Positions 1 through 64,000 of a stretch of DNA of 64,000 bases are shown here, in pieces. Location: assembly GCF_023008545.1 (NCBI RefSeq), contig NZ_CP095397.1, forward strand, positions 2,356,001 to 2,420,000, written 5' to 3'. Below the pieces are notes generated by a model, which had not been told where the DNA came from, made no database searches, and was given only the letters and a program-made list of their open reading frames with translations. This DNA is from Natribaculum luteum. GTDB lineage: Archaea; Halobacteriota; Halobacteria; Halobacteriales; Natrialbaceae. A program made the position numbers and the translations under genes. Positions within the stretch are counted from its first letter, which is position 1; the number at the start of each line of letters is the position of its first letter.

Positions 1-1
1 C

Positions 2-379
2 GAGGAAGTCAAAGGGATCGAGGCCGACGCTCGCATCCCGAACCTGGAGCACGAACGCGCGAAAGTCGACGGCGACGGGATCTTCGACGCCGACGTCGTA
101 CTGGTTCCGCTCGAGGACGGCGACCGCGCGGAGGCGCTCGACGCGATGGGCAAGACCGAGATCGTCGTCGATCTCAACCCGATGTCGCGGTCGCCGCGCG
201 TCGCCGACGTGCCGATCGTCGACAACATCATCCGGGCGATCCCGAACGTGACCGAGCACGCCCGAAAGCTCGCGGACCGAGAGGAGGCCGAACTCGAGGC
301 GATCGTCGAGGCGTTCGATCCCGAGGCGGCGCTCGAGGCCGCAGAAGAGCGGATTCGGACGGGTGCGGTCGACGGCTGA
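2..379 (+). CDS. 4-phosphopantoate--beta-alanine ligase, C-terminal part (partial)
   Basis: The frame is open from the window edge to TGA at 377-379, so only about 125 C-terminal residues are visible. The block EIVVDLNPMSRSPR followed by VPIVDNIIRAIPNVTEHAR is characteristic of the archaeal phosphopantothenate synthetase family. These enzymes join 4-phosphopantoate to beta-alanine using ATP in archaeal coenzyme A synthesis, in the cytoplasm. The N-terminal part lies outside the window. The next gene is convergent, 13 bases away, so this is probably the end of its transcription unit. Confidence 0.8.
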   Translation, partial: EEVKGIEADARIPNLEHERAKVDGDGIFDADVVLVPLEDGDRAEALDAMGKTEIVVDLNPMSRSPRVADVPIVDNIIRAIPNVTEHARKLADREEAELEAIVEAFDPEAALEAAEERIRTGAVDG

Positions 380-392
380 TCGTCCGATTCGA

Positions 393-1919
393 TCAGCGGT
401 TCAGGAGGTTCGTCGGCAACCTGTTTACGAGGCGCGAGAGGCCGGGGCCGAACTCGGCGAGCATCTGAACGTCGTTGTCGGTGAACGCGTCGGTGACGAC
501 CAGCGAGAGCGCGTAGACGACGAGGACGACGACCGGGAGGACGACGACGACGGCCGTCTCCGGGAGTAAGACGACGACGGGGACGCCCGCGATCGTCGCT
601 GGGACGCCCGAGAGGATGATCTTGGCGAAGTCGCGAGTGAAGGTGTGGACGCCGTCGAGATAGTACAGTTCTGCGATCGTCAGCAACCCGACGAGTACGA
701 GGGCAGTCGCCGACCCGATTGCGGCCCCCTCGATGCCGAGAAACGGCACCAGCGCGAGCGAGACGACGGCGTTCGTGCCGAGCAAGGCCAGCGTGTTCCC
801 GAAGACGACCCTCGAGTAGCCAAGCCCCTGCAACAGCTTGCCGCTGGGTCCGCCGAAGGTCGCGTTGAACAGGAACGCACTCGAGAGGAGCGCGACGACG
901 GCGCTGGCCTCCGCGTACTGTGGCGTGTACAGCACCGAGAGGTAGGCGGTGGCACCCAGCGAGAGCGTGATCGCGATCGGCAGGCTGAGACCGGCGATCC
1001 ACCGCGCGGCGACGCGAAACCGTCGCTGGACGAGTTCGGTGTCGTCCTTTCGCTCGGCGATCAGCGGCTTGAACACGGGCGCGAGCGAACTGAAGATGAT
1101 CAACAGCGCCGTTCCGAGCATGTAGCCGACGCGATAGATCCCGACGTCTTCGGACGTGAGGTAAAAGCCGAGCAGGAAGTAGTCGATGCGACCCATCAGC
1201 ACGGAGACGACGCTGGTCATCGCGAGCGGGACGGCGTAGGTCGCGATCGGGCCGGGCGCGACGAACTCGAGGTCGGCCGAGACGATCTCCCAGGCGCGGT
1301 AGGTAAAGAGGATCGCGCCGACGGTGATCGCGACGAGAAGGCCGACGACGTAGCCGCCGATGAGACCGAGCAGGCCGAACCCGGCAACCAGCAGGCCGAG
1401 CGTCGCGCCGAAGCGAACGATCGGTCGGACGAGATCCCGCATCACGACGCGATACTGGAGCCGCTTGATGCTGTAGTAGGAGGTGAGCAACACCTTGTAG
1501 ATCGCGAGCATCGGCACGGAGACGCTCAACAGGAGCAGGGCGATCCGCAGCGACGGTTCGCCGAAGAACTCGCTGACGGCGGATGCACCGAGCGCGAGCG
1601 CGAGCGCGATCGACGACGACGTCACGAGGACGGCAGCCGTGACCTGAACGATCACGCCCTTCGCTTTCCCGGGTTCGTCGTCGGCGAGGAACTGGGGGAC
1701 GAAGTAGTCGATCGCGAGCGGGAACCCGAGGTTGGCGAACACCTGCAGGAACAGGACGACGGAGACGGCCAGGATGAACAGCCCGTAGACCGACGGGCTC
1801 ACAAACCGGGTCATCAGCATCACGAGGGCGAATCCGGAGACGCTCTTGGCGAGGTTCCCGACGAAGGTGATACCGCCCTGTTTGGCGAGGACCGAGACGC
1901 CGTCGTCGCGATCGCTCAT
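393..1919 (-). CDS. Oligosaccharide flippase, Wzx/MATE-like membrane protein
   Basis: This 508-residue protein has about 12 to 14 hydrophobic segments over its whole length, a charged start (MSDRDDGVSVLAKQGG) and the loop YFVPQFLADDEPGKAKGV after the first two helices. Length and pattern fit the polysaccharide biosynthesis/flippase branch of the MOP superfamily. In haloarchaea, members (AglR-like) move dolichol-linked sugars across the membrane for N-glycosylation or exopolysaccharide. No glycosyltransferases lie next to it, so the substrate is unknown. The start is the ATG at 1917-1919. Confidence 0.85.
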   Translation of the reverse strand: MSDRDDGVSVLAKQGGITFVGNLAKSVSGFALVMLMTRFVSPSVYGLFILAVSVVLFLQVFANLGFPLAIDYFVPQFLADDEPGKAKGVIVQVTAAVLVTSSSIALALALGASAVSEFFGEPSLRIALLLLSVSVPMLAIYKVLLTSYYSIKRLQYRVVMRDLVRPIVRFGATLGLLVAGFGLLGLIGGYVVGLLVAITVGAILFTYRAWEIVSADLEFVAPGPIATYAVPLAMTSVVSVLMGRIDYFLLGFYLTSEDVGIYRVGYMLGTALLIIFSSLAPVFKPLIAERKDDTELVQRRFRVAARWIAGLSLPIAITLSLGATAYLSVLYTPQYAEASAVVALLSSAFLFNATFGGPSGKLLQGLGYSRVVFGNTLALLGTNAVVSLALVPFLGIEGAAIGSATALVLVGLLTIAELYYLDGVHTFTRDFAKIILSGVPATIAGVPVVVLLPETAVVVVLPVVVLVVYALSLVVTDAFTDNDVQMLAEFGPGLSRLVNRLPTNLLNR

Positions 1920-2025
1920 GGGACTCTCGAGTGGCGCGTCGCCTGCGGCTCACGACGCAGGTTCCTGGCGGTTTCGGGACGGTCGATCGGCGGTTTCGAG
2001 GGCATACGTCGGATCGAGCGAACGC

Positions 2026-2406
2026 TCACACGCTCGTAGCCGGCTCGAGTTCGTAGTCGGCCACGCGAGCGGCGGCCTCGCCGAATTGGGGGAACTCGAT
2101 CTCGAAGGTCCACTCCTCGCCGGAGGTGACGTCCTCGGCGTGTTCGATGACGCTGTCTATGGCGTCGCCGTTCTCGTCGAAGAACGTCGCCTGGATCTCG
2201 AGGTAGTTGATCTCTCGATCGCCGTCGTTTCTGACGACGCCCCAGACGTACACGCGCTCCTCGTCGGTCCCTGGATCGTCCCGTCCGAGAGTGTCGTAGA
2301 CGATCACGACGTCCTCCGGATCGGAGAGCTCGTTGCCGTTTTCCTCGAGATAGTCGAGACAGCCCGAGGTCGCGGCGACGACGACGAGGAACGCACGACG
2401 TTTCAT
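2026..2406 (-). CDS. Small FxLYD-type lipoprotein
   Basis: This is a 126-residue protein beginning MKRRAFLVVVAATSGC, a short hydrophobic leader ending in a lipobox-like SGC, so it is probably exported and lipid-anchored at Cys15. The rest resembles FxLYD domains: VYVWGVVRNDGDREINYLEI, then FFDENGDAIDS and GEEWTFEIEFP. Such domains adopt an immunoglobulin-like fold and are common in haloarchaeal surface lipoproteins; the function is unknown. The ATG at 2404-2406 was chosen over a longer open frame because the signal peptide starts there. Confidence 0.75.
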   Translation of the reverse strand: MKRRAFLVVVAATSGCLDYLEENGNELSDPEDVVIVYDTLGRDDPGTDEERVYVWGVVRNDGDREINYLEIQATFFDENGDAIDSVIEHAEDVTSGEEWTFEIEFPQFGEAAARVADYELEPATSV

Positions 2407-2700
2407 CCGTTCTACGAAGTTGGAGTGGCCGAGCCTTGAGCGTTCTGGCGGGCTGACGTCCTGCCAGCCTGTCGGTGACGGCGACCACAGCGTCGACGAA
2501 CGAGTGTGGAGGGAAGACGACGGGGAGACGTTCGTCGCCAGCTGCGCATCGCCTCGAGGGCGGGGACACATCGTTCGAGTGCATGGTGGTTCCCTACATC
2601 TACTTTTCCCCTCGCAGATCGACCATAACGCCCGAATTTCGGCGTTTCTGACCTGTGGCTCGATCGTAACGTATCACAACACTTTTCTCACTACCCACTG
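2407..2700. other. Divergent intergenic region, lipoprotein gene / thi4
   Basis: About 300 bases between two divergent starts. No convincing gene or repeat is visible. The part from about 2580 to 2700 is more AT-rich than the surroundings and should hold the thi4 promoter. Confidence 0.5.
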
Positions 2701-2717
2701 ATACCACCAGGTGGTAT
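2701..2717. promoter_or_regulatory. Perfect palindrome over the thi4 start codon (candidate operator)
   Basis: The sequence ATACCACC A GGTGGTAT is a perfect 8-bp inverted repeat around one central base. Its right arm runs into the thi4 ATG at 2716. It could be a binding site for the thiamine regulator encoded at 5866-6771, or an RNA hairpin that hides the start if the transcript has a leader. Binding is inferred; only the palindrome is seen. Confidence 0.55.
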
Positions 2718-3645
2718 GAGCGAATTCGACCAGTTCAGCGACGTCGGCGAGGCAGACGTAACGCGTGCGATCGGCCAGGAGTGGACCGAGGAGTTCATGG
2801 ACTTCTCGGACAGCGACGTCATCGTCGTCGGCGGGGGGCCGTCGGGGCTGATGGCCGCCAAAGAGCTCTCGGAACGGGGCGTCAAGACGATGGTCGTCGA
2901 GAAGAACAACTACCTCGGCGGCGGCTTCTGGCTCGGCGGCTTCCTGATGAACAAGGTGACGGTCCGGTCGCCGGCCGAGCAGATCCTGGCTGACCTCGAG
3001 GTCGACTACAAGCAGGCCACCGACAGCGAGGGCCTGTACGTCGCGAACGGGCCGGAGGCCTGTTCCGGCCTGATCAAAGCCGCCTGTGACGCGGGCGCGA
3101 AGATGCAGAACATGACCGAGTTTACGGATATCGTCATCCGCGAGGACCACCGCGTCTCGGGGATCGTGATGAACTGGACGCCGGTCCACGCGCTCCCACG
3201 CGAGATCACCTGCGTCGACCCGATCGCTGTCGAGGGCGACCTGGTGATCGACGCGACGGGTCACGACGCGATGGCGGTCACGAAACTCGACGAGCGCGGC
3301 GTCCTCGACGCACCGGGCATCCAGGACGCCCGCGAGCGCGGACAGGTGATGGACCAGACCGGCGACGATACGTACGGGGCACCGGGTCACGACTCGCCGG
3401 GCCACGACTCCATGTGGGTCGGCAAGTCCGAGGACGCCGTCGTCGAACACACCGGCCTCGTCCACGACGGCCTGATCGCCACCGGTATGGCCGTCGCCAC
3501 CGCCTACGGCCTCCCGCGGATGGGGCCCACCTTCGGCGCCATGCTCGTCTCCGGCAAGCGCGCCGCCCAGGTCGCCTTAGACGAACTCGAGGTCGACGCC
3601 GAACCGGTCGAGCTGACGAGTCGTGCGACGCCAGCCGACGACTGA
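2716..3645 (+). CDS. thi4: Thiamine thiazole synthase Thi4
   Basis: This 309-residue protein makes the thiazole half of thiamine from NAD and glycine. An FAD/NAD-binding Rossmann motif, [18 protein letters not shown], sits at residues 34-51, followed by [16 protein letters not shown]. The family's C-terminal [16 protein letters not shown] is present. Cys166, in PREITCVDP, lies where yeast and Haloferax Thi4 carry the cysteine that donates the thiazole sulfur, so this is likely the single-turnover cysteine type rather than the sulfide-using type. The next gene follows after 6 bases and may be co-transcribed. Confidence 0.93.
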
Positions 3646-3651
3646 CCCGTC

Positions 3652-4416
3652 ATGGTCGACCACGTGTCACTGTATCGCGCGCCGACGACCGTCGCGGACG
3701 GCGACGCCGTCGCCGACTGGCTCCACGAGCGGATCGACGCTTCAGTTGCGGTTCGCGACCGATTTCTCGAGTGCTACCGCATCGAGGGCCTCCCCGAGTG
3801 GTTCGCCGAGGCCCGGGTCCGCTCGCCCTACGAACGGGCGACGGGCACCACCATGCTCGGGACGATCCGCTACGAAGAGCGCGCCCTCGAGCATCCCGAA
3901 CGAGAGGGCGGCGTTCTCTACGACGGCCACCAGATCCAGCAGGCGTTGAACGCAGCGCTCCCCGAGACGGAGAGCGAGCTCGAGCACGCCCACGTCGTCC
4001 TTCTCGACCGGGCGATCGGCACGTGGGGCGAACACGACGGCCGCTGGCACAAGCGCGTGGCAGTCCTCGGACAGCCAGCGATCGTCTCGGTTCCCGGACT
4101 CTACGAGGCTCCGGCGAAGCCGGAGGCCTACTACCGTGAGAAACAGACACACGCCCTGTTGTCGGGCGACGTGCCGCCGCGAGAAGTGCTCGAGAACCAG
4201 GTCGGCGGGGAGTTCCTGATCGAGGCCGACCCCCGGACGACCGACGCACTGAAAGGCTACGTCCTGGCGGCGTACCACTACCTCGAGACAGGCGAAGCCT
4301 TCTGCGAGAACGACGGCTGTCGACTGTTCGACGCCCACTACCACGAGGACCTGATCGCGGCACAGCTTCGGGAGCCCGAGTTCTGCAAAGAGCACGCCGC
4401 GCTGTACGGTGACTGA
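3652..4416 (+). CDS. DUF6775-like archaemetzincin-related protein
   Basis: This 254-residue soluble protein follows thi4 by 6 bases. The C-terminal block FCENDGC (about residues 219-225), then about 21 residues later FCKEH, resembles the Cys-rich second half of the archaemetzincin zinc site. The usual HExxHxxG in front is not visible; the equivalent stretch reads YVLAAYHYLETG. It may therefore be a degenerate or altered metallopeptidase, and DUF6775 is my best family match from memory. The fold resemblance is seen in sequence; protease activity is not supported. The role next to thi4 is unknown. Confidence 0.55.
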   Translation: MVDHVSLYRAPTTVADGDAVADWLHERIDASVAVRDRFLECYRIEGLPEWFAEARVRSPYERATGTTMLGTIRYEERALEHPEREGGVLYDGHQIQQALNAALPETESELEHAHVVLLDRAIGTWGEHDGRWHKRVAVLGQPAIVSVPGLYEAPAKPEAYYREKQTHALLSGDVPPREVLENQVGGEFLIEADPRTTDALKGYVLAAYHYLETGEAFCENDGCRLFDAHYHEDLIAAQLREPEFCKEHAALYGD

Positions 4417-4434
4417 ACCGGTTTCGTCCGTTTC

Positions 4435-4516
4435 ATAACGATGGCTGTGAGTCGTTCCCGCCGCAACCGCAAACCGTCTTGCGGTTGCGTCGGCACCCAG
4501 TCACAGCCATCGTTAT
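4435..4516 (+). repeat. 82-bp dispersed palindromic repeat, copy 1
   Basis: The outer arms ATAACGATGGCTGTGA and its exact complement (16 bp) enclose an inner hairpin with 11-bp arms CGCAACCGCAA / TTGCGGTTGCG. This is the cleanest copy. It lies 18 bases after the stop of the upstream gene and about 106 bases before the thioesterase start. I use its orientation as the reference. Confidence 0.9.
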
Positions 4517-4622
4517 CGAGGCCCGCGAGCGACGCGACGACGCGAGCGCGATAGGGTCTCTGCTCGTCGCGCTGCCAGAACCGCAGTCCACTTCTACCGG
4601 AACTGCGTTCGAAGAGCCACAC

Positions 4623-5027
4623 ATGGGAGAGGAGTTCACCGTCGACGTCGACGTCCGTTATCGGGACCTCGACACGATGAACCACGTCAACAACGCCGTC
4701 TACGCGACCTACTTCGAGGAGGCGCGCACCGCCTACGTCGACCACGTTCTCGACGTGGGCGTCGAGGACTTCAACTTCGTCCTCGCGAACCTCGAGATCG
4801 AGTTCGGCCGGCCGCTGACGATCGACGACGACCCAGTCGTCGCGACCGAGGTCGTCGACGTGGGTGAGACGAGCGCGACCATGACCTACGACCTCCGGGT
4901 CGACGGCGACACCGTCGCGACCGGCGAGACGACGCTCGTCTTCGTCGATCCCGAGGAGAAGCGTCCGGCACCCATCCCGACCGACGTCCGCGAGCAGATC
5001 GTCGCCTACGAGGAACTCGAGGCGTAG
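4623..5027 (+). CDS. 4HBT-family acyl-CoA thioesterase (YbgC/FadM-like)
   Basis: This 134-residue hotdog-fold protein carries the signature VDVRYRDLDTMNHVNNAVYATYFEEAR near the N terminus. The D in RYRDLD and the HVNN block are typical of YbgC/FadM-type thioesterases, which hydrolyse acyl-CoA. The substrate cannot be told from sequence. The ATG at 4623 gives the usual family length; the frame stays open upstream only because it runs into the 82-bp repeat. Confidence 0.85.
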   Translation: MGEEFTVDVDVRYRDLDTMNHVNNAVYATYFEEARTAYVDHVLDVGVEDFNFVLANLEIEFGRPLTIDDDPVVATEVVDVGETSATMTYDLRVDGDTVATGETTLVFVDPEEKRPAPIPTDVREQIVAYEELEA

Positions 5028-5042
5028 CGGCCGGGCCGGCGA

Positions 5043-5717
5043 TCACGAAATCCGTCCGCCGGTCAGCCGAACGACGCCGAGCGCGTGGGTCTCCTCGGCG
5101 ATCGCTGCCGCCCGGTCGCGCAGTCGTTCGTGTGCCGACTCGACGCGTTCGTCGAGCTGCCGGACAGGGTCGGGATCGTACCGGAACCGCGTCGTCGGCG
5201 GCGTCGAGAGGACGACGACGGCACGAAAGAGGGTGTTAACCGGCGGCGCGTACCACCGCTTGCTGCGGGCCGCATTGACGAGCACGACGTGCCCGCCCGA
5301 ACCGACGAGGTCCGCCCAGTCGTCGACCGCTCGAGCCGGTTCGGCGAGCATACCGACGACGAACGTCGCCAGGACGGCGTCGACGTCGCCGGCCACCGGC
5401 GGTGCCGTCGCGTCGCCCCGGACGACGTGGACGTTGTCGTACGCGGCCGTGCGGTCTCGAGCGCGCTCGAGGACGGGCCTCGTGAAGTCGATCCCGACGA
5501 CGGTGCCGTCGGAGCCGACCCGCTCGCGGAGATACGGCAGGTTCGCGCCCGTTCCGCACCCCATCTCGACGACGGTGTCGCCCGGCTCGAGGCGACACGC
5601 GGCCGCCGCTTTCCGTCTGAGCGTTACGATCCCGGGCGTTCGACGCGCCAGGAGATCGTAAAGGCGTGCCCACCGACCGTAAAAGTCCTGTGCGAGTTCG
5701 GAGCCGCGGTCTGTCAT
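5043..5717 (-). CDS. Class I SAM-dependent methyltransferase
   Basis: A 224-residue Rossmann-fold methyltransferase. Motif I is VVEMGCGTGANLPYL (about residues 49-63), followed by VVGIDFTRPVLERAR and VVRGDATAPPVAGDVDAVLATF. It resembles UbiE and PmtA-like enzymes acting on quinones or lipids. The C-terminal part has a hydrophobic stretch that may associate with membrane. It is convergent with the thioesterase gene and lies downstream of thiR on the same strand, separated by repeat copy 2. Confidence 0.8.
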   Translation of the reverse strand: MTDRGSELAQDFYGRWARLYDLLARRTPGIVTLRRKAAAACRLEPGDTVVEMGCGTGANLPYLRERVGSDGTVVGIDFTRPVLERARDRTAAYDNVHVVRGDATAPPVAGDVDAVLATFVVGMLAEPARAVDDWADLVGSGGHVVLVNAARSKRWYAPPVNTLFRAVVVLSTPPTTRFRYDPDPVRQLDERVESAHERLRDRAAAIAEETHALGVVRLTGGRIS

Positions 5718-5784
5718 TACACCTGATTTCCTCGACGCGGAGTTCTATCTAGGGGTCGTCGAACTCGAGGGCTCGAATCGTCTC

Positions 5785-5866
5785 GTAACGACTGTTGTGA
5801 GTCAGTCCCGATGCACCCGCGAACCGTCTGGCGGTTGCATCGGGAACCAGTCACAACAGACATTAT
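5785..5866 (+). repeat. 82-bp dispersed palindromic repeat, copy 2
   Basis: Same architecture and length as copy 1, with paired changes in the outer arms (TGTTGTGA / TCACAACA) that keep the palindrome. Its right end, base 5866, is the last base of the thiR TGA stop on the minus strand. Confidence 0.87.
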
Positions 5867-6771
5867 CAGTCCTGGACGAGCGACCGGATCGTGTCGGCGA
5901 CCGACTCCGGGTCCGGGCCGAGGACGTAGGTGATCGGCTCGATCCCCTCGCCGCCGGTCTGGTAGAGCACCGTCGCCGCCGGCTCGTCTTCGATCGCCGC
6001 GCCGACACTCGAGGCGACGTCGCCCGTCTCGTCGAACTCGGCGGTGACGTGGCTGCGCTCGGTCAGCTCGGCGAGCAGTTTTGGATCGTACCTGATATTC
6101 CCGGCCGCCGCGGCGTCGCTGCCGTGACGGCGAGCGGCGAGCAAGACGGTGGCGACGTGTTCGGAGACGCCGAACTCCGGATCGGCCGGCACCGTCGCCT
6201 GCCCCTTCACGTCGAAGATGCGACCTGGAACGCCGGCGACGTCGTCGACGTCTTCGGCGTCGGGGACGCAGGCGACGAGGTTCGATCCCACGGCCGGGAT
6301 CAATCCGGCGAAGCCACTCGCGTTCTCGAGGATGCGCAGGCCACGCCGGAGCGACGACAGCACGCGTTCGCTGCTGCGCAGGCTGCTCTCGGGGTCGTGG
6401 ACGCGAAAGCTCGAGTCGTGGTCGGCCAGTTCGGGGACCGCCTGCTCGTGGATCGACGCGAGGAGGTCGCCACCGGCCTCGAGTTCGCGGATCAGGACCT
6501 CGATCTCGACGAGCGCCTGGACGGGCGTCACGTCACCGGTGGCGAGTCCCTCGCCCAGTCGGGAGACGAGCTCCTCGACGCGGTCGTCCTCGGCGATGCG
6601 GTCGTTGACCCTGACCTCGCCGTGGGCGTACTTCGAGACGGCGCTCTGGCTGATTCCAAGCACGTCGGCGACCTCGCGCTGGGTGAGTCCGCGCTCGCGC
6701 AACTCGCCGGCGAGCATCGAGCGGACCGTCGGGAGGAACTCTTCGACGACGATCTCTTCGACGAATTTCAT
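5866..6771 (-). CDS. thiR: ThiR-type thiamine regulator (HTH + ThiN domain)
   Basis: This 301-residue protein has an N-terminal helix-turn-helix, LTQREVADVLGISQSAVSKY, at about residues 29-48. A C-terminal domain of the thiamine-phosphate synthase ThiN type begins near FAGLIPAVGSNLVACVPDA and continues VPGRIFDV, PEFGVSEHVATVLLAA and NIRYD. Archaeal ThiR proteins with this architecture repress thiamine synthesis genes by sensing thiamine phosphates. The nearby thi4 carries a palindrome at its start, a plausible target. The gene follows dcd on the same strand after about 50 bases. Confidence 0.85.
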   Translation of the reverse strand: MKFVEEIVVEEFLPTVRSMLAGELRERGLTQREVADVLGISQSAVSKYAHGEVRVNDRIAEDDRVEELVSRLGEGLATGDVTPVQALVEIEVLIRELEAGGDLLASIHEQAVPELADHDSSFRVHDPESSLRSSERVLSSLRRGLRILENASGFAGLIPAVGSNLVACVPDAEDVDDVAGVPGRIFDVKGQATVPADPEFGVSEHVATVLLAARRHGSDAAAAGNIRYDPKLLAELTERSHVTAEFDETGDVASSVGAAIEDEPAATVLYQTGGEGIEPITYVLGPDPESVADTIRSLVQD

Positions 6772-6824
6772 CCGTTAGGCGGCGTTACGCACGCCTCGAA
6801 AATAACTCTGCGGCTCCGTCTCGC

Positions 6825-7433
6825 TCACTCGTCGCGATTCCGATTCAGCTGATCGCCGCCGAACTCGTCGTCGCTCTGGATGCGCGAGGCCTGTGGTCCG
6901 TCCTGGTCCTGGTACTTCGACCCCCGGTCGCTCCCGTAGGGGCGCTCTGCGGGCGTCTTCAGCTCCGTGAACGTCAGCTGCGAGATGCGCATCCCGGGAG
7001 TGAGCGAGACGGGGGCAGTGCCGAGATTCGATAGCTCGAGGGTGATCTGGCCCCTGTACCCGGGATCGCACAGCCCGGCGGTGGCATGCACTACCACGGC
7101 AAGCCGTCCCAGGGACGACCGTCCCTCGACGTGCGCGATGAGGTCCGGCGGGATCTCGACGCGCTCGTGGGTCGTCCCGAGCACGAAGTCTCCCGGGTGG
7201 AGGATGAAGTCGTCGCCGTCGTCGACGACCGTCTCCGTGACGTACTCGTCGACCTCGCGTTCTGAGTCCGGGTGAATGCAGGGAATGTTCGTCCGCTGGA
7301 ACTCGAGGAACTCCCGCCCGAGCCGGAGGTCGACGCTCGCCGGCTGGATCTGCAGGTCGTAGTCGTCGATCGGTTCGACGACGAGGTCGCCCTCCTCGAG
7401 GCGCTCGAGGATGTCCGCGTCCGAGAGGATCAT
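6825..7433 (-). CDS. dcd: dCTP deaminase
   Basis: A 202-residue member of the dCTP deaminase/dUTPase fold. The catalytic block [20 protein letters not shown] lies at about residues 101-120, and [12 protein letters not shown], with the catalytic Glu, at about 123-134. It converts dCTP to dUTP in pyrimidine nucleotide supply. The C-terminal tail [13 protein letters not shown] is the flexible lid seen in the family. It is divergent from pth2 with about 115 bases between the starts. Confidence 0.93.
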
Positions 7434-7549
7434 ACGCTGGCAGACGGACGCGACGGGTGTAAACGCCTTCGATTCTGACCCCGACCAGCGTGGCTGGATC
7501 GGTGGACGACATCGCCGACGCTTTTAGCCGTCGCGTCGAGGTCGAACGC

Positions 7550-7888
7550 ATGAAACAGGCCATCGTCGCCCGCACGGACGTCGGCATGGGGAACGGAAAG
7601 CTCGCCGCGCAAGTCGCCCACGCCTCGCTGTCGGCCTACGAGAAAGCCGACAGTCAGGCACGAGACCAGTGGAAGCGAGGGGGGCAGAAGAAGATCGTCC
7701 TCGAAGCAGACAGCGAGCGCGAACTGCACGAACTCGCGGCGATCGCCGACCGCGAGGGGATCCCGAACGCCCTCGTCCGCGACGCCGGGCACACGCAACT
7801 CGAGCCCGGGACCGTCACCGCCCTGGCCGTCGGCCCGGCGGCGGACGACCGCGTCGATCGGGTGACGGGCGACCTCTCGCTTTTCTGA
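7550..7888 (+). CDS. pth2: Peptidyl-tRNA hydrolase Pth2
   Basis: This 112-residue protein has the Pth2 pattern [27 protein letters not shown] at the N terminus, [16 protein letters not shown] in the middle and [22 protein letters not shown] at the end. It releases peptides from peptidyl-tRNA dropped by ribosomes. The ATG at 7550 fits the family N terminus; a TATA-like CTTTTAG lies about 29 bases upstream, suggesting a leaderless transcript. truD, a common partner, lies 2.3 kb away behind inserted material. Confidence 0.92.
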
Positions 7889-7993
7889 TCGACAGGTCTG
7901 AGTGTCGGCCGGCGAGGACATCGCAGAGCCACGAGCGTCGAAATTCCAAGCACTGCGCTTACAGAAATACAGGAGAAAGCCCACGACTGTAGT

Positions 7994-8251
7994 CCTGTCT
8001 CTTACCCATCCGTCGGAGTCTCGCGAAAGCGGCGTTTCGGAGGCTCTCGAGGCGGGCGAGCACGAGCTGAGACCCACAGGAAGAGAGACGAGATCGACGC
8101 TCGGTACGGAGCGTAGTACTCGAGTCGACTGCGTTCGGATCCACAATTACGGATTTCACCCGGTGAAAGGCGCTAAATACTGGTATCTCGATCGCCACTC
8201 TCCGATGGATCGCTCGTAGACTGGTAGCGCAACTTGTGGGTAAGAGACAGG
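7994..8251. mobile_element. Possible MITE-like element with 15-bp terminal inverted repeats
   Basis: CCTGTCTCTTACCCA at 7994-8008 is matched exactly in reverse complement at 8237-8251, enclosing 228 bases with no credible gene. The CTGTCTCTT end resembles the ends of IS50/Tn5-type IS4-family elements from memory. No target-site duplication is seen, so it could also be a remnant or one end of the neighbouring insertion. Confidence 0.5.
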
Positions 8252-8343
8252 TGGGATGAATCCATCACTAGTGAAGACAACCACGATACCATAGCCCGCC
8301 TGCAATCCCAACGTTGACAACATAAGAAACCGACATCTAACAC

Positions 8344-9796
8344 ATGAGCGACCGACCACAACGCACGAACGAGTACACTGCTCACCCCGCTACCGAACGG
8401 TACAAGCAGTGCTTGTTCGAGTGGTTGGCCGCCCACGCCCCCTTGTGGAACCAGATAACCTATCGACGTCCCCAGAACAAAGTTCTGGTGGGCCATCCAG
8501 ACGCAAAGCGTCTGGAGACGACGCCAACAATACTTCCAAGAAGACGGTGACGTTTGGGGCGCCGAGTACACAGACCTGTACGACGAGTACGCACCCATTC
8601 TCGGCAAGGCAGCATGCCAGCAAGTCGCCCGCAAGAACAGCGAAGCATGGCGGAGCCACTTCCGCCTCCTCGACAAATACCACGACGACGCAGACTCCAC
8701 AGTCACGGAGAAACCATCTCCACCCGGCTACTGGGGCAATCGTGACGACGGGTACGAGTTGCACGGTCTCGTCCGCAACGACCTGTACGCGTTCGACTGG
8801 GACGAGGACAAGAGCATCCTCGAATTCGGCGTTGGCGACGTCCTCGAAGACAAATACAACTTCGAGTATCAAGAACGAATCACTCTCGAAGTTCGCGGAA
8901 ATCCACAGTGGAACGGTGACGATAGCAGGTTAGAACTCGTCTACGACGAGGCGGCTGACACGCTTCGTGTCACGCATCCGGTTCGCATTCGGCCAGACAA
9001 CCTACGAGAACAGCGACTGGATGCATTCACTCATACACTCGACAGCGAGAACACGACGCACACTGCCGCCATCGACGTCGGCGCGAACAACACCCTCGCC
9101 ATCGTCACCACCTCTGGCGAAACCGCCGTATATCATGCTCGACCCGAGTTCGACCAGTTCCAGGTCCTGTCCGAGGTGATTTCCGAGTTGCAATCCGCGC
9201 TTCCCGACGACCAGTACACGAGCAAGCGGATTCAACGCGTGTATGACGAGCGCGGGGAGAAGCGTGACCATAGCCGTGACGCGGCGGTGAAACACGCGGC
9301 TGACTGGCTCTTAGAACGGAACGTGGACACCGTATACGTTGGCGACCTCACCGACGTATTGGACACCCATTGGTCGGCGACAGTGAACACGAAGACACAC
9401 GCGTTCTGGTCCCATCGCCAACTCGTCGACAGGCTTGAACTCACGCTCAGCGATGTCGGCATCACCGTCGAGCGAGTGAACGAGTTTGATTCGAGTAGTA
9501 CGTGCCCGGAGTGCGAGAGTGAGGACGTGTTGCGTGATGGCGATTCGTTCCGTTGCCACGAGTGCGAGTTAGACGCGCATAGCGATATTGCTGGGGCGTG
9601 GAATCTACTGCAAGACGAAGTTGGGCCGATGGCGCGGCCCGCTGCCCTCTCTGCTGAACGCGATAGGGACGCACCCACCGATGGGGCGTACTGGGAGTGG
9701 AATGGACACGACTGGACACCCAGAAGTTTTGGAGAACAGTCGAGTCTGCTTGACCAAACCAGTATCAGCGAACCCGCAAGTTCACAGCCGGGGTAA
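8344..9796 (+). pseudogene. tnpB: TnpB-family RNA-guided nuclease, disrupted by a 52-bp insert
   Basis: The N-terminal part (MSDRPQRTNEYTAHPATERY... WNQITYRR) is in one frame up to about 8468. The rest (RRQQYFQEDGDVWGAEY... to QTSISEPASSQPG) is in another frame from about 8519. Removing 52 bases (8469-8520) joins the frames into 467 codons including the stop. RuvC motif I is AAIDVGANNTLAIV. The zinc finger is CPEC...CHEC, followed by LDAHSDIAGAWNLL. At the second RuvC position the text is VYVGDLTDV, lacking the usual Glu before Asp. As written the gene is broken unless a recoding event bridges it. Confidence 0.8.
8469..8520. repeat. Twin-hairpin insert inside tnpB
   Basis: This 52-bp segment holds two perfect hairpins with AAA loops: CCAGAAC AAA GTTCTGG (8471-8487) and TCCAGACGC AAA GCGTCTGGA (8496-8516). 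A GACG direct repeat (8465-8468 and 8517-8520) flanks it, compatible with a 48-bp insertion plus a 4-bp duplication. Confidence 0.75.
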
Positions 9797-9881
9797 TCTG
9801 CTGGCCGGATTGCCCACGGAGGAATCCCACGGCTTCAGCCGTGTGGAGGACGTCAAAGTCTGCGCGCTCCAACGATCGCCC

Positions 9882-10133
9882 ATGGAGACACCGCCCGAAC
9901 TGGAAGCGGCTGCCGGCGAGCGAGGCGACGTCGTGATCACCAACCGCGAGTACGACGACGAGAGCGTCATCGCCGTGGACTTTGGCTCCGTCGCCGGCGA
10001 ACCGTCGGTCGACGTCGTCGGCGAGACGGCGATCGTCGTCGTCGACGGACGACAACTCGAGTTCGATGTTCCCGCGGGTGCGGACGAGGTGACGCTCAAC
10101 GACGGCATCCTCACCATTCGAAAGGAGTCCTGA
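9882..10133 (+). CDS. DUF7127-like Hsp20-fold small protein
   Basis: This 83-residue protein contains REYDDESVIAVDFG, PSVDVVGETAIVVVDGRQLEFDVP and NDGILTIRKE. This is the beta-rich Hsp20/gas-vesicle-associated-like pattern that I associate with haloarchaeal DUF7127 proteins. The ATG at 9882 lies 29 bases beyond the right end of the tnpB element, so the original promoter may have been displaced. The function is unknown. Confidence 0.7.
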   Translation: METPPELEAAAGERGDVVITNREYDDESVIAVDFGSVAGEPSVDVVGETAIVVVDGRQLEFDVPAGADEVTLNDGILTIRKES

Positions 10134-10145
10134 TCGTCGTCCCGT

Positions 10146-10170
10146 CGGAGCCGAGTGGGCGTCGGCTCCG
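10146..10170 (+). terminator. GC-rich hairpin after the DUF7127-like gene
   Basis: A perfect 9-bp stem, CGGAGCCGA / TCGGCTCCG, with a 7-base loop starts 13 bases after the stop at 10133. No T-tract follows, so it may be a 3'-end stabilising hairpin rather than a terminator. Confidence 0.4.
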
Positions 10171-10217
10171 AGAACGAACCGCTTTAGCTCCCGAGGCCGA
10201 ATCCCCGGCCAGCCAGC

Positions 10218-11579
10218 ATGCGTCCAGCCCACCCCACAGAGCAGGCCGTCGGCATCGACTACTACGTCAGCGAGACCGAGGGCGTCGGCGGCCGGCTGCG
10301 CGAGCGAGACGACCACTTCCGGGTGCGAGAACTCGAACGCTTCTCGACCGAACCAGTCGATGCAGACCCCGGCGCCTACCCGCACCTCGTCTTCCGCGCC
10401 ACGCTCCGGGGCTGGGACACCAACGACTTCGCCGCCCGGCTCTCGGACGCCCTCGGCGTCTCCCGCGAACGGGTCTCCTGGGCGGGCACCAAGGACAAGT
10501 ACGCCGTGACGACGCAGCTCTTTTCGGTCTACGGAGCCGACCCCGGCGACCTCCCCGACGTGAGCGGCGCGGAGATCGAGGTCCTCGGCCGGGCTGGTCG
10601 ATCGCTCGAGTTCGGCGATCTCGCGGGTAACGCGTTCGAACTCGTCGCCAGCGAGCCCGACGCGCCGGAAAACGCCGCGGCGATCACCGACGAACTGGCG
10701 GCGTTCGCGGGACTCGAGGACGAGGAGGGCGAAGACGCAGACGATGGGCGGACGATCGGCGTCCCCAACTTCTTCGGCCAGCAGCGCTTCGGGAGCCGGC
10801 GGCCGATCACCCACGAGGTCGGCCTGGCGATCGTCCGCGGCGACTGGGAGGATGCCGTGATGGCCTACCTCGGCAATCCGACCGACGCCGAACCCGAGTC
10901 GACACAGGAAGCCCGATCGTTCGTCGCGGAGACCCATGATTGGCAGGAAGCCCTCGAGCAGTTCCCGAATCGCCTACGGTACGAGCGGTCGATGCTGCAC
11001 GAACTGGCCGAGTCCGACGACGAACCGGATCCCGAGACGTTCCGTGCCGCCCTCGAGCGCCTCCCCTCGAACTTGCAGCGGCTGTTCGTCCACGCCGCCC
11101 AGTCGTACGCGTTCAACCTGATGCTGAGCGAACGCCTCGAGCGCGGACTGCCGTTCGATCGGCCGGTCGAGGGCGACGTCGTCTGCTTCGCCGACACCGA
11201 CGCACCAGACGGCCTCGAGTTGCCCGACACCGATCGCGAGCAGCGCGTCGACGAGCGCCGCGTGCGGTCGGTCACGCGCCATTGCGAGCGCGGGCGGGCG
11301 TTCGTCACCGCGCCGCTGGTCGGCACCGAGACCGAACTGGCCGACGGCGAGCAAGGCGAGATCGAACGCGCGGTGCTCGACGACCTCGACCTTGAGCCGG
11401 CGGACTTCGACCTGCCCGGCGAGTTTCACTCGACTGGTACGCGGCGGGCGATTCTCGTTCGGACGCCGCTCGACCTCGAGTTCGACCCGCTGACGCTGTC
11501 GTTCGCGCTGCCGAAGGGGTCGTACGCGACCGTCGTCGCTCGAGAGTACCTCAAGGTCGACCCGGTTCGCCTCGGCTGA
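10218..11579 (+). CDS. truD: tRNA pseudouridine(13) synthase TruD
   Basis: This 453-residue protein matches archaeal Tru[11 protein letters not shown] is at the N terminus, the catalytic block [17 protein letters not shown] (Asp nucleophile) at about residues 92-108, and [19 protein letters not shown] in the TRUD insertion domain. The C-terminal [19 protein letters not shown] is a family hallmark. The enzyme isomerises U13 in tRNA. A TATA-like CTTTAG lies about 26 bases before the ATG. Confidence 0.93.
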
Positions 11580-11662
11580 TCGTCCGGAACGGCTCCTCAG
11601 CTGGGACGGTCGTCGACGGCTTCCCTGTCAGCTTTTTCTCCGTTCGGATCGACCGATCACGT

Positions 11663-12022
11663 ATGCGAAGCAAGCGACTGCAGCAGGAGATCGACGATCT
11701 CGTCGCGCAGGGGTGGCGCATCGAAGACGAGACCAGAGACCGAGTCGTCATGGTCGATCGCGAGTACGGGTCGCTCGCGTCGCACGTCGTCGTCGCCCTG
11801 CTGACGATCTGGTGGACGCTGGGGCTCGGCAACGTCGCCTGGGGGCTGTACAACTACCTCACCCGGTCGCGCCGGCGAGTCCTCTGGGACGACGAGGGCA
11901 CGCCGACGGGCAAGGTGATCACCTGTCCCGAGTGTGACGCAGTCGTCTCGGAGGGGGCACGCTACTGTCGAGCCTGCGGAGTGAAACTCGCCGACGCGAT
12001 GGCCGAGGACGAGACTGCCTGA
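11663..12022 (+). CDS. Membrane protein with C-terminal zinc ribbon
   Basis: This 119-residue protein has a charged N-terminal half (QEIDDLVAQGWRIEDET... VVMVDREYGS) and a hydrophobic segment with two short spans around residues 40-65. It ends in a zinc ribbon, CPECDAVVSEGARYCRACG, at about residues 89-107. It is a typical small haloarchaeal membrane-anchored zinc-ribbon protein of unknown role. Its stop, TGA at 12020-12022, shares its last base with repeat copy 3. Confidence 0.75.
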   Translation: MRSKRLQQEIDDLVAQGWRIEDETRDRVVMVDREYGSLASHVVVALLTIWWTLGLGNVAWGLYNYLTRSRRRVLWDDEGTPTGKVITCPECDAVVSEGARYCRACGVKLADAMAEDETA

Positions 12023-12103
12023 TAATGATGGCTGTGACTGGGTGCCGATGCAACCGCACGATGGTCCGCGATTGCGGCGGGAACGACTCACAGCCATCGT
12101 TAT
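12022..12103 (-). repeat. 82-bp dispersed palindromic repeat, copy 3 (reverse orientation)
   Basis: It is exactly 82 bp. Its reverse complement aligns with copy 1 without gaps, including the asymmetric spacers between inner and outer hairpins. The first base is the final A of the TGA stop of the upstream gene. Confidence 0.88.
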
Positions 12104-12186
12104 GACCGCGCCACCGCTTCCCTCGAGGGGACGTCGCAGTCTGCCGAAAACGCGCTCGTTTTACATCCGGAGTTCGAATCGCCGCT

Positions 12187-12906
12187 ATGGAGTGTCGGCA
12201 CTGCGCCTCGCCGCTCGAGAAACCTGGTGACTTCTGTCTGGTCTGTCGCGAGGCCAACGCCGACGCGGTCGTCCTCGATGTCACCCGTGATCGGACGACG
12301 ATGACGATGCTCGAGGACGAGGACGTCGTCGGCGAGACGACGATCACGACGGTCCCGGAAGACGGCGACGAGGCGGAGGTCGTGGAGTTGCGAAACTACG
12401 CGGGACTGATCGCCGACGACATTCGGCGCAAGCGTCCCGAGGAGGTCTACGCTGCAGGCGACCGCGAGGTCGTTCGCGCCGTTCGGGCCGAACTCCACTA
12501 CCCGTTCTACCGGGTCGACGGCGACGACCCTGTCGGGACGGTCCGCGAGCGCCGCGACGACCGTGCGCTTGACGTGGTCGAGACGCCGCCGGCGGAGAAG
12601 ATCGGCGGCAGCCACACGACGCTGATCGGCGGCCGAACGGGCATGCGCGTGATCCAGACCGTCGCGGGCCACCCGCACGTCAAGAAGGTGATCCCAGGGC
12701 CGATCGACGCCGGCGGCAAAGGCTCTCAGTCCGGCCTCCGGGCGAAAGTCACGCGGGCAGACGACGGCGGCAACGTCCGCCTTCTCCTGCGGGACGGCTC
12801 GAGCGTCCAGGAGAACCGGATCGTCACGACCGCTCGAGACCGCGAAACCGGCGAACTCGTCCGCGAGGATTTAAACGACGTGCTCGCCGAAGCGGAGTTC
12901 CAGTAG
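12187..12906 (+). CDS. DUF2103 metal-binding protein
   Basis: This 239-residue protein begins with a zinc-ribbon-like MECRHCASPLEKPGDFCLVCREANAD. The conserved C-terminal domain has GGSHTTLIGGRTGMRVIQTVAGHPHVKKVIPGPI and GLRAKVTRADDGGNVRLLLRDGSSVQE. This matches the archaeal DUF2103 family, annotated as predicted metal-binding and possibly nucleic-acid-binding; no function is established. It follows repeat copy 3 after about 80 bases. Confidence 0.8.
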   Translation: MECRHCASPLEKPGDFCLVCREANADAVVLDVTRDRTTMTMLEDEDVVGETTITTVPEDGDEAEVVELRNYAGLIADDIRRKRPEEVYAAGDREVVRAVRAELHYPFYRVDGDDPVGTVRERRDDRALDVVETPPAEKIGGSHTTLIGGRTGMRVIQTVAGHPHVKKVIPGPIDAGGKGSQSGLRAKVTRADDGGNVRLLLRDGSSVQENRIVTTARDRETGELVREDLNDVLAEAEFQ

Positions 12907-12956
12907 TCCGAGACCACGACCGGAACCGTCGCATCCCCTACCCTTTTCCGACCGGT

Positions 12957-12972
12957 TAATTATATGTAATTA
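12957..12972. promoter_or_regulatory. AT-rich inverted repeat before a small membrane gene
   Basis: TAATTA TATG TAATTA lies 4 bases before the ATG at 12977, in an otherwise GC-rich region. It may be an operator or start-site element. No function is shown. Confidence 0.4.
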
Positions 12973-12976
12973 CAGG

Positions 12977-13189
12977 ATGCTCTCGCGCTACGACGCCGTG
13001 CTCGTCGCGATCCCAGTTCTCGCTGCGAGTGGCCTCGTCCTTCGAACCGCAGTGGCAGCGACCGGGATCGCCACTGGACTGCTTTCCATCCCGCTCGCGC
13101 CAGCGGGGTTTCTCGCCGCGTTCGGCCTCGTGCTTCGCGAACTGCTCTTCGGTCCCGTCGCGGCGCACGCGAGCGACGACCGGACGTAA
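12977..13189 (+). CDS. Small membrane protein
   Basis: A 70-residue protein with two predicted membrane spans (about residues 8-30 and 36-60) and a short hydrophilic tail, HASDDRT. No recognisable motif. Codon usage is typical of the genome and the start follows an AT-rich element, so it is probably expressed. The function is unknown. Confidence 0.6.
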   Translation: MLSRYDAVLVAIPVLAASGLVLRTAVAATGIATGLLSIPLAPAGFLAAFGLVLRELLFGPVAAHASDDRT

Positions 13190-13207
13190 CTCAACAGGTT
13201 TTTAGGG

Positions 13208-13227
13208 CCGCTACGGGTATGTAGCGG
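13208..13227 (+). promoter_or_regulatory. Hairpin/palindrome just before the L37Ae start
   Basis: CCGCTAC GGGTAT GTAGCGG forms a perfect 7-bp stem that ends 4 bases before the ATG at 13232. A TATA-like TTTTTAG lies just upstream, at about 13199-13205. Depending on the transcription start, this is an operator or an mRNA leader hairpin. Confidence 0.45.
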
Positions 13228-13231
13228 TACT

Positions 13232-13498
13232 ATGGCCGAGAAAGGGAAAGGAAAGGTCGGCAGTGCAGGCCGCTTTGGCGCGCGCTACGGTCGCGTCGCA
13301 CGACGCCGCGTCACCGAGATCGAAGACGACATGCGCAACTCCCAGGTCGACGGCGACGACGTCACGCGCGTCGGCACGGGCATCTGGAAGAACGAGGAGA
13401 CCGGCGAGGTCTTCACCGGCGGTGCCTACCGCCCCGAGACGCCCGCTGGCCGGACCGTCCGCCGCTCGATCCGCGCTGCACTTGCCGAAGACGAGTAA
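13232..13498 (+). CDS. rpl37ae: 50S ribosomal protein L37Ae (cysteine-free)
   Basis: This 88-residue protein matches archaeal L37Ae at both ends: [22 protein letters not shown] and [28 protein letters not shown]. Typical L37Ae proteins have two CxxC pairs binding zinc between these blocks. Here the middle reads [27 protein letters not shown], and no cysteine occurs in the whole protein. The gene leads a tight cluster with rpoP (8 bases after the stop) and pcc1. Confidence 0.92.
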
Positions 13499-13506
13499 CG
13501 CAACGT

Positions 13507-13641
13507 ATGAGCTACAAGTGTTCCCGCTGCAAGCGCGACGTCGAACTGGACGAGTACGGCGGCGTCCGCTGTCCCTACTGTGGACACCGCGTACTCCTGA
13601 AAGAGCGCAGCCGGGACGTCAAGGAAGTCGACGTCAAGTAG
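13507..13641 (+). CDS. rpoP: DNA-directed RNA polymerase subunit P
   Basis: This 44-residue zinc protein reads [19 protein letters not shown] followed by [29 protein letters not shown] and CPYC form the zinc ribbon. Subunit P (eukaryotic Rpb12 homologue) helps assemble the archaeal polymerase. It starts 8 bases after rpl37ae and is followed 3 bases later by pcc1. Confidence 0.95.
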
Positions 13642-13644
13642 CCC

Positions 13645-13905
13645 TTGTTCTCTCACGACGCCACGCTCGAGTTCGTCTACGACGACGAGTCCCGGGCCCG
13701 CGTCGTGGCCGAAAGCGTCGCCCGCGAGATCGGCGAGATCGACGACGACCGGTCGCAGACGACGATCGACCGGAACGGCGACACGATCGTCCTCGAGATC
13801 GACGCCCGCGACGTGACGGCGCTCCGGGCGGCGCTCAACACCTGGTTTTCGCTGCTCGACGTGGCCGAACGGACGGCCACGCTCGGCGATCGGTATGCCG
13901 GGTAA
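13645..13905 (+). CDS. pcc1: KEOPS complex subunit Pcc1
   Basis: An 86-residue protein with the pattern HDATLEFVYDDESRARVVAESVAREIGEI and VLEIDARDVTALRAALNTWFSLLDVAERT, as in Pcc1. This dimerisation subunit belongs to the KEOPS complex that makes the t6A modification in tRNA. An in-frame TAG at 13639-13641 forces the start to the TTG at 13645. The rpl37ae-rpoP-pcc1 order supports the call. The stop overlaps the next start by 11 bases. Confidence 0.82.
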   Translation: MFSHDATLEFVYDDESRARVVAESVAREIGEIDDDRSQTTIDRNGDTIVLEIDARDVTALRAALNTWFSLLDVAERTATLGDRYAG

Positions 13906-14638
13906 CTCGAGTCGGTCGACGCGGACGACACACGGCCGGTTCGGCGAGTGGCAACTGACGCCGTCGAACTCGCCGCTCGTGCGGGGGTTGCTCTACGCCT
14001 CGTGGCTTCTCGCCGTGGGGTTCGCGACGTTTCTCGGGGCGGTCGCCGTCGTGACCGTGACGGCTGCGGCGGCGGTCGACGTCGGGCTGTCACCGCCGTC
14101 GTGGCTGCTCGCACTCGCCGGACTCCTCGCGGCCGTCGCCGGCGTCTGGCGCGCGCTCGCCTGGCTGCGGTCGTCCCGACGTGGCCGGTCGTTTCTCCGG
14201 ATCCGGCTTCCCGAACCGACCGATCCGACTCGATCGGTCGTCGAGTACGCCTCCCTCGAGACCCTGACGGCACTCGCCGGCGTCGGCGCGCTGGGGCACG
14301 TCGGGGTGATCGTCGCGGCGAACCGCGTCGGCGTCTCGGCCGGGGTCGTCCTCGCTGTCGCGCTCGTCGCGTACGCGCTCGTGGTGTTCCTCCGGTGGTG
14401 GCTCCCGACAGCCGGCTCGCTCGCGACCGACGGAACGCTCCGGCTGACCTCGATCCCCCGCGAGCCGTCCGGCCGAACCTGGCACGGCGCACTCGAGACG
14501 ACCTACGTGGGATCGGTCGCCGACCTCGAGCGGGCGCGTCGGCTGATCGTCGGTCGCGAGGCCGTCGTCGTCGTCCCCGAAACCGGTCGAATCCCGCTCG
14601 TCGCGATCGTTCCCGCGGACGTGTTCGCGTCTCGGTGA
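13895..14638 (+). CDS. Membrane protein, four-helix, with soluble C-terminal domain
   Basis: A 247-residue protein overlapping the end of pcc1 by 11 bases. Hydrophobic segments lie at about residues 28-55, 65-88, 125-150 and 152-175. A soluble C-terminal part follows, TWHGALETTYVGSVADLERARRLIVGREAVVVVPETGRIPLVAI. I do not recognise the family. Overlap with pcc1 suggests co-transcription. Confidence 0.7.
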   Translation: MPGNSSRSTRTTHGRFGEWQLTPSNSPLVRGLLYASWLLAVGFATFLGAVAVVTVTAAAAVDVGLSPPSWLLALAGLLAAVAGVWRALAWLRSSRRGRSFLRIRLPEPTDPTRSVVEYASLETLTALAGVGALGHVGVIVAANRVGVSAGVVLAVALVAYALVVFLRWWLPTAGSLATDGTLRLTSIPREPSGRTWHGALETTYVGSVADLERARRLIVGREAVVVVPETGRIPLVAIVPADVFASR

Positions 14639-14707
14639 GACGTCGACGCGCGAACCAGTCCGGACGCAAAGCTTGGCTTTATCAGTCCGGAGGGCTTCGG
14701 TCGAGGT

Positions 14708-15106
14708 ATGCAGGGTAATCTGCCGCCGGAAGCACAGGAGAAGATCGAACAGCTACAGGACCTGCAGGAGACGGCACAGACGGTCGCCGTCCAGAAGCAG
14801 GAAGCCGAGTCGACGCTCACCGAAGCCGAGAACGCCCTCGACGAACTCGACGAACTCGACGAGGAGACCACGATGTACCGCCAGGTCGGCGAACTCCTCG
14901 TCGAGACGGAGTACGACGAGGCACAGGACGACCTCGAGGACAAAGTCGACAGCCTCGAGATCCGCCTCGAGACGCTCGAGAAGCAGGAAGACCGCGTCCA
15001 GCAGCAGTTCGAGTCGCTCCAGCAGGAACTGCAGGACCTGCTCGGCGGCGGTGCCATGGGCGGCGGCCCGGCCGGCCCCGGCGGCCCGGGCGCTGGCGGC
15101 GCGTAA
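14708..15106 (+). CDS. pfdB: Prefoldin beta subunit
   Basis: A 132-residue coiled-coil protein with the prefoldin beta pattern [20 protein letters not shown], the hairpin turn [20 protein letters not shown] near residues 50-70 and a second helix [23 protein letters not shown]. Prefoldin holds unfolded proteins for the chaperonin. The C-terminal Gly/Ala-rich tail (residues 113-132) is common in haloarchaea. A CTTTATC TATA-like box lies about 30 bases before the ATG. The next gene starts immediately after the stop. Confidence 0.93.
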
Positions 15107-15364
15107 ATGTCGAGCGAGGAACCGTCGGACGAGACGGTCGTCGAGACCGCCGCGGAAGCCGCCGAAGGCGTGATCTTCTCGCGGTACAAGCAGTCAGCAG
15201 TCCGTGACTTCGACGTCACCGTCTCGTTCGAGGAGGGCGTCCTCGAGGTCGACGTCTACCTCAACGCGCCCGACGACGAGCGCGATCCCGAGCAGGTCGC
15301 CGACGACGCCGCGCTCGCCGCTCGGCAGGCAGTCGACGACCTCTTCGAAGACGCAAGCGGGTGA
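15107..15364 (+). CDS. DUF3194 protein
   Basis: This 85-residue acidic protein begins directly after the prefoldin stop, so the two are co-transcribed. FSRYKQSAVRDFDVTVSFEEGVLEVDVYLN is the DUF3194 core, a family conserved next to prefoldin beta in archaea. No biochemical function is known to me. Confidence 0.85.
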   Translation: MSSEEPSDETVVETAAEAAEGVIFSRYKQSAVRDFDVTVSFEEGVLEVDVYLNAPDDERDPEQVADDAALAARQAVDDLFEDASG

Positions 15365-15398
15365 CGGCCGCGTCACGTCCGACTGCCGGACCTGGCAT

Positions 15399-15420
15399 CG
15401 GCCTCGAGGCCGTCTTTTTT
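15399..15420 (+). terminator. Hairpin with T-tract after DUF3194
   Basis: A palindrome CGGCCTCGAGGCCG (15399-15412) followed by TCTTTTTT (15413-15420). It has the shape of an intrinsic terminator and ends the prefoldin-DUF3194 unit. Confidence 0.65.
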
Positions 15421-15488
15421 CGTGAACGACCGTGTCGGACAGGAACGTGTGAGCTATTTTGTCGCCCTCGGCGGAGTAGGGGTGCGTC

Positions 15489-15920
15489 ATGGCGACTGAA
15501 ACAGAGTTTGCAACCCACGAGTGGTGGGAATCGTACAAGGAGACGGTCAACAGCGACCCTGAGATGCAGGTCCGGGGCCACGACAAGTTCTCCGAGAACT
15601 TCTACGTCGAGATCGGCGACGAGCGCGTGCTGCTCGAGATGGACGGCGGCCGGATCGCGAATCTCGTCCCGAACCCGACGCTGAACCACCAGTGGTCGTT
15701 CGGCGTCGAAGGCGACCGCGAGGCATGGGAGGAGTTCGTCCAGGAGACGCCGCCCGCGTTCAACCACGAGATCATCGCCTCGCACTATCGATCTGCAGTG
15801 CGGAACGAGGACGGCCACCTGATGCTGACCGGAAACAACAAGAAGATCTTCCAGAACCTGCGGGCGTTCCAGCGGACGCTCGACCTGATGCGCGTCGCAC
15901 ACAACAACGGAGGGTCCTGA
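15489..15920 (+). CDS. SCP2/sterol-carrier-like protein
   Basis: A 143-residue soluble protein with WWESYKETVNSDPEMQVRGHDKFSENFYVEIGDERVLLEMDGG and LMLTGNNKKIFQNLRAFQRTLDLMRV. The pattern resembles SCP2-type lipid-binding folds, but this is a weak match. It ends 1 base before the alpha/beta hydrolase gene, so the pair probably acts together. Function unknown. Confidence 0.6.
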   Translation: MATETEFATHEWWESYKETVNSDPEMQVRGHDKFSENFYVEIGDERVLLEMDGGRIANLVPNPTLNHQWSFGVEGDREAWEEFVQETPPAFNHEIIASHYRSAVRNEDGHLMLTGNNKKIFQNLRAFQRTLDLMRVAHNNGGS

Positions 15921-15921
15921 G

Positions 15922-16887
15922 ATGTCCGAAACGTACCAGCAAGGCGAGATCGAACCGATCACCGGCAAGTACGTCCACGCGGAGATCGAGGGCGTCGACC
16001 ACCGCATCTACTTCGAGGAGGCGGGGCCCGAAGACGGGATCCCCCTCCTCTGTCAGCACACCGCCGGAAACAACTGCCAGGAGTGGCGACACCTGCTGAC
16101 CGACGACGACATCACGGAGGAGTTCCGGGTCATCGCCCACGACCTCCCCTACCACGGGAAGTCGGTGCCGCCGACGACCCAGGAGTGGTGGAAAGAAGAC
16201 TACACGATGACCGGCAAACGGTTCGCCGAGACGCTCGTCAGCATCGCCGACGCACTCGAGCTCGAGGACCCGATCTACATGGGCTCGAGTATGGGCGGGA
16301 ACATCACCCTCGAGCTCGCCGACTGGTATCCAGACCGGTTCCAGGCGCTGATCGGCCTCGAGTGTGGCGCACACAGTCCCGGATTTTACATCGACTGGCT
16401 CGACCATCCGCAGGTCAACACGACCGAAGTCAACGCCTACTCCTGCTGGGGGCTGATGGCTCCCCAGAGCCCCGAGGCGGCCCGTCGGGAGACGATGTAC
16501 CTCTACGAGCAGGGGGCGACGGGCGTGTTCAAAGGCGACCTCTACTACTACTCGGTCGACCACGACTACCGTGACAAACTCGACCAGGTCAACGCCGACG
16601 AGTGTCCGCTGTACGCCGTCAACGGCGAGTACGACTACCTGACGACGCCCGAAGACGGCCGGCAGACGGCAGACGGGATCGGTGAGGGCGCGATCGCCGT
16701 CGAGATGGCCGAGATCGGTCACTTCCCGATGAGCGAACACCCGGAGCTGTTCAACGCGTACGTTCGGGAGATTCTCGATCACATCACCGGCGAGCGCGAG
16801 GAGGACCTTCCCGACGTGTTGACTCCCGACCACGTCGGCATCGAACTCCACCCGCCGGCACCTGCCCGCGAGAAGCCAGCCGAGTGA
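15922..16887 (+). CDS. Alpha/beta hydrolase
   Basis: A 321-residue alpha/beta hydrolase. The oxyanion region is LLCQHTAGNNCQEWRHL, the nucleophile elbow YMGSSMGGNITLELADW (about residues 113-129) gives the catalytic Ser, DYLTTPED is the likely acid region and EIGHFPMSEHPE carries the catalytic His. It resembles esterases and dienelactone-like hydrolases; the substrate is not predictable. It is translationally close to the preceding SCP2-like gene. Confidence 0.85.
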   Translation: MSETYQQGEIEPITGKYVHAEIEGVDHRIYFEEAGPEDGIPLLCQHTAGNNCQEWRHLLTDDDITEEFRVIAHDLPYHGKSVPPTTQEWWKEDYTMTGKRFAETLVSIADALELEDPIYMGSSMGGNITLELADWYPDRFQALIGLECGAHSPGFYIDWLDHPQVNTTEVNAYSCWGLMAPQSPEAARRETMYLYEQGATGVFKGDLYYYSVDHDYRDKLDQVNADECPLYAVNGEYDYLTTPEDGRQTADGIGEGAIAVEMAEIGHFPMSEHPELFNAYVREILDHITGEREEDLPDVLTPDHVGIELHPPAPAREKPAE

Positions 16888-17022
16888 GGGCGATCGATCC
16901 GCCCGTCGCCGTCGGACCGGTTCGCGAACGTGTTAGTGTCTTTTCATTCTTTCCATATAAAGCGTTCACTCGTGAACGGCGAAACGTACGTCGACCGGCC
17001 CCCGACGCTCGCCAACGCGACG

Positions 17023-17160
17023 ATGAGTGAGCATCGAACCGGCCGCGGCCGATACGTCGAACGGACCACCGAAGACGGGACCGTCACCATCGCAGACACC
17101 CACAACGACGACGCCTGGATCCGATCCGACACGACGCTGTCGGTCGCCTGGCAGACCTGA
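17023..17160 (+). CDS. DUF7331-like small protein
   Basis: A 45-residue protein. Its core, RYVERTTEDGTVTIADTHNDDAWIRSDTTLSV, aligns with the small protein at 27799-27984 (YETDDGVVFYDAENPLAWVETTRTLSL). Both fit the tiny haloarchaeal DUF7331 family as I recall it. The ATG at 17023 was chosen because it begins the conserved part. It is convergent with the DUF2070 gene, 6 bases away. Confidence 0.6.
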   Translation: MSEHRTGRGRYVERTTEDGTVTIADTHNDDAWIRSDTTLSVAWQT

Positions 17161-17166
17161 TACGGG

Positions 17167-19023
17167 TCACGTGACGGCGTAGACCAGCAGGCTCACGCTG
17201 ACTGCCGCGATCGTCACGATCACCGCGAGCGCCCCGCCCATCGAGACGGCCGCGTTCGCGTGGCTGGCTAGCGTCTCGGTGCGGTCGTTACCGAAGACCG
17301 TCACCTCCGTGCGCTCGGTGGCCAGTCCGAGCTCGACCGGCTCGAGGTCGGCGATCGCGTCGTCGACCAGCCGCTCGACCAGCGCGACGAGGTCGTCGTG
17401 GGCGATCGCGCCGCCGACCTGGTTGACCGACTCGACTCTGTTCACGAGGTGGGTGTCCGTCGTCATCACCTCGGCCTCGTCGACCGACTCGAGTGTGTCG
17501 ACGATCCGCTCTCGGAGGCCGGGCTCCATGTTGTTACCGTCGACGAGGACGTAGGCGGTTCGCTGCTCGCCGACCTCGAAGACGGCGACGCGGACGCCGA
17601 GCGGGCCGATTCCCTCCTCGGGCGACCACGGCGTTTCGTCCCACGCCGTGCCGACGCGGACCGCGCGCTGGGGTGTGTCGGCGAGTTCGGTCGCCACCTG
17701 CCGTGCGGCCTCCATGAGATCGAACGATCGCTGGCTGCCGGGGACGACGTGACCCAGATCGTCGCCCTCGAGGCCGTCGTTGCAGTTGTGCGCGTCGACC
17801 AGGAGGACGTCGTCGAATCCCGCCGTGCGCGCCTCGGCGATCGTCGAGAGGCCGACCGCGTAGTCGATGTCGTCGGCAAACGACGGCGAGTGCGTGACGA
17901 CGAGCACCAGGTCGTCGTCGATCGCCTGTCCGAGCACCGTCGTCTCGCCGACCCTGACCCGGACGCTCTCCGAGGCCGTCGAGCCAGTGGGCAGCGACTC
18001 GAGTGCAGAGTTTGCAGCCGAGATGATCGTGTCGACCTCGCGTTCGGTGACGAGGTTGAAGTCGTGGCCCGCGGTGGCGTGGGGCGGGAACGCCATCCCG
18101 TCCGTGCTGGCCGCCACCCGCGTTGGGAGGTTGCCGCCGCCGATCTCACCCATCGGACCGGGATGGATCATCGGCAGGACGAAGCGAGCTTTCTCCGTGC
18201 CGTCCGGCTGCCGGATCGACCAGACCGTCACTGGAACGATCGCGTCCTCGCCGATCTGCTCGAAGAACTGCTCGAGGTCGCGCGTCCCCTCGGCGACGTG
18301 GCCGACGAAACTGCCGACGAACTCGAGGACGCTGACGCCGAGACTCCGTTCCCAGGGTCGATCGAGGACGTTGACGAAGACGAAGACGCCCGCGGCGTAG
18401 ATGAGACAGAACAGCCCGAGAACGAGAAAGTCCGTCGGCACGACGGTCTGGAGCATCGGCGGCGCTTCGTCCGGCCGGGAGAGGTACGGCTCGACGAGCG
18501 GGCCGCCGACCTCGAGAAAGCGCATCGTCCCGCTGTAGACGAACAAGAGGAGCGCGGCGGCGAGCGTCTGGACGCTCGCGGGGACGGCGGCGACGAGCAT
18601 GCGGTGGCGGGAGACGGCCATCACGACCAGCAGCCGAAACGCGAAGATGCCCGCGAGCGCGATCAGCAGGACGTCGAAGACGAACGGCTGTCCGTAGCCG
18701 GTGAGAACGACGACGACGCCGGCGACGGCGAGGCAACTGACGACGAACAGTTCGCAGGTCAGCGCGAGCAACGACGAGCGGCTCTGGGTGAGCTGACCGC
18801 CGAGGCGACGGTCGACGACGCTCGTGAGCACGCTCGCGACGACGGTCGGCACGCCGACGAAGAAGACGCCCTGCCAGACGTCCTCGAGCCAGAACCGATT
18901 GTCGAAGACGCCCGCGCCGACGACGGCGGCGATCGCCAGCACGAACGCCAGACTGGTCCACCACCGCGGCGTCCGAAAAATAAACCGTGAGAGCGCAGCG
19001 AGGTTCCCCTGCGTAGCGGTCAT
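17167..19023 (-). CDS. DUF2070 membrane protein
   Basis: A protein of about 618 residues. The N-terminal half has about seven membrane spans (residues 20-240). A large soluble domain follows, with FVLPMIHPGPMGEIGGGNLPTRVA, PPHATAGHDFNLVTERE and LLVDAHNCNDG. A single C-terminal helix, AVIVTIAAVSVSLLVYAVT, closes it. This is the archaeal DUF2070 family; the His/Asp-rich soluble part looks enzymatic but no activity is known. The ATG at 19021-19023 is used; an in-frame GTG 15 bases upstream is possible. Confidence 0.85.
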   Translation of the reverse strand: MTATQGNLAALSRFIFRTPRWWTSLAFVLAIAAVVGAGVFDNRFWLEDVWQGVFFVGVPTVVASVLTSVVDRRLGGQLTQSRSSLLALTCELFVVSCLAVAGVVVVLTGYGQPFVFDVLLIALAGIFAFRLLVVMAVSRHRMLVAAVPASVQTLAAALLLFVYSGTMRFLEVGGPLVEPYLSRPDEAPPMLQTVVPTDFLVLGLFCLIYAAGVFVFVNVLDRPWERSLGVSVLEFVGSFVGHVAEGTRDLEQFFEQIGEDAIVPVTVWSIRQPDGTEKARFVLPMIHPGPMGEIGGGNLPTRVAASTDGMAFPPHATAGHDFNLVTEREVDTIISAANSALESLPTGSTASESVRVRVGETTVLGQAIDDDLVLVVTHSPSFADDIDYAVGLSTIAEARTAGFDDVLLVDAHNCNDGLEGDDLGHVVPGSQRSFDLMEAARQVATELADTPQRAVRVGTAWDETPWSPEEGIGPLGVRVAVFEVGEQRTAYVLVDGNNMEPGLRERIVDTLESVDEAEVMTTDTHLVNRVESVNQVGGAIAHDDLVALVERLVDDAIADLEPVELGLATERTEVTVFGNDRTETLASHANAAVSMGGALAVIVTIAAVSVSLLVYAVT

Positions 19024-19206
19024 CGTACGGGTGCTCACACTCCGGGGCGATAAAACCCGTCATCACGAAACCGGCCGCAGACGTACCGAGAGTTCCGTTG
19101 ACAACAGTACGTCTACGTATCCCACGATAGACGAGTCACGTCGGGCTGGGACGAACACCGTCGGGTGATGACGGGTGGCCGAACGGCCGGCACGTGTCCC
19201 GGACGA

Positions 19207-19761
19207 TCACGCGGACTCGCAGATCCCGAGGAAGTTCTCGAAGATCTCGTCGCCCTTCTCGGTGTGAGCGACCTCGGGATGCCACTGGACGCCGTAGAGG
19301 TCGCGGTCGACGTCGCTCATCGCCTCGACGTCACAGACGTCACTTCTCGCCGTTAGTTCGAAGCCCTCGGGAAGCTCTTTGACCTCGTCGGCGTGACTCG
19401 CCCAGACGCGCGTCTCGGGGTAGAGCGAGCCTGTCAGCGGGTCGTCTTCCTCGAGGACGTCGACGGTGACGTCGGCGTAGCCGCCGTACTCGCCACTGCC
19501 GACGCGGCCGTCTAACTCCTCGGCCATGATCTGCATGCCGAGGCAGATCCCGAGGACGGGGACGTCGGCCTCGAGGTACGCCGGCGACTGGCCGATCTGG
19601 TCCATGTCGGGGCCGCCGGAGAGAACGACGCCGTCGGCGTCGACTTCTTCGGGTGGGACTTCGTTGTCTACCAGTTCGACGTCGACGCCGAGGTCGCGAA
19701 GCGCCCGGCGCTCGAGATGGGTGAACTGTCCGTGGTTGTCCACCACGACGATTTTCGTCAT
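19207..19761 (-). CDS. guaAA: GMP synthase subunit A (glutamine amidotransferase)
   Basis: A 184-residue class I glutaminase. The catalytic Cys is in VLGICLGMQIMAEEL (about residues 69-83), and His/Glu are in LYGVQWHPEVAHTEKG near residue 160. GGPDMDQIG and WASHADEVKELPEGF are typical of the separate archaeal GuaA A subunit, which supplies ammonia to the ATP-pyrophosphatase subunit encoded elsewhere. The window does not contain that partner. Confidence 0.93.
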   Translation of the reverse strand: MTKIVVVDNHGQFTHLERRALRDLGVDVELVDNEVPPEEVDADGVVLSGGPDMDQIGQSPAYLEADVPVLGICLGMQIMAEELDGRVGSGEYGGYADVTVDVLEEDDPLTGSLYPETRVWASHADEVKELPEGFELTARSDVCDVEAMSDVDRDLYGVQWHPEVAHTEKGDEIFENFLGICESA

Positions 19762-19911
19762 TGCGTGTTCGTAGCGAACCAGCCGGTAAAAGCGGTGCGA
19801 AAACCGATCTCGCCTCGCTGCCGGCCGATTCGTCCCGTCGGTGGCGTCGACGCCGTTGACTTCGTGCCGTCGATCGGCATCACCTCGTCGTTCGTCGGTT
19901 CGCGTGCCGCG

Positions 19912-20778
19912 CTACTCGTCGTCGGTCGCCGCCGCTTCGAAGTCCTCGAGGTCGAACCAGAACTCGATCACGAATTCGTTGTCACCCGGTTCCTCCGCGG
20001 GAAGGCCGAACGAACCGGCCGCGGAGCTACAGACGGGGCCCACACCCTCGACGGTGTCGAAGCCGGGGACGACGAAGGTGTCGTCGACGAGCGTCGCCGT
20101 GGCGGTGCCGTTCTCGGCGTCGATCTCGAGTGGCGATCCGGTGAGACCGTCGTCGCTGGTCCCGGTCGTCAACTCGAGTTCGGTCTCGGTCCTGCAGGTC
20201 GAGTCGGGTGCGAGTCCACCGAGCGGGCCGACGACCTCCGCCTCGATTACGAAGTCGGCCCGGGCCGTCATCTCGCCCGTCTCGGGATCGATCGTTCCCT
20301 CGAACCCGTTCGGCGCGCTCATCCGAACGTCGGCGTACTCTGCGTCGACGTTGTAGGAGGTGATCAGCGGGACGGTGACGTTCCCGTCGTCGACCCACGT
20401 TCCTTCCTCGAGATCGACGTCGGCGTCGATGACGAACGACTCGTTCTCCCACTCGACGTTTTCGGGGGCGTTCTCGGGCAGGGGTTCGTCCTCGTCGCTC
20501 TCAGGGAAGACGACCTCTCGATCGCCACCGAGTACGATCGTCCCCTCCTGTCCGTAGGCGGTAAACGACGCATCGGCCTGTCTGGCGGTGGTGAGCGACG
20601 AGTTGGCAACGGACTCGGTGTCGCCGTTCGTGGTGAGTCCGTCGATCGACGATCGATCCGCGGACTCGCTCGTCGGGCCCGCAGCCCCGGCGACCAGACT
20701 CGTTCCGACGATCGAACACAGGACGATCGTCGCCAGCGAAACTGTGAGGGCGGTCGTTCGCGTACGTTCCCCGGTCAT
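19912..20778 (-). CDS. Secreted protein of unknown function
   Basis: A 288-residue protein with an N-terminal signal (TTALTVSLATIVLCSIVGTSLVAGAAG, about residues 8-34) and an acidic extracellular part rich in beta-type segments. There is no C-terminal anchor or lipobox. Two cysteines (in STCRTETE and GPVCSSAAG) could form a disulfide. No family is recognised. Confidence 0.7.
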   Translation of the reverse strand: MTGERTRTTALTVSLATIVLCSIVGTSLVAGAAGPTSESADRSSIDGLTTNGDTESVANSSLTTARQADASFTAYGQEGTIVLGGDREVVFPESDEDEPLPENAPENVEWENESFVIDADVDLEEGTWVDDGNVTVPLITSYNVDAEYADVRMSAPNGFEGTIDPETGEMTARADFVIEAEVVGPLGGLAPDSTCRTETELELTTGTSDDGLTGSPLEIDAENGTATATLVDDTFVVPGFDTVEGVGPVCSSAAGSFGLPAEEPGDNEFVIEFWFDLEDFEAAATDDE

Positions 20779-20977
20779 GGCTCATGCACTCGTATGCCAC
20801 GAGTACGACCGCAGTCTTATAGCCCAGTTCACGGGACGATATGATTTCGGGTCTGAATGACCGAACCGCTGTCTCGATCGACCTCTCGGGGCCGTGAAAC
20901 GGCGCGAAACTCTGAACGCGTTCGGTTCCAGGGGTCGTTCCGGTACGTTTATACTCTGCTCGGCGGACAGCACTCCC

Positions 20978-21115
20978 ATGGCAGTCGATTTCAGCGAGTA
21001 CGAGCATCCATCGTGGCAAACGGCGGGCGGAACGGTCGCAGGCTATCTGCTGATTCTGGCGCTGTTTTTCGTCGTGTTCTTCGTCGTCCCGTGGCTGGTC
21101 TTCGCGGCGCTGTAG
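20978..21115 (+). CDS. Small single-span membrane protein
   Basis: A 45-residue protein, MAVDFSEYEHPSWQTAGG, then a long hydrophobic helix LILALFFVVFFVVPWLVFAAL. A TTTATA-like box lies about 30 bases before the ATG, compatible with a leaderless transcript. This type of tiny haloarchaeal membrane protein is conserved but has no assigned role. Confidence 0.65.
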   Translation: MAVDFSEYEHPSWQTAGGTVAGYLLILALFFVVFFVVPWLVFAAL

Positions 21116-21189
21116 CGTCGACAGATCACGGCGTCGAAACTCGAGGATCGTGGCGCTCGAGAGAAAAGACGGGTGAAAAAGCGAACGCC

Positions 21190-22407
21190 TCAGGCGAACG
21201 TCTTGGAGACGTCCTCGCGTTCGTCGCTCTCCGCTTGCACCTTCTCCCAGGCGTTCAGGAAGTCTTCCATACGGATCTCGGTGCGGTCGTCGCGGATCGC
21301 GAACATGCCGGCTTCGGTACAGACGGCTTTGATGTCGGCCCCGGAGGCCTCGCCGGTCTCGGTGGCCAGGCTCTCGAAGTCGACGTCGTCGGCGACGTTC
21401 ATGTCGCGGGTGTGGATCTTGAAGATGATCTCGCGACCGTCCTCGTTCGGCTTGGGGACCTCGATGAGGCGGTCGAACCGACCCGGACGCAGGATGGCGC
21501 GGTCGAGCATGTCGAAGCGGTTGGTCGCGGCGATGATGCGGATCTCGCCGCGCTCCTCGAAGCCGTCCATCTCGCTCAACAGTTGCATCATCGTCCGCTG
21601 GACCTCGGCGTCGCCGGAGGTCTTCGACTCCGTGCGCTTCGAGGCGATGGCGTCGATCTCGTCGATGAAGATGACGGCGGGTTCGTGTTCGCGGGCGACC
21701 TCGAAGAGGTCACGGACGAGTTTCGCACCCTCGCCGATGAACTTGTGGACCAGTTCCGAGCCGGCCATCTTGATGAACGTGGCGTCGGTCTGGTTGGCGA
21801 CGGCCTTCGCGAGCATCGTCTTCCCGGTACCCGGCGGACCGTAGAGCAAGACGCCACTCGGCGGCTCGATGCCGACGTCCTCGAACATGTGGGGTTTCTC
21901 GAGTGGCATCTCGACGGTCTCCCGGACTTCCTGCATCTGCTCTTCTAAGCCGCCGATGTCCTCGTAGCTGACGTTGGGACTCTCGGTGACTTCCATCACG
22001 CGAGCGCGCACGTCCGTCTCGTTCGAGAGCGTCTTGACGATAGACAGAGAGTTGTTGACGGCAACACGTGCGTCGGGGTCCAGTTCGTCGCGCATCTCCT
22101 CTGTGACCTCGGTCAGCGCTTCCTGGTTGTTGCCGTGCTGTTTGATGATGACGCCCTCGTCGGTCATCTCCTGGACCGTGGCGACGAAAAGCGGCGACTG
22201 CTTTAGCTTCTTGTTCTCGTGGGTGAGCCGTTCGAGTTTCTGCTGGTACTTGTTGTTCTCGGCGTTCGCGTCGAGGAGTTTGTCCCGCATCTCCTCGTTT
22301 TGCGACTCGAGGACTTCGAGCCGTTCCTCGAGTGCCCGTATTTTCTCCTGTTGGGACGCCTCGTCCTCGTCGTATGGGAGGTCGACGTCGTCCACAGTGT
22401 CGCTCAT
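21190..22407 (-). CDS. panA: Proteasome-activating nucleotidase (PAN)
   Basis: A 405-residue AAA+ ATPase that unfolds proteins for the 20S proteasome. An N-terminal coiled coil spans about residues 18-70 and an OB domain about 72-140. Walker A GPPGTGKT is at 190-197, Walker B VIFIDEID at about 245-252, and the arginine-finger region ILRPGRFDR follows. The C terminus ends SKTFA, so the canonical HbYX proteasome-docking tail is not evident. The ATG at 22405-22407 is preferred to upstream GTG/TTG codons. Confidence 0.93.
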   Translation of the reverse strand: MSDTVDDVDLPYDEDEASQQEKIRALEERLEVLESQNEEMRDKLLDANAENNKYQQKLERLTHENKKLKQSPLFVATVQEMTDEGVIIKQHGNNQEALTEVTEEMRDELDPDARVAVNNSLSIVKTLSNETDVRARVMEVTESPNVSYEDIGGLEEQMQEVRETVEMPLEKPHMFEDVGIEPPSGVLLYGPPGTGKTMLAKAVANQTDATFIKMAGSELVHKFIGEGAKLVRDLFEVAREHEPAVIFIDEIDAIASKRTESKTSGDAEVQRTMMQLLSEMDGFEERGEIRIIAATNRFDMLDRAILRPGRFDRLIEVPKPNEDGREIIFKIHTRDMNVADDVDFESLATETGEASGADIKAVCTEAGMFAIRDDRTEIRMEDFLNAWEKVQAESDEREDVSKTFA

Positions 22408-22531
22408 CACCAACCCGTAGGTCGTTGCTTCTTAAGAGGCTTCGGGTAGATGCAGCCGGCAGTGTGATTACCTCCAGGAATACAAGCAAACAGCAAATAT
22501 TATTAGGCCGTATGTACAAATCTGGTCTACG

Positions 22532-22807
22532 ATGAGTACGATAGAGCCGTTAGGACAGGAGACGGACGCAAGCGGTACCTGGGACGACGTGCGCGATCTG
22601 CCACCGAGTGCGAAGCTCGTCGCGAAGGTTCTCGAGTACAACGACACGATGACCCAACAGCAGATCGCAGAGGAGACGCTGCTCCCCGCCCGCACCGTTC
22701 GGTACGCGCTGAACCGACTCGACGAGGAGAACGTCATCCAGTCTCGCTTTTCCTTCTCCGACGCCCGCAAGCGACTGTACAGCCTCGATATCGAGTCGTC
22801 GGCCTGA
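22532..22807 (+). CDS. Winged-helix transcription regulator (MarR/TrmB-like)
   Basis: A 91-residue DNA-binding protein: LPPSAKLVAKVLEYNDTMTQQQIAEETLLPARTVRYALNRLDEENVIQSRFSFSDARKRLYSL is a winged helix-turn-helix with its recognition helix around residues 50-62. The AT-rich AAATATTATTAGG about 35 bases upstream of the ATG is a good TATA element. It is divergent from panA. The target genes are unknown. Confidence 0.85.
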   Translation: MSTIEPLGQETDASGTWDDVRDLPPSAKLVAKVLEYNDTMTQQQIAEETLLPARTVRYALNRLDEENVIQSRFSFSDARKRLYSLDIESSA

Positions 22808-22891
22808 TTCTCCGCCCGTCGAGTGGCGATCGATTCACTTTCGCCCCGGTCACGGAACGTCTTTAGTCATCGATGCATAACGACGCGATAG

Positions 22892-24208
22892 ATGACCCGG
22901 GTGATCCACACGGGCGACACCCATATCGGGTACCAGCAGTACAACGCGCCCGAGCGACGACGGGACTTTCTCGAGGCCTTCCGACAGGTCGCCGAAGACG
23001 CCGCTGACGACGACGTCGACGCGGTGGTCCACGCCGGTGACCTCTTTCACGACCGCCGGCCGGGACTGCTCGACCTGCAGGGAACGATCGACGTCCTCCG
23101 CGTTCTCGACGACGCCGAGATTCCGTTTCTCGCAGTCGTCGGCAACCACGAGTCCAAACGCGACGCCCAGTGGCTCGACCTCTTCGAGGACCTCGGACTC
23201 GCCACCAGACTCGGGACCGAGCCACACGTGGTCGACGACGTCGCGTTCTACGGCCTCGACTTCGTCGCACGCTCCCAGCGCGAGCACCTCGAGTACGAGT
23301 TCGAACCGGTCCCGGCGGCGGCCGACCACGCCGTTCTGGTGAGCCACGGCCTGTTCGAGCCGTTCGCCCACGCCGACTGGGACACCGAGACCGTCCTCGA
23401 GGAGGCCACCGTCGAGTTCGACGCGATGTTGCTCGGGGACAACCACACGCCGGGAACCGCTGAAGTCGCGGAGACGTGGGTCACCTACTGCGGGTCGACC
23501 GAACGGGCGAGTGCGGCCGAACGCGAGGCTCGCGGCTACAACCTCCTCACGTTCGACGACGACGTGGCCATCTCCCGACGCGGCCTCGAGACGACCCGCG
23601 AGTTCGTCTTCGTCGACGTCGACCTCGCCGAGGGCGAGGGAATCGACCGCGTTCGCGACCGGATCCGCGAGTACGACCTCGAGGACGCGGTCGTCGTCGT
23701 CACCGTCGACGGCGAGGGCGAGCCGATCACCCCCGCCACGATCGAGGAGTTCGCCGCCAAACGCGGGGCGCTGGTCGCTCGCGTCAACGATCGCCGCGAG
23801 ATCACCGACACAGAGGAGGACGTGTCGGTGAGTTTCGCCGATCCGGACGCGGCCGTCCGGGAACGGATTCGCGAACTGGGACTGAGCGACGCCGCCCTCG
23901 AAATCGACCGGACCGTTCGCGATGGCGACGTCGCAGACTCGAACGTCCGCGAGGCCGTCGAACGGCGCGTTCGGGAGGCACTCGAGGAGGATCGCTCGGC
24001 GTTCGACCCGGCACCGGATCGGGATCCTGCGGAGGTACAGACGGTCGCCGACGCGATGAGCGAGTCGGACGCAGACGACGACGCATCCGACGGAGACGAA
24101 AACGACGCAGACGTCGACGACTCCGACGGCGACGGGGCCGACGCGGACGCGGACGGCGACGAACCCGACGACGGGAACGAACAGGTCTCGATGGGTGATT
24201 TCGCGTGA
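22892..24208 (+). CDS. mre11: DNA double-strand break repair nuclease Mre11
   Basis: A 438-residue metallophosphoesterase. Motif I is [13 protein letters not shown] (residues 6-18), then [34 protein letters not shown] and LGDNHTPG. These ligate the two manganese ions of Mre11. A very acidic Asp/Gly-rich linker (about residues 385-430) precedes the tail QVSMGDFA. The stop TGA overlaps the rad50 GTG start by 3 bases, so the two are translationally coupled, as expected for the Mre11-Rad50 complex. Confidence 0.95.
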
Positions 24209-26889
24209 GAGTTGGACGCATCCGCCTGCGGAACTTCAAGTGCTACGGCGACGCCGACCTCTCGCTCGACCACGGCGTCACGGTCGTCCACGGCGTCAAC
24301 GGCAGCGGCAAGTCGACGCTGCTCGAGGCCGTCTTCTTCGCGCTCTACGGCTCGAAGGCCCTCGACGACCGCACGCTCGACGACGTGATCACGACCGGCG
24401 AAGAAGAGTGCGAGGTCGAACTCGGCTTCACCCACGACGGCCGCGACTACCGCGTCGAACGCCACCTGAAGCTGCGGGGCGATCGGGCCGCCACGACCAG
24501 GTGCGTCCTCGAGACGCCCGACGGGACGATCGAGGGGGCACGGGACGTCCGCCGGGAGGTGACGACGCTGTTGCGGATGGACGCCGACGCGTTCGTCAAC
24601 TGCGCGTACGTCCGGCAAGGCGAGGTGAACAAACTCATCCACGCTTCGCCGAGCGAGCGCCAGGACATGATCGACGACCTCCTGCAACTCGGCGCACTCG
24701 AGGAGTACCGCGAGCGCGCAAGCGATGCCCGCCTCGGCGTGAAGACCGTCCTCGACGGCCAGCGCGAGGTCCTCGAGAACCTCCGGGAACAGGTCGAACG
24801 CAAGGAAGAGAAAGACCTCCACGATCGGCTGAACGGGCTCGAGTCCCGCCGGGCAAAACTGCGCGAGGAGATCGACCGCTACGAATCCAATCGAGACGAG
24901 GCCGAACGCACGCTCGAGACCGCGGTCGACGTCCTCGAGCGCCACGAGGAGACCCGCGAGGAGCTCCAGGAACTCGACGAAGAGATCACGGACCTGCGCT
25001 CGAAGATTTCTGAAACCGAGCGCAAACGCGAGGAAGCGACCGACGAGATCCGCGAACTCAGAGAGCGACGCGAGGAGCGCGCGGCGGAACGCGCCGAATT
25101 GCTCGCGGACGTCGACCTCGAGACGGCCGATCCCGACGACGACGTCGTCCGGGCTCGGATCGAGGAACTCGAGGCTCGCGACGAGGAACTGCGCGACGAC
25201 CTCGAGGACGTCCGGGTGACGATTACGGAGGGAAACAACGAGGTCGAACGGCTCCGCGCGGAGGCTGCCGACCTCGAGGAGCGAGCCGAGTCGGCTCGCG
25301 AGGAGGCCGCCGACCTCGAAGCCCAGATCGAGACCGACGAGGAGGTGATCGCGGACCGCGAGGCGAAACTCGACGACCTCGCGTCGGAAATCGAGGCCGC
25401 GCGGGCGACGTTCGACGACGCGCCGGTCGCGTTCGGCGCGGCCGACGACCACCTCGACGCCCTCGAGGACGACCGCGAGGAACTGGTCGCGGAGATCAAC
25501 GACGTCACCGCCGACGTTCGGACCGCCGAGAACGCGATCGAGGAGGGCGAACGGCTGCTCGAGGAGGGCAAGTGCCCCGAGTGTGGCCAGCCGGTCGACG
25601 ACTCGCCACACGTCGACGTGCTCGACGAACGCCGGGCGGAACTCGCCGATCTCGAGGCCGAACGCGAGGAACTCGAGGCCGAACGCGAGGAACTCGCCGA
25701 GCGGATCGACCGCGCCGAAGCGCTCTGTGAGGCCGAACGGCAGGTCGACCGACTCGAGGACAACCGCGACAACGTCGAGCAGTTGCTCGCGGAAAAGCGC
25801 GAGACCCTCGCGAACCGGCGCGAGCAGTGCGACCGACTTCGCGAAGACGCTGCGGAGTACGAGCGAGCGGCCGAGGAAAAGCGGTCCGCGGCCGACGAAC
25901 GAGAGGACGAGGTGGCCGACGCGCGGGCCGAACTCGGCGAGATCAACGCCGAGCGCGGGCAGATCAAGGAGACGCTGGCGACGCTCGAGCGCATCTCGGA
26001 GATCGCCAACGAGCGAAGCAGTCTCGCAGACGACGTCGAGACGCTCCGCCAGCGCAGAGAAGACTGGAAAGAGATGAACGACGAGCGCCGCGAGTCGCTC
26101 TCGACGAAACGCGACCGCAAGCGCGACCTCGAAGACGAGTTCGACGAGAACCGGATCGAGAGTGCCCGCGAGGAGAAACGCAACGCCGAGCAGTACCTGG
26201 CGCAGGTCGACGAGAAGCTCTCGGAACTGCGGGAGAGTCGCGACGAGGTGCAAAACGCGATCGGTGCCGTCGAGAACGAACTCGAGGAACTCGAGGGACT
26301 CCGGGACCGCCTCGAGACGGTCGACGAGCGGTGTGCAGACCTCGAGTCGCTGTACGAGGAAGCCGAAACCCTACAGGCGACCTACGGCGACCTCCGCGCC
26401 GAGTTGCGCCAGCACAACGTCGAGACGCTCGAGCGGCTGTTGAACGAGACGTTCGACCTGGTCTACCAGAACGACTCCTACGCCGGGATCGATCTGGACG
26501 GCGACTACCAGTTGACGGTCTACCAGAAAGACGGCGAACCGCTCGAGCCCGAACAGCTCTCGGGCGGCGAGCGGGCACTGTTCAACCTCAGCCTTCGGTG
26601 TGCGATCTACCGGCTGCTCGCGGAGGGCGTCGAGGGGGCCGCGCCGATGCCGCCGCTGATCCTGGACGAGCCGACGGTCTTCCTCGACTCGGGCCACGTC
26701 ACGCGACTCGTCTCGCTGATCGAGTCGATGCGCGACCTCGGCGTCGAACAGATCGTCGTCGTCAGCCACGACGAAGAACTTGTGGGTGCGGCTGACGCAC
26801 TCGTCCGCGTCGAGAAGGACGCGACGTCGAACCGGTCGCGACTCGAGCGGAGCGAGCCGCTGGCGGCGGAACTGCTCGCGTCCGACTAG
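24205..26889 (+). CDS. rad50: DNA double-strand break repair ATPase Rad50
   Basis: An 894-residue SMC-like ATPase. Walker A NGSGKST is at residues 32-38. The long antiparallel coiled coil (about 150-720) has the zinc hook CPEC at about 456-459. Signature [15 protein letters not shown] lies near 786 and Walker [14 protein letters not shown] near 815-827. The GTG start at 24205 overlaps mre11. The stop overlaps, tail to tail, the stop of the next minus-strand gene. Confidence 0.95.
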
Positions 26890-27323
26890 TCGTCTCGCGT
26901 CGCGTTGCGAACGACCTCGAGTGCCATCCGACAGTCGTCGGTGACGCGGTAGCCGCGTTCGCCAGCGACGTCGGCTTCTTCGATCAGTCCGGCCGCGGTG
27001 AGTTCCGCGAGACGCCCGTGGAGGTCGCTCTCGCAGAAGTCGTACCGGTCGGCGAGGACGCGGACGCTCGTCGGCCCGCGGTCGTCGAGTTCGAGGAGGA
27101 AGCCGAGCGTCCGGTCGTCGTGGACGCCCCGGACGAGTTTTCGAAGCGATTCGTCGATGCCCGTTGCAGCCATCTCGAGCGGCGAGCACTCGTCGACGGG
27201 CTCGAGGCGGTCGTTGCTGATGTAACACTCGTTGCCGGTCGATGGATCGCGAACGAGGCTGGCGTTCGACGATCGTTTGAGCAAGAGATACTGTCTGCCG
27301 TCGTCGTCTCGTACGGTTTTCAT
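26886..27323 (-). CDS. Winged-helix protein (DUF7346-like)
   Basis: A 145-residue protein. The N-terminal part, [26 protein letters not shown], is followed by a winged helix-like [46 protein letters not shown]. Probably a transcription regulator. The ATG at 27321-27323 overlaps the stop of the upstream minus-strand gene (ATGA), indicating coupling. The target is unknown. Confidence 0.7.
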
Positions 27324-27751
27324 GCGTCGGTCGTCTCGTCGGGTGTAGCGTCCTCTCCTGACTGCGCGCCTGAATCCGTTTCGGTCGCGTCGGACGCGGT
27401 CGATACGGTCGGCGTTTCGTCGTCTGCGGTCTGATACGACCGGTAGCGCCGAACGGAGAAGGCGAAAAGTAGACACCCGCCGGCGACCAGACTCCCCCCG
27501 ACGGTCGTCTCGCCGCGAAAGTAGAGCAACATCGCGCCGAGCGTAACGGCGAGTATCGCCGCGTTGAGCACGAGCACGAGGGCCCAGAACGTCTGGAGGA
27601 CGTCACTCGGAACGTCGGTTTCGGCCGTCGACACCTCGGGAGGCTCGACCGGGTCAACCTTCGGAATCGTCAGCGAGTCCGTCTCCGGATCGTGGAGGTC
27701 CTCCTCGGGGTCGTACTCCTCCGGTTCGTGCTCGGTCGGTTCGAATACCAC
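27320..27751 (-). CDS. Two-span membrane protein (DUF7322-like)
   Basis: A 143-residue protein with an acidic N terminus (EPTEHEPEEYDPEEDLHDPETDSL), two membrane helices (about residues 55-80 and 84-100) and an acidic Thr/Asp-rich tail. The stop overlaps the start of the winged-helix gene by 4 bases. The function is unknown; coupling suggests it works with that regulator. Confidence 0.65.
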   Translation of the reverse strand: MVFEPTEHEPEEYDPEEDLHDPETDSLTIPKVDPVEPPEVSTAETDVPSDVLQTFWALVLVLNAAILAVTLGAMLLYFRGETTVGGSLVAGGCLLFAFSVRRYRSYQTADDETPTVSTASDATETDSGAQSGEDATPDETTDA

Positions 27752-27798
27752 GGTCGACTACACGACGTGAAGGGAGGAAAAGGGTTAGTGTTCGTCGC

Positions 27799-27984
27799 TC
27801 AAGCGAGCTCCTCGAGCGAGAGCGTCCGAGTGGTTTCGACCCACGCGAGCGGATTCTCGGCGTCGTAGAACACGACGCCGTCGTCGGTCTCGTACGACTC
27901 GACCGTCTCGAGTCCGGTGCCGTCACGTGCCTGGTTCTCGTCGTTCGTCCCGTCGTCGTTCACACGAGTAGCCACATCGTTCAC
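27799..27984 (-). CDS. DUF7331-like small protein
   Basis: A 61-residue protein with the core ESYETDDGVVFYDAENPLAWVETTRTLSLEELA. It is a paralogue of the protein at 17023-17160: both share an acidic DG-V turn, an N-x-x-AW block and a closing T-LS. It lies divergent to polB, about 140 bases away. The function is unknown. Confidence 0.65.
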   Translation of the reverse strand: MNDVATRVNDDGTNDENQARDGTGLETVESYETDDGVVFYDAENPLAWVETTRTLSLEELA

Positions 27985-28125
27985 CTCGTTCCATGCTATG
28001 TGTTACCACGTTATATGTCTTGTTGCCGGTACAATTACATTTGGCCCGACGGCAACCCCCCGTTGCGATCGGCTCGGGCACTCGATTGCGGAGGTTTTTA
28101 TCCGGTGGCTGCCAACGCCAGAACC

Positions 28126-30852
28126 ATGACCGAGGAGGGGCAGACGGGACTCGCGGACTTCTCGAGCGAGTCCGAACGGCGGCCGGAGGAAGAGGCCGCC
28201 CACGTCGCGGGTAACGGCGGGCAGCCGACCGCCGACGTGATCGATCCGACCGAGGAAACGCTCCCCGACGCCGACGGCGAGGTCGACCTCGCCGTGATGC
28301 AGGTCGACTACACGATCGTCGGCCACGGCGACAGCGAACGACCGATCTTGCACGTCTTCGGACGGACGGCCGACAACGAGCTCGAGCACGTCCAGATCGT
28401 CGACTTTCGTCCGTACTTTTACGCACCGACGGCGTCGCTCGAGCGCCCACCCGAAGAGGAGTACGACCGACTGACGGGAAGCCGGGAGACGGACCGGAAC
28501 GGCGACCCTTACGAGAGCATCCGGGGTGAGCGCCTGACGAAGATCTTCGGCCAGACGCCCCGCGACGTCGGGCAGGTCCGCGACGACTTCGACCACTACG
28601 AGGCCGACATCCTGTTTCCGGACCGACTTCTCATCGACAAGGACGTCCGCAGCGGAATCCGCGTACCGGAACGGCGCGCCGACGACGGCTCGCTTCACGT
28701 CTCCCACGAGGAAGTCGAACCCGTCGACGTCGACGCCGATCCACGCGTGCTCACCTTCGACATCGAGGTCGACGACCGGTCGGGATTCCCCGAGGACGGC
28801 GAGGAGCCGATCGTCTGTCTCACCAGCCACGACTCCTACCGCGACGAGTACGTCGTGTGGCTCTACGAGGCCCCAATCGGGGACGGCGAGATCCCGACCG
28901 CACTCGAAGACTACGACCCGATCGAGGGCGAGATCGACCACGAGGTGCGACGCTTCGACGAGGAGGAGGCCATGCTCGAGGCCTTCGTCGAGTACGTCGA
29001 CGAAACCGACGCAGACGTTCTAACCGGGTGGAACTTCGAGGATTTCGACGCCCCGTACTTCCTCGACCGCCTCGAGGTCCTCGAGGGCCCCCACCACGAC
29101 TACGACCTGTCGATCGATCGCCTCTCTCGTGTCGACGAGGTCTGGCGTAGTAACTGGGGTGGCCCGGACATCAAGGGACGGGTCGTCTTCGACTTGCTGT
29201 ACGGCTACCAGCGGATGGTCTTCTCCGAACTCGACTCCTACCGACTCGACGCCGTCGGCGAGGAGGAACTCGGCGTCGGCAAGGAACGCTACCCGGGCGA
29301 CATCGGCGACCTCTGGGAGGACGACCCCACCAGGCTGCTCGAGTACAACCTCCGGGACGTCGAACTCTGCGTCGAACTCGACCGCCAGCAGGAGATCATC
29401 GCGTTCTGGGACGAGGTGCGCTCTTTCGTCGGCTGTCGACTCGAGGACGCCCCCACGCCGGGCGATACGGTGGACATGTACGTCCTCCACGAGGCTCACG
29501 GTCGGTTCGCGCTCCCTTCGAAGGGCCAGCAGGAAGCGGGCGAGGAGTACGAGGGTGGTGCGGTGTTCGACCCGATCACCGGCGTCCGCGAGAACGTCAC
29601 CGTGCTCGACCTGAAGAGTCTGTATCCGATGTGTATGGTGACGGTCAACGCCTCGCCGGAGACGAAAGTCGATCCCGAGACCTACGACGGTGAGACGTTC
29701 GTCGCTCCTACGGAGCCCGAGACCCACTTCCGCAAAGAGCCCGACGGCGTGATGCGGGAGATGATCAAGGAGTTGCTCGCCGAGCGCGAAGAAAAGAAAT
29801 CCCTCCGAGACGGACACGACCCCGGCACGCCGGAGTACGAGCAATACGACCGTCAGCAAGGAGCTGTCAAGGTTATTATGAATTCGCTCTACGGCGTTTC
29901 GGGGTGGGATCGGTTTCGGCTGTACGACAAGGAGGCTGCAGCCGCAATAACCGCAACAGGGAGAGAAGTCATCGAATTCACCGAGACCGCCGCGAGCGAA
30001 CAGGGCTATCAGGTCGCGTACGGTGATACAGATTCTGTCATGTTGTCACTCGGCCCCGAGGTCTCGAAAGAAGAAGCCATCGAGCGATCGTTCGAGATCG
30101 AGGATCACATAAACGGACGATACGACGACTTCGCACGCGAGGATCTGCACGCCGAGGAACACCGCTTCCAGATCGAGTTCGAGAAACTCTACCGGCGCTT
30201 CTTCCAGGCGGGGACCAAGAAACGCTACGCGGGCCACATCGTCTGGAAGGAAGGCAAGGACGTCGACGACGTCGACATCACGGGCTTCGAGTACAAGCGC
30301 TCGGACATCGCCCCGATCACGAAGGAAGTCCAACACCGCGTCATCGAGATGATCGTCAGGGAGGGCGACGTCGAGGGCGTCAAAGAGTACGTCAACGAGA
30401 TCATCGAGGACGTTCGTACGGGCAACGCGAGCTACGAGGAGATCGCCATCCCTGGCGGGATCGGCAAACGGCTGGACAACTACGACACCGACACGGCCCA
30501 GGTCCGCGGTGCGAAGTACGCGAACCTCCTGCTGGGGACCAACTTCCAGCGTGGCAGCAAGCCCAAACGGCTCTACCTCGAGCGGGTCGACCCGGCGTTC
30601 TTCCGCCGGATGGAAGACGAGGAGGGATTCGATCCCCAGCGTGACCCCCTCTACGGCGCGTTCAAGCGCAACCCGGACGTCATCTGCTTCGAGTACGAAG
30701 ACCAGATCCCCGAGGAGTTCGAAGTGGACTACGACGAGATGCTCGAGAAGACCCTGAAGGGACCGATCTCTCGCATCCTCGAGGCACTGGACATCTCCTG
30801 GGAGGAAGTCAAGGCGGGCCAGGAGCAGACTGGCCTCGATAGCTTCATGTAA
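28126..30852 (+). CDS. polB: DNA polymerase family B, intein-free
   Basis: A 908-residue replicative polymerase. Exonuclease motif I is FDIEVDD at about residue 211. Polymerase motif A DLKSLYPMCM is at 495, motif B KVIMNSLYGVSG at 582-593 and motif C YGDTDS at 632-637. The C terminus QEQTGLDSFM has a PCNA-binding PIP box (Q-x-x-L-x-x-F). No intein interrupts motifs A, B or C. The stretch from motif B to motif C (about 29850-30060) has atypical codons (ATT, ATA, AGA, GAT, TCT, TCA). The ATG at 28126 follows a TTTTTATCC box by about 25 bases. Confidence 0.96.
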   Translation: MTEEGQTGLADFSSESERRPEEEAAHVAGNGGQPTADVIDPTEETLPDADGEVDLAVMQVDYTIVGHGDSERPILHVFGRTADNELEHVQIVDFRPYFYAPTASLERPPEEEYDRLTGSRETDRNGDPYESIRGERLTKIFGQTPRDVGQVRDDFDHYEADILFPDRLLIDKDVRSGIRVPERRADDGSLHVSHEEVEPVDVDADPRVLTFDIEVDDRSGFPEDGEEPIVCLTSHDSYRDEYVVWLYEAPIGDGEIPTALEDYDPIEGEIDHEVRRFDEEEAMLEAFVEYVDETDADVLTGWNFEDFDAPYFLDRLEVLEGPHHDYDLSIDRLSRVDEVWRSNWGGPDIKGRVVFDLLYGYQRMVFSELDSYRLDAVGEEELGVGKERYPGDIGDLWEDDPTRLLEYNLRDVELCVELDRQQEIIAFWDEVRSFVGCRLEDAPTPGDTVDMYVLHEAHGRFALPSKGQQEAGEEYEGGAVFDPITGVRENVTVLDLKSLYPMCMVTVNASPETKVDPETYDGETFVAPTEPETHFRKEPDGVMREMIKELLAEREEKKSLRDGHDPGTPEYEQYDRQQGAVKVIMNSLYGVSGWDRFRLYDKEAAAAITATGREVIEFTETAASEQGYQVAYGDTDSVMLSLGPEVSKEEAIERSFEIEDHINGRYDDFAREDLHAEEHRFQIEFEKLYRRFFQAGTKKRYAGHIVWKEGKDVDDVDITGFEYKRSDIAPITKEVQHRVIEMIVREGDVEGVKEYVNEIIEDVRTGNASYEEIAIPGGIGKRLDNYDTDTAQVRGAKYANLLLGTNFQRGSKPKRLYLERVDPAFFRRMEDEEGFDPQRDPLYGAFKRNPDVICFEYEDQIPEEFEVDYDEMLEKTLKGPISRILEALDISWEEVKAGQEQTGLDSFM

Positions 30853-31325
30853 CACTGCCGGTCGTCCCGATTTCCGGCGTAACCGCGGACAGTTCGCGGA
30901 CGTGCCGGGACTGCCGTCCAATCGGCGTTACGACGGTCTCGTGCCGTACGGTCTGCTGTACCTATTTTCCGCAGCGACCGTCCGACGGGACGCGATCGCT
31001 GCAGGAAGGACGTACAGCGGTCCGTATCAGTCGTCGAGCCCGGAACTGAATTCGGTTACGTCATCGCATTCGAACTCGTTTTCGCTTCGTGATACGACGG
31101 TTTTCTTTCCCGCGTTTTCACCCGCCAGGCCCTCAAACCCGACATACTGGCAATATCGGTCGGACGTCACGTCGTGTATCTGTGACGGATCGACGATCGA
31201 TAGTTCGAAGAACCCTATAACGGATTTTCTATTTAGAAAAATATCCTTCTCCATTCAGCACTGGATACATCCGGATACGAAACCGTTATCAGTCATACGA
31301 CCCACCGTTTAGACGACAGAGTACT
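30853..31325. other. AT-richer intergenic region, polB / sufC
   Basis: About 470 bases with composition clearly more AT-rich than neighbours from about 31040 on. It contains one weak minus-strand frame (31027-31254) and the sufC promoter region near 31290. No RNA gene or repeat is recognised. Confidence 0.5.
31027..31254 (-). CDS. Small hypothetical protein (uncertain)
   Basis: A 75-codon frame starting MEKDIFLNRKSVIGFFEL and ending ECDDVTEFSSGLDD. The second half has codons typical of the genome; the first part is AT-rich, with ATT, AAT, AGA and ATA codons. The acidic tail is haloarchaea-like. It may be a young or transferred gene, or a remnant. No family is recognised. Confidence 0.35.
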   Translation of the reverse strand: MEKDIFLNRKSVIGFFELSIVDPSQIHDVTSDRYCQYVGFEGLAGENAGKKTVVSRSENEFECDDVTEFSSGLDD

Positions 31326-32240
31326 ATGGCACGTCTCGAACTCAAGAACCTGCACGCGGAAGTCGCAGAGGACGGTGGAGAGAAGATCCTTCGTGGCGTC
31401 GACCTCGAGGTCGAGTCGGGCGAGATCCACGCCCTGATGGGTCCGAACGGCTCGGGTAAGTCGACGACGGCGAAGGTCATCGCCGGCCACCCCGCCTACG
31501 ACGTAACCGACGGCGAGGTCCTGATCCACCTCGAGGAAGACGAGTTCGGCGAGGACGCCGAGATTCCCGAGGACATGCGGACCTGGAGCGTGCTCGACCT
31601 CGAGCCCAACGAGCGCGCCGCACTCGGGATCTTCCTCGGATTCCAGTACCCCGTCGAGATCGAGGGCGTCACGATGACGAACTTCCTCCGGACGGCGCTG
31701 AACGCGAAGATCGAAGAGCGCGAAGAACTCTTCGAGGAAGACGAGGAGGAAGCAGCCGAAGACGAAGAGGACGAAGGCTACGAAACCTCGCCGATGGAAG
31801 GCCCCGCCGACGAGGGCGAGATCGGCGTCGCCGAGTTCCAGGAGATCCTCCGCGAGAAGATGGAGCAACTGGACATGGACGAGAAGTTCGCCCAGCGCTA
31901 CCTCAACGCCGGCTTCTCGGGCGGCGAGAAGAAGCAAAACGAGGTGCTCCAGGCTGCGATCCTCGAGCCGTCGATCGCCGTCCTGGACGAGATCGACTCC
32001 GGGCTCGACATCGACCGCCTCCAGGACGTCTCGACTGGCATCAACGCCCTGCGCGACGAGCAGGGGACGGGCATCCTGCAGATCACCCACTACCAGCGCA
32101 TCCTCGACTACGTCGAGCCCGACCGCGTCCACATCATGCTCGACGGTGAAGTCGTCATGAGCGGCGACGCCGAACTGGCCGAGAAGCTCGAGGACAAGGG
32201 GTACGACTGGGTGCGCGAAGAGGTCTACGAGGCCGCGTAA
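31326..32240 (+). CDS. sufC: Fe-S cluster assembly ATPase SufC
   Basis: A 304-residue ABC-type ATPase. Walker A GPNGSGKST is at residues 39-47, signature FSGGEKK at 197-203 and Walker B IAVLDEIDSGLD at about 217-228. It powers the SufBCD scaffold. It is longer than bacterial SufC (about 250) because of a strongly acidic insert at about 129-165 (EEREELFEEDEEEAAEDEED and following). It heads sufC-sufB-sufD. Confidence 0.95.
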   Translation: MARLELKNLHAEVAEDGGEKILRGVDLEVESGEIHALMGPNGSGKSTTAKVIAGHPAYDVTDGEVLIHLEEDEFGEDAEIPEDMRTWSVLDLEPNERAALGIFLGFQYPVEIEGVTMTNFLRTALNAKIEEREELFEEDEEEAAEDEEDEGYETSPMEGPADEGEIGVAEFQEILREKMEQLDMDEKFAQRYLNAGFSGGEKKQNEVLQAAILEPSIAVLDEIDSGLDIDRLQDVSTGINALRDEQGTGILQITHYQRILDYVEPDRVHIMLDGEVVMSGDAELAEKLEDKGYDWVREEVYEAA

Positions 32241-32301
32241 CCGGATCTAGCTAGACAAACCCTAAAGACCCTACAGACGTAAACCAGAACTACGAAACAT
32301 T

Positions 32302-33732
32302 ATGAGTTCCGAACAAGACCACCTCAAGGAAACCGACACCGAGGCCCGCTTCGAGTTCAAGAAAGAAGAGCGCGCCGCGGTCAAGTCCGAGAAGGGACTG
32401 ACCGAGGAGGTCATCCGCATGATCTCCGAGGACAAAGACGAGCCCGAGTGGATGCTCGAGCGCCGGCTCCGCGCGCTCAAGCAGTACCAGAATATGCCGA
32501 TGCCGACGGGCTGGCCGGGCCAGCCGGATCTCTCCGAACTCGATATCGAGGAGATCGTCCCCTACATCCGTCCGGACGTCGACAAGCGCGAAGGCGTCGA
32601 CGACTGGACGGAGCTGCCCGACGAGATCAAAGACACGTTCGACAAACTCGGCATTCCCGAGGCGGAGAAGAACGCGCTCTCGGGCGTTGGCGCCCAGTAC
32701 GAGTCCGAGATCGTCTACCAGAACATGCAAGAACAGTGGGAGGAGAAGGGCGTCATCTTCATGAACATGGACCAGGCGGTCAAGGAGCACCCCGAGATCG
32801 TCAAGGAACACTTCATGACGACCTGCGTCCCCCCGAGCGACAACAAGTTCGCGGCGCTCCACGGCGCGGTCTGGTCCGGCGGTTCGTTCGTCTACGTCCC
32901 CGAGGACGTGACCGTCGAGATGCCGGTCCAGGCGTACTTCCGGATGAACTCCGAGGGGATGGGCCAGTTCGAGCACACGCTCATCGTCGCCGAACCTGGC
33001 TCCGAGGTTCACTACATCGAGGGCTGTTCTGCGCCCCGGTACGGAACCCACAACCTCCACAGCGGTGGCGTCGAGGTCTTCGTCAAGGAAGACGCTCACG
33101 TCCAGTACTCGACGGTGCAAAACTGGTCGAAGAACACGTTCAACCTCAACACCAAACGCGCCATCGTCGAGGAGAACGGGACGATGGAGTGGGTCTCGGG
33201 CTCGATGGGCTCGAAGGCGACCATGCTCTACCCGTGCTCGATCCTCAAGGGTCGCGGCGCGACCGACACCCACATCACGATCGCCTTCGCTGGCGAAGGT
33301 CAGGACATCGACACCGGTGCGAAGGTCTACCACAACGCGCCGAACACGAAGTCGACGATCGAGTCCAAGTCGATCTCCAAAGACGGCGGCCGCACCAACT
33401 ACCGCGGCCTCGTCCACATCGCCGACGGTGCCGAGGACTCCTCGACTGCCGTCGAGTGTGACGCGCTGATGTTCGACAACGAATCCACGTCGGACACCAT
33501 GCCGTACATGGAGATCGAGGAGTCGAAAGTCGACGTCGCCCACGAGGCGACCGTCGGCAAGATCGGCGACGAGGACATCTTCTACCTCCAGTCGCGTGGA
33601 CTGGACGACGACGACGCCAAGAAGATGATCGTCGCCGGCTTCATCGAGCCGATCACGGAGGAACTGCCCATCGAGTACGCGGTCGAACTCAACCGCCTCA
33701 TCGAACTCGAGATGGAGGGAAGCCTCGGATAA
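32302..33732 (+). CDS. sufB: Fe-S cluster assembly protein SufB
   Basis: A 476-residue SufB. VPPSDNKFAALHGAVWSGGSFVYVPEDV, then VHYIEGCSAPRYGTHNLHSGGVEVFV and the C-terminal NESTSDTMPYMEIEESKVDVAHEATVGKIGDEDIFYLQSRGL, are family hallmarks. It forms the scaffold with SufC and SufD. It starts 61 bases after sufC and is followed 14 bases later by sufD. Confidence 0.95.
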   Translation: MSSEQDHLKETDTEARFEFKKEERAAVKSEKGLTEEVIRMISEDKDEPEWMLERRLRALKQYQNMPMPTGWPGQPDLSELDIEEIVPYIRPDVDKREGVDDWTELPDEIKDTFDKLGIPEAEKNALSGVGAQYESEIVYQNMQEQWEEKGVIFMNMDQAVKEHPEIVKEHFMTTCVPPSDNKFAALHGAVWSGGSFVYVPEDVTVEMPVQAYFRMNSEGMGQFEHTLIVAEPGSEVHYIEGCSAPRYGTHNLHSGGVEVFVKEDAHVQYSTVQNWSKNTFNLNTKRAIVEENGTMEWVSGSMGSKATMLYPCSILKGRGATDTHITIAFAGEGQDIDTGAKVYHNAPNTKSTIESKSISKDGGRTNYRGLVHIADGAEDSSTAVECDALMFDNESTSDTMPYMEIEESKVDVAHEATVGKIGDEDIFYLQSRGLDDDDAKKMIVAGFIEPITEELPIEYAVELNRLIELEMEGSLG

Positions 33733-33746
33733 TCCCGAGACGACAC

Positions 33747-34961
33747 ATGAGCACGCAGGTACACGCAAATCTGACGGACGAACAGGTACGCGAGATCAGC
33801 AGTGGTCTCGACGAGCCCGAGTGGCTCCTAGAGACCCGTCTCGAGGCGCTCGAGGCGCTCGCCGAGCTCGACATGCCCGACGTCATCCGGACGCCGGGTC
33901 GCGACTGGACGAACCTTCACGACCTCGACTTCGAGACGCTGGTCGACCCGCTCGACGCCGCCGAAGAGAAAGACCAGGTCGGTCCCGACGAGGTCGAGGT
34001 CCTCCCGTGGAGCGAGGCGATCGCCGAACACGAAGACCTCGTTCGCGAGCACTTCGGCTCGACGGTCGACCCCCAGGAGAACTACCTCACGGCGCTCTCG
34101 ACGGCGCTGTTTAGCACCGGGACCGTGATCTACGTCCCCGAGGGCGTCGACGCCGAGGACGTGACGATTCGTACGGAGATGAACTCCCGGTCGCTGTTCA
34201 ACTACACGCTCGTCGTCACCGAGGAGTCGAGTTCGGTGACGATCCTGGAGCGCCAGGCGACCGGCTCCGAAGACGTGGAAGGCGAACGCTACTACAGCGG
34301 CGTCGTCGAGATCGTCGCCGGAGAGAACAGCTACGTCCAGTACGGGAGCCTCCAGAACCTCTCGGAGGAGACCTACGACTTCACCGTCAAACGCGGCGTC
34401 GCCGACACGTACGCGACCGTCAACTTCGTCGAGGGCAACATCGGCTCGCGTCTGACGAAGACCGAGACCTCGACCGAACTCGCCGGCGACGGCTCGGAGA
34501 CCCAGATCGTCGGTGCGTTCTTCGGTCACGACGACCAGCACTTCGACCTCGACGTGAAGGTCTGGCATCGCGCCGAGCACACGACGGCCGACCTCGTCAC
34601 TCGCGGCGTCACCGACGACACCGCCCGCTCGGTCTACGAGGGCGTCCAGGACGTCGGGCAAGACGCCTGGGACACGAGCTCCTACCAGCGCGAGAACACG
34701 CTGATGCTCTCCGACGAGTCTGAAGCCGACGCCTCGCCGAAGCTCATCATCAACAACCACGACACCGAGGCCAGTCACTCGGCGACCGTCGGGCAGATCG
34801 ACCAGGAGGACCTGCTGTATATGACCTCCCGCGGTCTCACGCCCGAACTGGCGCAAAACATGCTCGTCGAAGGCTTCTTCGTTCCCGTCCTGGAGGAGAT
34901 CGAAGTCGAGGAACTCCGCGACGACCTCGAGGAGCTGATCCAGGCCCGGCTGCGCGAGTAA
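33747..34961 (+). CDS. sufD: Fe-S cluster assembly protein SufD
   Basis: A 404-residue SufB/D-family protein: DPQENYLTALSTALFSTGTVIYVPEGV, then ENSYVQYGSLQNLSEETYDF, AEADASPKLIINNHDTEASHSATVGQIDQEDLLYMTSRGL. It lacks the CSAPRYG block of SufB, supporting SufD. It is the last gene of the operon; no SufS or SufE/U follows. Confidence 0.93.
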   Translation: MSTQVHANLTDEQVREISSGLDEPEWLLETRLEALEALAELDMPDVIRTPGRDWTNLHDLDFETLVDPLDAAEEKDQVGPDEVEVLPWSEAIAEHEDLVREHFGSTVDPQENYLTALSTALFSTGTVIYVPEGVDAEDVTIRTEMNSRSLFNYTLVVTEESSSVTILERQATGSEDVEGERYYSGVVEIVAGENSYVQYGSLQNLSEETYDFTVKRGVADTYATVNFVEGNIGSRLTKTETSTELAGDGSETQIVGAFFGHDDQHFDLDVKVWHRAEHTTADLVTRGVTDDTARSVYEGVQDVGQDAWDTSSYQRENTLMLSDESEADASPKLIINNHDTEASHSATVGQIDQEDLLYMTSRGLTPELAQNMLVEGFFVPVLEEIEVEELRDDLEELIQARLRE

Positions 34962-34994
34962 CGACTTCGCCCTTCCGGACCGTTTCGGAACTCG

Positions 34995-35020
34995 GTTCTT
35001 CTCTTCGTTTCTCTTCGACT
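34995..35020 (+). terminator. T-rich run after sufD
   Basis: A pyrimidine-rich stretch, GGTTCTTCTCTTCGTTTCTC, begins about 34 bases after the sufD stop. Archaeal polymerases pause and release at T-rich runs, so this is a plausible terminator. No hairpin is seen. Confidence 0.35.
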
Positions 35021-35108
35021 GCGACTCGAGCGACGAGCACTTCGCCCACGTCTCGTCTGCCGCGCGTCTGCTGTCGTTTTTTGTAGGGGGACGCGGTACG
35101 ACGTATCG

Positions 35109-36215
35109 ATGCGGGCGTTCCCCGTCGAACTTGACGACGAGACGGTCGAGGAGTTAGAACGCGAGCGCGCGCTGCTCGGCTTCGAGAGTCGGTCCGCCTA
35201 CGTCAGCTGGATCGTCGAGCACCGCGCATCGATCGACGAAGGCAGTGACCTGGACGGTCTTCTCGCCGCCTACCGCGAGCGGATCGCGCAACTCGAGGCT
35301 CGCCTCGCGGCGGTCGGCGAATTCGACGACGAGGCCCAGACGGAAGACGAAGACGCCCCTCCGTCGGCGGCGTCCGAACTGGATCGGTCGGACGATTCGC
35401 CGACGGAGACTCACGCGGATCCGTGCTCGCCATCGGGCCGCGGTGTGACCGGCTCCGGTGTCGTGGCGAATTCGGATGGCGGCTGGCGGCAGTCTCGAAG
35501 CGACCCGACTGTCCAGGTCCGCGGCTCACCCCAGACGACGGTCCGACAGGGTCCGACGGCCCGTTCGACCGCCGACGAGCACAGCGAGAGCGATCGAACG
35601 AACCCGGACGACGGAGCGGAGTCCCCGGACGACGGAGCGGAGTCAGCAGGTGACCGACGCAACCAGAACGAGCCAGCGAGCGGCCGAACCGACCAGGACG
35701 AGCCAGCGAGCGACCGGCCCACTGAAGAGATCGAATCGAACCTCTCTCCGGAGCGCATCGCGCGTATCCAGAACGACCCCATCGCCGAGGACGCCGGCGT
35801 CCTCGGAACCGTCGAGGTCGACCGCCTCGACGAGCTGTCCCGACGTGCCGTCGCGAAGACGCGAAAACGGCTCGACCGCGACGTCCAGACGGGCCTCGAG
35901 TACAGCTCTGCGACGGATCTCGCGGCCTCCGACGTTCGCCTCGGTGAGGACGTTGTCGACCTCGATTCGCTGTCGATCCCCGGCCGCTCGAAAGACGTCG
36001 TCGAGCGGCGCCGAGAGGCCGCCGGACACGCGATTGCGTACCTTCGCGACTGCGGGCGGGCCCGCAAGTCCCAGGTCGTCGACGCGCTCTACGAGGAGTA
36101 TCCAGCGGGGTACGACACCACTGACAGCTGGTGGCGCTGTATCAAAGCAGCGCTCCGGCAGGTCGACGCCATCGACGGCGGCGACGGCGCTCGCGTCTGG
36201 ACGTTCGACGAGTAA
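35109..36215 (+). CDS. Putative DNA-binding protein with RHH-like N terminus and repeat linker
   Basis: A 368-residue protein. Residues 1-40 (FPVELDDETVEELERERALLGFESRSAYVSWIVEHR) resemble a ribbon-helix-helix domain followed by a coiled coil. A long low-complexity acidic linker (about 75-215) contains two tandem repeats: 7 residues PDDGAES twice (21-bp DNA repeat at 35603-35644) and DEPAS/NEPAS units 30 bp apart near 35667-35710. The C-terminal domain has RDCGRARKSQVVDALYEEYPAGYDTTDSWWRCIKAALRQVDAI, winged-helix-like. Unknown function, probably a regulator. Confidence 0.65.
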   Translation: MRAFPVELDDETVEELERERALLGFESRSAYVSWIVEHRASIDEGSDLDGLLAAYRERIAQLEARLAAVGEFDDEAQTEDEDAPPSAASELDRSDDSPTETHADPCSPSGRGVTGSGVVANSDGGWRQSRSDPTVQVRGSPQTTVRQGPTARSTADEHSESDRTNPDDGAESPDDGAESAGDRRNQNEPASGRTDQDEPASDRPTEEIESNLSPERIARIQNDPIAEDAGVLGTVEVDRLDELSRRAVAKTRKRLDRDVQTGLEYSSATDLAASDVRLGEDVVDLDSLSIPGRSKDVVERRREAAGHAIAYLRDCGRARKSQVVDALYEEYPAGYDTTDSWWRCIKAALRQVDAIDGGDGARVWTFDE

Positions 36216-36221
36216 GGGGTG

Positions 36222-36303
36222 AGACTGATAGCTGCGGCTGGTTACCGGGACAACCGCAGGACGGTTCACGGGTGCCCCGGAATCGACTCGCACCTGCCGT
36301 TAC
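36222..36303 (-). repeat. 82-bp dispersed palindromic repeat, copy 4 (diverged, reverse orientation)
   Basis: Ungapped alignment with copy 3 over 82 bases, with many substitutions: GCTGCGGCTG at 36231, ACAACCGCAGG at 36250 and CACCTGCCGTTAC at the end. It starts 7 bases after the stop of the preceding gene, on the A of a TGA triplet that is not that gene's stop. Confidence 0.7.
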
Positions 36304-36395
36304 GAGTCGTCGACCGTCGGTCCGAACTACCGTGGTGGCCACAGACTGGCTACAGAGTAGGGACCGTTAAGTATCGTCGCCCCAGAGAACGTGAT

Positions 36396-36890
36396 ATGAG
36401 TCTGGGACAGCGCGTCTCGAGCGACCACCAGCTCACCCGACTCCTCCAGATCGGAGTCGTGCTGGAAGAGGTCGTCGAGTCACGCGCCGCCCACCACCTC
36501 GAGTCGTTGCCCGCAGCCGAACGGGAGGCGATCGACGAGGAGGTGCGAGAGCTGCTCGCCGAGGCCGCCGACGAGTCGGCCGACCACCGCGAGCGTCTCG
36601 AGGCGCTGATCGACGAACTCGACGCCGAGACGGTTTCCTACGAGGATATCAACGAACTGGTCGACGCCCGCTACGGCGCGCCGGAGGACACCGATGGCGT
36701 CCTCTACGACCAGCTCTGTAACGAGGAGACGGCCTACAAGTTCTACGACGACCTGATCGAGGCGATCGAAGCCTCCGACGGGAAGTTTGCCGTCGACCGC
36801 GATCGGGTCCTCGAGACGCTTCGAGCGATCCGCGAGGAAGAAAAAGAGGGCGTCGAAGACGTGACCGAGATCATGGAGCGTCGAGCATGA
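36396..36890 (+). CDS. Ferritin-like (rubrerythrin-type) protein
   Basis: A 164-residue all-helical protein with acidic/His pairs on successive helices: VVLEEVVESRAAHHLE (about 24-39), DESADHRERLEALI (about 62-75), NEETAYKFYDDLIEAI (about 110-125) and REEEKEGVEDV near the C terminus. This fits a ferritin-like diiron helix bundle. It is coupled through a 17-codon micro-ORF to a DtxR-family metal regulator, suggesting a metal homeostasis or oxidative stress role. A GTTAAGTA box lies about 30 bases before the ATG. Confidence 0.65.
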   Translation: MSLGQRVSSDHQLTRLLQIGVVLEEVVESRAAHHLESLPAAEREAIDEEVRELLAEAADESADHRERLEALIDELDAETVSYEDINELVDARYGAPEDTDGVLYDQLCNEETAYKFYDDLIEAIEASDGKFAVDRDRVLETLRAIREEEKEGVEDVTEIMERRA

Positions 36891-36940
36891 ACGAGGCAGC
36901 GAACGGCGACGTGACGACACGTACGGGTGGTCAGGCGTGA
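36887..36940 (+). CDS. 17-residue micro-ORF bridging two genes
   Basis: The frame encodes MNEAANGDVTTRTGGQA. Its ATG overlaps the TGA of the ferritin-like gene (ATGA, 36887-36890) and its TGA overlaps the GTG start of the DtxR gene (GTGA, 36937-36940). The double 4-base overlap would let ribosomes pass from one gene to the next. It may be a coupling device without a functional peptide. Confidence 0.45.
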   Translation: MNEAANGDVTTRTGGQA

Positions 36941-37371
36941 ATACGGCAGATCAATACCTCAAGGCGGTCTACCTCGCACAGCGGATCGAAGACGGACCGG
37001 CGTCGACGGGCACGCTCGCGGACATGCTCGAGGTGAGCCCGGCGAGCGTCAACGAGATGGTCGGCAAACTCGAGGAACGCGGCCTCGTCGAACACGAGAA
37101 GTACAAAGGCGCGACGCTGACCGACGAGGGCCTCGAGCGGGCCCACAACGCCCTTCAGACGTACTGTATCATCGAACGGTTCCTCGCGAACGTCCTCGAG
37201 GTCGAACGGTTCCGGGAGGAAGCACGCGCACTCGAGAGCGTCATCGACGACACCGTCGCCGAGCGCCTCGATACGATCATCGACCGCCGGGCAGAGTGTC
37301 CGGACTGTTTCGACGCCGACGCCGACTGCTGTGAGTACCTCGAACTCGAGGTCGGCAATCAGGCCGACTGA
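36937..37371 (+). CDS. DtxR-family metal-dependent transcription regulator
   Basis: A 144-residue regulator with an N-terminal winged helix: YLKAVYLAQRIEDGPASTGTLADMLEVSPASVNEMVGKLEERGLVEHEKYKGATLTDEG. A metal-binding dimerisation domain follows, including IERFLANVLEVERFREEARALESVIDDTVAERLD. The C-terminal ECPDCFDADADCCEYLE is Cys-rich. It resembles haloarchaeal SirR/IdeR-type regulators of iron or manganese genes. GTG at 36937 is the start. It converges on the next gene with 13 bases of overlap. Confidence 0.85.
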   Translation: MNTADQYLKAVYLAQRIEDGPASTGTLADMLEVSPASVNEMVGKLEERGLVEHEKYKGATLTDEGLERAHNALQTYCIIERFLANVLEVERFREEARALESVIDDTVAERLDTIIDRRAECPDCFDADADCCEYLELEVGNQAD

Positions 37372-37538
37372 TCGACCGACACGAGGTCGTCGTAGCTCGA
37401 GCGCTCGATCCGGAAGGAGCCACAGTGCACACACGCCTGCCTGTTCAGTTCGTGCCCTTTCCCACAGTTTCGACACTCGTAGAGCTCGCCGGTAGTATGG
37501 CCTCCGAACAACCGCTGTAAGCGACGAGTGATCGTCAT
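37359..37538 (-). CDS. Small zinc-ribbon protein
   Basis: A 59-residue protein with one four-Cys zinc ribbon: YECRNCGKGHELNRQACVHCGSFRIER. Tiny haloarchaeal zinc-ribbon proteins of this kind are common; the function is unknown. Its 3' end overlaps the DtxR gene. The ATG at 37536-37538 is preferred to an upstream in-frame GTG. Confidence 0.7.
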   Translation of the reverse strand: MTITRRLQRLFGGHTTGELYECRNCGKGHELNRQACVHCGSFRIERSSYDDLVSVDQSA

Positions 37539-37569
37539 TGGCACGTTCTACCTGGCCAATACGGTGGTG

Positions 37570-37581
37570 TAACTATAGTTA
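37570..37581. promoter_or_regulatory. Palindromic TATA-like element
   Basis: TAACTATAGTTA is a perfect 12-bp palindrome lying 32-43 bases upstream of the zinc-ribbon ATG on the minus strand, the right distance for a TATA box of a leaderless gene. Confidence 0.45.
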
Positions 37582-37702
37582 TCGAGTACGTACCGGTCGT
37601 CTCGGCACGACAGGCGATAACACCGCACGACGGCCCCGTCACCCGGTATTCAGTGCGTAACGCTCCTGACGACCCAGCGGGGCCTCGAGGTGACGACCGA
37701 AC

Positions 37703-38053
37703 CTACAGCCGTTCTCGCTCTCGAGTGAACGGCGCCGTCGCCCGCTCGACGAATCGCGCGAGCCGTGCTCGCCAGCGGCTTCGGCGGGTACTCGACTCGA
37801 GTGCGTGGCGACGTTGCAGTTTCGCTCGCTCGTCGGAACGCCTGGCGAGCGTGAGGAGGCCACGCGCCCACGTCACGGCGACGACAACGGCTGTCGAGGC
37901 GTAGTACAGCGCCGTCACTGCCTGCGACGCCGTCACGAGTGCAGCGGCGACCCCGCTTGCGAACATGAGTACACCCGCGACGAACAACGCGGCGGTGATC
38001 GGTGACGCCGACGGTGACGCGCCGAGGTGTCGCTCGAGAGGCGTCCGTGGCAT
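37703..38053 (-). CDS. Small two-span membrane protein
   Basis: A 116-residue protein. After MPRTPLERHLGASPSAS come two membrane spans (about residues 18-40 and 46-65), then a very basic tail (ARRSDERAKLQRRHALESSTRRSRWRARL and on) likely on the cytoplasmic side. No known family. The ATG at 38051-38053 is used; an in-frame GTG 12 bases upstream is possible. Confidence 0.6.
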   Translation of the reverse strand: MPRTPLERHLGASPSASPITAALFVAGVLMFASGVAAALVTASQAVTALYYASTAVVVAVTWARGLLTLARRSDERAKLQRRHALESSTRRSRWRARLARFVERATAPFTRERERL

Positions 38054-38300
38054 GTCTCGAGACACATCGTCGTGGGTAATGAAAGTCAGTCAGACGAACG
38101 TCTGTCGCGATCGGGTCGTCGAGACACTGGTGGCCAGACGAACGGAGGGTGAGGTGAGACAGTGTCGTCCGTCCTGGCCGAGTGGCGGCGTCACGCTGTA
38201 CAGGTGCTGTCGTCGACGTTCCAAAGCGGGGCAGGTCTCCGTTCGCCCTCGGTCCGAAAAGTAACACTATTGTGTTCCCTGGACCAAGCCGGACGTACGG

Positions 38301-38373
38301 AGTCCCGTGGTGTAGTGGCCAATCATAGCGGCCTTTGGAGCCGCTGACGGCGGTTCGAATCCGCCCGGGACTA
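38301..38373 (+). tRNA. tRNA-Gln (anticodon TTG)
   Basis: A 73-base tRNA without encoded CCA. Acceptor AGTCCCG pairs with CGGGACT, discriminator A. Anticodon stem GCGGC/GCCGC encloses the loop CTTTGGA, giving TTG. The T-arm is GGCGG TTCGAAT CCGCC. No intron. Confidence 0.93.
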
Positions 38374-38374
38374 T
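38350..38374 (+). repeat. Attachment-site-like direct repeat, in tRNA-Gln 3' end
   Basis: The last 24 bases of the tRNA plus one base (GCGGTTCGAATCCGC, then CCGGGACTAT) recur at 38453-38477 with one mismatch. Duplication of a tRNA 3' end is the usual footprint of tyrosine-integrase integration. Confidence 0.6.
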
Positions 38375-38452
38375 CCTGCTGCGAACAAACTCGTGAGCAG
38401 CAGGTATCCCCGGCGGTTCGAACCAGGCGAGACGAGCGAAGCGGGTCTCGAC

Positions 38453-38477
38453 GCGGTTCGAATCCGCTCGGGACTAT
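38453..38477 (+). repeat. Duplicated tRNA-Gln 3' end (att-like)
   Basis: A 25-base match to the end of tRNA-Gln with one difference (CCGCTCGG instead of CCGCCCGG). A shorter fragment, GCGGTTCGAA, also occurs at 38413-38422, so several integration scars may be stacked here. The 5' part of a tRNA is absent. Confidence 0.6.
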
Positions 38478-38688
38478 TACCCCGAGTACAACGACGGCCA
38501 TTGTCTCGCTCTTCGGTAGTCTCGCGGAGTGATGCGCTTCGAGGTCGAGTGGTTCGAGGTTCTCCGATTTTCGGGCGACCCCGGAGCGTTCGTCTCGACC
38601 GCTGATAATCGGCTCGCGCAGGGCAGGCGTGTACTTCCGCGTACGTCGTCGCCAAAACCACTATCAAATATGACGTTAAAGAATACAT
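38478..38688. other. Non-coding stretch after the tRNA scars
   Basis: About 210 bases without a supportable gene. An AT-rich segment, GACGTTAAAGAATACATATG, runs into the ATG at 38689 and looks like a promoter of the following decayed gene. Confidence 0.4.
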
Positions 38689-39213
38689 ATGGGAGATCTA
38701 ACGGGTGTGTGTTCGGGTGATGAGGTCACCGTCAGGCTGACGAACGACGACGGAGACCTGCGAATCGACGACTCGAACCGGGAAGTGGCGGTTCACCTCG
38801 ATCGGGCGGGAGAAATCGAATCCGGAGAGACAAAATCGATCACCGCCACCGTGACTACGTGTATCTATTCGACCTCGGGTTCCCTGGAGACCATCTTCCT
38901 GTCGGCGAACAGTCAGAACGGCGGGGAAACCACTCGGTCTGCCCGATCGAATTCGGCCACCGATTCGAGAGGACGGTCACGTGGGAAGAAACACACCACG
39001 GTGAACGCCAGCAGGCGAAGCAAAAGCGCTACGCGGACGAAATCGCGCGAACGGACGGAAAAACTAAACGAGTTACACCGGATCGCTACAGATCTCATCG
39101 GCGACGAACCCGTTACGGAGAAAGAAAACAGGACGTCGTCGATCGGAGAGGCCAAGAGGCGGGCAAAGAAACAGGGGAGAGATCCCGCAGTCGATCCGAA
39201 GTTACGCGACTGA
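38689..39213 (+). pseudogene. Decayed gene with two frameshifts
   Basis: Haloarchaeal codon bias moves between frames. Frame 1 holds VTVRLTNDDGDLRIDDSNREVAVHL to about 38855. Frame 3 then holds YVYLFDLGFPGDHLPVGEQSER and ERQQAKQKRYADEIARTDG to about 39060. Frame 1 resumes with KLNELHRIATDLIGDEPV and EAKRRAKKQGRDPAVDPKLRD, followed by a stop at 39211. Joined, this would be a protein of about 175 residues with a basic C-terminal region. The family is not recognised. Confidence 0.5.
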
Positions 39214-39237
39214 CCGATCCTCGAGGGTCGTCTGCGT

Positions 39238-39480
39238 CTGATACGGACCGCTGTACGTCACTACCGGAGCAACCGCGAGCAGTCCGGCGGCTTTCGGAAA
39301 CAGGTACAGCAGGAATTCTCACTCGTTATCCTGCTCGTTCCAACCGTCGTTGCGGTGGTCGTGCTGGCTCGATACTGGGGCTGGCGACCGGATGGTGTTC
39401 TCATCGTTGCTGGAGGACTGGTCACAGGTGGAAAACACCGTGGGACGCGTTCTACGACGCCCTCGTATATGCCGTTACGA
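39238..39480 (+). pseudogene. Decayed membrane protein fragment
   Basis: Frame 1 holds AVRHYRSNREQSGGFRKQ followed by EFSLVILLVPTVVAVVVLARYWGWRPDGVLIVAGGLVTGG, two likely membrane spans. Near 39430 the coding signal shifts to frame 3 (TPWDAFYDALVYAVTT). No start codon is clear. It appears to be a frameshifted remnant. Confidence 0.45.
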
Positions 39481-39492
39481 CACCCTCGCACG

Positions 39493-39867
39493 CTAGTCAA
39501 CGAACGACGAGAACGTTATCGAGTCGTCGTTGATATCGATGTGAAGTCCTTGCGCATCGCTCTCTCCATCAGACCATTCATACGTATTCTCAGGACCGTC
39601 TTCTACACGAAGGTGGACTTCGACCTGGGTGCCACTGACGACTTCCTCGTACTCCTCGGTGTCACCGGCGTCAATAGTAACTGTTTCGTCGAGCAACTTC
39701 GCGTCGTCGGACAGTTGTGTAACCTGAATACCAGCTGTTACCGTATTCGACGTCTCGTTTGCAATAGTAATGTCTGTCGTCCCACCAGAGTTTACACCTG
39801 AACACCCGGACAAACCGAGTAACGCAAGCGAGAACCCGCCGATGAACGTTCGTCTCTCGATAGACAT
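39493..39867 (-). CDS. Tat-exported lipoprotein
   Basis: A 124-residue protein with a twin-arginine signal, MSIERRTFIGGFSLALLGLSGC, ending in a lipobox at Cys22. The rest (TDITIANETSNTVTAGIQVTQLSDDAKLLDETVTIDAGDTEEYEEVV) looks like a single beta-sandwich domain. The gene is more AT-rich than the genome average and lies in the decayed region next to tRNA-Gln, so it may be acquired. The function is unknown. Confidence 0.75.
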   Translation of the reverse strand: MSIERRTFIGGFSLALLGLSGCSGVNSGGTTDITIANETSNTVTAGIQVTQLSDDAKLLDETVTIDAGDTEEYEEVVSGTQVEVHLRVEDGPENTYEWSDGESDAQGLHIDINDDSITFSSFVD

Positions 39868-40388
39868 CGCATGCGGATTTCATATCAGCTGATAAGTGTT
39901 TTTGGAAGTATCACTCGATTGGTGTAGGTGCATACCCACTTGTTGGCCAGTCCACTGTAGAAGCGGGTGTAGCGCCGGGAGCGGGAATGTGTGCAGATCT
40001 GGGCCTAGCGGACGAGCGGCTCGAGTTCTCTCAGTTTGAGTTTTGTATCAAAATTTACTAGGGTGGAAAATAAAGTCTGCAGCAGTCGACACCATCCACA
40101 CGCAGTGTCGTATTTCGTGTCGACGCTTTGCCTCGAGACCACGGCAGATACGACGTCGAGTGGCTGGATGGGACTCGAGCAGGACCGCGTCTGCGCATTG
40201 TCCCGGAGCACTGTTGAACTCCTGCAACGATCGCCTGGCGGTCGACCGTCCGGAACGTCGCTTCACTCCGCCGTACGGGTCGGTGTGAACGGGATCGAAC
40301 GATACTGAACAGTCCGTGAAGCGTTAAAATCCGATCGACACTGTCGTCACGTTATTTGGGACGTCCGGCACTCGAGTCCGACGCTGTC
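39868..40388. other. Gene-poor region between lipoprotein and membrane gene pair
   Basis: About 520 bases with no supportable gene. Composition is mixed, with an AT-rich patch at about 40040-40080. A TATA-like GTTATTT at about 40351-40357 probably serves the gene at 40389. The rest may be remnant DNA. Confidence 0.45.
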
Positions 40389-40976
40389 ATGACGTACAAT
40401 CAAAGCGAAATGCGAGACGCGATCGACTACCAGCGGGTTCGGTCGATCGGGAAGCTCCTGTTCGCGACGCTGTCGTTGCTGTTTCTCCTCTCTGTCGTAT
40501 CACTCCTTCCGGGTATCGGCCTGTTCGTTCCGAACACGCCGATCACGCTGTACGCACTCGCGAGTGCGATCGTAACGCTCGCAGTCGTCGGATTGCTACT
40601 CTACGTCGCGCCGGGACTCGCGAGACTCACTCGAGCGACTCTCGGCGGGCCCGACGAGATCGTCGACGACGTCGCGTCAGTCGTCCACCTGCTCGTCGTC
40701 CTCGCCGCGGTGCTGGTCGCACACCGGGGGCTGGCTCCGGCCGTGACGCCCTTCCTCGAGGACGCTACGTGGGCCTACGACGTGACGTTCCTGTTGATCT
40801 CGCTGCCGCTGCTCGCGGTCGTCGCGAGTCAGCTCTACGCGTCGCTCGATCCGGCCGCCGACCTGTTCGCAGATCGGATCGCGGGCTCGAGTGCGGCCGA
40901 CGACGCCACCACCGCTTCTACGGCGGAGAGATCGAACGCGGACGACGATTCCACCACGGAGGGATCGACCCGATGA
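40389..40976 (+). CDS. Membrane protein, four to five spans
   Basis: A 195-residue protein with hydrophobic segments at about residues 22-45, 50-75, 100-118 and 133-155, and an acidic Ala/Thr/Ser-rich tail (DDATTASTAERSNADDD). Its TGA overlaps the next ATG (ATGA), so the two membrane proteins are translationally coupled and may form a complex. No known family. Confidence 0.65.
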   Translation: MTYNQSEMRDAIDYQRVRSIGKLLFATLSLLFLLSVVSLLPGIGLFVPNTPITLYALASAIVTLAVVGLLLYVAPGLARLTRATLGGPDEIVDDVASVVHLLVVLAAVLVAHRGLAPAVTPFLEDATWAYDVTFLLISLPLLAVVASQLYASLDPAADLFADRIAGSSAADDATTASTAERSNADDDSTTEGSTR

Positions 40977-41581
40977 GCGCGAGGTCGCACTCGAGTGACG
41001 GCCGGGCGATTCCGTTCGTCGCGGGCGCCGTCGCCGGCATCGTGACGTGGCTGCTGGGATATGCGTTCACCTACGTGATCGTCGCACCCGACGTTCGCGA
41101 GTCGGGACTCCATCGTGCTGTCGAAGCGTTCGACGGCGAACCGGCCACCTACGAGATGGTGGGGTGGGTCTTCTACAACGCCCACTTCGTCGACACCGTG
41201 TTCCGGAACGTCCCGCTGGTCGGGAGCATCACGACCACGTACGTCGGCGGCGAAGAGGGATTCACGCTGCTGTTGCACGCAGTACCCGCCGGGCTGCTCT
41301 TCGTCGCGGGGCTGGCTCTCGCCACCTACCGGGGCGTCGCGTCGGTGAGCGACGGCGCGCTCGCGGGTCTGGCGACCGTCCCGGGGTACCTCCTGCTGTC
41401 GGCCGCCGGTGCGTTCCTCTTCGAGGTCACCGTCGGCGGTGCGAGCGGTGCCCCCGACGCGGTGCCGGCGGTCGTCCTCGCGGGACTCGTCTTCCCCGCG
41501 ATCTTCGCCGGCGGCGGTGGGGCCGTCGCCGCGGTGACGGCCGACCGGGACCGCCGGGTGTCGGAGGAGGCGCGTTCCTGA
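40973..41581 (+). CDS. Membrane protein, four spans, coupled to the upstream gene
   Basis: A 202-residue protein with spans near residues 13-36, 100-120, 127-150 and 160-183, and an extracellular-type loop FDGEPATYEMVGWVFYNAHFVDTVFRNVP between the first two. The start overlaps the stop of the preceding gene by 4 bases. Unknown function; probably acts with its partner. Confidence 0.65.
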   Translation: MSARSHSSDGRAIPFVAGAVAGIVTWLLGYAFTYVIVAPDVRESGLHRAVEAFDGEPATYEMVGWVFYNAHFVDTVFRNVPLVGSITTTYVGGEEGFTLLLHAVPAGLLFVAGLALATYRGVASVSDGALAGLATVPGYLLLSAAGAFLFEVTVGGASGAPDAVPAVVLAGLVFPAIFAGGGGAVAAVTADRDRRVSEEARS

Positions 41582-41624
41582 CCGGCGTCGAGTCCGTAGC
41601 CGAGGTTCGACGAACGGTGACCGA

Positions 41625-42848
41625 TCAGACGAGCCCCGCCTCGTGCATGTAGTCGTCGAGTTTTTCTGCGATCGTCCGTGCGAAGGTCTCGTCGTTGACG
41701 TCGGTCTCGAGTTCGAGCAGTTCCACGTTCTCGTCGACGCCCTCGCGCAGGGCCTCGAACAGCGCCGCGTCGGCCTCGGGATCGTAGAACTCCTCGCCTT
41801 CCACCGAGAGCATCGAGACGCCCTCGAGCGGCAAGGCGAGCGCCGTCTCACCCGTCGCGGCCGAGAGTTTCTCGGCGACGATCGAGCCGAGTTCGGCACA
41901 CTCCTCGGGCGTCGTCCGCATCAGCGTCACCTGCGGGTTGTGGACGTGGAGGTTCCGGTCGCGAAACTCCTCTGGTACCGAGTCTTCGGGACCGAAGTTG
42001 ACCATGTCGAGTGCGCCAGTAGAGACGACCTGTGGAATCCCTGCCTGTGCTGCCGCCTCGAGACGCTCGGGTCCGGCACTCAGGACGCCGCCGACGAGTT
42101 CGTCGGCCCACTCGGTGGTCGTCACGTCGAGGACGCCGTCGATGACGCCCTGTTCGATCAGGTTCTCCATCGCGCGACCGCCGGTACCCGTCGCGTGGAA
42201 GACGATCGTCTCGTAGCCACGGTCCTCGAGGTACTCGCGGGCGGTCTGGACGCACGGCGTCGTGACGCCGAACATCGTGATCCCGATCGTCGGCCGTTCT
42301 TCGACCTCGACGTCGGGTTCGCTCGAGACCATGCCGACGGTCGCGAGTGCGGCGTTCGAGATGACCTCCCGCGAGAGCTGGTTGAGCCCCTCGACGTCGG
42401 CGACCGAGTACATCATGGCGACGTCTTTGGCACCGACGTAGGGCTCGACGTCGCCGGAGGCCATCGTCGAGACCATCAGCTTCGGGACGCCGACTGGAAG
42501 CGCCCGCATCGCGGTCGTGGCGATCGAGGTGTTGCCCGATCCGCCGAGACCGAGAATACCCTCGAGGACGCCCTCCTCGTGGAGACGGTCGGCGACGGCG
42601 GCGGCACCCTCACCCATCGCTTCCATCGCCTCGCCGCGGTCGGCCTCCTCGCGGAGGTGCTCGAGGCTGGTGCCGGCAACCTGGGCGACCTCGGCGGCGG
42701 CGGTGTCGGGTTCGAACTCGGCCTCGGGGTCGCCCATCACCCCGACGTCGACGACGTGGACGTCCACGCCCGCGGCTTCGATCACGTCCCGGGCGAACCC
42801 GATCTCTTCACCTTTCGTGTCGAACGTGCCGACGATGACGACCGCCAT
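41625..42848 (-). CDS. UPF0261 / Tm-1-like ATP-binding protein
   Basis: A 407-residue protein: AVVIVGTFDTKGEEIGFARDVIEAAGVDVHVVDVG at the start, LGLGGSGNTSIATTAMRALPVGVPKLMVSTMASGDV, then ITMFGVTTPCVQTAREYL and VFHATGTGGRAMENLIEQGVIDGVLDVTTTE. This matches the UPF0261 (Tm-1-like ATP-binding) family. In many bacteria and in plant/fungal fusions it travels with a TIM-barrel protein like the next gene. The two genes here are 1 base apart on the same strand. Confidence 0.88.
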   Translation of the reverse strand: MAVVIVGTFDTKGEEIGFARDVIEAAGVDVHVVDVGVMGDPEAEFEPDTAAAEVAQVAGTSLEHLREEADRGEAMEAMGEGAAAVADRLHEEGVLEGILGLGGSGNTSIATTAMRALPVGVPKLMVSTMASGDVEPYVGAKDVAMMYSVADVEGLNQLSREVISNAALATVGMVSSEPDVEVEERPTIGITMFGVTTPCVQTAREYLEDRGYETIVFHATGTGGRAMENLIEQGVIDGVLDVTTTEWADELVGGVLSAGPERLEAAAQAGIPQVVSTGALDMVNFGPEDSVPEEFRDRNLHVHNPQVTLMRTTPEECAELGSIVAEKLSAATGETALALPLEGVSMLSVEGEEFYDPEADAALFEALREGVDENVELLELETDVNDETFARTIAEKLDDYMHEAGLV

Positions 42849-42849
42849 G

Positions 42850-43683
42850 TCAGTAGTCGATCTCCTTGAACTCCCGCGTCTGGTTCTCGATGGCCTCCTC
42901 GGTCGGGAGCCGTTCGACGCTCGAGGCACCGAAGAAGCCGACCACGCCCTCGGTGTTTTGCAGGACGTACTCGGCGTCGTCCGGCCAGGCGATCGGCCCG
43001 CCGTGGCAGATGACCAGCACGTCCTCGTCGACCTCCTTCGCGGCGTCGTGGTGGGACTGGACCCGTTCGGCCGCCGCCTCGAGGTCCAGGGCCGTCTCGG
43101 CGCCGATGTCGCCGGAGGTCGTAAGCCCCATGTGCGAGACGACGACGTCGGCACCGGCCTCGGTCATTTCGCGGGCCTGCTCCTCGGAGAAGACGTAGGG
43201 GCAGGTCAGCATCCCCTGCTCGCTGGCCTCCTGGATCATGTCGACCTCCCTGTCGTAGCCCATGCCGGTCTCCTCCAGGTTCTGCCGGAACCCGCTGTCC
43301 TCGTCGATGAGCCCGACGGTCGGGAAGTTCTGCACGCCCGAGAAGCCGCGCCGTCTGAGGTCCTCGACGAAGACGTCCATCTGCCGGAACGGGTCGGTGC
43401 CGTTGACGCCCGCGAGTACCGGGGTGTCCTCGACGACGGGGAGCACCTCCCGGCCCATCTCGAGGACGATCTCGTTCGCGTCACCGTAGGGCAGCAGGCC
43501 GGCGAGCGATCCCCGGCCGTTCATCCGGTACCGCCCGGAGTTGTAGATGATAAGCAGGTCGACGCCGCCGCGTTCGGCGAACTTCGCCGAGATACCGGTC
43601 CCCGCACCCGCGCCGATGATCGGTTCGCCATCCTCGACCGTCGCCTCGAGTCGTGACAGTGACTCGTCTCTGGTAAACTCCAT
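42850..43683 (-). CDS. PEP-hydrolase-family TIM-barrel protein
   Basis: A 277-residue TIM-barrel protein: EPIIGAGAGTGISAKFAERGGVDLLIIYNSGRYRMNGRGSLAGLLPYGDAN is the family signature. GVQNFPTVGLIDEDSGFRQNLEETGMGYDREV and VVSHMGLTTSGDIGAETALDL follow. It belongs to the phosphoenolpyruvate hydrolase/phosphonopyruvate hydrolase-like family that pairs with UPF0261. The reaction is not established. The ATG at 43681-43683 is preferred to one two codons upstream. Confidence 0.85.
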   Translation of the reverse strand: MEFTRDESLSRLEATVEDGEPIIGAGAGTGISAKFAERGGVDLLIIYNSGRYRMNGRGSLAGLLPYGDANEIVLEMGREVLPVVEDTPVLAGVNGTDPFRQMDVFVEDLRRRGFSGVQNFPTVGLIDEDSGFRQNLEETGMGYDREVDMIQEASEQGMLTCPYVFSEEQAREMTEAGADVVVSHMGLTTSGDIGAETALDLEAAAERVQSHHDAAKEVDEDVLVICHGGPIAWPDDAEYVLQNTEGVVGFFGASSVERLPTEEAIENQTREFKEIDY

Positions 43684-43859
43684 AGTCAACTGCTATCGCA
43701 TCACGTGGATTCTTGAAGATATCGGCCGCGTGCACGTTCGGTGGAGCCGTCGCACAGTGCCCATCGCGACCGATCCCACGGTCGGCGCGGATCGCTGTGA
43801 GAGACGCCAGGTCACTGGACGGTACGTTTATTGCCCGTGGGGTGACAATATGTGTGAGA

Positions 43860-44282
43860 ATGTCAGACAATTCGGACGACTACTTCGTCGGCAGCGAGGA
43901 CGTATCGACGCAGGTGTTCGACTGGGGGACGCTCAAGTGGATGGCGACGCCCGACGTGAACGACTCCGAGCGGTTGAGCGCCGGGGTCGTCCAGCTCGAG
44001 CCCGGGAGAGGCCACGAACTGCACACTCATCCCGACAGCGACGAGGTCCTCTACGTCGTCTCCGGCGAGGGCGAGCAGACGGTCGCGGGCGAGACGCGCG
44101 AGGTCGCTGCGGGCGAGATGATCTACATCCCCGCGGACGTCGAACACGGGACGCAAAACACCGGCTGGGAGACGCTGAAACTGCTCGCGGTCTACGCACC
44201 GCCGGGACCAGAGGACGTGCTGGCGGAGATGCCGGAGTGTACGGTCGTCCCGGCTGGCGAGTTCCCCGAGCAGAACGAGTGA
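43860..44282 (+). CDS. Cupin-domain protein
   Basis: A 140-residue single cupin. Motif 1 is GRGHELHTHPDSDEVLYVVSGEGE (His-x-His and Glu metal ligands, about residues 49-72); motif 2 is AGEMIYIPADVEHGTQNTG. It is divergent from the UPF0261/PEP-hydrolase pair, with 176 bases between the starts, so it may share regulation. A GTTTATT box lies about 33 bases before the ATG. The substrate is unknown. Confidence 0.85.
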   Translation: MSDNSDDYFVGSEDVSTQVFDWGTLKWMATPDVNDSERLSAGVVQLEPGRGHELHTHPDSDEVLYVVSGEGEQTVAGETREVAAGEMIYIPADVEHGTQNTGWETLKLLAVYAPPGPEDVLAEMPECTVVPAGEFPEQNE

Positions 44283-44397
44283 CGGTCTCGGTCGGAAACG
44301 CGCGGCTCGAGCACCTCGAGGTGGGACTCGAGACGGAGTCGCTGGCGAACAATGATATAGCCTCCACCCGCAGGGTCAGCCACGAGCGTACCGAACG

Positions 44398-47025
44398 ATG
44401 ACGAGACACTACGACCACGAGGAAGTGAGAGAGTTCTGGCAGTACGTCTGGGATCGTGACGACGTCTTCGCGCTGCCGGAAGACGCCGACGATCCGACGT
44501 ACGTGCTGGGAATGTTCCCGTACACGTCGGGTGACGTGCACATGGGCCACGTCAGAAACTACGCGATCACGGACGCATACGCCCGGTATCGACGGATGCA
44601 GGGCGACGACGTCCTCCACCCGATGGGGTGGGACGCGTTCGGCCTCCCGGCGGAGAACGCCGCCCTCGAGCGGTACACAGACCCCGAGTCCTGGACCCAG
44701 GCGTGTATCTCTCGGATGCGCGAACAGCTCGAGGAACTCGGCTTCGGCTACGACTGGTCTCGCGAGATTACGACCTGCGAACCGGAGTACTACCGCTGGA
44801 ACCAGTGGCTGTTCACCCGGTTCTACGAGGCGGGGCTCGTCGAGTACGAGGCGGCGATGGTCAACTGGTGTCCCGACTGCGAGACGGTGCTGGCCGACGC
44901 GCAGGTCGAGACCGACGACACCCAGCAGGTCTGCTGGCGGTGTGAGACGCCCGTCGAGCGGCGCGAACTCGACCAGTGGTTCTTCACGATCACCGACTAC
45001 GCCGACGAACTGTACGAGGGGCTCGAGGACCTCGAGGAGTGGCCCGAGGGCGTCCGGGAGATCCAGCGCAACTGGATCGGTCGTCGCGAGGGTGCCGAGA
45101 TTACGTTCTCGCTCCCCGACGGCGACGAGGTCAACGTGTTCAGCACCCGCCCGGAGACCGTCTACGGCGCGACCTTCCTCGCGCTCTCGCCCGGCCACGA
45201 CCTGGTCTCCGACCTCGTCGCTACCGACGACGACCTCGCCGACGCCGTCGACGCCGTCCGCGAGCAGACGCCGGGCGAGGCTGGCTACGACGGCGTCGAC
45301 ACTGGTATCCGGGCGACCCATCCTCTGACCGGTGACGAGCTGCCGGTCTACGTCGCCCCCTACGTCCTGGAGGACGTCGGCACCGGTGCCGTGATGGGCG
45401 TTCCGGCACACAACGAGCGCGACCACGCGTTCGCACGCGAGCACGACCTCCCGATCAGTGGCGTGATCGTCCCCGACGACGGCGAGACGGACCTGCCGGA
45501 CGAACCCTACACCGGTGAGGGCATCCTCGAGGGAAGCGGCGAGTACGACGGCCTCGAGAGTGCCGTCGCCGGACGGCGCATGCTCGAGGAGGTCGACGCG
45601 ATCGAACCCGCGACGACCTATCGCCTGCGCGACTGGCTCATCTCCCGGCAGCGCTACTGGGGGACGCCGATCCCGATCGTCCACTGCGAGGACTGTGGCC
45701 ACGTTCCGGTTCCCGACGACGACCTCCCGGTCGAACTGCCGGAGTTCGTCCACACGACGGGGAATCCGCTCGCGGAACAGGAGTCGTTCGTCGAGACGAC
45801 CTGTCCCGAGTGTGGCGGCCCCGCGCGCCGGGAGACGGACACGATGGACACGTTCGTCGACTCCTCGTGGTACTTCCTGCGATACCTCTCGCCGGACCTC
45901 GAGGACGCGCCGTTCGACGCCGGTCTCGCCGACGACTGGCTGCCGGTCGACGTCTACGTCGGCGGCGACGAACACGCCACGTTGCACCTGCTGTACGTCC
46001 GCTTTTTCACGAAGGCGCTCGCGGATCTCGGTCTGCTCGAGGTCCGCGAACCGGTCGAGCGACTCGTCAGTCAGGGGACGGTGCTGTACGACGGCGAGAA
46101 GATGTCGGCCTCGAAGGGCAACGTCGTCGCTCCACAGGAGTACGGCGCGGAGACGACACGGCTGTTCGTCCTCTCGGCGGCCCACCCCGAACAGGACTTC
46201 GAGTGGACGGCGAACAACGTCCGCGGTGCCTACGACCTCCAGCAGACGCTCTACGCGATGGTCATGTCGTTCGTCGACGAGGGCGTCAGCCGGAGCGAAC
46301 GTGCGCCCCGGGACGCGTACGTCGACGGTGAGATCGACCGAACGATCGCCGCCGTGACCGAGGAGTACGAGCGGTTCCGGTTCCACCGGGCCGTCGCCGA
46401 GATTCGAGGCCTCGCGCAGTTGCTCCGTCGGTACCGGGAGCACGGGACGCCACACGGAGACGTCTACCGTCGTGGACTGTTGACCCTCGCGGCGCTCGTC
46501 TCGCCGATGGCACCCCACCTCGGCGAGGAACTGTGGAACAGGCTCCGGGGCGACGGCCTCGTTGTCGAGGCGGCGTGGCCGGAGCCGCGTCGTGACGCGT
46601 CGGCGTACCGGCTCGAGCGCCGCCTCGTCGAGACGACCCTCGAGGACGTCCGGGACATCGTCGACGTCGTCGACATCGACGATCCGGAACGAATCGAACT
46701 GGTCGCCGCAGAGACGTGGAAACACCGCGTCTACGATCGCGTCCGAAACACCGAGCGCGACGCCGACGTCGTCGACCGAGTACTGGACGACGGCACGATC
46801 GACGCGGCCGACGACGACGTCGCGGCGTTCACCGCGGAACTGGCCGATCGTCGGGCAGAACTCGACCCGCTCCTCGACGCCGAGCGCGAACTGGCCGTCC
46901 TGGAACGGGCGAGTTGGCTCTTCGACGACGAGTTCGGCGCCGACGTGACGGTTCGAAGGGCGACGGACGACGACGACCTCGCACGGAAGGCTAGCCCCGG
47001 AAAGCCTGCGATTCGCATCAGCTGA
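44398..47025 (+). CDS. leuS: Leucyl-tRNA synthetase, bacterial-type
   Basis: An 875-residue class I synthetase. The HIGH-equivalent FPYTSGDVHMGHVRNY lies at about residues 40-55. The CP1 editing domain contains TRPETVYGATFLALSPGH, and KMSAS (GEKMSASKGN) is near residue 566. The zinc-type pairs CEDCGH and CPECGG flank the catalytic insertion, and WYFLRYLSPDLEDAPFD with DVYVGGDEHATLHLLY are typical of bacterial LeuRS. Transfer of bacterial LeuRS into haloarchaea is known. Its TGA shares its last base with a decayed 82-bp repeat. Confidence 0.95.
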   Translation: MTRHYDHEEVREFWQYVWDRDDVFALPEDADDPTYVLGMFPYTSGDVHMGHVRNYAITDAYARYRRMQGDDVLHPMGWDAFGLPAENAALERYTDPESWTQACISRMREQLEELGFGYDWSREITTCEPEYYRWNQWLFTRFYEAGLVEYEAAMVNWCPDCETVLADAQVETDDTQQVCWRCETPVERRELDQWFFTITDYADELYEGLEDLEEWPEGVREIQRNWIGRREGAEITFSLPDGDEVNVFSTRPETVYGATFLALSPGHDLVSDLVATDDDLADAVDAVREQTPGEAGYDGVDTGIRATHPLTGDELPVYVAPYVLEDVGTGAVMGVPAHNERDHAFAREHDLPISGVIVPDDGETDLPDEPYTGEGILEGSGEYDGLESAVAGRRMLEEVDAIEPATTYRLRDWLISRQRYWGTPIPIVHCEDCGHVPVPDDDLPVELPEFVHTTGNPLAEQESFVETTCPECGGPARRETDTMDTFVDSSWYFLRYLSPDLEDAPFDAGLADDWLPVDVYVGGDEHATLHLLYVRFFTKALADLGLLEVREPVERLVSQGTVLYDGEKMSASKGNVVAPQEYGAETTRLFVLSAAHPEQDFEWTANNVRGAYDLQQTLYAMVMSFVDEGVSRSERAPRDAYVDGEIDRTIAAVTEEYERFRFHRAVAEIRGLAQLLRRYREHGTPHGDVYRRGLLTLAALVSPMAPHLGEELWNRLRGDGLVVEAAWPEPRRDASAYRLERRLVETTLEDVRDIVDVVDIDDPERIELVAAETWKHRVYDRVRNTERDADVVDRVLDDGTIDAADDDVAAFTAELADRRAELDPLLDAERELAVLERASWLFDDEFGADVTVRRATDDDDLARKASPGKPAIRIS

Positions 47026-47106
47026 TACTATCGGGCGTGAGTGGGGTCCGACGTGCCCCCACGACGGGTCGTGGCTGCGTCGACACTCAATTGAACGAAC
47101 GCCCAC
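47025..47106 (+). repeat. Decayed 82-bp repeat, candidate copy 8
   Basis: Ungapped alignment to copy 1 starting on the final A of the leuS stop keeps GTGAGT and TGCGTCGNCAC in register. The left two thirds are recognisable, but the right outer arm is lost, so the hairpin is incomplete. Confidence 0.45.
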
Positions 47107-47215
47107 TCTCTCGATCCCACCTTCGACTTCGAAGGATCCCGACCCCATTTTCGATGAATGAACCAGAATCGGAGGGACAAGTTTATTCAACTTGCCACGA
47201 AACGTTCACGATACG

Positions 47216-47488
47216 ATGGAAGAGGGGGGCGATAGTGTCGACTCGTCGTATCGGACGGCGCTGAGCCAGGCAGTCGTAGAGGCCGTCGCTGATGCAGAGG
47301 ACGTTCCACCAGAAGAGCTGTGCCCCCCAGAGTACGAACCGTTACACGTCGTCATCGATCCGCAGGCGCTCGACGCACTCTTCGAACCGAAAGCCGACGG
47401 GAGTCCGCGGAGTTCGGGCACGGTCTCGTTTACGTTCTGTGGCTACGATGTGACAGTCGACGACGACGGAACGGTCACCCTCGAGTGA
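47216..47488 (+). CDS. HalOD1 output-domain protein
   Basis: A 90-residue protein: SYRTALSQAVVEAVADAEDVPPEELCPPEYEPLHVVIDPQALDALF and GTVSFTFCGYDVTVDDDGTVTL match the HalOD1 output domain often found alone or in haloarchaeal signalling proteins. A TTTATTC box about 34 bases before the ATG suggests a leaderless transcript. It is probably a signalling output or regulatory protein; its partner is unknown. Confidence 0.85.
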   Translation: MEEGGDSVDSSYRTALSQAVVEAVADAEDVPPEELCPPEYEPLHVVIDPQALDALFEPKADGSPRSSGTVSFTFCGYDVTVDDDGTVTLE

Positions 47489-47597
47489 GACACACCGGAC
47501 GTGCTCGTGGCCCTCGGACCACCAGTCGACCGACTCGCCCGTGGCTGTTCGGACCTGAAGAGCAAGACAGATACGATTCCCTTCCTAACGTCCGCCA

Positions 47598-48197
47598 ATG
47601 GCGACTTCGAACGCGAGACGACGGCTCCGCGAGAACCCGCTTCAGGTAACCGTCCTCCTGACTGTCGTCGGATACGCCCTCGTCGCCGGGACGTTCTTCC
47701 TCGAGTTGCCCATCTACCCGGACCTGACGAACGCGCAGGTGAACCTGATCAGCCACGCCATCGCCGTCATCAACACGACGGCGACGGTGTTGCTCGTCCT
47801 CGGCTGGTACTGGATTCGCAACGACGAGGTCGACAGACATCGGTTCGCGATGACCGGCGCGTTCGCCCTCATCCTCGTCTTTCTCGTCATCTATCTGTTG
47901 AAAGTCGGCGGCGGTGGCGAGAAACACATCGTGGGCGTCTCCGGGCCGATCTACTACGCCTACCTCCTGATGCTCGCCATCCACATCGTGCTGTCGGTCG
48001 TCTCCGTGCCGGTCGTCCTCTACGCGCTGATCCTCGGGCTGACCCACACGCCGGCCGAACTGCGAGCGACGCCACACGCCAGGGTCGGTCGGATCGCCGC
48101 CAGTGCGTGGATCCTGAGTCTCGCCCTCGGCGTGATCACGTACGTGATGCTCAACCACGTCTACAGCTACGAATTCGCGACGATGCTCGTTCCGTAG
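47598..48197 (+). CDS. DUF420 membrane protein
   Basis: A 199-residue protein with five or six membrane helices. The conserved His positions (LISHAIAVIN, GGEKHIVG, LAIHIVLSVVSV, LNHVYSYEF) are typical of DUF420, often found with cytochrome oxidase and heme assembly genes and possibly heme-binding. The TlpA-like and CcdA genes just downstream fit a cytochrome maturation context. Confidence 0.88.
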   Translation: MATSNARRRLRENPLQVTVLLTVVGYALVAGTFFLELPIYPDLTNAQVNLISHAIAVINTTATVLLVLGWYWIRNDEVDRHRFAMTGAFALILVFLVIYLLKVGGGGEKHIVGVSGPIYYAYLLMLAIHIVLSVVSVPVVLYALILGLTHTPAELRATPHARVGRIAASAWILSLALGVITYVMLNHVYSYEFATMLVP

Positions 48198-48336
48198 GGG
48201 ACACGTCTACCGGGCACCTCGTCGCTTCGATGCAGTTCCGTCGTGCGTGCGTACTTCGACGCGGCCCCGTCGCTCGTGCGTAAGCGACACACGACCGCCC
48301 TACACTACATACTTGCTTGACGCTTCTGTTGTGGCT

Positions 48337-48918
48337 ATGACTCCGCCAACGCGCCGGGCACTGCTCGGTGCTCTCGCTCTCGGAAGCGTCAGCGTCGCGG
48401 GCTGTCTCGGTGACGACGGGGACGGCGATGGTCCGTCCGCCGATTCCGTCGGCGCGACAGACGGCGGCGACGAAACCGACGCCGACGCTGCCGCCTGGGC
48501 GACCACACCACTCGAGGACGTCGTGACCGGCGAGACGTTCGTGGTCGAAGACTTCGATCGTCCAGTGCTGCTCGAGACGTTCGCAGTCTGGTGTTCGACC
48601 TGTCTCGCCCAGCAGCGAGCCGCGAACGAACTTCACGAGCGCGTCGGTGACGACGTCGTCACTGTGGCGTTGAACGTCGACCAGAACGAGGACGCCGAGG
48701 CGGTTCGCACCCACGCCGAGGAACACGGCTTCGACTGGTACTGGGCCGTCTTGCCACCAGCCGTGACCCGTAGTCTCACCGACCAGTTCGGCCAGACGAT
48801 GGCGAACCCCCCGTCTGCGCCGGTCGTCCTGCGATGTACCGACGGCGGCGCTCGTCGGCTCGAGGGCGGTGTCAAGTCCGCGGACACGCTCGCGGCCGAG
48901 GTCGACGCCGGCTGCTGA
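48337..48918 (+). CDS. TlpA-like thiol:disulfide lipoprotein
   Basis: A 193-residue thioredoxin-fold protein. The signal TRRALLGALALGSVSVAGC has a twin arginine and a lipobox (Cys23). An acidic Gly/Asp linker follows, then the active site FAVWCSTCLAQQ with C86-S-T-C89. The cis-Pro region is PPSAPVVLRC. It likely reduces or exchanges disulfides on the cell surface, recharged by CcdA, whose gene starts 1 base after this stop. Confidence 0.88.
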   Translation: MTPPTRRALLGALALGSVSVAGCLGDDGDGDGPSADSVGATDGGDETDADAAAWATTPLEDVVTGETFVVEDFDRPVLLETFAVWCSTCLAQQRAANELHERVGDDVVTVALNVDQNEDAEAVRTHAEEHGFDWYWAVLPPAVTRSLTDQFGQTMANPPSAPVVLRCTDGGARRLEGGVKSADTLAAEVDAGC

Positions 48919-48919
48919 G

Positions 48920-49615
48920 ATGGCGCTCGCTCCACGCCTCCTCGAGTTGTTCTTCATCGGCGTCGCGACCCCGCTTACCGCCGTCTGTGTCCTGCCACTG
49001 TATCCGGCGTTCGTCTCGTACCTGGCGACGAGCGAGTCGACCGACCGGGACGAATCCAGTCCGTCGCCAGCCGTTCTCGGCGTGCTGGTCGTTGCCGGCG
49101 TTCTCTCGTTTATGGCGATCGTGGGACTCGTGTTTACGACGCTACTCGAGACGTCGCTGACCCGAGTCGTCGAGGCCGTGTCGCCGGTGGCGTTCGTCGT
49201 GCTCGCCGGCGTCGGTCTCGCACTGCTCGTGGATCTCGACGTCTTCGCTCGCCTGCCGACGGTCGAACCGCCACAGTCGCAGTATCCGACAGCGACGGCG
49301 TTCGGGTACGGCTTCTTTTTCGGTGCGATCGTCCTGCCGTGTAATCCTGGCTTCATCGCGCTGTTTTTCGCCCGCGTTCCGATCCTGTTCGATTCGCAAC
49401 TCGGGAGTCTGCTGGGATTTCTGGCGTTCGGACTCGGGATGGGCGCGCCGCTGCTCGCGTTCGCGCTCGTCTCCGAATCGCTTGGTCGTCGCGCGACGCG
49501 GACGCTCGCTCGTTACAGCGGTCCGATCAATCGCCTCACCGGGGTGATCGTCCTCGCCGTCTCGGCGTACTACCTCGTGGTCGTCTTCGACACTCTCGAC
49601 GGCGTCGGTTTCTAG
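48920..49615 (+). CDS. ccdA: Cytochrome c biogenesis protein CcdA
   Basis: A 231-residue protein with six membrane helices. The redox cysteine pair expected for CcdA is in TPLTAVCVLPLYPAF (first helix) and GAIVLPCNPGFIALFF (fourth helix). It moves electrons from cytoplasmic thioredoxin to surface thiol proteins such as the upstream TlpA-like lipoprotein. The two form an operon. Confidence 0.9.
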   Translation: MALAPRLLELFFIGVATPLTAVCVLPLYPAFVSYLATSESTDRDESSPSPAVLGVLVVAGVLSFMAIVGLVFTTLLETSLTRVVEAVSPVAFVVLAGVGLALLVDLDVFARLPTVEPPQSQYPTATAFGYGFFFGAIVLPCNPGFIALFFARVPILFDSQLGSLLGFLAFGLGMGAPLLAFALVSESLGRRATRTLARYSGPINRLTGVIVLAVSAYYLVVVFDTLDGVGF

Positions 49616-49652
49616 CGAACCGGTCGGCCAGTCGGTTTCGTTCCGGTAGTGA

Positions 49653-50606
49653 TCAACCCTCGCGCTCGGTTCCACCTTCGTCGACCAGCGGGAACGTCGC
49701 GAGCTGTGCCGCCGAGAGTAACACGCGGTCTTTCTCGTAGCCGTGGGCGAGCGACTCGACCATTCCGTCGGCGTCGGTCAGCGGGAGCAGTCGCACGGTC
49801 GTTCCCCGATCGTCGATCTCGAGCAAGAGCAAGGCGTGCGGAAACGACGAGACGGCCGGGACGGTCAGCTCGCGAACGCCTTTCGTTCGGGCGATCGCCG
49901 GAAAGTGGAGGTGGCCGGTGACGACCAGCGGCACGTCGGCGGCGTCGAGCACGTCGACGAGCGGCCCGGGATTCGAGAATCCGGGGACCTCTCCTGCCAT
50001 CGGCAACTCGGCGCTGTAGCGGTCGTAGCGATCGCCCGTCGCGGGGAGGTTGTGGTGGACGACCACGAGCGACGAGTCGACGTCGGTCTCCGAAAGCGTC
50101 TCGTCGAGCCACATCAGTTGCTCCGACGTGATCCGGCCGTCCCAGGTCTCTGCCGGCCGTTCCGGCGTCGCCGCGTGGCTGTTGAGGCCGATCACCTCGA
50201 GGTCGCCCAGTCGGGTTCGAAACGGCAGACCGCCCGGCGTGTATCGCCGCTCGAACTCGGGAACGGAGAGTGACTCGCGTTCGTCGAACGACGTCGGCAG
50301 GTCGTGGTTGCCAGGAATCGCGACGGCTGGCGGGTCGAACGCCGAGAGTTCGTCGAATCGGTCGAACTCCGCAGGAACGCCGTTTCGCGTCAGGTCGCCG
50401 GCGACGACCACACCGTCGACGTCCCGGTCGTTCACGCAGTCGACGGCCGCCCGGAGGTGGGCCTCGGTCCGGTGGAAGACCTTCCACGTGCCGGTCTCCT
50501 CTGCCGAGAGGTGGACGTCCGCGAGGACGGCGAGTCGCGTCGGCTCCGTCGCCGTCGGTCGCTCGAGTCGGGCCAGCAACTGTCCCGAGTGGGGGTGTCG
50601 CGCCAT
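49653..50606 (-). CDS. Calcineurin-like metallophosphoesterase
   Basis: A 317-residue phosphoesterase. Motifs: LAVLADVHLSAE (Asp, His), VVAGDLTRNG (Asp), AIPGNHDLP (Asn, His), VVHHNLPATG (His) and VVTGHLHFPA (His pair). This arrangement fits cyclic-nucleotide or 3',5'-phosphoesterase relatives. The substrate is not predictable. It is convergent with ccdA. Confidence 0.87.
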   Translation of the reverse strand: MARHPHSGQLLARLERPTATEPTRLAVLADVHLSAEETGTWKVFHRTEAHLRAAVDCVNDRDVDGVVVAGDLTRNGVPAEFDRFDELSAFDPPAVAIPGNHDLPTSFDERESLSVPEFERRYTPGGLPFRTRLGDLEVIGLNSHAATPERPAETWDGRITSEQLMWLDETLSETDVDSSLVVVHHNLPATGDRYDRYSAELPMAGEVPGFSNPGPLVDVLDAADVPLVVTGHLHFPAIARTKGVRELTVPAVSSFPHALLLLEIDDRGTTVRLLPLTDADGMVESLAHGYEKDRVLLSAAQLATFPLVDEGGTEREG

Positions 50607-50684
50607 CGCGATCGAACGAACGACGGCAGGGGGATTAACGCTCGGGGCGGCGACTGCGCCCGTTCTCCGTCCCGGACGACGCGA

Positions 50685-51458
50685 TCAGTCGGTCTGCGGG
50701 ATCGATCGCGCACCCAGGCCGAACGCGAGGACGGCGAGGACGGCGAGGACGGCGAGGTTCGCGATCGCGGGCTCGAGGCTGCCGACGGTGGCGACCTCTG
50801 CCTGCGGGAAGGTGACCGCTCGGACGCCGCGGGCGAAGTACGTCAGTGGCGAGAGGTTCACCAGCGGTTCGAACCAGCCGGGTAGCTGCTCGAGCGTGAC
50901 GAACGTATCGGAGAGAAAGAGCAACGGCAGCCCGATGGTGTTGCTGGCGGCGACCGCCCCGTCTCGCGAGTCGGTGTAGCTGCCGAGCATCGCGCCGATG
51001 CCACAGAAACAGACGACGCCGACCAGGACGTACGGGACGAGCAGCGGGGAGAAGACGATATTCGCGCCCGTCAGCGCGATCACCAGCCCGAGGATGAGCA
51101 GTGCCGCCAGCCCGATGATCGCGGCGTTGACGACCGTCTGGGCGAGCAGCCACTCGCCCCGGGTCAGCGGCGTCGTCACGAGCTTCTCGAAGCGGCTCCC
51201 CTCGCGGTGGCGCGCGACTTCGCTGCCCAGCCGCGACAGCGGCGTAAAGAGGACGACGGTGGCGAGATAGCCCGGCACGTAGTAGGCCGGCGGTTCGGCG
51301 AAGAGACCGCCACCCGTCGGGTCCGTGCGGACGAGCGCACCGAAGATGACGATCAGGATGACTGGAAACAGGAACGTAAAGAAGACCGCCGTTCGCCGGC
51401 GGACGAACGACCGCCAGTCGGCGTCTGCCTCCGCGTGGATCCGTGCGAGACGGGTCAT
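50685..51458 (-). CDS. ABC-2 type exporter permease
   Basis: A 257-residue membrane protein with six helices. It begins MTRLARIHAEADADWRSFVRRRTAVFFTFLFPVILIVIFG; later SRLGSEVARHREGSRFEKLVTTPLTRGEWLLAQT and LPLLFLSDTFVTLEQLPGWFEPLVNLSPLTYFARGVRAV are hallmarks of ABC-2 permeases. Its start overlaps the ATPase stop by 4 bases. Substrate unknown (drug, lipid or polymer export). Confidence 0.9.
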   Translation of the reverse strand: MTRLARIHAEADADWRSFVRRRTAVFFTFLFPVILIVIFGALVRTDPTGGGLFAEPPAYYVPGYLATVVLFTPLSRLGSEVARHREGSRFEKLVTTPLTRGEWLLAQTVVNAAIIGLAALLILGLVIALTGANIVFSPLLVPYVLVGVVCFCGIGAMLGSYTDSRDGAVAASNTIGLPLLFLSDTFVTLEQLPGWFEPLVNLSPLTYFARGVRAVTFPQAEVATVGSLEPAIANLAVLAVLAVLAFGLGARSIPQTD

Positions 51459-52405
51459 CGACCCGGCTCACCCCCTGCCGTGGCGAGTACCGTCCCCTCA
51501 TCCCGCGTCGTCCGCGCGATCTCCGCGTCGTCTGCGAGTTCCAGGTAGACGTCCTCGAGGTCGGGTTCGGCCCACGTCAGGCCGGTGTACTCGAGGTCGC
51601 GCTCCTCGAGGTAGGCGACCACGGTCCCGATCTCGGCTGGCGAGACGTCGTCGACGACGGTGCTACCGTTTCGCACCTCTGTCGGATACTCGAGGTCGGC
51701 GAACGCGGTCGGGTCTGCCTCGGTGTCGACGGTGAGGTGGCTCGACCCGCCGTGTTCGGCGACGAGCGCCTCGGACGTGCCGACGGCCACGAGTTCGCCG
51801 CCAGCGAGCAGGCCGACGCGGTCTGCGAGGCGTTCGGCCTCGGCCATGTCGTGGGTGGTCAGGAAGACGGTCGTCCCGGTGGCGGCGAGGTCCTCGATCA
51901 GCCGCCAGACGGTTCGCCGACCGGCGGGGTCGATGCCGGTCGTCGGCTCGTCGAGAAAGAGCACGTCGGGGTCGTTGACCAGTGCGCTCCCGACGCAGAC
52001 GCGGCGCTGTTGTCCGCCCGAGAGGTTCTCGTACCACGTCTCGCCGGCGTCGGCGAGGCCGACGTCAGCGAGCACCGTCTCGGGGTCGCGCGCCTCGTCG
52101 TAGAGGCCGGCGTAGTAGGCGAGCAGTTCGCGGGCGGTCAACCGGTCCGGGGGCGTAAAGTTCTGGGGCAACACGCCGAGGCGACCGCGATCGACGGTCG
52201 TCGGATGCTCGCCCAGGATCTGCGTCGTCCCCGAGTCCGGTTCCGTCGTCCCGGTGAGCGCGCGGACGAGCGTCGTCTTGCCGGCCCCGTTCGGGCCGAT
52301 GAGCGCGAACACTTCACCGCGGCCGACCGACAGCGACACGCTCGAGAGCGCGACGACGTCGCCGTAGGTCTTGCGTACGTCCTCTGCGCCGACTACGGCT
52401 TCCAT
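51455..52405 (-). CDS. ABC transporter ATP-binding protein
   Basis: A 316-residue ATPase: Walker A GPNGAGKTTL near residue 38, signature NLSGGQQRRVCVG near 133, Walker B VLFLDEPTTGID near 153 and the H-loop FLTTHDMAEAE. The long C-terminal extension (from about 215) is usual for DrrA/CcmA-like exporters. It is coupled to the downstream permease. It is divergent from the F420-type oxidoreductase gene. Confidence 0.92.
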   Translation of the reverse strand: MEAVVGAEDVRKTYGDVVALSSVSLSVGRGEVFALIGPNGAGKTTLVRALTGTTEPDSGTTQILGEHPTTVDRGRLGVLPQNFTPPDRLTARELLAYYAGLYDEARDPETVLADVGLADAGETWYENLSGGQQRRVCVGSALVNDPDVLFLDEPTTGIDPAGRRTVWRLIEDLAATGTTVFLTTHDMAEAERLADRVGLLAGGELVAVGTSEALVAEHGGSSHLTVDTEADPTAFADLEYPTEVRNGSTVVDDVSPAEIGTVVAYLEERDLEYTGLTWAEPDLEDVYLELADDAEIARTTRDEGTVLATAGGEPGR

Positions 52406-52551
52406 GTCTGCGGGTATCCACCCGTCGCGGGTAAGATGTTCGATTCGGTCGCCGCTTCGTCCCGGAGAGGGGCCCAGTTCGTGTCGACCTCTCGTTCCGT
52501 TGCCCTCGCAGGGCCAACCGTTAGACCGTCGATCGTGGTACGCTTGCGAAC

Positions 52552-53508
52552 ATGGCGAAGCTCGGTTACACGCTCTCGAGTGAAGAACACGGCCCGAACG
52601 ACCTCGTCGACAACGCTCGCCGCGCCGAAGCGGTCGGATTCGACTTCGTATCGATCTCGGATCACTTCCACCCGTGGATCTCCCAGCAGGGGAACGCGCC
52701 GTTCGTCTGGTCCGTCCTGGGTGCGCTCGCGGAGGCCACCGACGACCTCGAGGTCGGCGTCGGTGTCACCTGTCCGACGGTGCGGATCCACCCGGCGATC
52801 GTCGCCCAGGCCGTCGCCACCACGGCGGCGATGTTCGACGGCCGATTCACCTTCGGCGTCGGTACCGGCGAGAACTTGAACGAGCACGTCCTCGGCGATC
52901 GGTGGCCCGAACACGACGTCCGCCTCGAGATGCTCGAGGAGGCGATGACCGTCATGGAGGCCCTCTGGGAGGGCGACACCGTCAGCCATCGCGGGACCCA
53001 CTACACCGTCGAGAACGCCCGCCTCTACACCCTGCCGGCGGAGCCACCGCCAGTCGTCGTCTCGGCGTTCGGACCGAAGACCGCGCGGATGGCCGCCGAA
53101 CGCGGCGACGGTCTCTGGACCGTCGGCCCGCGGGAGGACGTTCTCGAGGCCTACGAGGACGCGGGCGGCGAGGGGCCGACGTACACCCAGCTCGACGTCT
53201 GCTACGCCGAAACCGAGGACGAGGCAGTCGACACCGTCTACGAACACTGGCCGAACACCGCCCTGCCGGGCGAACTCAGCCAGGAACTGCCGACGCCGGC
53301 ACACTTCGAGCAGGCCGCGACGATGGTCGAGCGCGAGGACGTCGCCGAGGGGAGCACGGTGACGAGTCCCGAACCCGAGGCGCACCTCGAGAGCATTCGG
53401 GAGGCGATCGACGTCGGCTACGACCACGTTTACGTCCACCAGATCGGTCCCGACCAGGACTCCTTCTTCGAGTTCTACGACGAGGAGGTGTTAGCCGAAC
53501 TCGAATGA
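52552..53508 (+). CDS. F420-dependent LLM-class oxidoreductase (TIGR03557-like)
   Basis: A 318-residue TIM-barrel protein of the luciferase-like family: GYTLSSEEHGPNDLVDNARRAEAVGFDFVSISDHFHPW, EVGVGVTCPTVRIHPAIVAQA, FGVGTGENLNEHVLG and VSAFGPKTARMAAERGDGLWTVGP. This is the F420-dependent glucose-6-phosphate dehydrogenase-related branch. The substrate is unknown. The next gene is also an oxidoreductase. Confidence 0.88.
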   Translation: MAKLGYTLSSEEHGPNDLVDNARRAEAVGFDFVSISDHFHPWISQQGNAPFVWSVLGALAEATDDLEVGVGVTCPTVRIHPAIVAQAVATTAAMFDGRFTFGVGTGENLNEHVLGDRWPEHDVRLEMLEEAMTVMEALWEGDTVSHRGTHYTVENARLYTLPAEPPPVVVSAFGPKTARMAAERGDGLWTVGPREDVLEAYEDAGGEGPTYTQLDVCYAETEDEAVDTVYEHWPNTALPGELSQELPTPAHFEQAATMVEREDVAEGSTVTSPEPEAHLESIREAIDVGYDHVYVHQIGPDQDSFFEFYDEEVLAELE

Positions 53509-53580
53509 GTCCGATCGTTCGCTCGCGACCGTCTCGCCGCATCCCGACCCGTTTTGTCGTTCCCGGGAGAACCCGCGGAC

Positions 53581-54579
53581 ATGGAGTACGTCTCCCTCGG
53601 TAACACCGGCACGACGGTATCGCGGCTCTGCTTCGGGACGTGGCGTTTCGGCAAACGACACGGCGACGTCGTCGAGACAGAGAGAGACGAAGCGCACGAC
53701 TTGCTCGACGCCGCTCGAGACCACGGCATCAACTTCATCGACACAGCCAACGTCTACGGCGACCCCGACGGCACCGCGGAGACGTGGATCGGCGAGTGGC
53801 TCGAAGATCAGGACCGCGAGGAGTTCGTCATCGCCTCGAAAGTCTACTTCCCGTTCGACGGCTGGGGAGAACCCGGCCCCAACGACTCGGGGCTCGGTCG
53901 CAAGCACATCCGCACCCAGATCGAAGGAACGCTCGAGCGACTCGGCACCGACTACCTCGACCTCTACTACATCCACCGCTGGGACGACGACACGCCGATT
54001 CGCGAGACGCTGTCGACGCTGAACGACCTCGTCCGCGAGGGGAAAGTCCGTCACCTCGGGGCCTCGAGCATGGCCGCCTGGAAGCTGACCAGGGCGCTGT
54101 GGACGAGCGACGTCCACGACTTCGAGCGGTTCGACGTCACCCAGCCGATGGTCAACGCCGCCCACTACGACGCCGTCGGCGACTACCTCGACGTCTGTGC
54201 CGACCAGGATCTGGCCGTCTGCCCGTACTCGCCGCTGGCTGGCGGGTTCCTGACCGGCAAGTACGACCGCGCTCCGGACGGCACCGTCGAGGCACCCGAC
54301 GGCTCCCGGGCGACCCTCACCGAGACGTTCGGCGATCGCTACGCCACCGACCGGGCCTGGGACGTCCTCGAGGCGGTCGAGGACGTGGCCGACGAACTCG
54401 AGGCGACGCCCGCACAGGTGTCGCTTCGCTGGCTGATGGAGCAGGATCGCTTCACGTGCGTGCCGATCGTGGGTGCTCGCTCGCCCGACCAGCTCGAAGA
54501 GAACGTCGACGCGGTCGATCTCGACCTCTCGACCGAGCAGTTCGCGCGAATCGACGAGGCCCGCACCGGCGACGAGTGA
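53581..54579 (+). CDS. Aldo/keto reductase
   Basis: A 332-residue AKR. FIDTANVYG carries catalytic Asp and Tyr (about residues 53-61), ASKVYFP the Lys and YYIHRWD the His; the NADPH-binding end has VPIVGARSPDQLEENVDAVDLDLS. It probably reduces carbonyl substrates with NADPH. It starts about 70 bases after the F420 enzyme and converges on orc1, with a 3-base gap. Confidence 0.92.
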   Translation: MEYVSLGNTGTTVSRLCFGTWRFGKRHGDVVETERDEAHDLLDAARDHGINFIDTANVYGDPDGTAETWIGEWLEDQDREEFVIASKVYFPFDGWGEPGPNDSGLGRKHIRTQIEGTLERLGTDYLDLYYIHRWDDDTPIRETLSTLNDLVREGKVRHLGASSMAAWKLTRALWTSDVHDFERFDVTQPMVNAAHYDAVGDYLDVCADQDLAVCPYSPLAGGFLTGKYDRAPDGTVEAPDGSRATLTETFGDRYATDRAWDVLEAVEDVADELEATPAQVSLRWLMEQDRFTCVPIVGARSPDQLEENVDAVDLDLSTEQFARIDEARTGDE

Positions 54580-54582
54580 CGC

Positions 54583-55806
54583 TCACTTCCCGAGACCCGA
54601 CAGCCGCGAATCCCTGAGCAACACCTTCTTGACGATGTCGGGGTCCTCGAGGAGCCGGTGTTTGGCGTGGGCTCCTTTGCCACGGCCCCGACCTTCCCGC
54701 TCGGACTGGATCACGTTCAGGAAGTTTTGTTCCTGGAGGATCTCCTGGACGCGACGTTCGGAGAGCGGATCGAGGCCGACGCGGGTGACGATCTGCTGGT
54801 ACTGGTTGTAGATGACTTTCGTCGGAAACTCGTCACTCGAACTGTTCTCCGTCAGAAGCGTCAGCGCGAACAGGATCGCTTTCGCCTGCTGTGGCGATCC
54901 CTCGATCAGTTCGGAGAACCGATCTGCTTCCGTCTTTTCTTTCGCGTCGCGAACGTGTGACTCCGTCACGCGGGAGTCGTTTTGTTTTTTCGCGAGTCGG
55001 CCAGCGTTCCGAAGAATGTCGATCGCCTTCCGGGCGTCGCCGTGTTCCTGTGCGGCCAGTGCCGACGTCAACGGGATGACGTCGTCGGTCAACAACCCCT
55101 CGTGAAACGCGTCGCGGCGCTTCTCGAGGATGTCGATCAGCTGGTTTGCGTCGTACGGTGGAAAGACGAGTTCGTCCCGTGAGAGGCTCGATTTCACTCG
55201 TTCGGAGAGCTGGTCAGGGTAGTCGATCTTGTTCGAAATGCCGATGATCCCGATGTTCGACTCGGAGATTCGCCGGTTCTCACCGGCACGCGAGAGCTTT
55301 CGCAACACTTCGTCGTCCTCGAGCATGTCGATCTCGTCGAGGATGACGATCGTCACGTCGGTACAGGCGTCGACGCACTGCCAGAGCCGTTTGTAGTAGT
55401 CGCCGGTTCCGAGGCCACGGTCGGGAATCGTGATGCCGGTCCGGTCGGGTTCGTTGACGATCTGGCCGATCGTCTTCACGATCGCCGCCTCGGTGTTTTG
55501 CTCACCGCAGTCGATGAACGCGTACTTCACCTCGACGCCATCGCGCTCGGCCTCCCGTATGACACGCTGGGTGACCGATCTCGAGATGAGCGACTTCCCT
55601 GTCCCCGTTTTTCCGAAGATGAACAGGTGCGACGGCTGGCTACCGAAAATTGCCGGGTTGAGTGCTTCGGCAACGCTTTGCATCTCGTCGTCACGGCCGA
55701 CGATTCGGCCAGGTTCGGGAAGATGAGTGATCTCGAGTAATCGTTCGTCGGCGAAGATCGGATCGTTGTATTGAAAGAGCGGATCACGGTCAGTATCCGG
55801 AGACAT
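54583..55806 (-). CDS. orc: Orc1/Cdc6 replication initiator
   Basis: A 407-residue AAA+ initiator. Walker A FGKTGTGKSLISR is near residue 65, Walker B VTIVILDEIDMLED near 150. Sensor-1 IGIIGISNK and the C-terminal winged helix LLTENSSSDEFPTKVIYNQYQQIVTRVGLDPLSERRVQEIL follow. It starts at the ATG at 55804-55806 and reads away from the 22-bp boxes at 56106-56271, typical for an archaeal origin. The long AAA+/WH architecture is complete. Confidence 0.94.
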   Translation of the reverse strand: MSPDTDRDPLFQYNDPIFADERLLEITHLPEPGRIVGRDDEMQSVAEALNPAIFGSQPSHLFIFGKTGTGKSLISRSVTQRVIREAERDGVEVKYAFIDCGEQNTEAAIVKTIGQIVNEPDRTGITIPDRGLGTGDYYKRLWQCVDACTDVTIVILDEIDMLEDDEVLRKLSRAGENRRISESNIGIIGISNKIDYPDQLSERVKSSLSRDELVFPPYDANQLIDILEKRRDAFHEGLLTDDVIPLTSALAAQEHGDARKAIDILRNAGRLAKKQNDSRVTESHVRDAKEKTEADRFSELIEGSPQQAKAILFALTLLTENSSSDEFPTKVIYNQYQQIVTRVGLDPLSERRVQEILQEQNFLNVIQSEREGRGRGKGAHAKHRLLEDPDIVKKVLLRDSRLSGLGK

Positions 55807-56105
55807 TCGTTGACGGCAGTGTTTGAATCCGGCTGAAATAAAGCTATGGAGGTCGCTCGCGTGTGTAAAGTTCCGGAGAGAGCGGCTATCTGTGGCGCAT
55901 GGCTGGATATTGGGACGGCGTCGACAGTCGAACTGCAGTCGCGGATTTATACTGCCGGACGACACGGGTCGGCCGTCGATCACGTCTCAACGGCTGTCGT
56001 CGTACGGCGACAGCGTCCCGAGTGCGATCGAGTGTGTACGATTTTCTGCAACCGAACTCGAGTCCGGGCACGTACGATCGGTCCCCCGGCGCTCTTCTGG
56101 GGGGA

Positions 56106-56127
56106 CACACCTCCGTCGCGGATGTAA
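56106..56127 (-). repeat. Origin recognition box-like repeat 1 (inverted)
   Basis: Reverse complement TTACATCCGCGACGGAGGTG plus TG. It matches the boxes at 56196 and 56250 with one or two differences. Confidence 0.65.
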
Positions 56128-56195
56128 TCGGCTCGAGGGGGAGGGTGTCGATGGAACCGGACGATTCCCGGGAACGGTGGCGTGAAATCCGGATT

Positions 56196-56217
56196 TTACA
56201 TCCGCGACGGTGGTGTG
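56196..56217 (+). repeat. Origin recognition box-like repeat 2
   Basis: TTACATCCGCGACGGTGGTG plus TG. It is in direct orientation relative to the box at 56250, 54 bases away start to start. Confidence 0.65.
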
Positions 56218-56249
56218 TTGTACGTCCCTAGCCCCTCACACGTGAACAG

Positions 56250-56271
56250 TTACATTCGCGACGGGGGTGTG
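56250..56271 (+). repeat. Origin recognition box-like repeat 3
   Basis: TTACATTCGCGACGGGGGTG plus TG. One copy of the shared 22-bp box family. Confidence 0.65.
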
Positions 56272-56332
56272 TCCGACCTGAAAGATCGACGGCCACGTCG
56301 TTTCGCTCGAGAGACGAATCCCGGGACCACCC

Positions 56333-56414
56333 ATAACGATAGCTGTGAGTCTGTCCCGCCGCAACCGCGAACCGTCCTGCGGTTGCGTCGGCAACCAGTC
56401 ACAGCAATCGTTAT
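56333..56414 (+). repeat. 82-bp dispersed palindromic repeat, copy 5
   Basis: Exactly 82 bp, in reference orientation, with intact inner hairpin arms CGCAACCGC / GCGGTTGCG. Its last base is the final A of the ctaB-fusion TGA stop read on the minus strand. It lies 61 bases from the last origin box. Confidence 0.9.
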
Positions 56415-57838
56415 CACAACGCGAGTGCGTCGACGAAGACGGCGACGAGGACGGCACCGAGGAAAGCGTTGGAAGCGTGGAACGCCCGGAAGGCCGCAGA
56501 CTCCGTCTGTTCGAAGTGGAGTCGGACGGCGGCCCAGAGGAAGACGCCGCCGAAGACGACGACGGTCGCGGCGTACAGCGCGCCGAGGTCGGTGATCCAG
56601 GCGAGCGCGACCGTCCCGATCAGGGTCGCACCGATGTAGTAGAGGATGTGTTTTCTGGTCACCGTCTCGCCGCGCACGACGGGCATCATCGGGAAGCCGC
56701 CGCGGGCGTAGTCCTCGCGGTAGGCGAGCGCGAGGTTGTAGAAGTGGGCGGGCGTCCACAGGAAGATGACGCCAGCCAGCGCGAGCGCGGGCATGCGGAT
56801 CTCGTTCGTCACCGCGGCCCAGCCGATGAGCGCGGGTAGCGAACCGGCGAAGCCGCCGATGACCGTGTTCTGGACGGTGTTGGGTTTGAGCAACAGCGTG
56901 TAGACGACGCTGTAAAACAGGATTGCGGCCAGGCCGAGCGCCGCGGCGAGCGCGTTGATCGTCAGGAAGACCGTCATCGAGGCCGCAGAGAGGAAGAGTC
57001 CAAAGAGCACCGCGTTACGGACGGGGACCAGGTCGACCGCCAGTGGCCGATCCGCGGTGCGGGACATCTGCTGGTCGACGTCGCGCTCGAGGACGTTGTT
57101 GAACGTCCCTGAGGCACCGATCGCGAGTACACCCCCGAGGAGCGTAGCGGCGACGGTGTACGGGTCGAGCGACGAGTCGGCGGCAGCGAGCGCCATCCCC
57201 GCCGCGGCGACGAGACAGAGCAGCCACATCAACCGTGGCTTCATCATCTCGAGGTAGGCTGCTGCGGTGAGCTTCGCCCGGGCGAGTCGACTCGAGGGGA
57301 GCGATCGTTCGAGCGCCGGATCCACCGCCTCGTCGATCGGTTCCGGCGAGACGTCGATCGCGTCGTCGTCGCCGCCGGTGGCGGTCTCTAACTCCCACGC
57401 GAGCGCGCCGACGACGACGGCGAAGACGCCGACGCCCAGTGCGAGGTGGAGACCGGGCACGATCGCCGCAGGCCCCATCGTCGCCGTCACCGCGCCGACG
57501 CCGACCTGAATCACGTAGAGGGTGGTACCGAACGCCAGGGCGTAGCGGACCCGGTCGGTCGCGTCGCCGAACCACGCGGCGACCGTCGAGGCGACGACGA
57601 GCAGGCCGACGAGCACGGCAGCCAGGCGGTGGCCCCACGCGACGGCGAGCTGGGTCTGATCTAACGGGTCGACCGGTGCGTGACACGTCGGCCAGGTCGA
57701 GCAGGCCGAGGCGGCGTCGGTGAGCGACGTCGTCGCACCGATGACGAGCAACAGATAGACCCCGATCGCGGTCGCTGCGAGCAGTCCCGAAAAGCGCGTT
57801 CGTGTCCCGATGGGGCGCGGAAACTCGTCCGATACCAC
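56414..57838 (-). CDS. ctaB: CtaA-like/CtaB fusion: heme o synthase
   Basis: A 474-residue membrane protein. The N-terminal 155 residues form four spans with heme-A-synthase-like features (ACSTWPTCHAPVDP, AWGHRLAAVLVGLL, PGLHLALGVGVF). Residues about 190-474 are protoheme IX farnesyltransferase: YLEMMKPRLMWLLC, then NNVLERDVDQQMSRTADRPLA (prenyl diphosphate-binding Asp motif) and YREDYARGGFPMMPVVRG. It makes heme o for terminal oxidases. The half-CtaA part may bind heme or act in heme A formation. Confidence 0.9.
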   Translation of the reverse strand: MVSDEFPRPIGTRTRFSGLLAATAIGVYLLLVIGATTSLTDAASACSTWPTCHAPVDPLDQTQLAVAWGHRLAAVLVGLLVVASTVAAWFGDATDRVRYALAFGTTLYVIQVGVGAVTATMGPAAIVPGLHLALGVGVFAVVVGALAWELETATGGDDDAIDVSPEPIDEAVDPALERSLPSSRLARAKLTAAAYLEMMKPRLMWLLCLVAAAGMALAAADSSLDPYTVAATLLGGVLAIGASGTFNNVLERDVDQQMSRTADRPLAVDLVPVRNAVLFGLFLSAASMTVFLTINALAAALGLAAILFYSVVYTLLLKPNTVQNTVIGGFAGSLPALIGWAAVTNEIRMPALALAGVIFLWTPAHFYNLALAYREDYARGGFPMMPVVRGETVTRKHILYYIGATLIGTVALAWITDLGALYAATVVVFGGVFLWAAVRLHFEQTESAAFRAFHASNAFLGAVLVAVFVDALAL

Positions 57839-57959
57839 GGCTATCTAGTGAGTAATTTGGCCACGTCTACTTAGGATTCCCGCTTCCAGTACCGTTCCAA
57901 TTTTCAGTAGTTTTCAGTCGTCAGCTCTCGTCGCCGGGGGAAGACGGATGTGACTCGAG

Positions 57960-58259
57960 GTGGTCTTCGCTCGCGTGGACGCGAACTCGTCAGAGCCCGT
58001 GTGCCGAGAGACGGCCGTTCCCGACGGCGAGTCGCCGGTCACGTGTCCGTACTGCGAGCGGCCGTTCCCCGACGAGCGCCTGCGGACGCTCCACCTCGGG
58101 TTCGACCACCACGACCGTCTCGACGACGGCGAACGCGAGGCGTTCGAGGCGGCGTATCTCGAGGAGAGTGCGGAGATCCGGCGGGTTCGATGGCAACTCG
58201 TCGCCGTGCTGATCGCGATCTACTTCGGCCTGCTGTTCGTCTACGCGTTCGTCGCGTGA
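57960..58259 (+). CDS. C2H2 zinc-finger membrane protein (DUF7410-like)
   Basis: A 99-residue protein with one classical-looking finger, VTCPYCERPFPDERLRTLHLGFDHHDRL (about residues 27-54), and a single C-terminal membrane helix, QLVAVLIAIYFGLLFVYAFVA. In haloarchaea such proteins are often beside heme/oxidase assembly genes, as here. GTG at 57960 is the likely start; another GTG lies 15 bases later. Confidence 0.75.
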   Translation: MVFARVDANSSEPVCRETAVPDGESPVTCPYCERPFPDERLRTLHLGFDHHDRLDDGEREAFEAAYLEESAEIRRVRWQLVAVLIAIYFGLLFVYAFVA

Positions 58260-58272
58260 CCCGCTGGCCGGC

Positions 58273-58557
58273 CTACATGCCCATGTCTTCGGCCGCCTCC
58301 GGGATCGGCAGGTCGTGTGGCGAGACGCCGAGCAACTCGGCGACGTGATCGAGCGCCATATCGAAGCCGTAGTAGCGCTCGAGTTCGTCGCCGTCCGGCG
58401 TCGGCCGAACTTTCAGCATGGCATAGCCGTCGACGTTCTGTGCGACGGCGGCGGCGGTTCGGCCCCCCCGCTCGAACGTGAGGAGGCGTTCGGTTTCGGT
58501 CTCGGTGTAGCTCGCGGTGACGTCGCCGTCCTCGGCAGTGCTGTCGGTGTCGTTCAT
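58273..58557 (-). CDS. DUF7111-like small protein
   Basis: A 94-residue soluble protein: LLTFERGGRTAAAVAQNVDGYAMLKVRPTPDGDELERYYGFDMALDHVAELLGVSPHDLPIPEAAEDMGM. A compact alpha/beta domain with a conserved C-terminal LGVSPHDLPIP. I associate it with haloarchaeal DUF7111; the function is unknown. It is convergent with the preceding gene. Confidence 0.75.
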   Translation of the reverse strand: MNDTDSTAEDGDVTASYTETETERLLTFERGGRTAAAVAQNVDGYAMLKVRPTPDGDELERYYGFDMALDHVAELLGVSPHDLPIPEAAEDMGM

Positions 58558-58671
58558 CTACCCGTAGCTGCGGAACCGACGAAAGCCAAGCTATCGGTTC
58601 GCGTCTCCCGTCGGTTCCTGTCTCCAGGCCGACATCGATATCGCTTTCTTTCTGGTTTCGCAACTGCGTTC

Positions 58672-59601
58672 GTGACCGTGGCCCGCGAGGACGACGACTC
58701 GAGCGAGTCCCGACGGTTGCTCGCGTCGATTCGACTGACACAATCGATCGCGATCAGGTGGCACCTCGTTTCGACGGCCGGGTTCTTCGCGTTCGCGTAC
58801 CTGTTCGGCGTCGTCCTCGAACTGGTCTCCGGCGACCCGCTCGAGCCGATCACGATCGTCGCGGCCTCGTCACTCGAGGTGCTCACTGGAGTGGCCCTCT
58901 TTGTCGGCCTGCTGATGCTCGTGATCGTCCCACACGAACTGCTCCACGGGGCGGTCATGGCCCGCTACGACGGCCGGCCGGCGTACGGCGTCGGCGTCTC
59001 GCGGTTCGTTCTGCCGTTCGCCTACACGAGAAGCGAGGGGACGGCCTACACGCGCGACGAGATGCTCGCCGTCTTGCTTGCACCGTGTGCGATCATCACC
59101 GCCGTCGGCCTCGCCGCGCTAGTCGTCGTTCGCTCTCCGCTGGTGCTCGTCCCCCTCGCGGCCAACGCCGCCGGCTCCGTCGGCGACCTCTGGATGGCCG
59201 GGGTGCTGGCTCGCTACCCCTCGAGCGTTCGCGTCGGCGAACTCCCCGACGGGGCGCAGGGTCTCGGCATCTACGGATCGCCATCCGACAGGCCGCCGCG
59301 CCGGCTCCCGCTCGAGCACACGCTCAGCACGTTCTTCTACGGCGCGTCCGGCACGTTCGTCCTCGTCGTGCTCGCGCTGGCCGCGTCGGTGCTCGCGTCG
59401 CTGGCGACCCGTTCCGGCGACGTCGTCCTCGGCGATCCGGACGGCGGCTGGTTTCTCTTTCGGCACGAACTCGACCCGACAGGCTACGGTGCGTCGTTCG
59501 AACTCGGCTTCCCGGTACTGCTCGGACTGTCGGCGCTCGGCGGCCTCGCGTGGACGGCCGTCGCTGCCTTCCGGAGCCGGGTCGCCCGGACGAAACCGTA
59601 A
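58672..59601 (+). CDS. DUF3267-type membrane metalloprotease-like protein
   Basis: A 309-residue protein with about six membrane helices. A zincin motif, PHELLHGAVM (HELLH), lies at about residues 87-91 on the second helix pair, and NAAGSVGDLWMAG near 165-177 may supply another ligand. This matches DUF3267 putative zincin peptidases. The substrate is unknown. The start is GTG at 58672 or 58678; the choice is uncertain. Confidence 0.75.
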   Translation: MTVAREDDDSSESRRLLASIRLTQSIAIRWHLVSTAGFFAFAYLFGVVLELVSGDPLEPITIVAASSLEVLTGVALFVGLLMLVIVPHELLHGAVMARYDGRPAYGVGVSRFVLPFAYTRSEGTAYTRDEMLAVLLAPCAIITAVGLAALVVVRSPLVLVPLAANAAGSVGDLWMAGVLARYPSSVRVGELPDGAQGLGIYGSPSDRPPRRLPLEHTLSTFFYGASGTFVLVVLALAASVLASLATRSGDVVLGDPDGGWFLFRHELDPTGYGASFELGFPVLLGLSALGGLAWTAVAAFRSRVARTKP

Positions 59602-59632
59602 CGCTCGACCCAGCCCGCACGAACCTCCTCGT

Positions 59633-59908
59633 ATGACGTGGCTCCAGAGCGGCCGGCGGCGCGACCTCTGTTTCCTGCTGGCGGCCGAGGGCGAACTCCG
59701 CGGACAGCAGCTGAAGTCGGCCCTCGAGTCCCGCTACGAGGCCCGACTCGAGCCGAAGTCCTTCTACGGCTCGCTGTCGGCGCTGGTCGACGCGGGACTC
59801 GTCGAGAAACGAACGGAAGGGCTGTACGACGTCTACTCGCTGACCGACGCCGGCGAGCGGCAGGTCCGCGAGCACGGCGAGTGGGTGCGGGAGTGTCTCG
59901 AGGAGTGA
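59633..59908 (+). CDS. PadR-like winged-helix regulator
   Basis: A 91-residue DNA-binding protein: LQSGRRRDLCFLLAAEGELRGQQLKSALESRYEARLEPKSFYGSLSALVDAGLVEKRTEGLYDVYSLTDAGERQV is a PadR-type winged helix. It follows the DUF3267 gene by 31 bases and may regulate it. Its TGA (59906-59908) shares the last base with a decayed 82-bp repeat. Confidence 0.85.
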   Translation: MTWLQSGRRRDLCFLLAAEGELRGQQLKSALESRYEARLEPKSFYGSLSALVDAGLVEKRTEGLYDVYSLTDAGERQVREHGEWVRECLEE

Positions 59909-59989
59909 TAATGCGATTGTAACCGGTTCCCGGTCCGATCACGACTCATCGTGCGGTCGCACCGGAACCGACGTACAACCGACGTTGTG
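59908..59989 (-). repeat. Decayed 82-bp repeat, candidate copy 7
   Basis: It starts ATAATG on the last base of a TGA stop, as copy 3 does, and keeps an imperfect palindrome (TTGTAACCGGTTCC on the left, GGAACCGACGTACAA on the right). Alignment to copy 3 is partial and needs a one-base shift. Confidence 0.4.
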
Positions 59990-60002
59990 AGCGGAAACGG
60001 AG

Positions 60003-61145
60003 TCAGTTCAGCAGCTGGTCGCCGATCGTGTTCCGGAGCACTTCGCTGGTGCCCTCGTAGATCTCGTTGAGTTTGGCGTCCCGGTAGAACCGCTCGGCGG
60101 GGAAGTCTTTGGTGTAGCCGTAGCCGCCGTGGATCTGGATACCCTCGTTGGCGACCTCGCGGCTCACTTCGGAGGCGTAGAGCTTCGCCTGGGCGGCCTC
60201 CTTGATGTAGTCCTCGCCGCGGATCTTGTTGTCGGCGGCCTTGTGCATGAGCAACTTCGCGGCCTGAATCTTCGTGTCCATGTCCGCGAGTTTGTGCTTG
60301 ATCGACTGGAACTCGCCGATGGGCTGGCCGAACTGCTCGCGTTCGTTCGCGTAGTCGCGGGCCTCCTCGAAGGCGGCGCGAGCGATCCCGACGCTGCGGG
60401 CGGCGATCGTGATACGGCCGCCGTTCAAGGTCTTCAGCGCCTGGACGAAGCCGTCGCCTTCCTCGCCGATCAGCCGGTCGGCGGGAACGCGAAGGTCGTC
60501 GAAGCGCAGTTCGGCCGTCGGACAGCCCTTGTCACCGAGTTTCTCCTCTGTGCCCTCGACGTGGAAGCCGTCGTCCTCCTCGGGGCGGACGACGAAGGAG
60601 GAGATGCCCTTGTTGCCCGCCTCGGGATCGGTCTTCGCGAAGACGGTGATCGTGTCGGCGACGGAGCCGTTCGAGATCCAGAGTTTGCCGCCGTTCAGGA
60701 CGTATTCGTCGCCGTCTTTCTCGGCCGTCGTGTCCATCGCCGGCACGTCACTGCCCGCCCCCGGCTCCGAGAGGGCGAACGCGCCGACGTCGCGGCCCTC
60801 CGCCAGCGGCGTCAGGTACGCCTCTTTTTGCGCCTCGTCGCCGAACTCGTAGAGCATGTTGCCCGCAAGCGAGATGTGTGCGGCGACGATCGTCCCGAGC
60901 CCACCCGAGCCACGAGAGATCTCCTCGAGTCCGATCGCGTAGGAGTGATAGTCGAGGCCAGCGCCGCCGTACTCCTCGGGGAAGGGCATCCCCATCAGAC
61001 CGAGGTCGGCCATCTCGTCGACGAGGTCGGCCGGAAACTCGTCGTCGTGGTCGATCTCGGCGGCGACGGGAACGACCTCCTCGTCGACGAACTCGGCGAC
61101 CATGTCGCGAATCTGTTGCTGTTCTGGGGAGAGCGTAAAGTCCAT
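60003..61145 (-). CDS. Acyl-CoA dehydrogenase
   Basis: A 380-residue flavoprotein. AFALSEPGAGSDVPAMDTTAEKDGDEYVLNGGKLWISNG is the FAD/substrate signature. The C-terminal IHGGYGYTKDFPAERFYRDAKLNEIYEGTSEVLRNTIG carries the catalytic Glu in YEG. It catalyses the first step of beta-oxidation; chain length is not predictable. It is divergent from the squalene/phytoene synthase gene, with 130 bases between. Confidence 0.94.
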   Translation of the reverse strand: MDFTLSPEQQQIRDMVAEFVDEEVVPVAAEIDHDDEFPADLVDEMADLGLMGMPFPEEYGGAGLDYHSYAIGLEEISRGSGGLGTIVAAHISLAGNMLYEFGDEAQKEAYLTPLAEGRDVGAFALSEPGAGSDVPAMDTTAEKDGDEYVLNGGKLWISNGSVADTITVFAKTDPEAGNKGISSFVVRPEEDDGFHVEGTEEKLGDKGCPTAELRFDDLRVPADRLIGEEGDGFVQALKTLNGGRITIAARSVGIARAAFEEARDYANEREQFGQPIGEFQSIKHKLADMDTKIQAAKLLMHKAADNKIRGEDYIKEAAQAKLYASEVSREVANEGIQIHGGYGYTKDFPAERFYRDAKLNEIYEGTSEVLRNTIGDQLLN

Positions 61146-61275
61146 ACGCGTGGCATCGGCGGGTCACTTCTTTACTGTTATTATCACGTTCGGTGACGTG
61201 TCTCGTGGCCACGATCGAAGAGACGACCGGGACCGCGGTGTTTTTCCGGGATGCGGTCGAACAGGGTGATAGTAG

Positions 61276-62325
61276 ATGACAACGGGCCAGACCGAATCCA
61301 CAACCAACGCCGATCTTGAGTGGTGCTACGAGGCGGTTCACGGCGTCTCTCGGACCTTCTCGATCACGGTCGACCGACTCGAGGAGCCCATGGCGAGACA
61401 TATCTGTCTGGGGTATCTCCTCTGTCGAATCGCCGACACGATCGAGGATGCGGGCCACATCCCGCCCGAAACGCAGACCGAACTCCTCTCGACGTACAAC
61501 AGGCTGCTCGATCCCGATGATCCCCTCGCCGTCGAGACGTTCGTCGCCGACGTCGAGCCGTGGCTCCCCGAGGAGCGAAACGACGACTGGGAGGTCGTCG
61601 CCCAGACGCCGCGGGTCCTCCGCGCGTTCGAGGCACTCGACGACGAACCCCGCGAGATCATGCGCGACCCCGTCCGCGAACTCGTCGACGGAATGGCGAT
61701 GTTCACCGACCGCTACGCTGAGGAAGGCGGCCTTCGCCTGCAGACCCTGGACGAACTCGAGGAGTACTGCTGGTACGCCGCCGGAACGGTGGGGACGCTC
61801 ATTACGGGTCTGGTGGCTCGCGGCGCCTCGCCCGAACGGGCGAGCGAACTGCGGGACAACGCCCGTTCGTTCGCGCTGCTCCTCCAGCTCGTCAACATCG
61901 CCAAGGACGTCGAGAGCGACTACCGCGAGGAGAACAACGTCTACCTCCCCGCCGAGTGGCTCGCCGAGGAGGACGTCGACGTCGACCGCGTCGTCGACGA
62001 GGACAACCACAGCGGCGTGACCAACGTCGTTCGGCGGGTCACGGGCCGGGCCGAGAGCTACCTCGACGACGCCCAGCGCTATCTCGAGGTGCTCCCCGAA
62101 CACCGCGGCAACACGCTCTCTGCGTGGGCCATTCCGTACCTGCTCGCAGTCGGTACGCTCCGCGAACTGCGCGAGCGTCCGGAAGACGTCGTCGAGACGG
62201 GGAACGTCAAAGTGTCGCGCGCGGAGGTGTACACGTTGCTCCAGCAGTTCGAGACGGGCGTCTCGCGGTCGGGACTCGAGGACCTGCGGACGACGATGGC
62301 ACAGCGTCCCCTCCACGAAAGCTGA
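61276..62325 (+). CDS. Squalene/phytoene synthase family protein
   Basis: A 349-residue head-to-head prenyl synthase. The first Asp-rich motif is in LLCRIADTIEDAGHI (about residues 48-62) after GVSRTFSITVDRL. The second is in QLVNIAKDVESDYREENNVYLP (about 208-229). It condenses two prenyl diphosphates to squalene, dehydrosqualene or phytoene. The DTIED form leans to squalene synthase, but I cannot decide from sequence alone. No carotenoid genes are adjacent. Confidence 0.88.
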   Translation: MTTGQTESTTNADLEWCYEAVHGVSRTFSITVDRLEEPMARHICLGYLLCRIADTIEDAGHIPPETQTELLSTYNRLLDPDDPLAVETFVADVEPWLPEERNDDWEVVAQTPRVLRAFEALDDEPREIMRDPVRELVDGMAMFTDRYAEEGGLRLQTLDELEEYCWYAAGTVGTLITGLVARGASPERASELRDNARSFALLLQLVNIAKDVESDYREENNVYLPAEWLAEEDVDVDRVVDEDNHSGVTNVVRRVTGRAESYLDDAQRYLEVLPEHRGNTLSAWAIPYLLAVGTLRELRERPEDVVETGNVKVSRAEVYTLLQQFETGVSRSGLEDLRTTMAQRPLHES

Positions 62326-62472
62326 TCGCGGCGACGGGTTCGTCCGGAGTCATCCTATCGACTTTTCGCGGCGAGGCGTCGTCCGAGCGCCCACAGCGGG
62401 TAGCCCGCGCTGGCGGCCACGAGCGCCGGGGAATCGTGTGAAAGCTCTTTCGCGACGACAGATCGGCGAGTG

Positions 62473-62554
62473 ATAACGATAGCTGTGAGTCGTTACCGCC
62501 GCAACCGCGAACCGTCTTGCGGTTGCGTCGATACCCAGTCACAGCCATCATTAT
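62473..62554 (+). repeat. 82-bp dispersed palindromic repeat, copy 6
   Basis: Exactly 82 bp, in reference orientation, with inner arms CGCAACCGC / GCGGTTGCG intact. The left end lies on the A of a TGA triplet that is not a visible gene stop. It lies between the synthase gene and the convergent 3-hydroxyacyl-CoA dehydrogenase gene. Confidence 0.9.
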
Positions 62555-62579
62555 GAGACGTCCCGCTCGAGCGGCGCGA

Positions 62580-63434
62580 TCAGTCGTACTCGTAGAAGCC
62601 CTTCCCTGTCTTCTTGCCGAGTTCGCCCGCCTCGACCTTCCGCTTCAAGAGGTACGCCGGCTTGTAGCGGTCGCCGAGTTCCTCGTAGAGCGTCTCGGAG
62701 GCGTGCAGACAGACGTCGAGGCCGATGTGATCGGCCAGCGTCAGCGGCCCCATCGGGACGTTCGTGCCGAGTTCCATCCCCGCGTCGATGTCCTCCTTCG
62801 TGGCGACGCCCTCGTCGTAGGCCCGAATGCCCTCGTTGAGCCAGGGCATCAGGATGCGGTTGGTGACGAAGCCGGGTTTGTCGTCTGCCTCCCAGGTCGT
62901 CTTCTCGAGGTCCTCGGCCAGGTCGTGTGCGAGCCCGACCGTCTCCGCGTCCGTTTTCTCGCCGACGACGATCTCGACGCCCTCCATAATCGGCACCGGG
63001 TTCATGAAGTGGAGACCGACGACTCGCTCGGGCGTGCCGGTGGCCGCGGCGATCGACGTGATCGAGAGCGTACTCGTGTTCGTCGCGAGCAGCACGTCCT
63101 CGGCGACGAACTCCTCGAGGTCCGCGAAGATTTCCTTTTTGACGTCCACGTTCTCGACGGCCGCCTCGACGACCGCGTCGCAGTCGGCCAGCGCCTCGAG
63201 ATCGGTCGTCCCCTCGATGCGCTCGCGGATCGTCTCGGGGTCGTCCTCGAGCGCGTCCTTCCCGGCGAGTCGGTCGAGACTGTCCTCGATCGACTCGAAG
63301 CCGCTCTGTACGAACTCCTCCTCGATGTCGCGCATGACGACCTCGTAGCCGTTCGTCGCGGCGACCTGTGCGATGCCGCTGCCCATCGTTCCTGCGCCGA
63401 CGACGCCGATTCGGTCGATGCTCTCGCGGACCAT
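62580..63434 (-). CDS. 3-hydroxyacyl-CoA dehydrogenase
   Basis: A 284-residue NAD-dependent enzyme. IGVVGAGTMGSGIAQVAATNGYEVVMRD is the NAD-binding motif (residues 8-35); VLLATNTSTLSI and VVGLHFMNPVPIMEGVEIV carry the catalytic His-Glu region. The C-terminal domain is complete (KRKVEAGELGKKTGKGFYEYD). It oxidises 3-hydroxyacyl-CoA in beta-oxidation or butyrate-type metabolism, fitting the acyl-CoA dehydrogenase nearby. Confidence 0.93.
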   Translation of the reverse strand: MVRESIDRIGVVGAGTMGSGIAQVAATNGYEVVMRDIEEEFVQSGFESIEDSLDRLAGKDALEDDPETIRERIEGTTDLEALADCDAVVEAAVENVDVKKEIFADLEEFVAEDVLLATNTSTLSITSIAAATGTPERVVGLHFMNPVPIMEGVEIVVGEKTDAETVGLAHDLAEDLEKTTWEADDKPGFVTNRILMPWLNEGIRAYDEGVATKEDIDAGMELGTNVPMGPLTLADHIGLDVCLHASETLYEELGDRYKPAYLLKRKVEAGELGKKTGKGFYEYD

Positions 63435-63558
63435 ACCAGCAGTTCACGTCACCCGGCCGTAAGCGTGCCGATGCGATCGACCGGCTCGCCGTCGCCCCAT
63501 TCTATCTCGCCGCCGTCGTCGAATTACCACGGCCGAAAAAATTCTATAATGTTGAAGT

Positions 63559-63575
63559 ATCGATAATTAATCGAT
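63559..63575. promoter_or_regulatory. AT-rich region with spaced ATCGAT repeats
   Basis: ATCGAT AATTA ATCGAT follows a run AAAAAATTCTATAATG in a GC-rich genome. It lies about 60 bases before the last gene and is a likely promoter or operator for one or both divergent genes. Confidence 0.4.
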
Positions 63576-63627
63576 GCCGACAGAGGATAACATTCAAGGT
63601 GTAGCGGTTTGAGTTACGGACAGTTCG

Positions 63628-64000
63628 GTGACTGGTGTGAGTGAACAAAACGTCGTCGAAGAACCGGCAGACGCCATCGCAATCGTCGACGAAGCGGAGC
63701 GCGAGGCGCTCGAGCAGGCGGGTATCGATCCGGCAGCGGTCGAGAACAAGGAGTGTTCCTATCGAACCTTACTGGACGCCGGCGTCGACGAGTCAGTAGC
63801 CGCGTCGCTCCGGCGGCGGTTCTCCCTGCCGTGGTCGTTCGAGACGGACGGCGACCTCGACCGTCGCTCGAGCGAAGTTCGTGGTCTCGGGCAGCGAGAA
63901 CGGGAGTGGATCGCCGCGAGCGCAGACGAGACCTGGCAGGCGTTCGAGGGCGCTCGGTCGCGTGCCGTCGACACCACGTTCGAGGAGCCGTCCGAACGGC
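63628..64000 (+). CDS. Unidentified soluble protein, N-terminal part (partial)
   Basis: The frame is open from GTG at 63628 (or GTG 63637, giving MSEQNVVEEPADAIAIVD) past the window edge. Visible: EAEREALEQAGIDPAAVENKECSYRTLLDAGVDESVAASLRRRFSLPWSFETDGDLDRRSSEVRGLG. The DAGVDESVAASLRRRF region resembles a helix-hairpin-helix-type module. I do not recognise the protein with certainty. Confidence 0.55.
   Translation, partial: MTGVSEQNVVEEPADAIAIVDEAEREALEQAGIDPAAVENKECSYRTLLDAGVDESVAASLRRRFSLPWSFETDGDLDRRSSEVRGLGQREREWIAASADETWQAFEGARSRAVDTTFEEPSER

Follow-up and report, generated by a model that had tools for sequence, protein, structure and literature searches.

What stands behind the tRNA-Gln gene of Natribaculum luteum, and how did the end of that gene come to be written there a second time? 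In the window, by which we mean the whole stretch of 64,000 nucleotides analysed, a second tRNA-Gln 3′ end is placed 103 bp behind the gene, with one mismatch in 25. A sequence-only reading had taken this repeat, together with a third short piece between the two copies, for stacked tRNA ends at an integration hotspot. The following features were assigned to the locus.

38301–38373, plus strand: tRNA-Gln(TTG), the host gene, intronless in Natribaculum luteum (ARAGORN; Rfam RF00005, 62 bits)
38350–38374, plus strand: tRNA-Gln 3′ end, first copy of the direct repeat
38374–38476, plus strand: complete 103-bp unit consisting of hairpin A, hairpin B and the restored tRNA-Gln 3′ end (R1 model, 100.8 bits)
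38375–38404, plus strand: hairpin A (covariation; R2 match, E 4.4e-11, also a training sequence)
38409–38472: hairpin B overall (fold)
38409–38424, plus strand: 5′ arm of hairpin B, a degenerate reverse complement of the tRNA-Gln 3′ end (fold; own-tail complement in other units)
38425–38452, plus strand: middle hairpin with a GCGAAGC tip (fold; sister-species comparison)
38453–38477, plus strand: tRNA-Gln 3′ end, second copy and 3′ arm of hairpin B, one mismatch (repeat comparison, fold)
38478–40355: downstream stretch, shared with the sister species at 95–98% except for two insertions there; no island within the genus

The 25-base direct repeat (38350–38374 and 38453–38477, one mismatch) was confirmed at 96% identity. 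The third piece, GCGGTTCGAA at 38413, is present; however, it is not a forward tRNA end, and in the fold it pairs with the second tRNA end. In relatives, and likewise behind other tRNAs, the corresponding arm matches the tRNA 3′ end in reverse complement; a third forward tail was therefore rejected and the piece was assigned to the complementary arm of hairpin B. A second tRNA gene or pseudogene was likewise rejected, since ARAGORN and Rfam RF00005 recognise only 38301–38373 as a cloverleaf. The spacing between the two tail copies is 78 bp, which carry no cargo and are filled by hairpins. Hairpin A has an 8-bp stem (CCTGCTGC/GCAGCAGG), facing G-A pairs and a short tip (GAACAAACTCGTGA); no GAGCGAAGCGA tips were found elsewhere in the window. 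The middle sequence of the tRNA-Gln unit in the sister species differs from that at 38425–38452.

Folding of the Gln unit gave z-scores of −6.1 as RNA and −5.7 as DNA, and none of 200 shuffles folded equally well; the opposite strand folds about equally well. Among 39 extracted units, z was below −2 in 35 (60 shuffles each). We aligned 24 units, 20 from behind tRNA-Gln and four from behind other tRNAs of N. luteum. In this alignment, 91.7% of cells pair in the two-hairpin structure, 11 of its 22 pairs have changed in both partners, and covariation scored 0.342 compared with 0.172 in shuffles. When the partners were slid by 1–3 columns, pairing fell to 27–42%. Hairpin A stood out with two-sided changes in 8 of 10 pairs across the 24 sequences: its stem varies freely and its tip is conserved, mostly as GAACAA...CGTGA or GAGCAA...CGCGA. 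A scan for GA-tipped hairpins behind tRNAs, which requires at least 6 of 8 Watson-Crick pairs and also picks up middle hairpins with a GA tip, returned 112 distinct hairpins with 58 distinct stems. In RNA, facing GA pairs that close a terminal loop form the L7Ae-binding k-loop. Compared with the k-loop, hairpin A has a nearly invariant GA...(T/C)GA but no bulge, and one of its two inner pairs alternates between A-U (17) and G-C (7), as ordinary covarying pairs do.

To follow the unit through the genome, we built the model R1 from 24 training units, five of them from N. luteum (Gln, Glu, two Val and Phe). R1 contains tRNA-like letters, and a second model, R2, was therefore built from hairpin A alone, without tRNA sequence (13 training hairpins, three from N. 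luteum). In the N. luteum genome (4.6 Mb), R1 gave 29 matches at E up to 0.1, including the five training units, and 28 followed a tRNA gene on the same strand. Of these, 20 are at most 5 nt away from the gene, and the others are stacked at a distance of 102–412 nt. The only match that was not behind a tRNA gene was the weakest (E 0.083), and the top match genome-wide was the Gln unit at 38374–38476, itself a training sequence. The hosts are the tRNAs for Gln, Val(TAC), Val(GAC), Val(CAC), Glu(CTC), Glu(TTC), Thr(CGT), Thr(TGT), Phe, His, Ser(TGA), Leu(TAG), Lys(TTT), Lys(CTT), Gly(CCC), Gly(TCC), Pro(CGG) and Ile(GAT), two genes called Met(CAT), and an intron-bearing Trp. R2 (E up to 1) gave 21 matches, including its three training sequences, and all 21 sit 0–413 nt behind a tRNA, on its strand. 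Among 29 loci of R1 matches examined with ARAGORN, which was run without introns, 22 show a tRNA; L070, L071, L080 and L086 are not counted among the 22. L066, L069 and L073 come from genomes whose tRNA-Gln has an insertion in the anticodon region. The tRNA-Gln gene seems to bear an intron in some relatives (L018, L019, L029), and units accompany either form.

The copied end is that of the host tRNA itself. The own 20-nt tail (at most 3 mismatches, within 350 nt behind the gene) recurs at 26 of 48 chromosomal tRNA genes of N. luteum, compared with 0 of 1480 pairings with unrelated tails, so the repeat at tRNA-Gln lies beyond chance; the other 22 genes have no close tail copy. The set of 48 leaves out one spurious intron-bearing Arg prediction and six predictions on contig C2, and includes Gly-GCC at 1460128, which is weakly predicted and has a 6-nt intron. 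The 5′ arm of hairpin B fits the own tail (at most 2 mismatches of 12) in 27 of 39 units and shows 3–5 mismatches in 12, compared with a fit in 59 of 1169 comparisons with other tails, where tails differing by fewer than three bases were left out. Taken with the forward copies, the inverted arm gives three occurrences of the tail: a forward one in the tRNA, an inverted one within the unit and a second forward one that closes the unit. In genus g7 (L015, L032), the tail copies of the unit read TTCGATATCC and the tRNA reads TTCGAATCC; the copies there thus resemble each other more than they resemble the gene.

The units are spread through the haloarchaea. A 281-bp query around the site matched 60 of 61 related genomes, in some cases to the tRNA only; many matches run through the tRNA into the unit, and several relatives have a second or third unit. 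R1 (E up to 0.001) matched 57 of the 61 relatives and 141 of 145 genomes drawn from the class (none in G045, G068, G071 and G076). In a sample of 148 genomes from the phylum it matched 22, every one of them from the same order; the three sets overlap. Of 42 listed genomes in the phylum sample, 22 matched, two of the same order did not, and 18 without a match belong to other families; the 106 unlisted, unmatched genomes were taken as other families. R1 was also run on 80 of 118 loci that carry the pattern of the hairpin A core. All 14 haloarchaeal loci matched at E 0.0004 or better, a tRNA being visible at 10 of these 14 named loci, and none of the 66 non-haloarchaeal loci fell below E 0.029. 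Named carriers include Natrinema pallidum, Natrialba asiatica, Haloterrigena salina and Haloarcula rara. The existence of a family of such units in haloarchaea can be taken as practically certain. Local duplication as the sole explanation was rejected, the unit being present across the order and behind many tRNAs.

No Rfam 15 family reached its gathering score on the unit; the sole matches there were to miRNA models, which scored far lower than their own thresholds. Carrier phages gave no match to the unit. Plasmids gave two short matches (22–23% of the query). The better of them falls on an 828-kb replicon of Natronorubrum bangense, where it covers hairpin A of a complete unit that follows a tRNA-Gly, and is thus again a tRNA site.

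The sequence-only reading had also pointed to a 1.9-kb stretch of decayed genes and a lone lipoprotein behind the repeat, and proposed comparing the locus among strains for inserted elements. The stretch is colinear with the sister species at 95–98%, as is the window from 37598 to 45959, and a species-specific island behind tRNA-Gln was rejected for this reason. The comparison did reveal two insertions in the sister species, about 933 bp at 38653–38658 and about 1071 bp at 39590–39592. Their overlaps of 6 and 3 bp look like target duplications. The segment 38653–39592 is 98.2% identical to the sister species, above its flanks (95–97%). An ORF of 174 aa (38689–39213) has no significant Pfam match (best E 0.089), and a minus-strand ORF (39493–39867), whose start reads as lipoprotein-like, has no Pfam match.

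A hotspot of gene-bearing elements at tRNA-Gln is not borne out, given 78 bp without cargo and an arrangement that recurs behind about half of the tRNA genes. The related explanation, that the units are attachment-site scars from successive integration and excision of large elements, is largely refuted, and we consider it very improbable. It would account for the direct repeat of the tRNA 3′ end, and tRNA genes are known integration targets. Haloferax gibbonsii has three integrated elements with tRNA 3′-end termini (PMC7921747). The sister species also offers a probable example at tRNA-Glu(TTC): an integrase lies about 0.8 kb behind the intact gene at 615.9 kb, which lacks a unit; the unit instead follows a truncated tRNA-Glu at 600.6 kb, 15 kb from the intact tRNA. 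This locus is likely a true integrated element, distinct from the unit; its span reads as C1 600619–615996 (L328, L310). However, scars would not explain a conserved two-hairpin anatomy in 141 of 145 genomes, or specificity for the own tail behind about half of the tRNAs without any cargo, and the stretch downstream of tRNA-Gln is common to the sister species. Among the integrase matches listed for 32 genomes (about half of 315), inspection by eye showed none within 20 kb of tRNA-Gln.

Unit numbers change between close relatives. N. luteum and the sister species have, respectively, 1 and 0 units behind His, 0 and 1 behind Leu(CAA), 2 and 1 behind Met, 1 and 2 behind Gly(GCC), 1 and 3 behind Leu(TAG), 2 and 1 behind Val(GAC), and 1 and 2 behind Leu(TAA); in this count, some orthologues are mismatched or were paired by name (Lys-TTT, Glu-TTC), and end shifts lower some identities. 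The bodies of the seven tRNAs that differ in number are identical over their overlap, and His and Leu(CAA) are clean cases of presence and absence. In 29 species of one genus, tRNA-Val(TAC) has no unit of 90 bp or more in 4 species, some of which keep decayed remnants, one unit in 20, two in 3, three in 1 and four in 1. Within arrays, the tail copies decay outward: in 18 of 28 arrays the farthest copy is poorer than the nearest, in 9 the two are equal and in 1 the farthest is better, although the arrays are not independent and the Leu-GAG array of the sister species (3 and 5 mismatches) may be spurious. Of the repeated integrations and excisions first proposed for this locus, the stacked copies and the turnover (between the sister species, and from 0 to 4 units at Val(TAC)) are supported, and gene-bearing attachment scars are not.

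The two hairpins of a unit behave differently. When all pairings of units between N. luteum and the sister species were considered, the hairpin A part was at least 0.8 identical at orthologous loci in 20 of 54 unit pairs, and between different tRNAs it was mostly about 0.5 identical; it is also common to two Lys tRNAs (0.93) and partly to two Glu tRNAs (0.78). The middle hairpin, in contrast, often has nearly the same sequence at different tRNAs (up to 100% identity), and in 7 of the 20 orthologous pairs with a hairpin A part of at least 0.8, the middle fell below 0.75. The number of independent cases is smaller, since three of the seven pairs come from two neighbouring Asp genes and three (Gly-CCC, Val-CAC and Val-TAC) stand at 0.65–0.67. 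The split was poor for the Gln and Phe units, whose values are unreliable. One middle core, M1 (27 bases with one free position), occurs behind five tRNA genes of N. luteum, those for Ser(TGA), both Met(CAT) genes, Arg(CCT) and Ser(CGA). Across 220 regions, its orientation relative to the tRNA was forward in 13 cases and reverse in none. M1 was absent from viral contigs.

The tRNA-bound location, own-tail copies in both directions, shared cores and outward decay suggest that cassettes are added next to the tRNA. Our preferred reading, which we put forward tentatively and at somewhat less than even confidence, is that the units are hairpin cassettes which lodge at the ends of tRNA genes and restore these ends. 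Each would consist, in order, of hairpin A, the reverse complement of the host tRNA 3′ end, an exchangeable middle hairpin and a forward copy of the 3′ end. Tiny non-coding cassettes would be added beside the tRNA 3′ end, the end being rebuilt so that the gene stays intact; older units would be displaced outward and then decay, and units would be lost through recombination between direct tail copies. The middle hairpin would be the part that moves between loci, with hairpin A and both tail arms derived from the locus itself. One difficulty is that a cassette carrying the end of one tRNA cannot simply move to another; either the middle hairpin would have to move or the target would have to be copied. 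We infer that addition would be an active, dedicated process, perhaps carried out by a hairpin-recognising recombinase or transposase acting in trans. No recombinase, circle or fresh insertion was seen for the units. The differences between the sister species could be losses by recombination between tails, and the outward decay could stem from gene conversion by the tRNA. The more specific proposal of a new class of element, which copies its target's own end both ways, exchanges cores and moves as folded single-stranded DNA by means of an order-specific enzyme, is possible and more doubtful than the cassette reading as such.

The same tail order may also arise passively. Under this alternative, template switching and unequal exchange, set off during replication by the T-arm palindrome and by short hairpins, give forward-inverted-forward tail copies; gene conversion spreads the middles, and there is no dedicated element or function. 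A forward, inverted, forward order is what two template switches are expected to leave, T-loop microhomology is common to the tails, and turnover and outward decay would follow. In the Leu-CAA unit of the sister species, the left part copies the native trailer, which also suits a by-product of replication. However, this explanation does not account for identical middle cores at unrelated tRNAs, nor for the conserved GA tips and compensatory changes. The T arms outside the order are similar to those within it, and the restriction of the units to one order is left unexplained. We regard a passive origin as unlikely.

Whether the folded strand is DNA or RNA bears on the main rival of the cassette reading, in which the unit is a trailer RNA, transcribed with the tRNA and cut off by tRNase Z. 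The hairpins would then serve in tRNA maturation, in precursor protection or as a small RNA, and the copied tail would let hairpin B close or would mimic a processing site. At most a few nt separate the mature tRNA end from the first unit, hairpin A combines strong covariation with a near-invariant GA tip, and the fixed orientation of M1 (13 to 0) would fit a transcript. GA-tipped hairpins contain 27 G.T and 14 A.C mispairs (p 0.06), and their inner pairs 20 and 8 (p 0.04); this excess of G.T leans weakly to the sense strand and would again fit a transcript. The arms of hairpin B, however, show no strand bias (54 G.T, 59 A.C). Predicted three-base loops in 138 units were C(GNA)G in 74 of 121 cases, with all four bases represented at N, compared with 1 of 48 after mononucleotide shuffling of 120 units. 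GNA loops closed by G-C pairs are described as extraordinarily stable DNA mini-hairpins (PMC4686876), so these triloops match a known DNA stability motif and count against a trailer RNA.

Mirror-image units were also found upstream of tRNA-Gln, in 7 of 202 upstream regions and at tRNA-Gln in every case, compared with 2 for control heads. Their layout is the tRNA 5′ end forward, a GA-paired hairpin, the 5′ end inverted, a spacer and the tRNA. The seven loci are L029, L070, L021, L024, L025, L027 and L035. Units in front of a tRNA speak against a trailer RNA, and on their account we lean to DNA rather than RNA as the folded strand. A trailer RNA is further disfavoured by the 22 of 48 tRNA genes that have no close tail copy, by the presence of 0–4 units at one tRNA within a genus, and by middles that differ at some orthologous loci. 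We consider the trailer-RNA explanation rather unlikely, although it remains the strongest competitor of the cassette reading.

The hairpin units resemble several known systems in part. Integron gene cassettes have folded attC sites and form an array beside a fixed site, with older units outward. The units share with them the array at a fixed site, the apparent outward-older polarity and the folded hairpins; unlike them, they have no cargo genes, no integrase was seen, and the attachment sequence is each tRNA's own tail. Bacterial REP/BIME sequences are short hairpin-based repeats dispersed between protein genes. The units are likewise short and hairpin-based, but they are bound to tRNAs. The MITE, PATE and SMR elements of Haloquadratum are transposase-free, occur genome-wide and tend to hit other mobile elements (PMC3119063). 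Similar to these elements, the units are short, mostly non-coding and palindromic or furnished with inverted repeats, and they would be mobilised in trans or by other means. In contrast to MITE/PATE/SMR or REP, they are not dispersed: 28 of 29 R1 matches and 21 of 21 R2 matches lie behind tRNA genes. They stand behind (rarely before) these genes and carry the host tRNA's own end, and their inverted tail copies, unlike the inverted repeats of a MITE, belong to the host tRNA itself.

Archaeal attachment sites such as those of Haloferax gibbonsii LR2-5 also show a direct repeat of the tRNA 3′ end with the tRNA left intact (PMC7921747). The units differ in that they enclose short gene-free hairpins, hold an inverted tail between the forward copies and follow about half of the tRNA genes. 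In the same strain, partial tRNAs are reported to adjoin the full copy directly, in passages that give no structure, family or explanation (PMC7921747). These partial tRNAs are the sole prior hint that we found and are possibly the same phenomenon as seen by annotation. No description of the hairpin units was found in open-access papers, and they may be described elsewhere. Two-hairpin units behind the tRNA genes of nearly all sampled haloarchaea are apparently an undescribed kind, since exchangeable hairpins flanked by inverted and forward copies of the host tRNA's own tail are not known from another class of element.

If the unit is a mobile element, it would represent a harmless route into essential genes, in which the end of the target is itself copied, and it would predict a new enzyme. 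If it is a trailer RNA, it would add a new layer of tRNA biology across a class of archaea. Under either reading, the units matter wherever partial tRNAs are counted or tRNA attachment sites are called in haloarchaeal genomes. Several of the carriers are listed under culture-collection numbers (JCM, DSM).

Dense clusters of divergent tRNA genes were observed in N. luteum (C2:681273–683008) and in the sister species (C1 at about 7–11 kb and C2:586–588 kb). No near tail copies were found in N. luteum's own cluster. The clusters on the second contigs and at the start of the sister chromosome contig possibly come from a virus or plasmid. At the second tRNA-Phe unit of N. luteum (about 1537600–1538020; L042, L047), an anticodon-arm stretch, GGACTCGACTGAAGATCGAGCTGTCCCC, stands before further hairpins.
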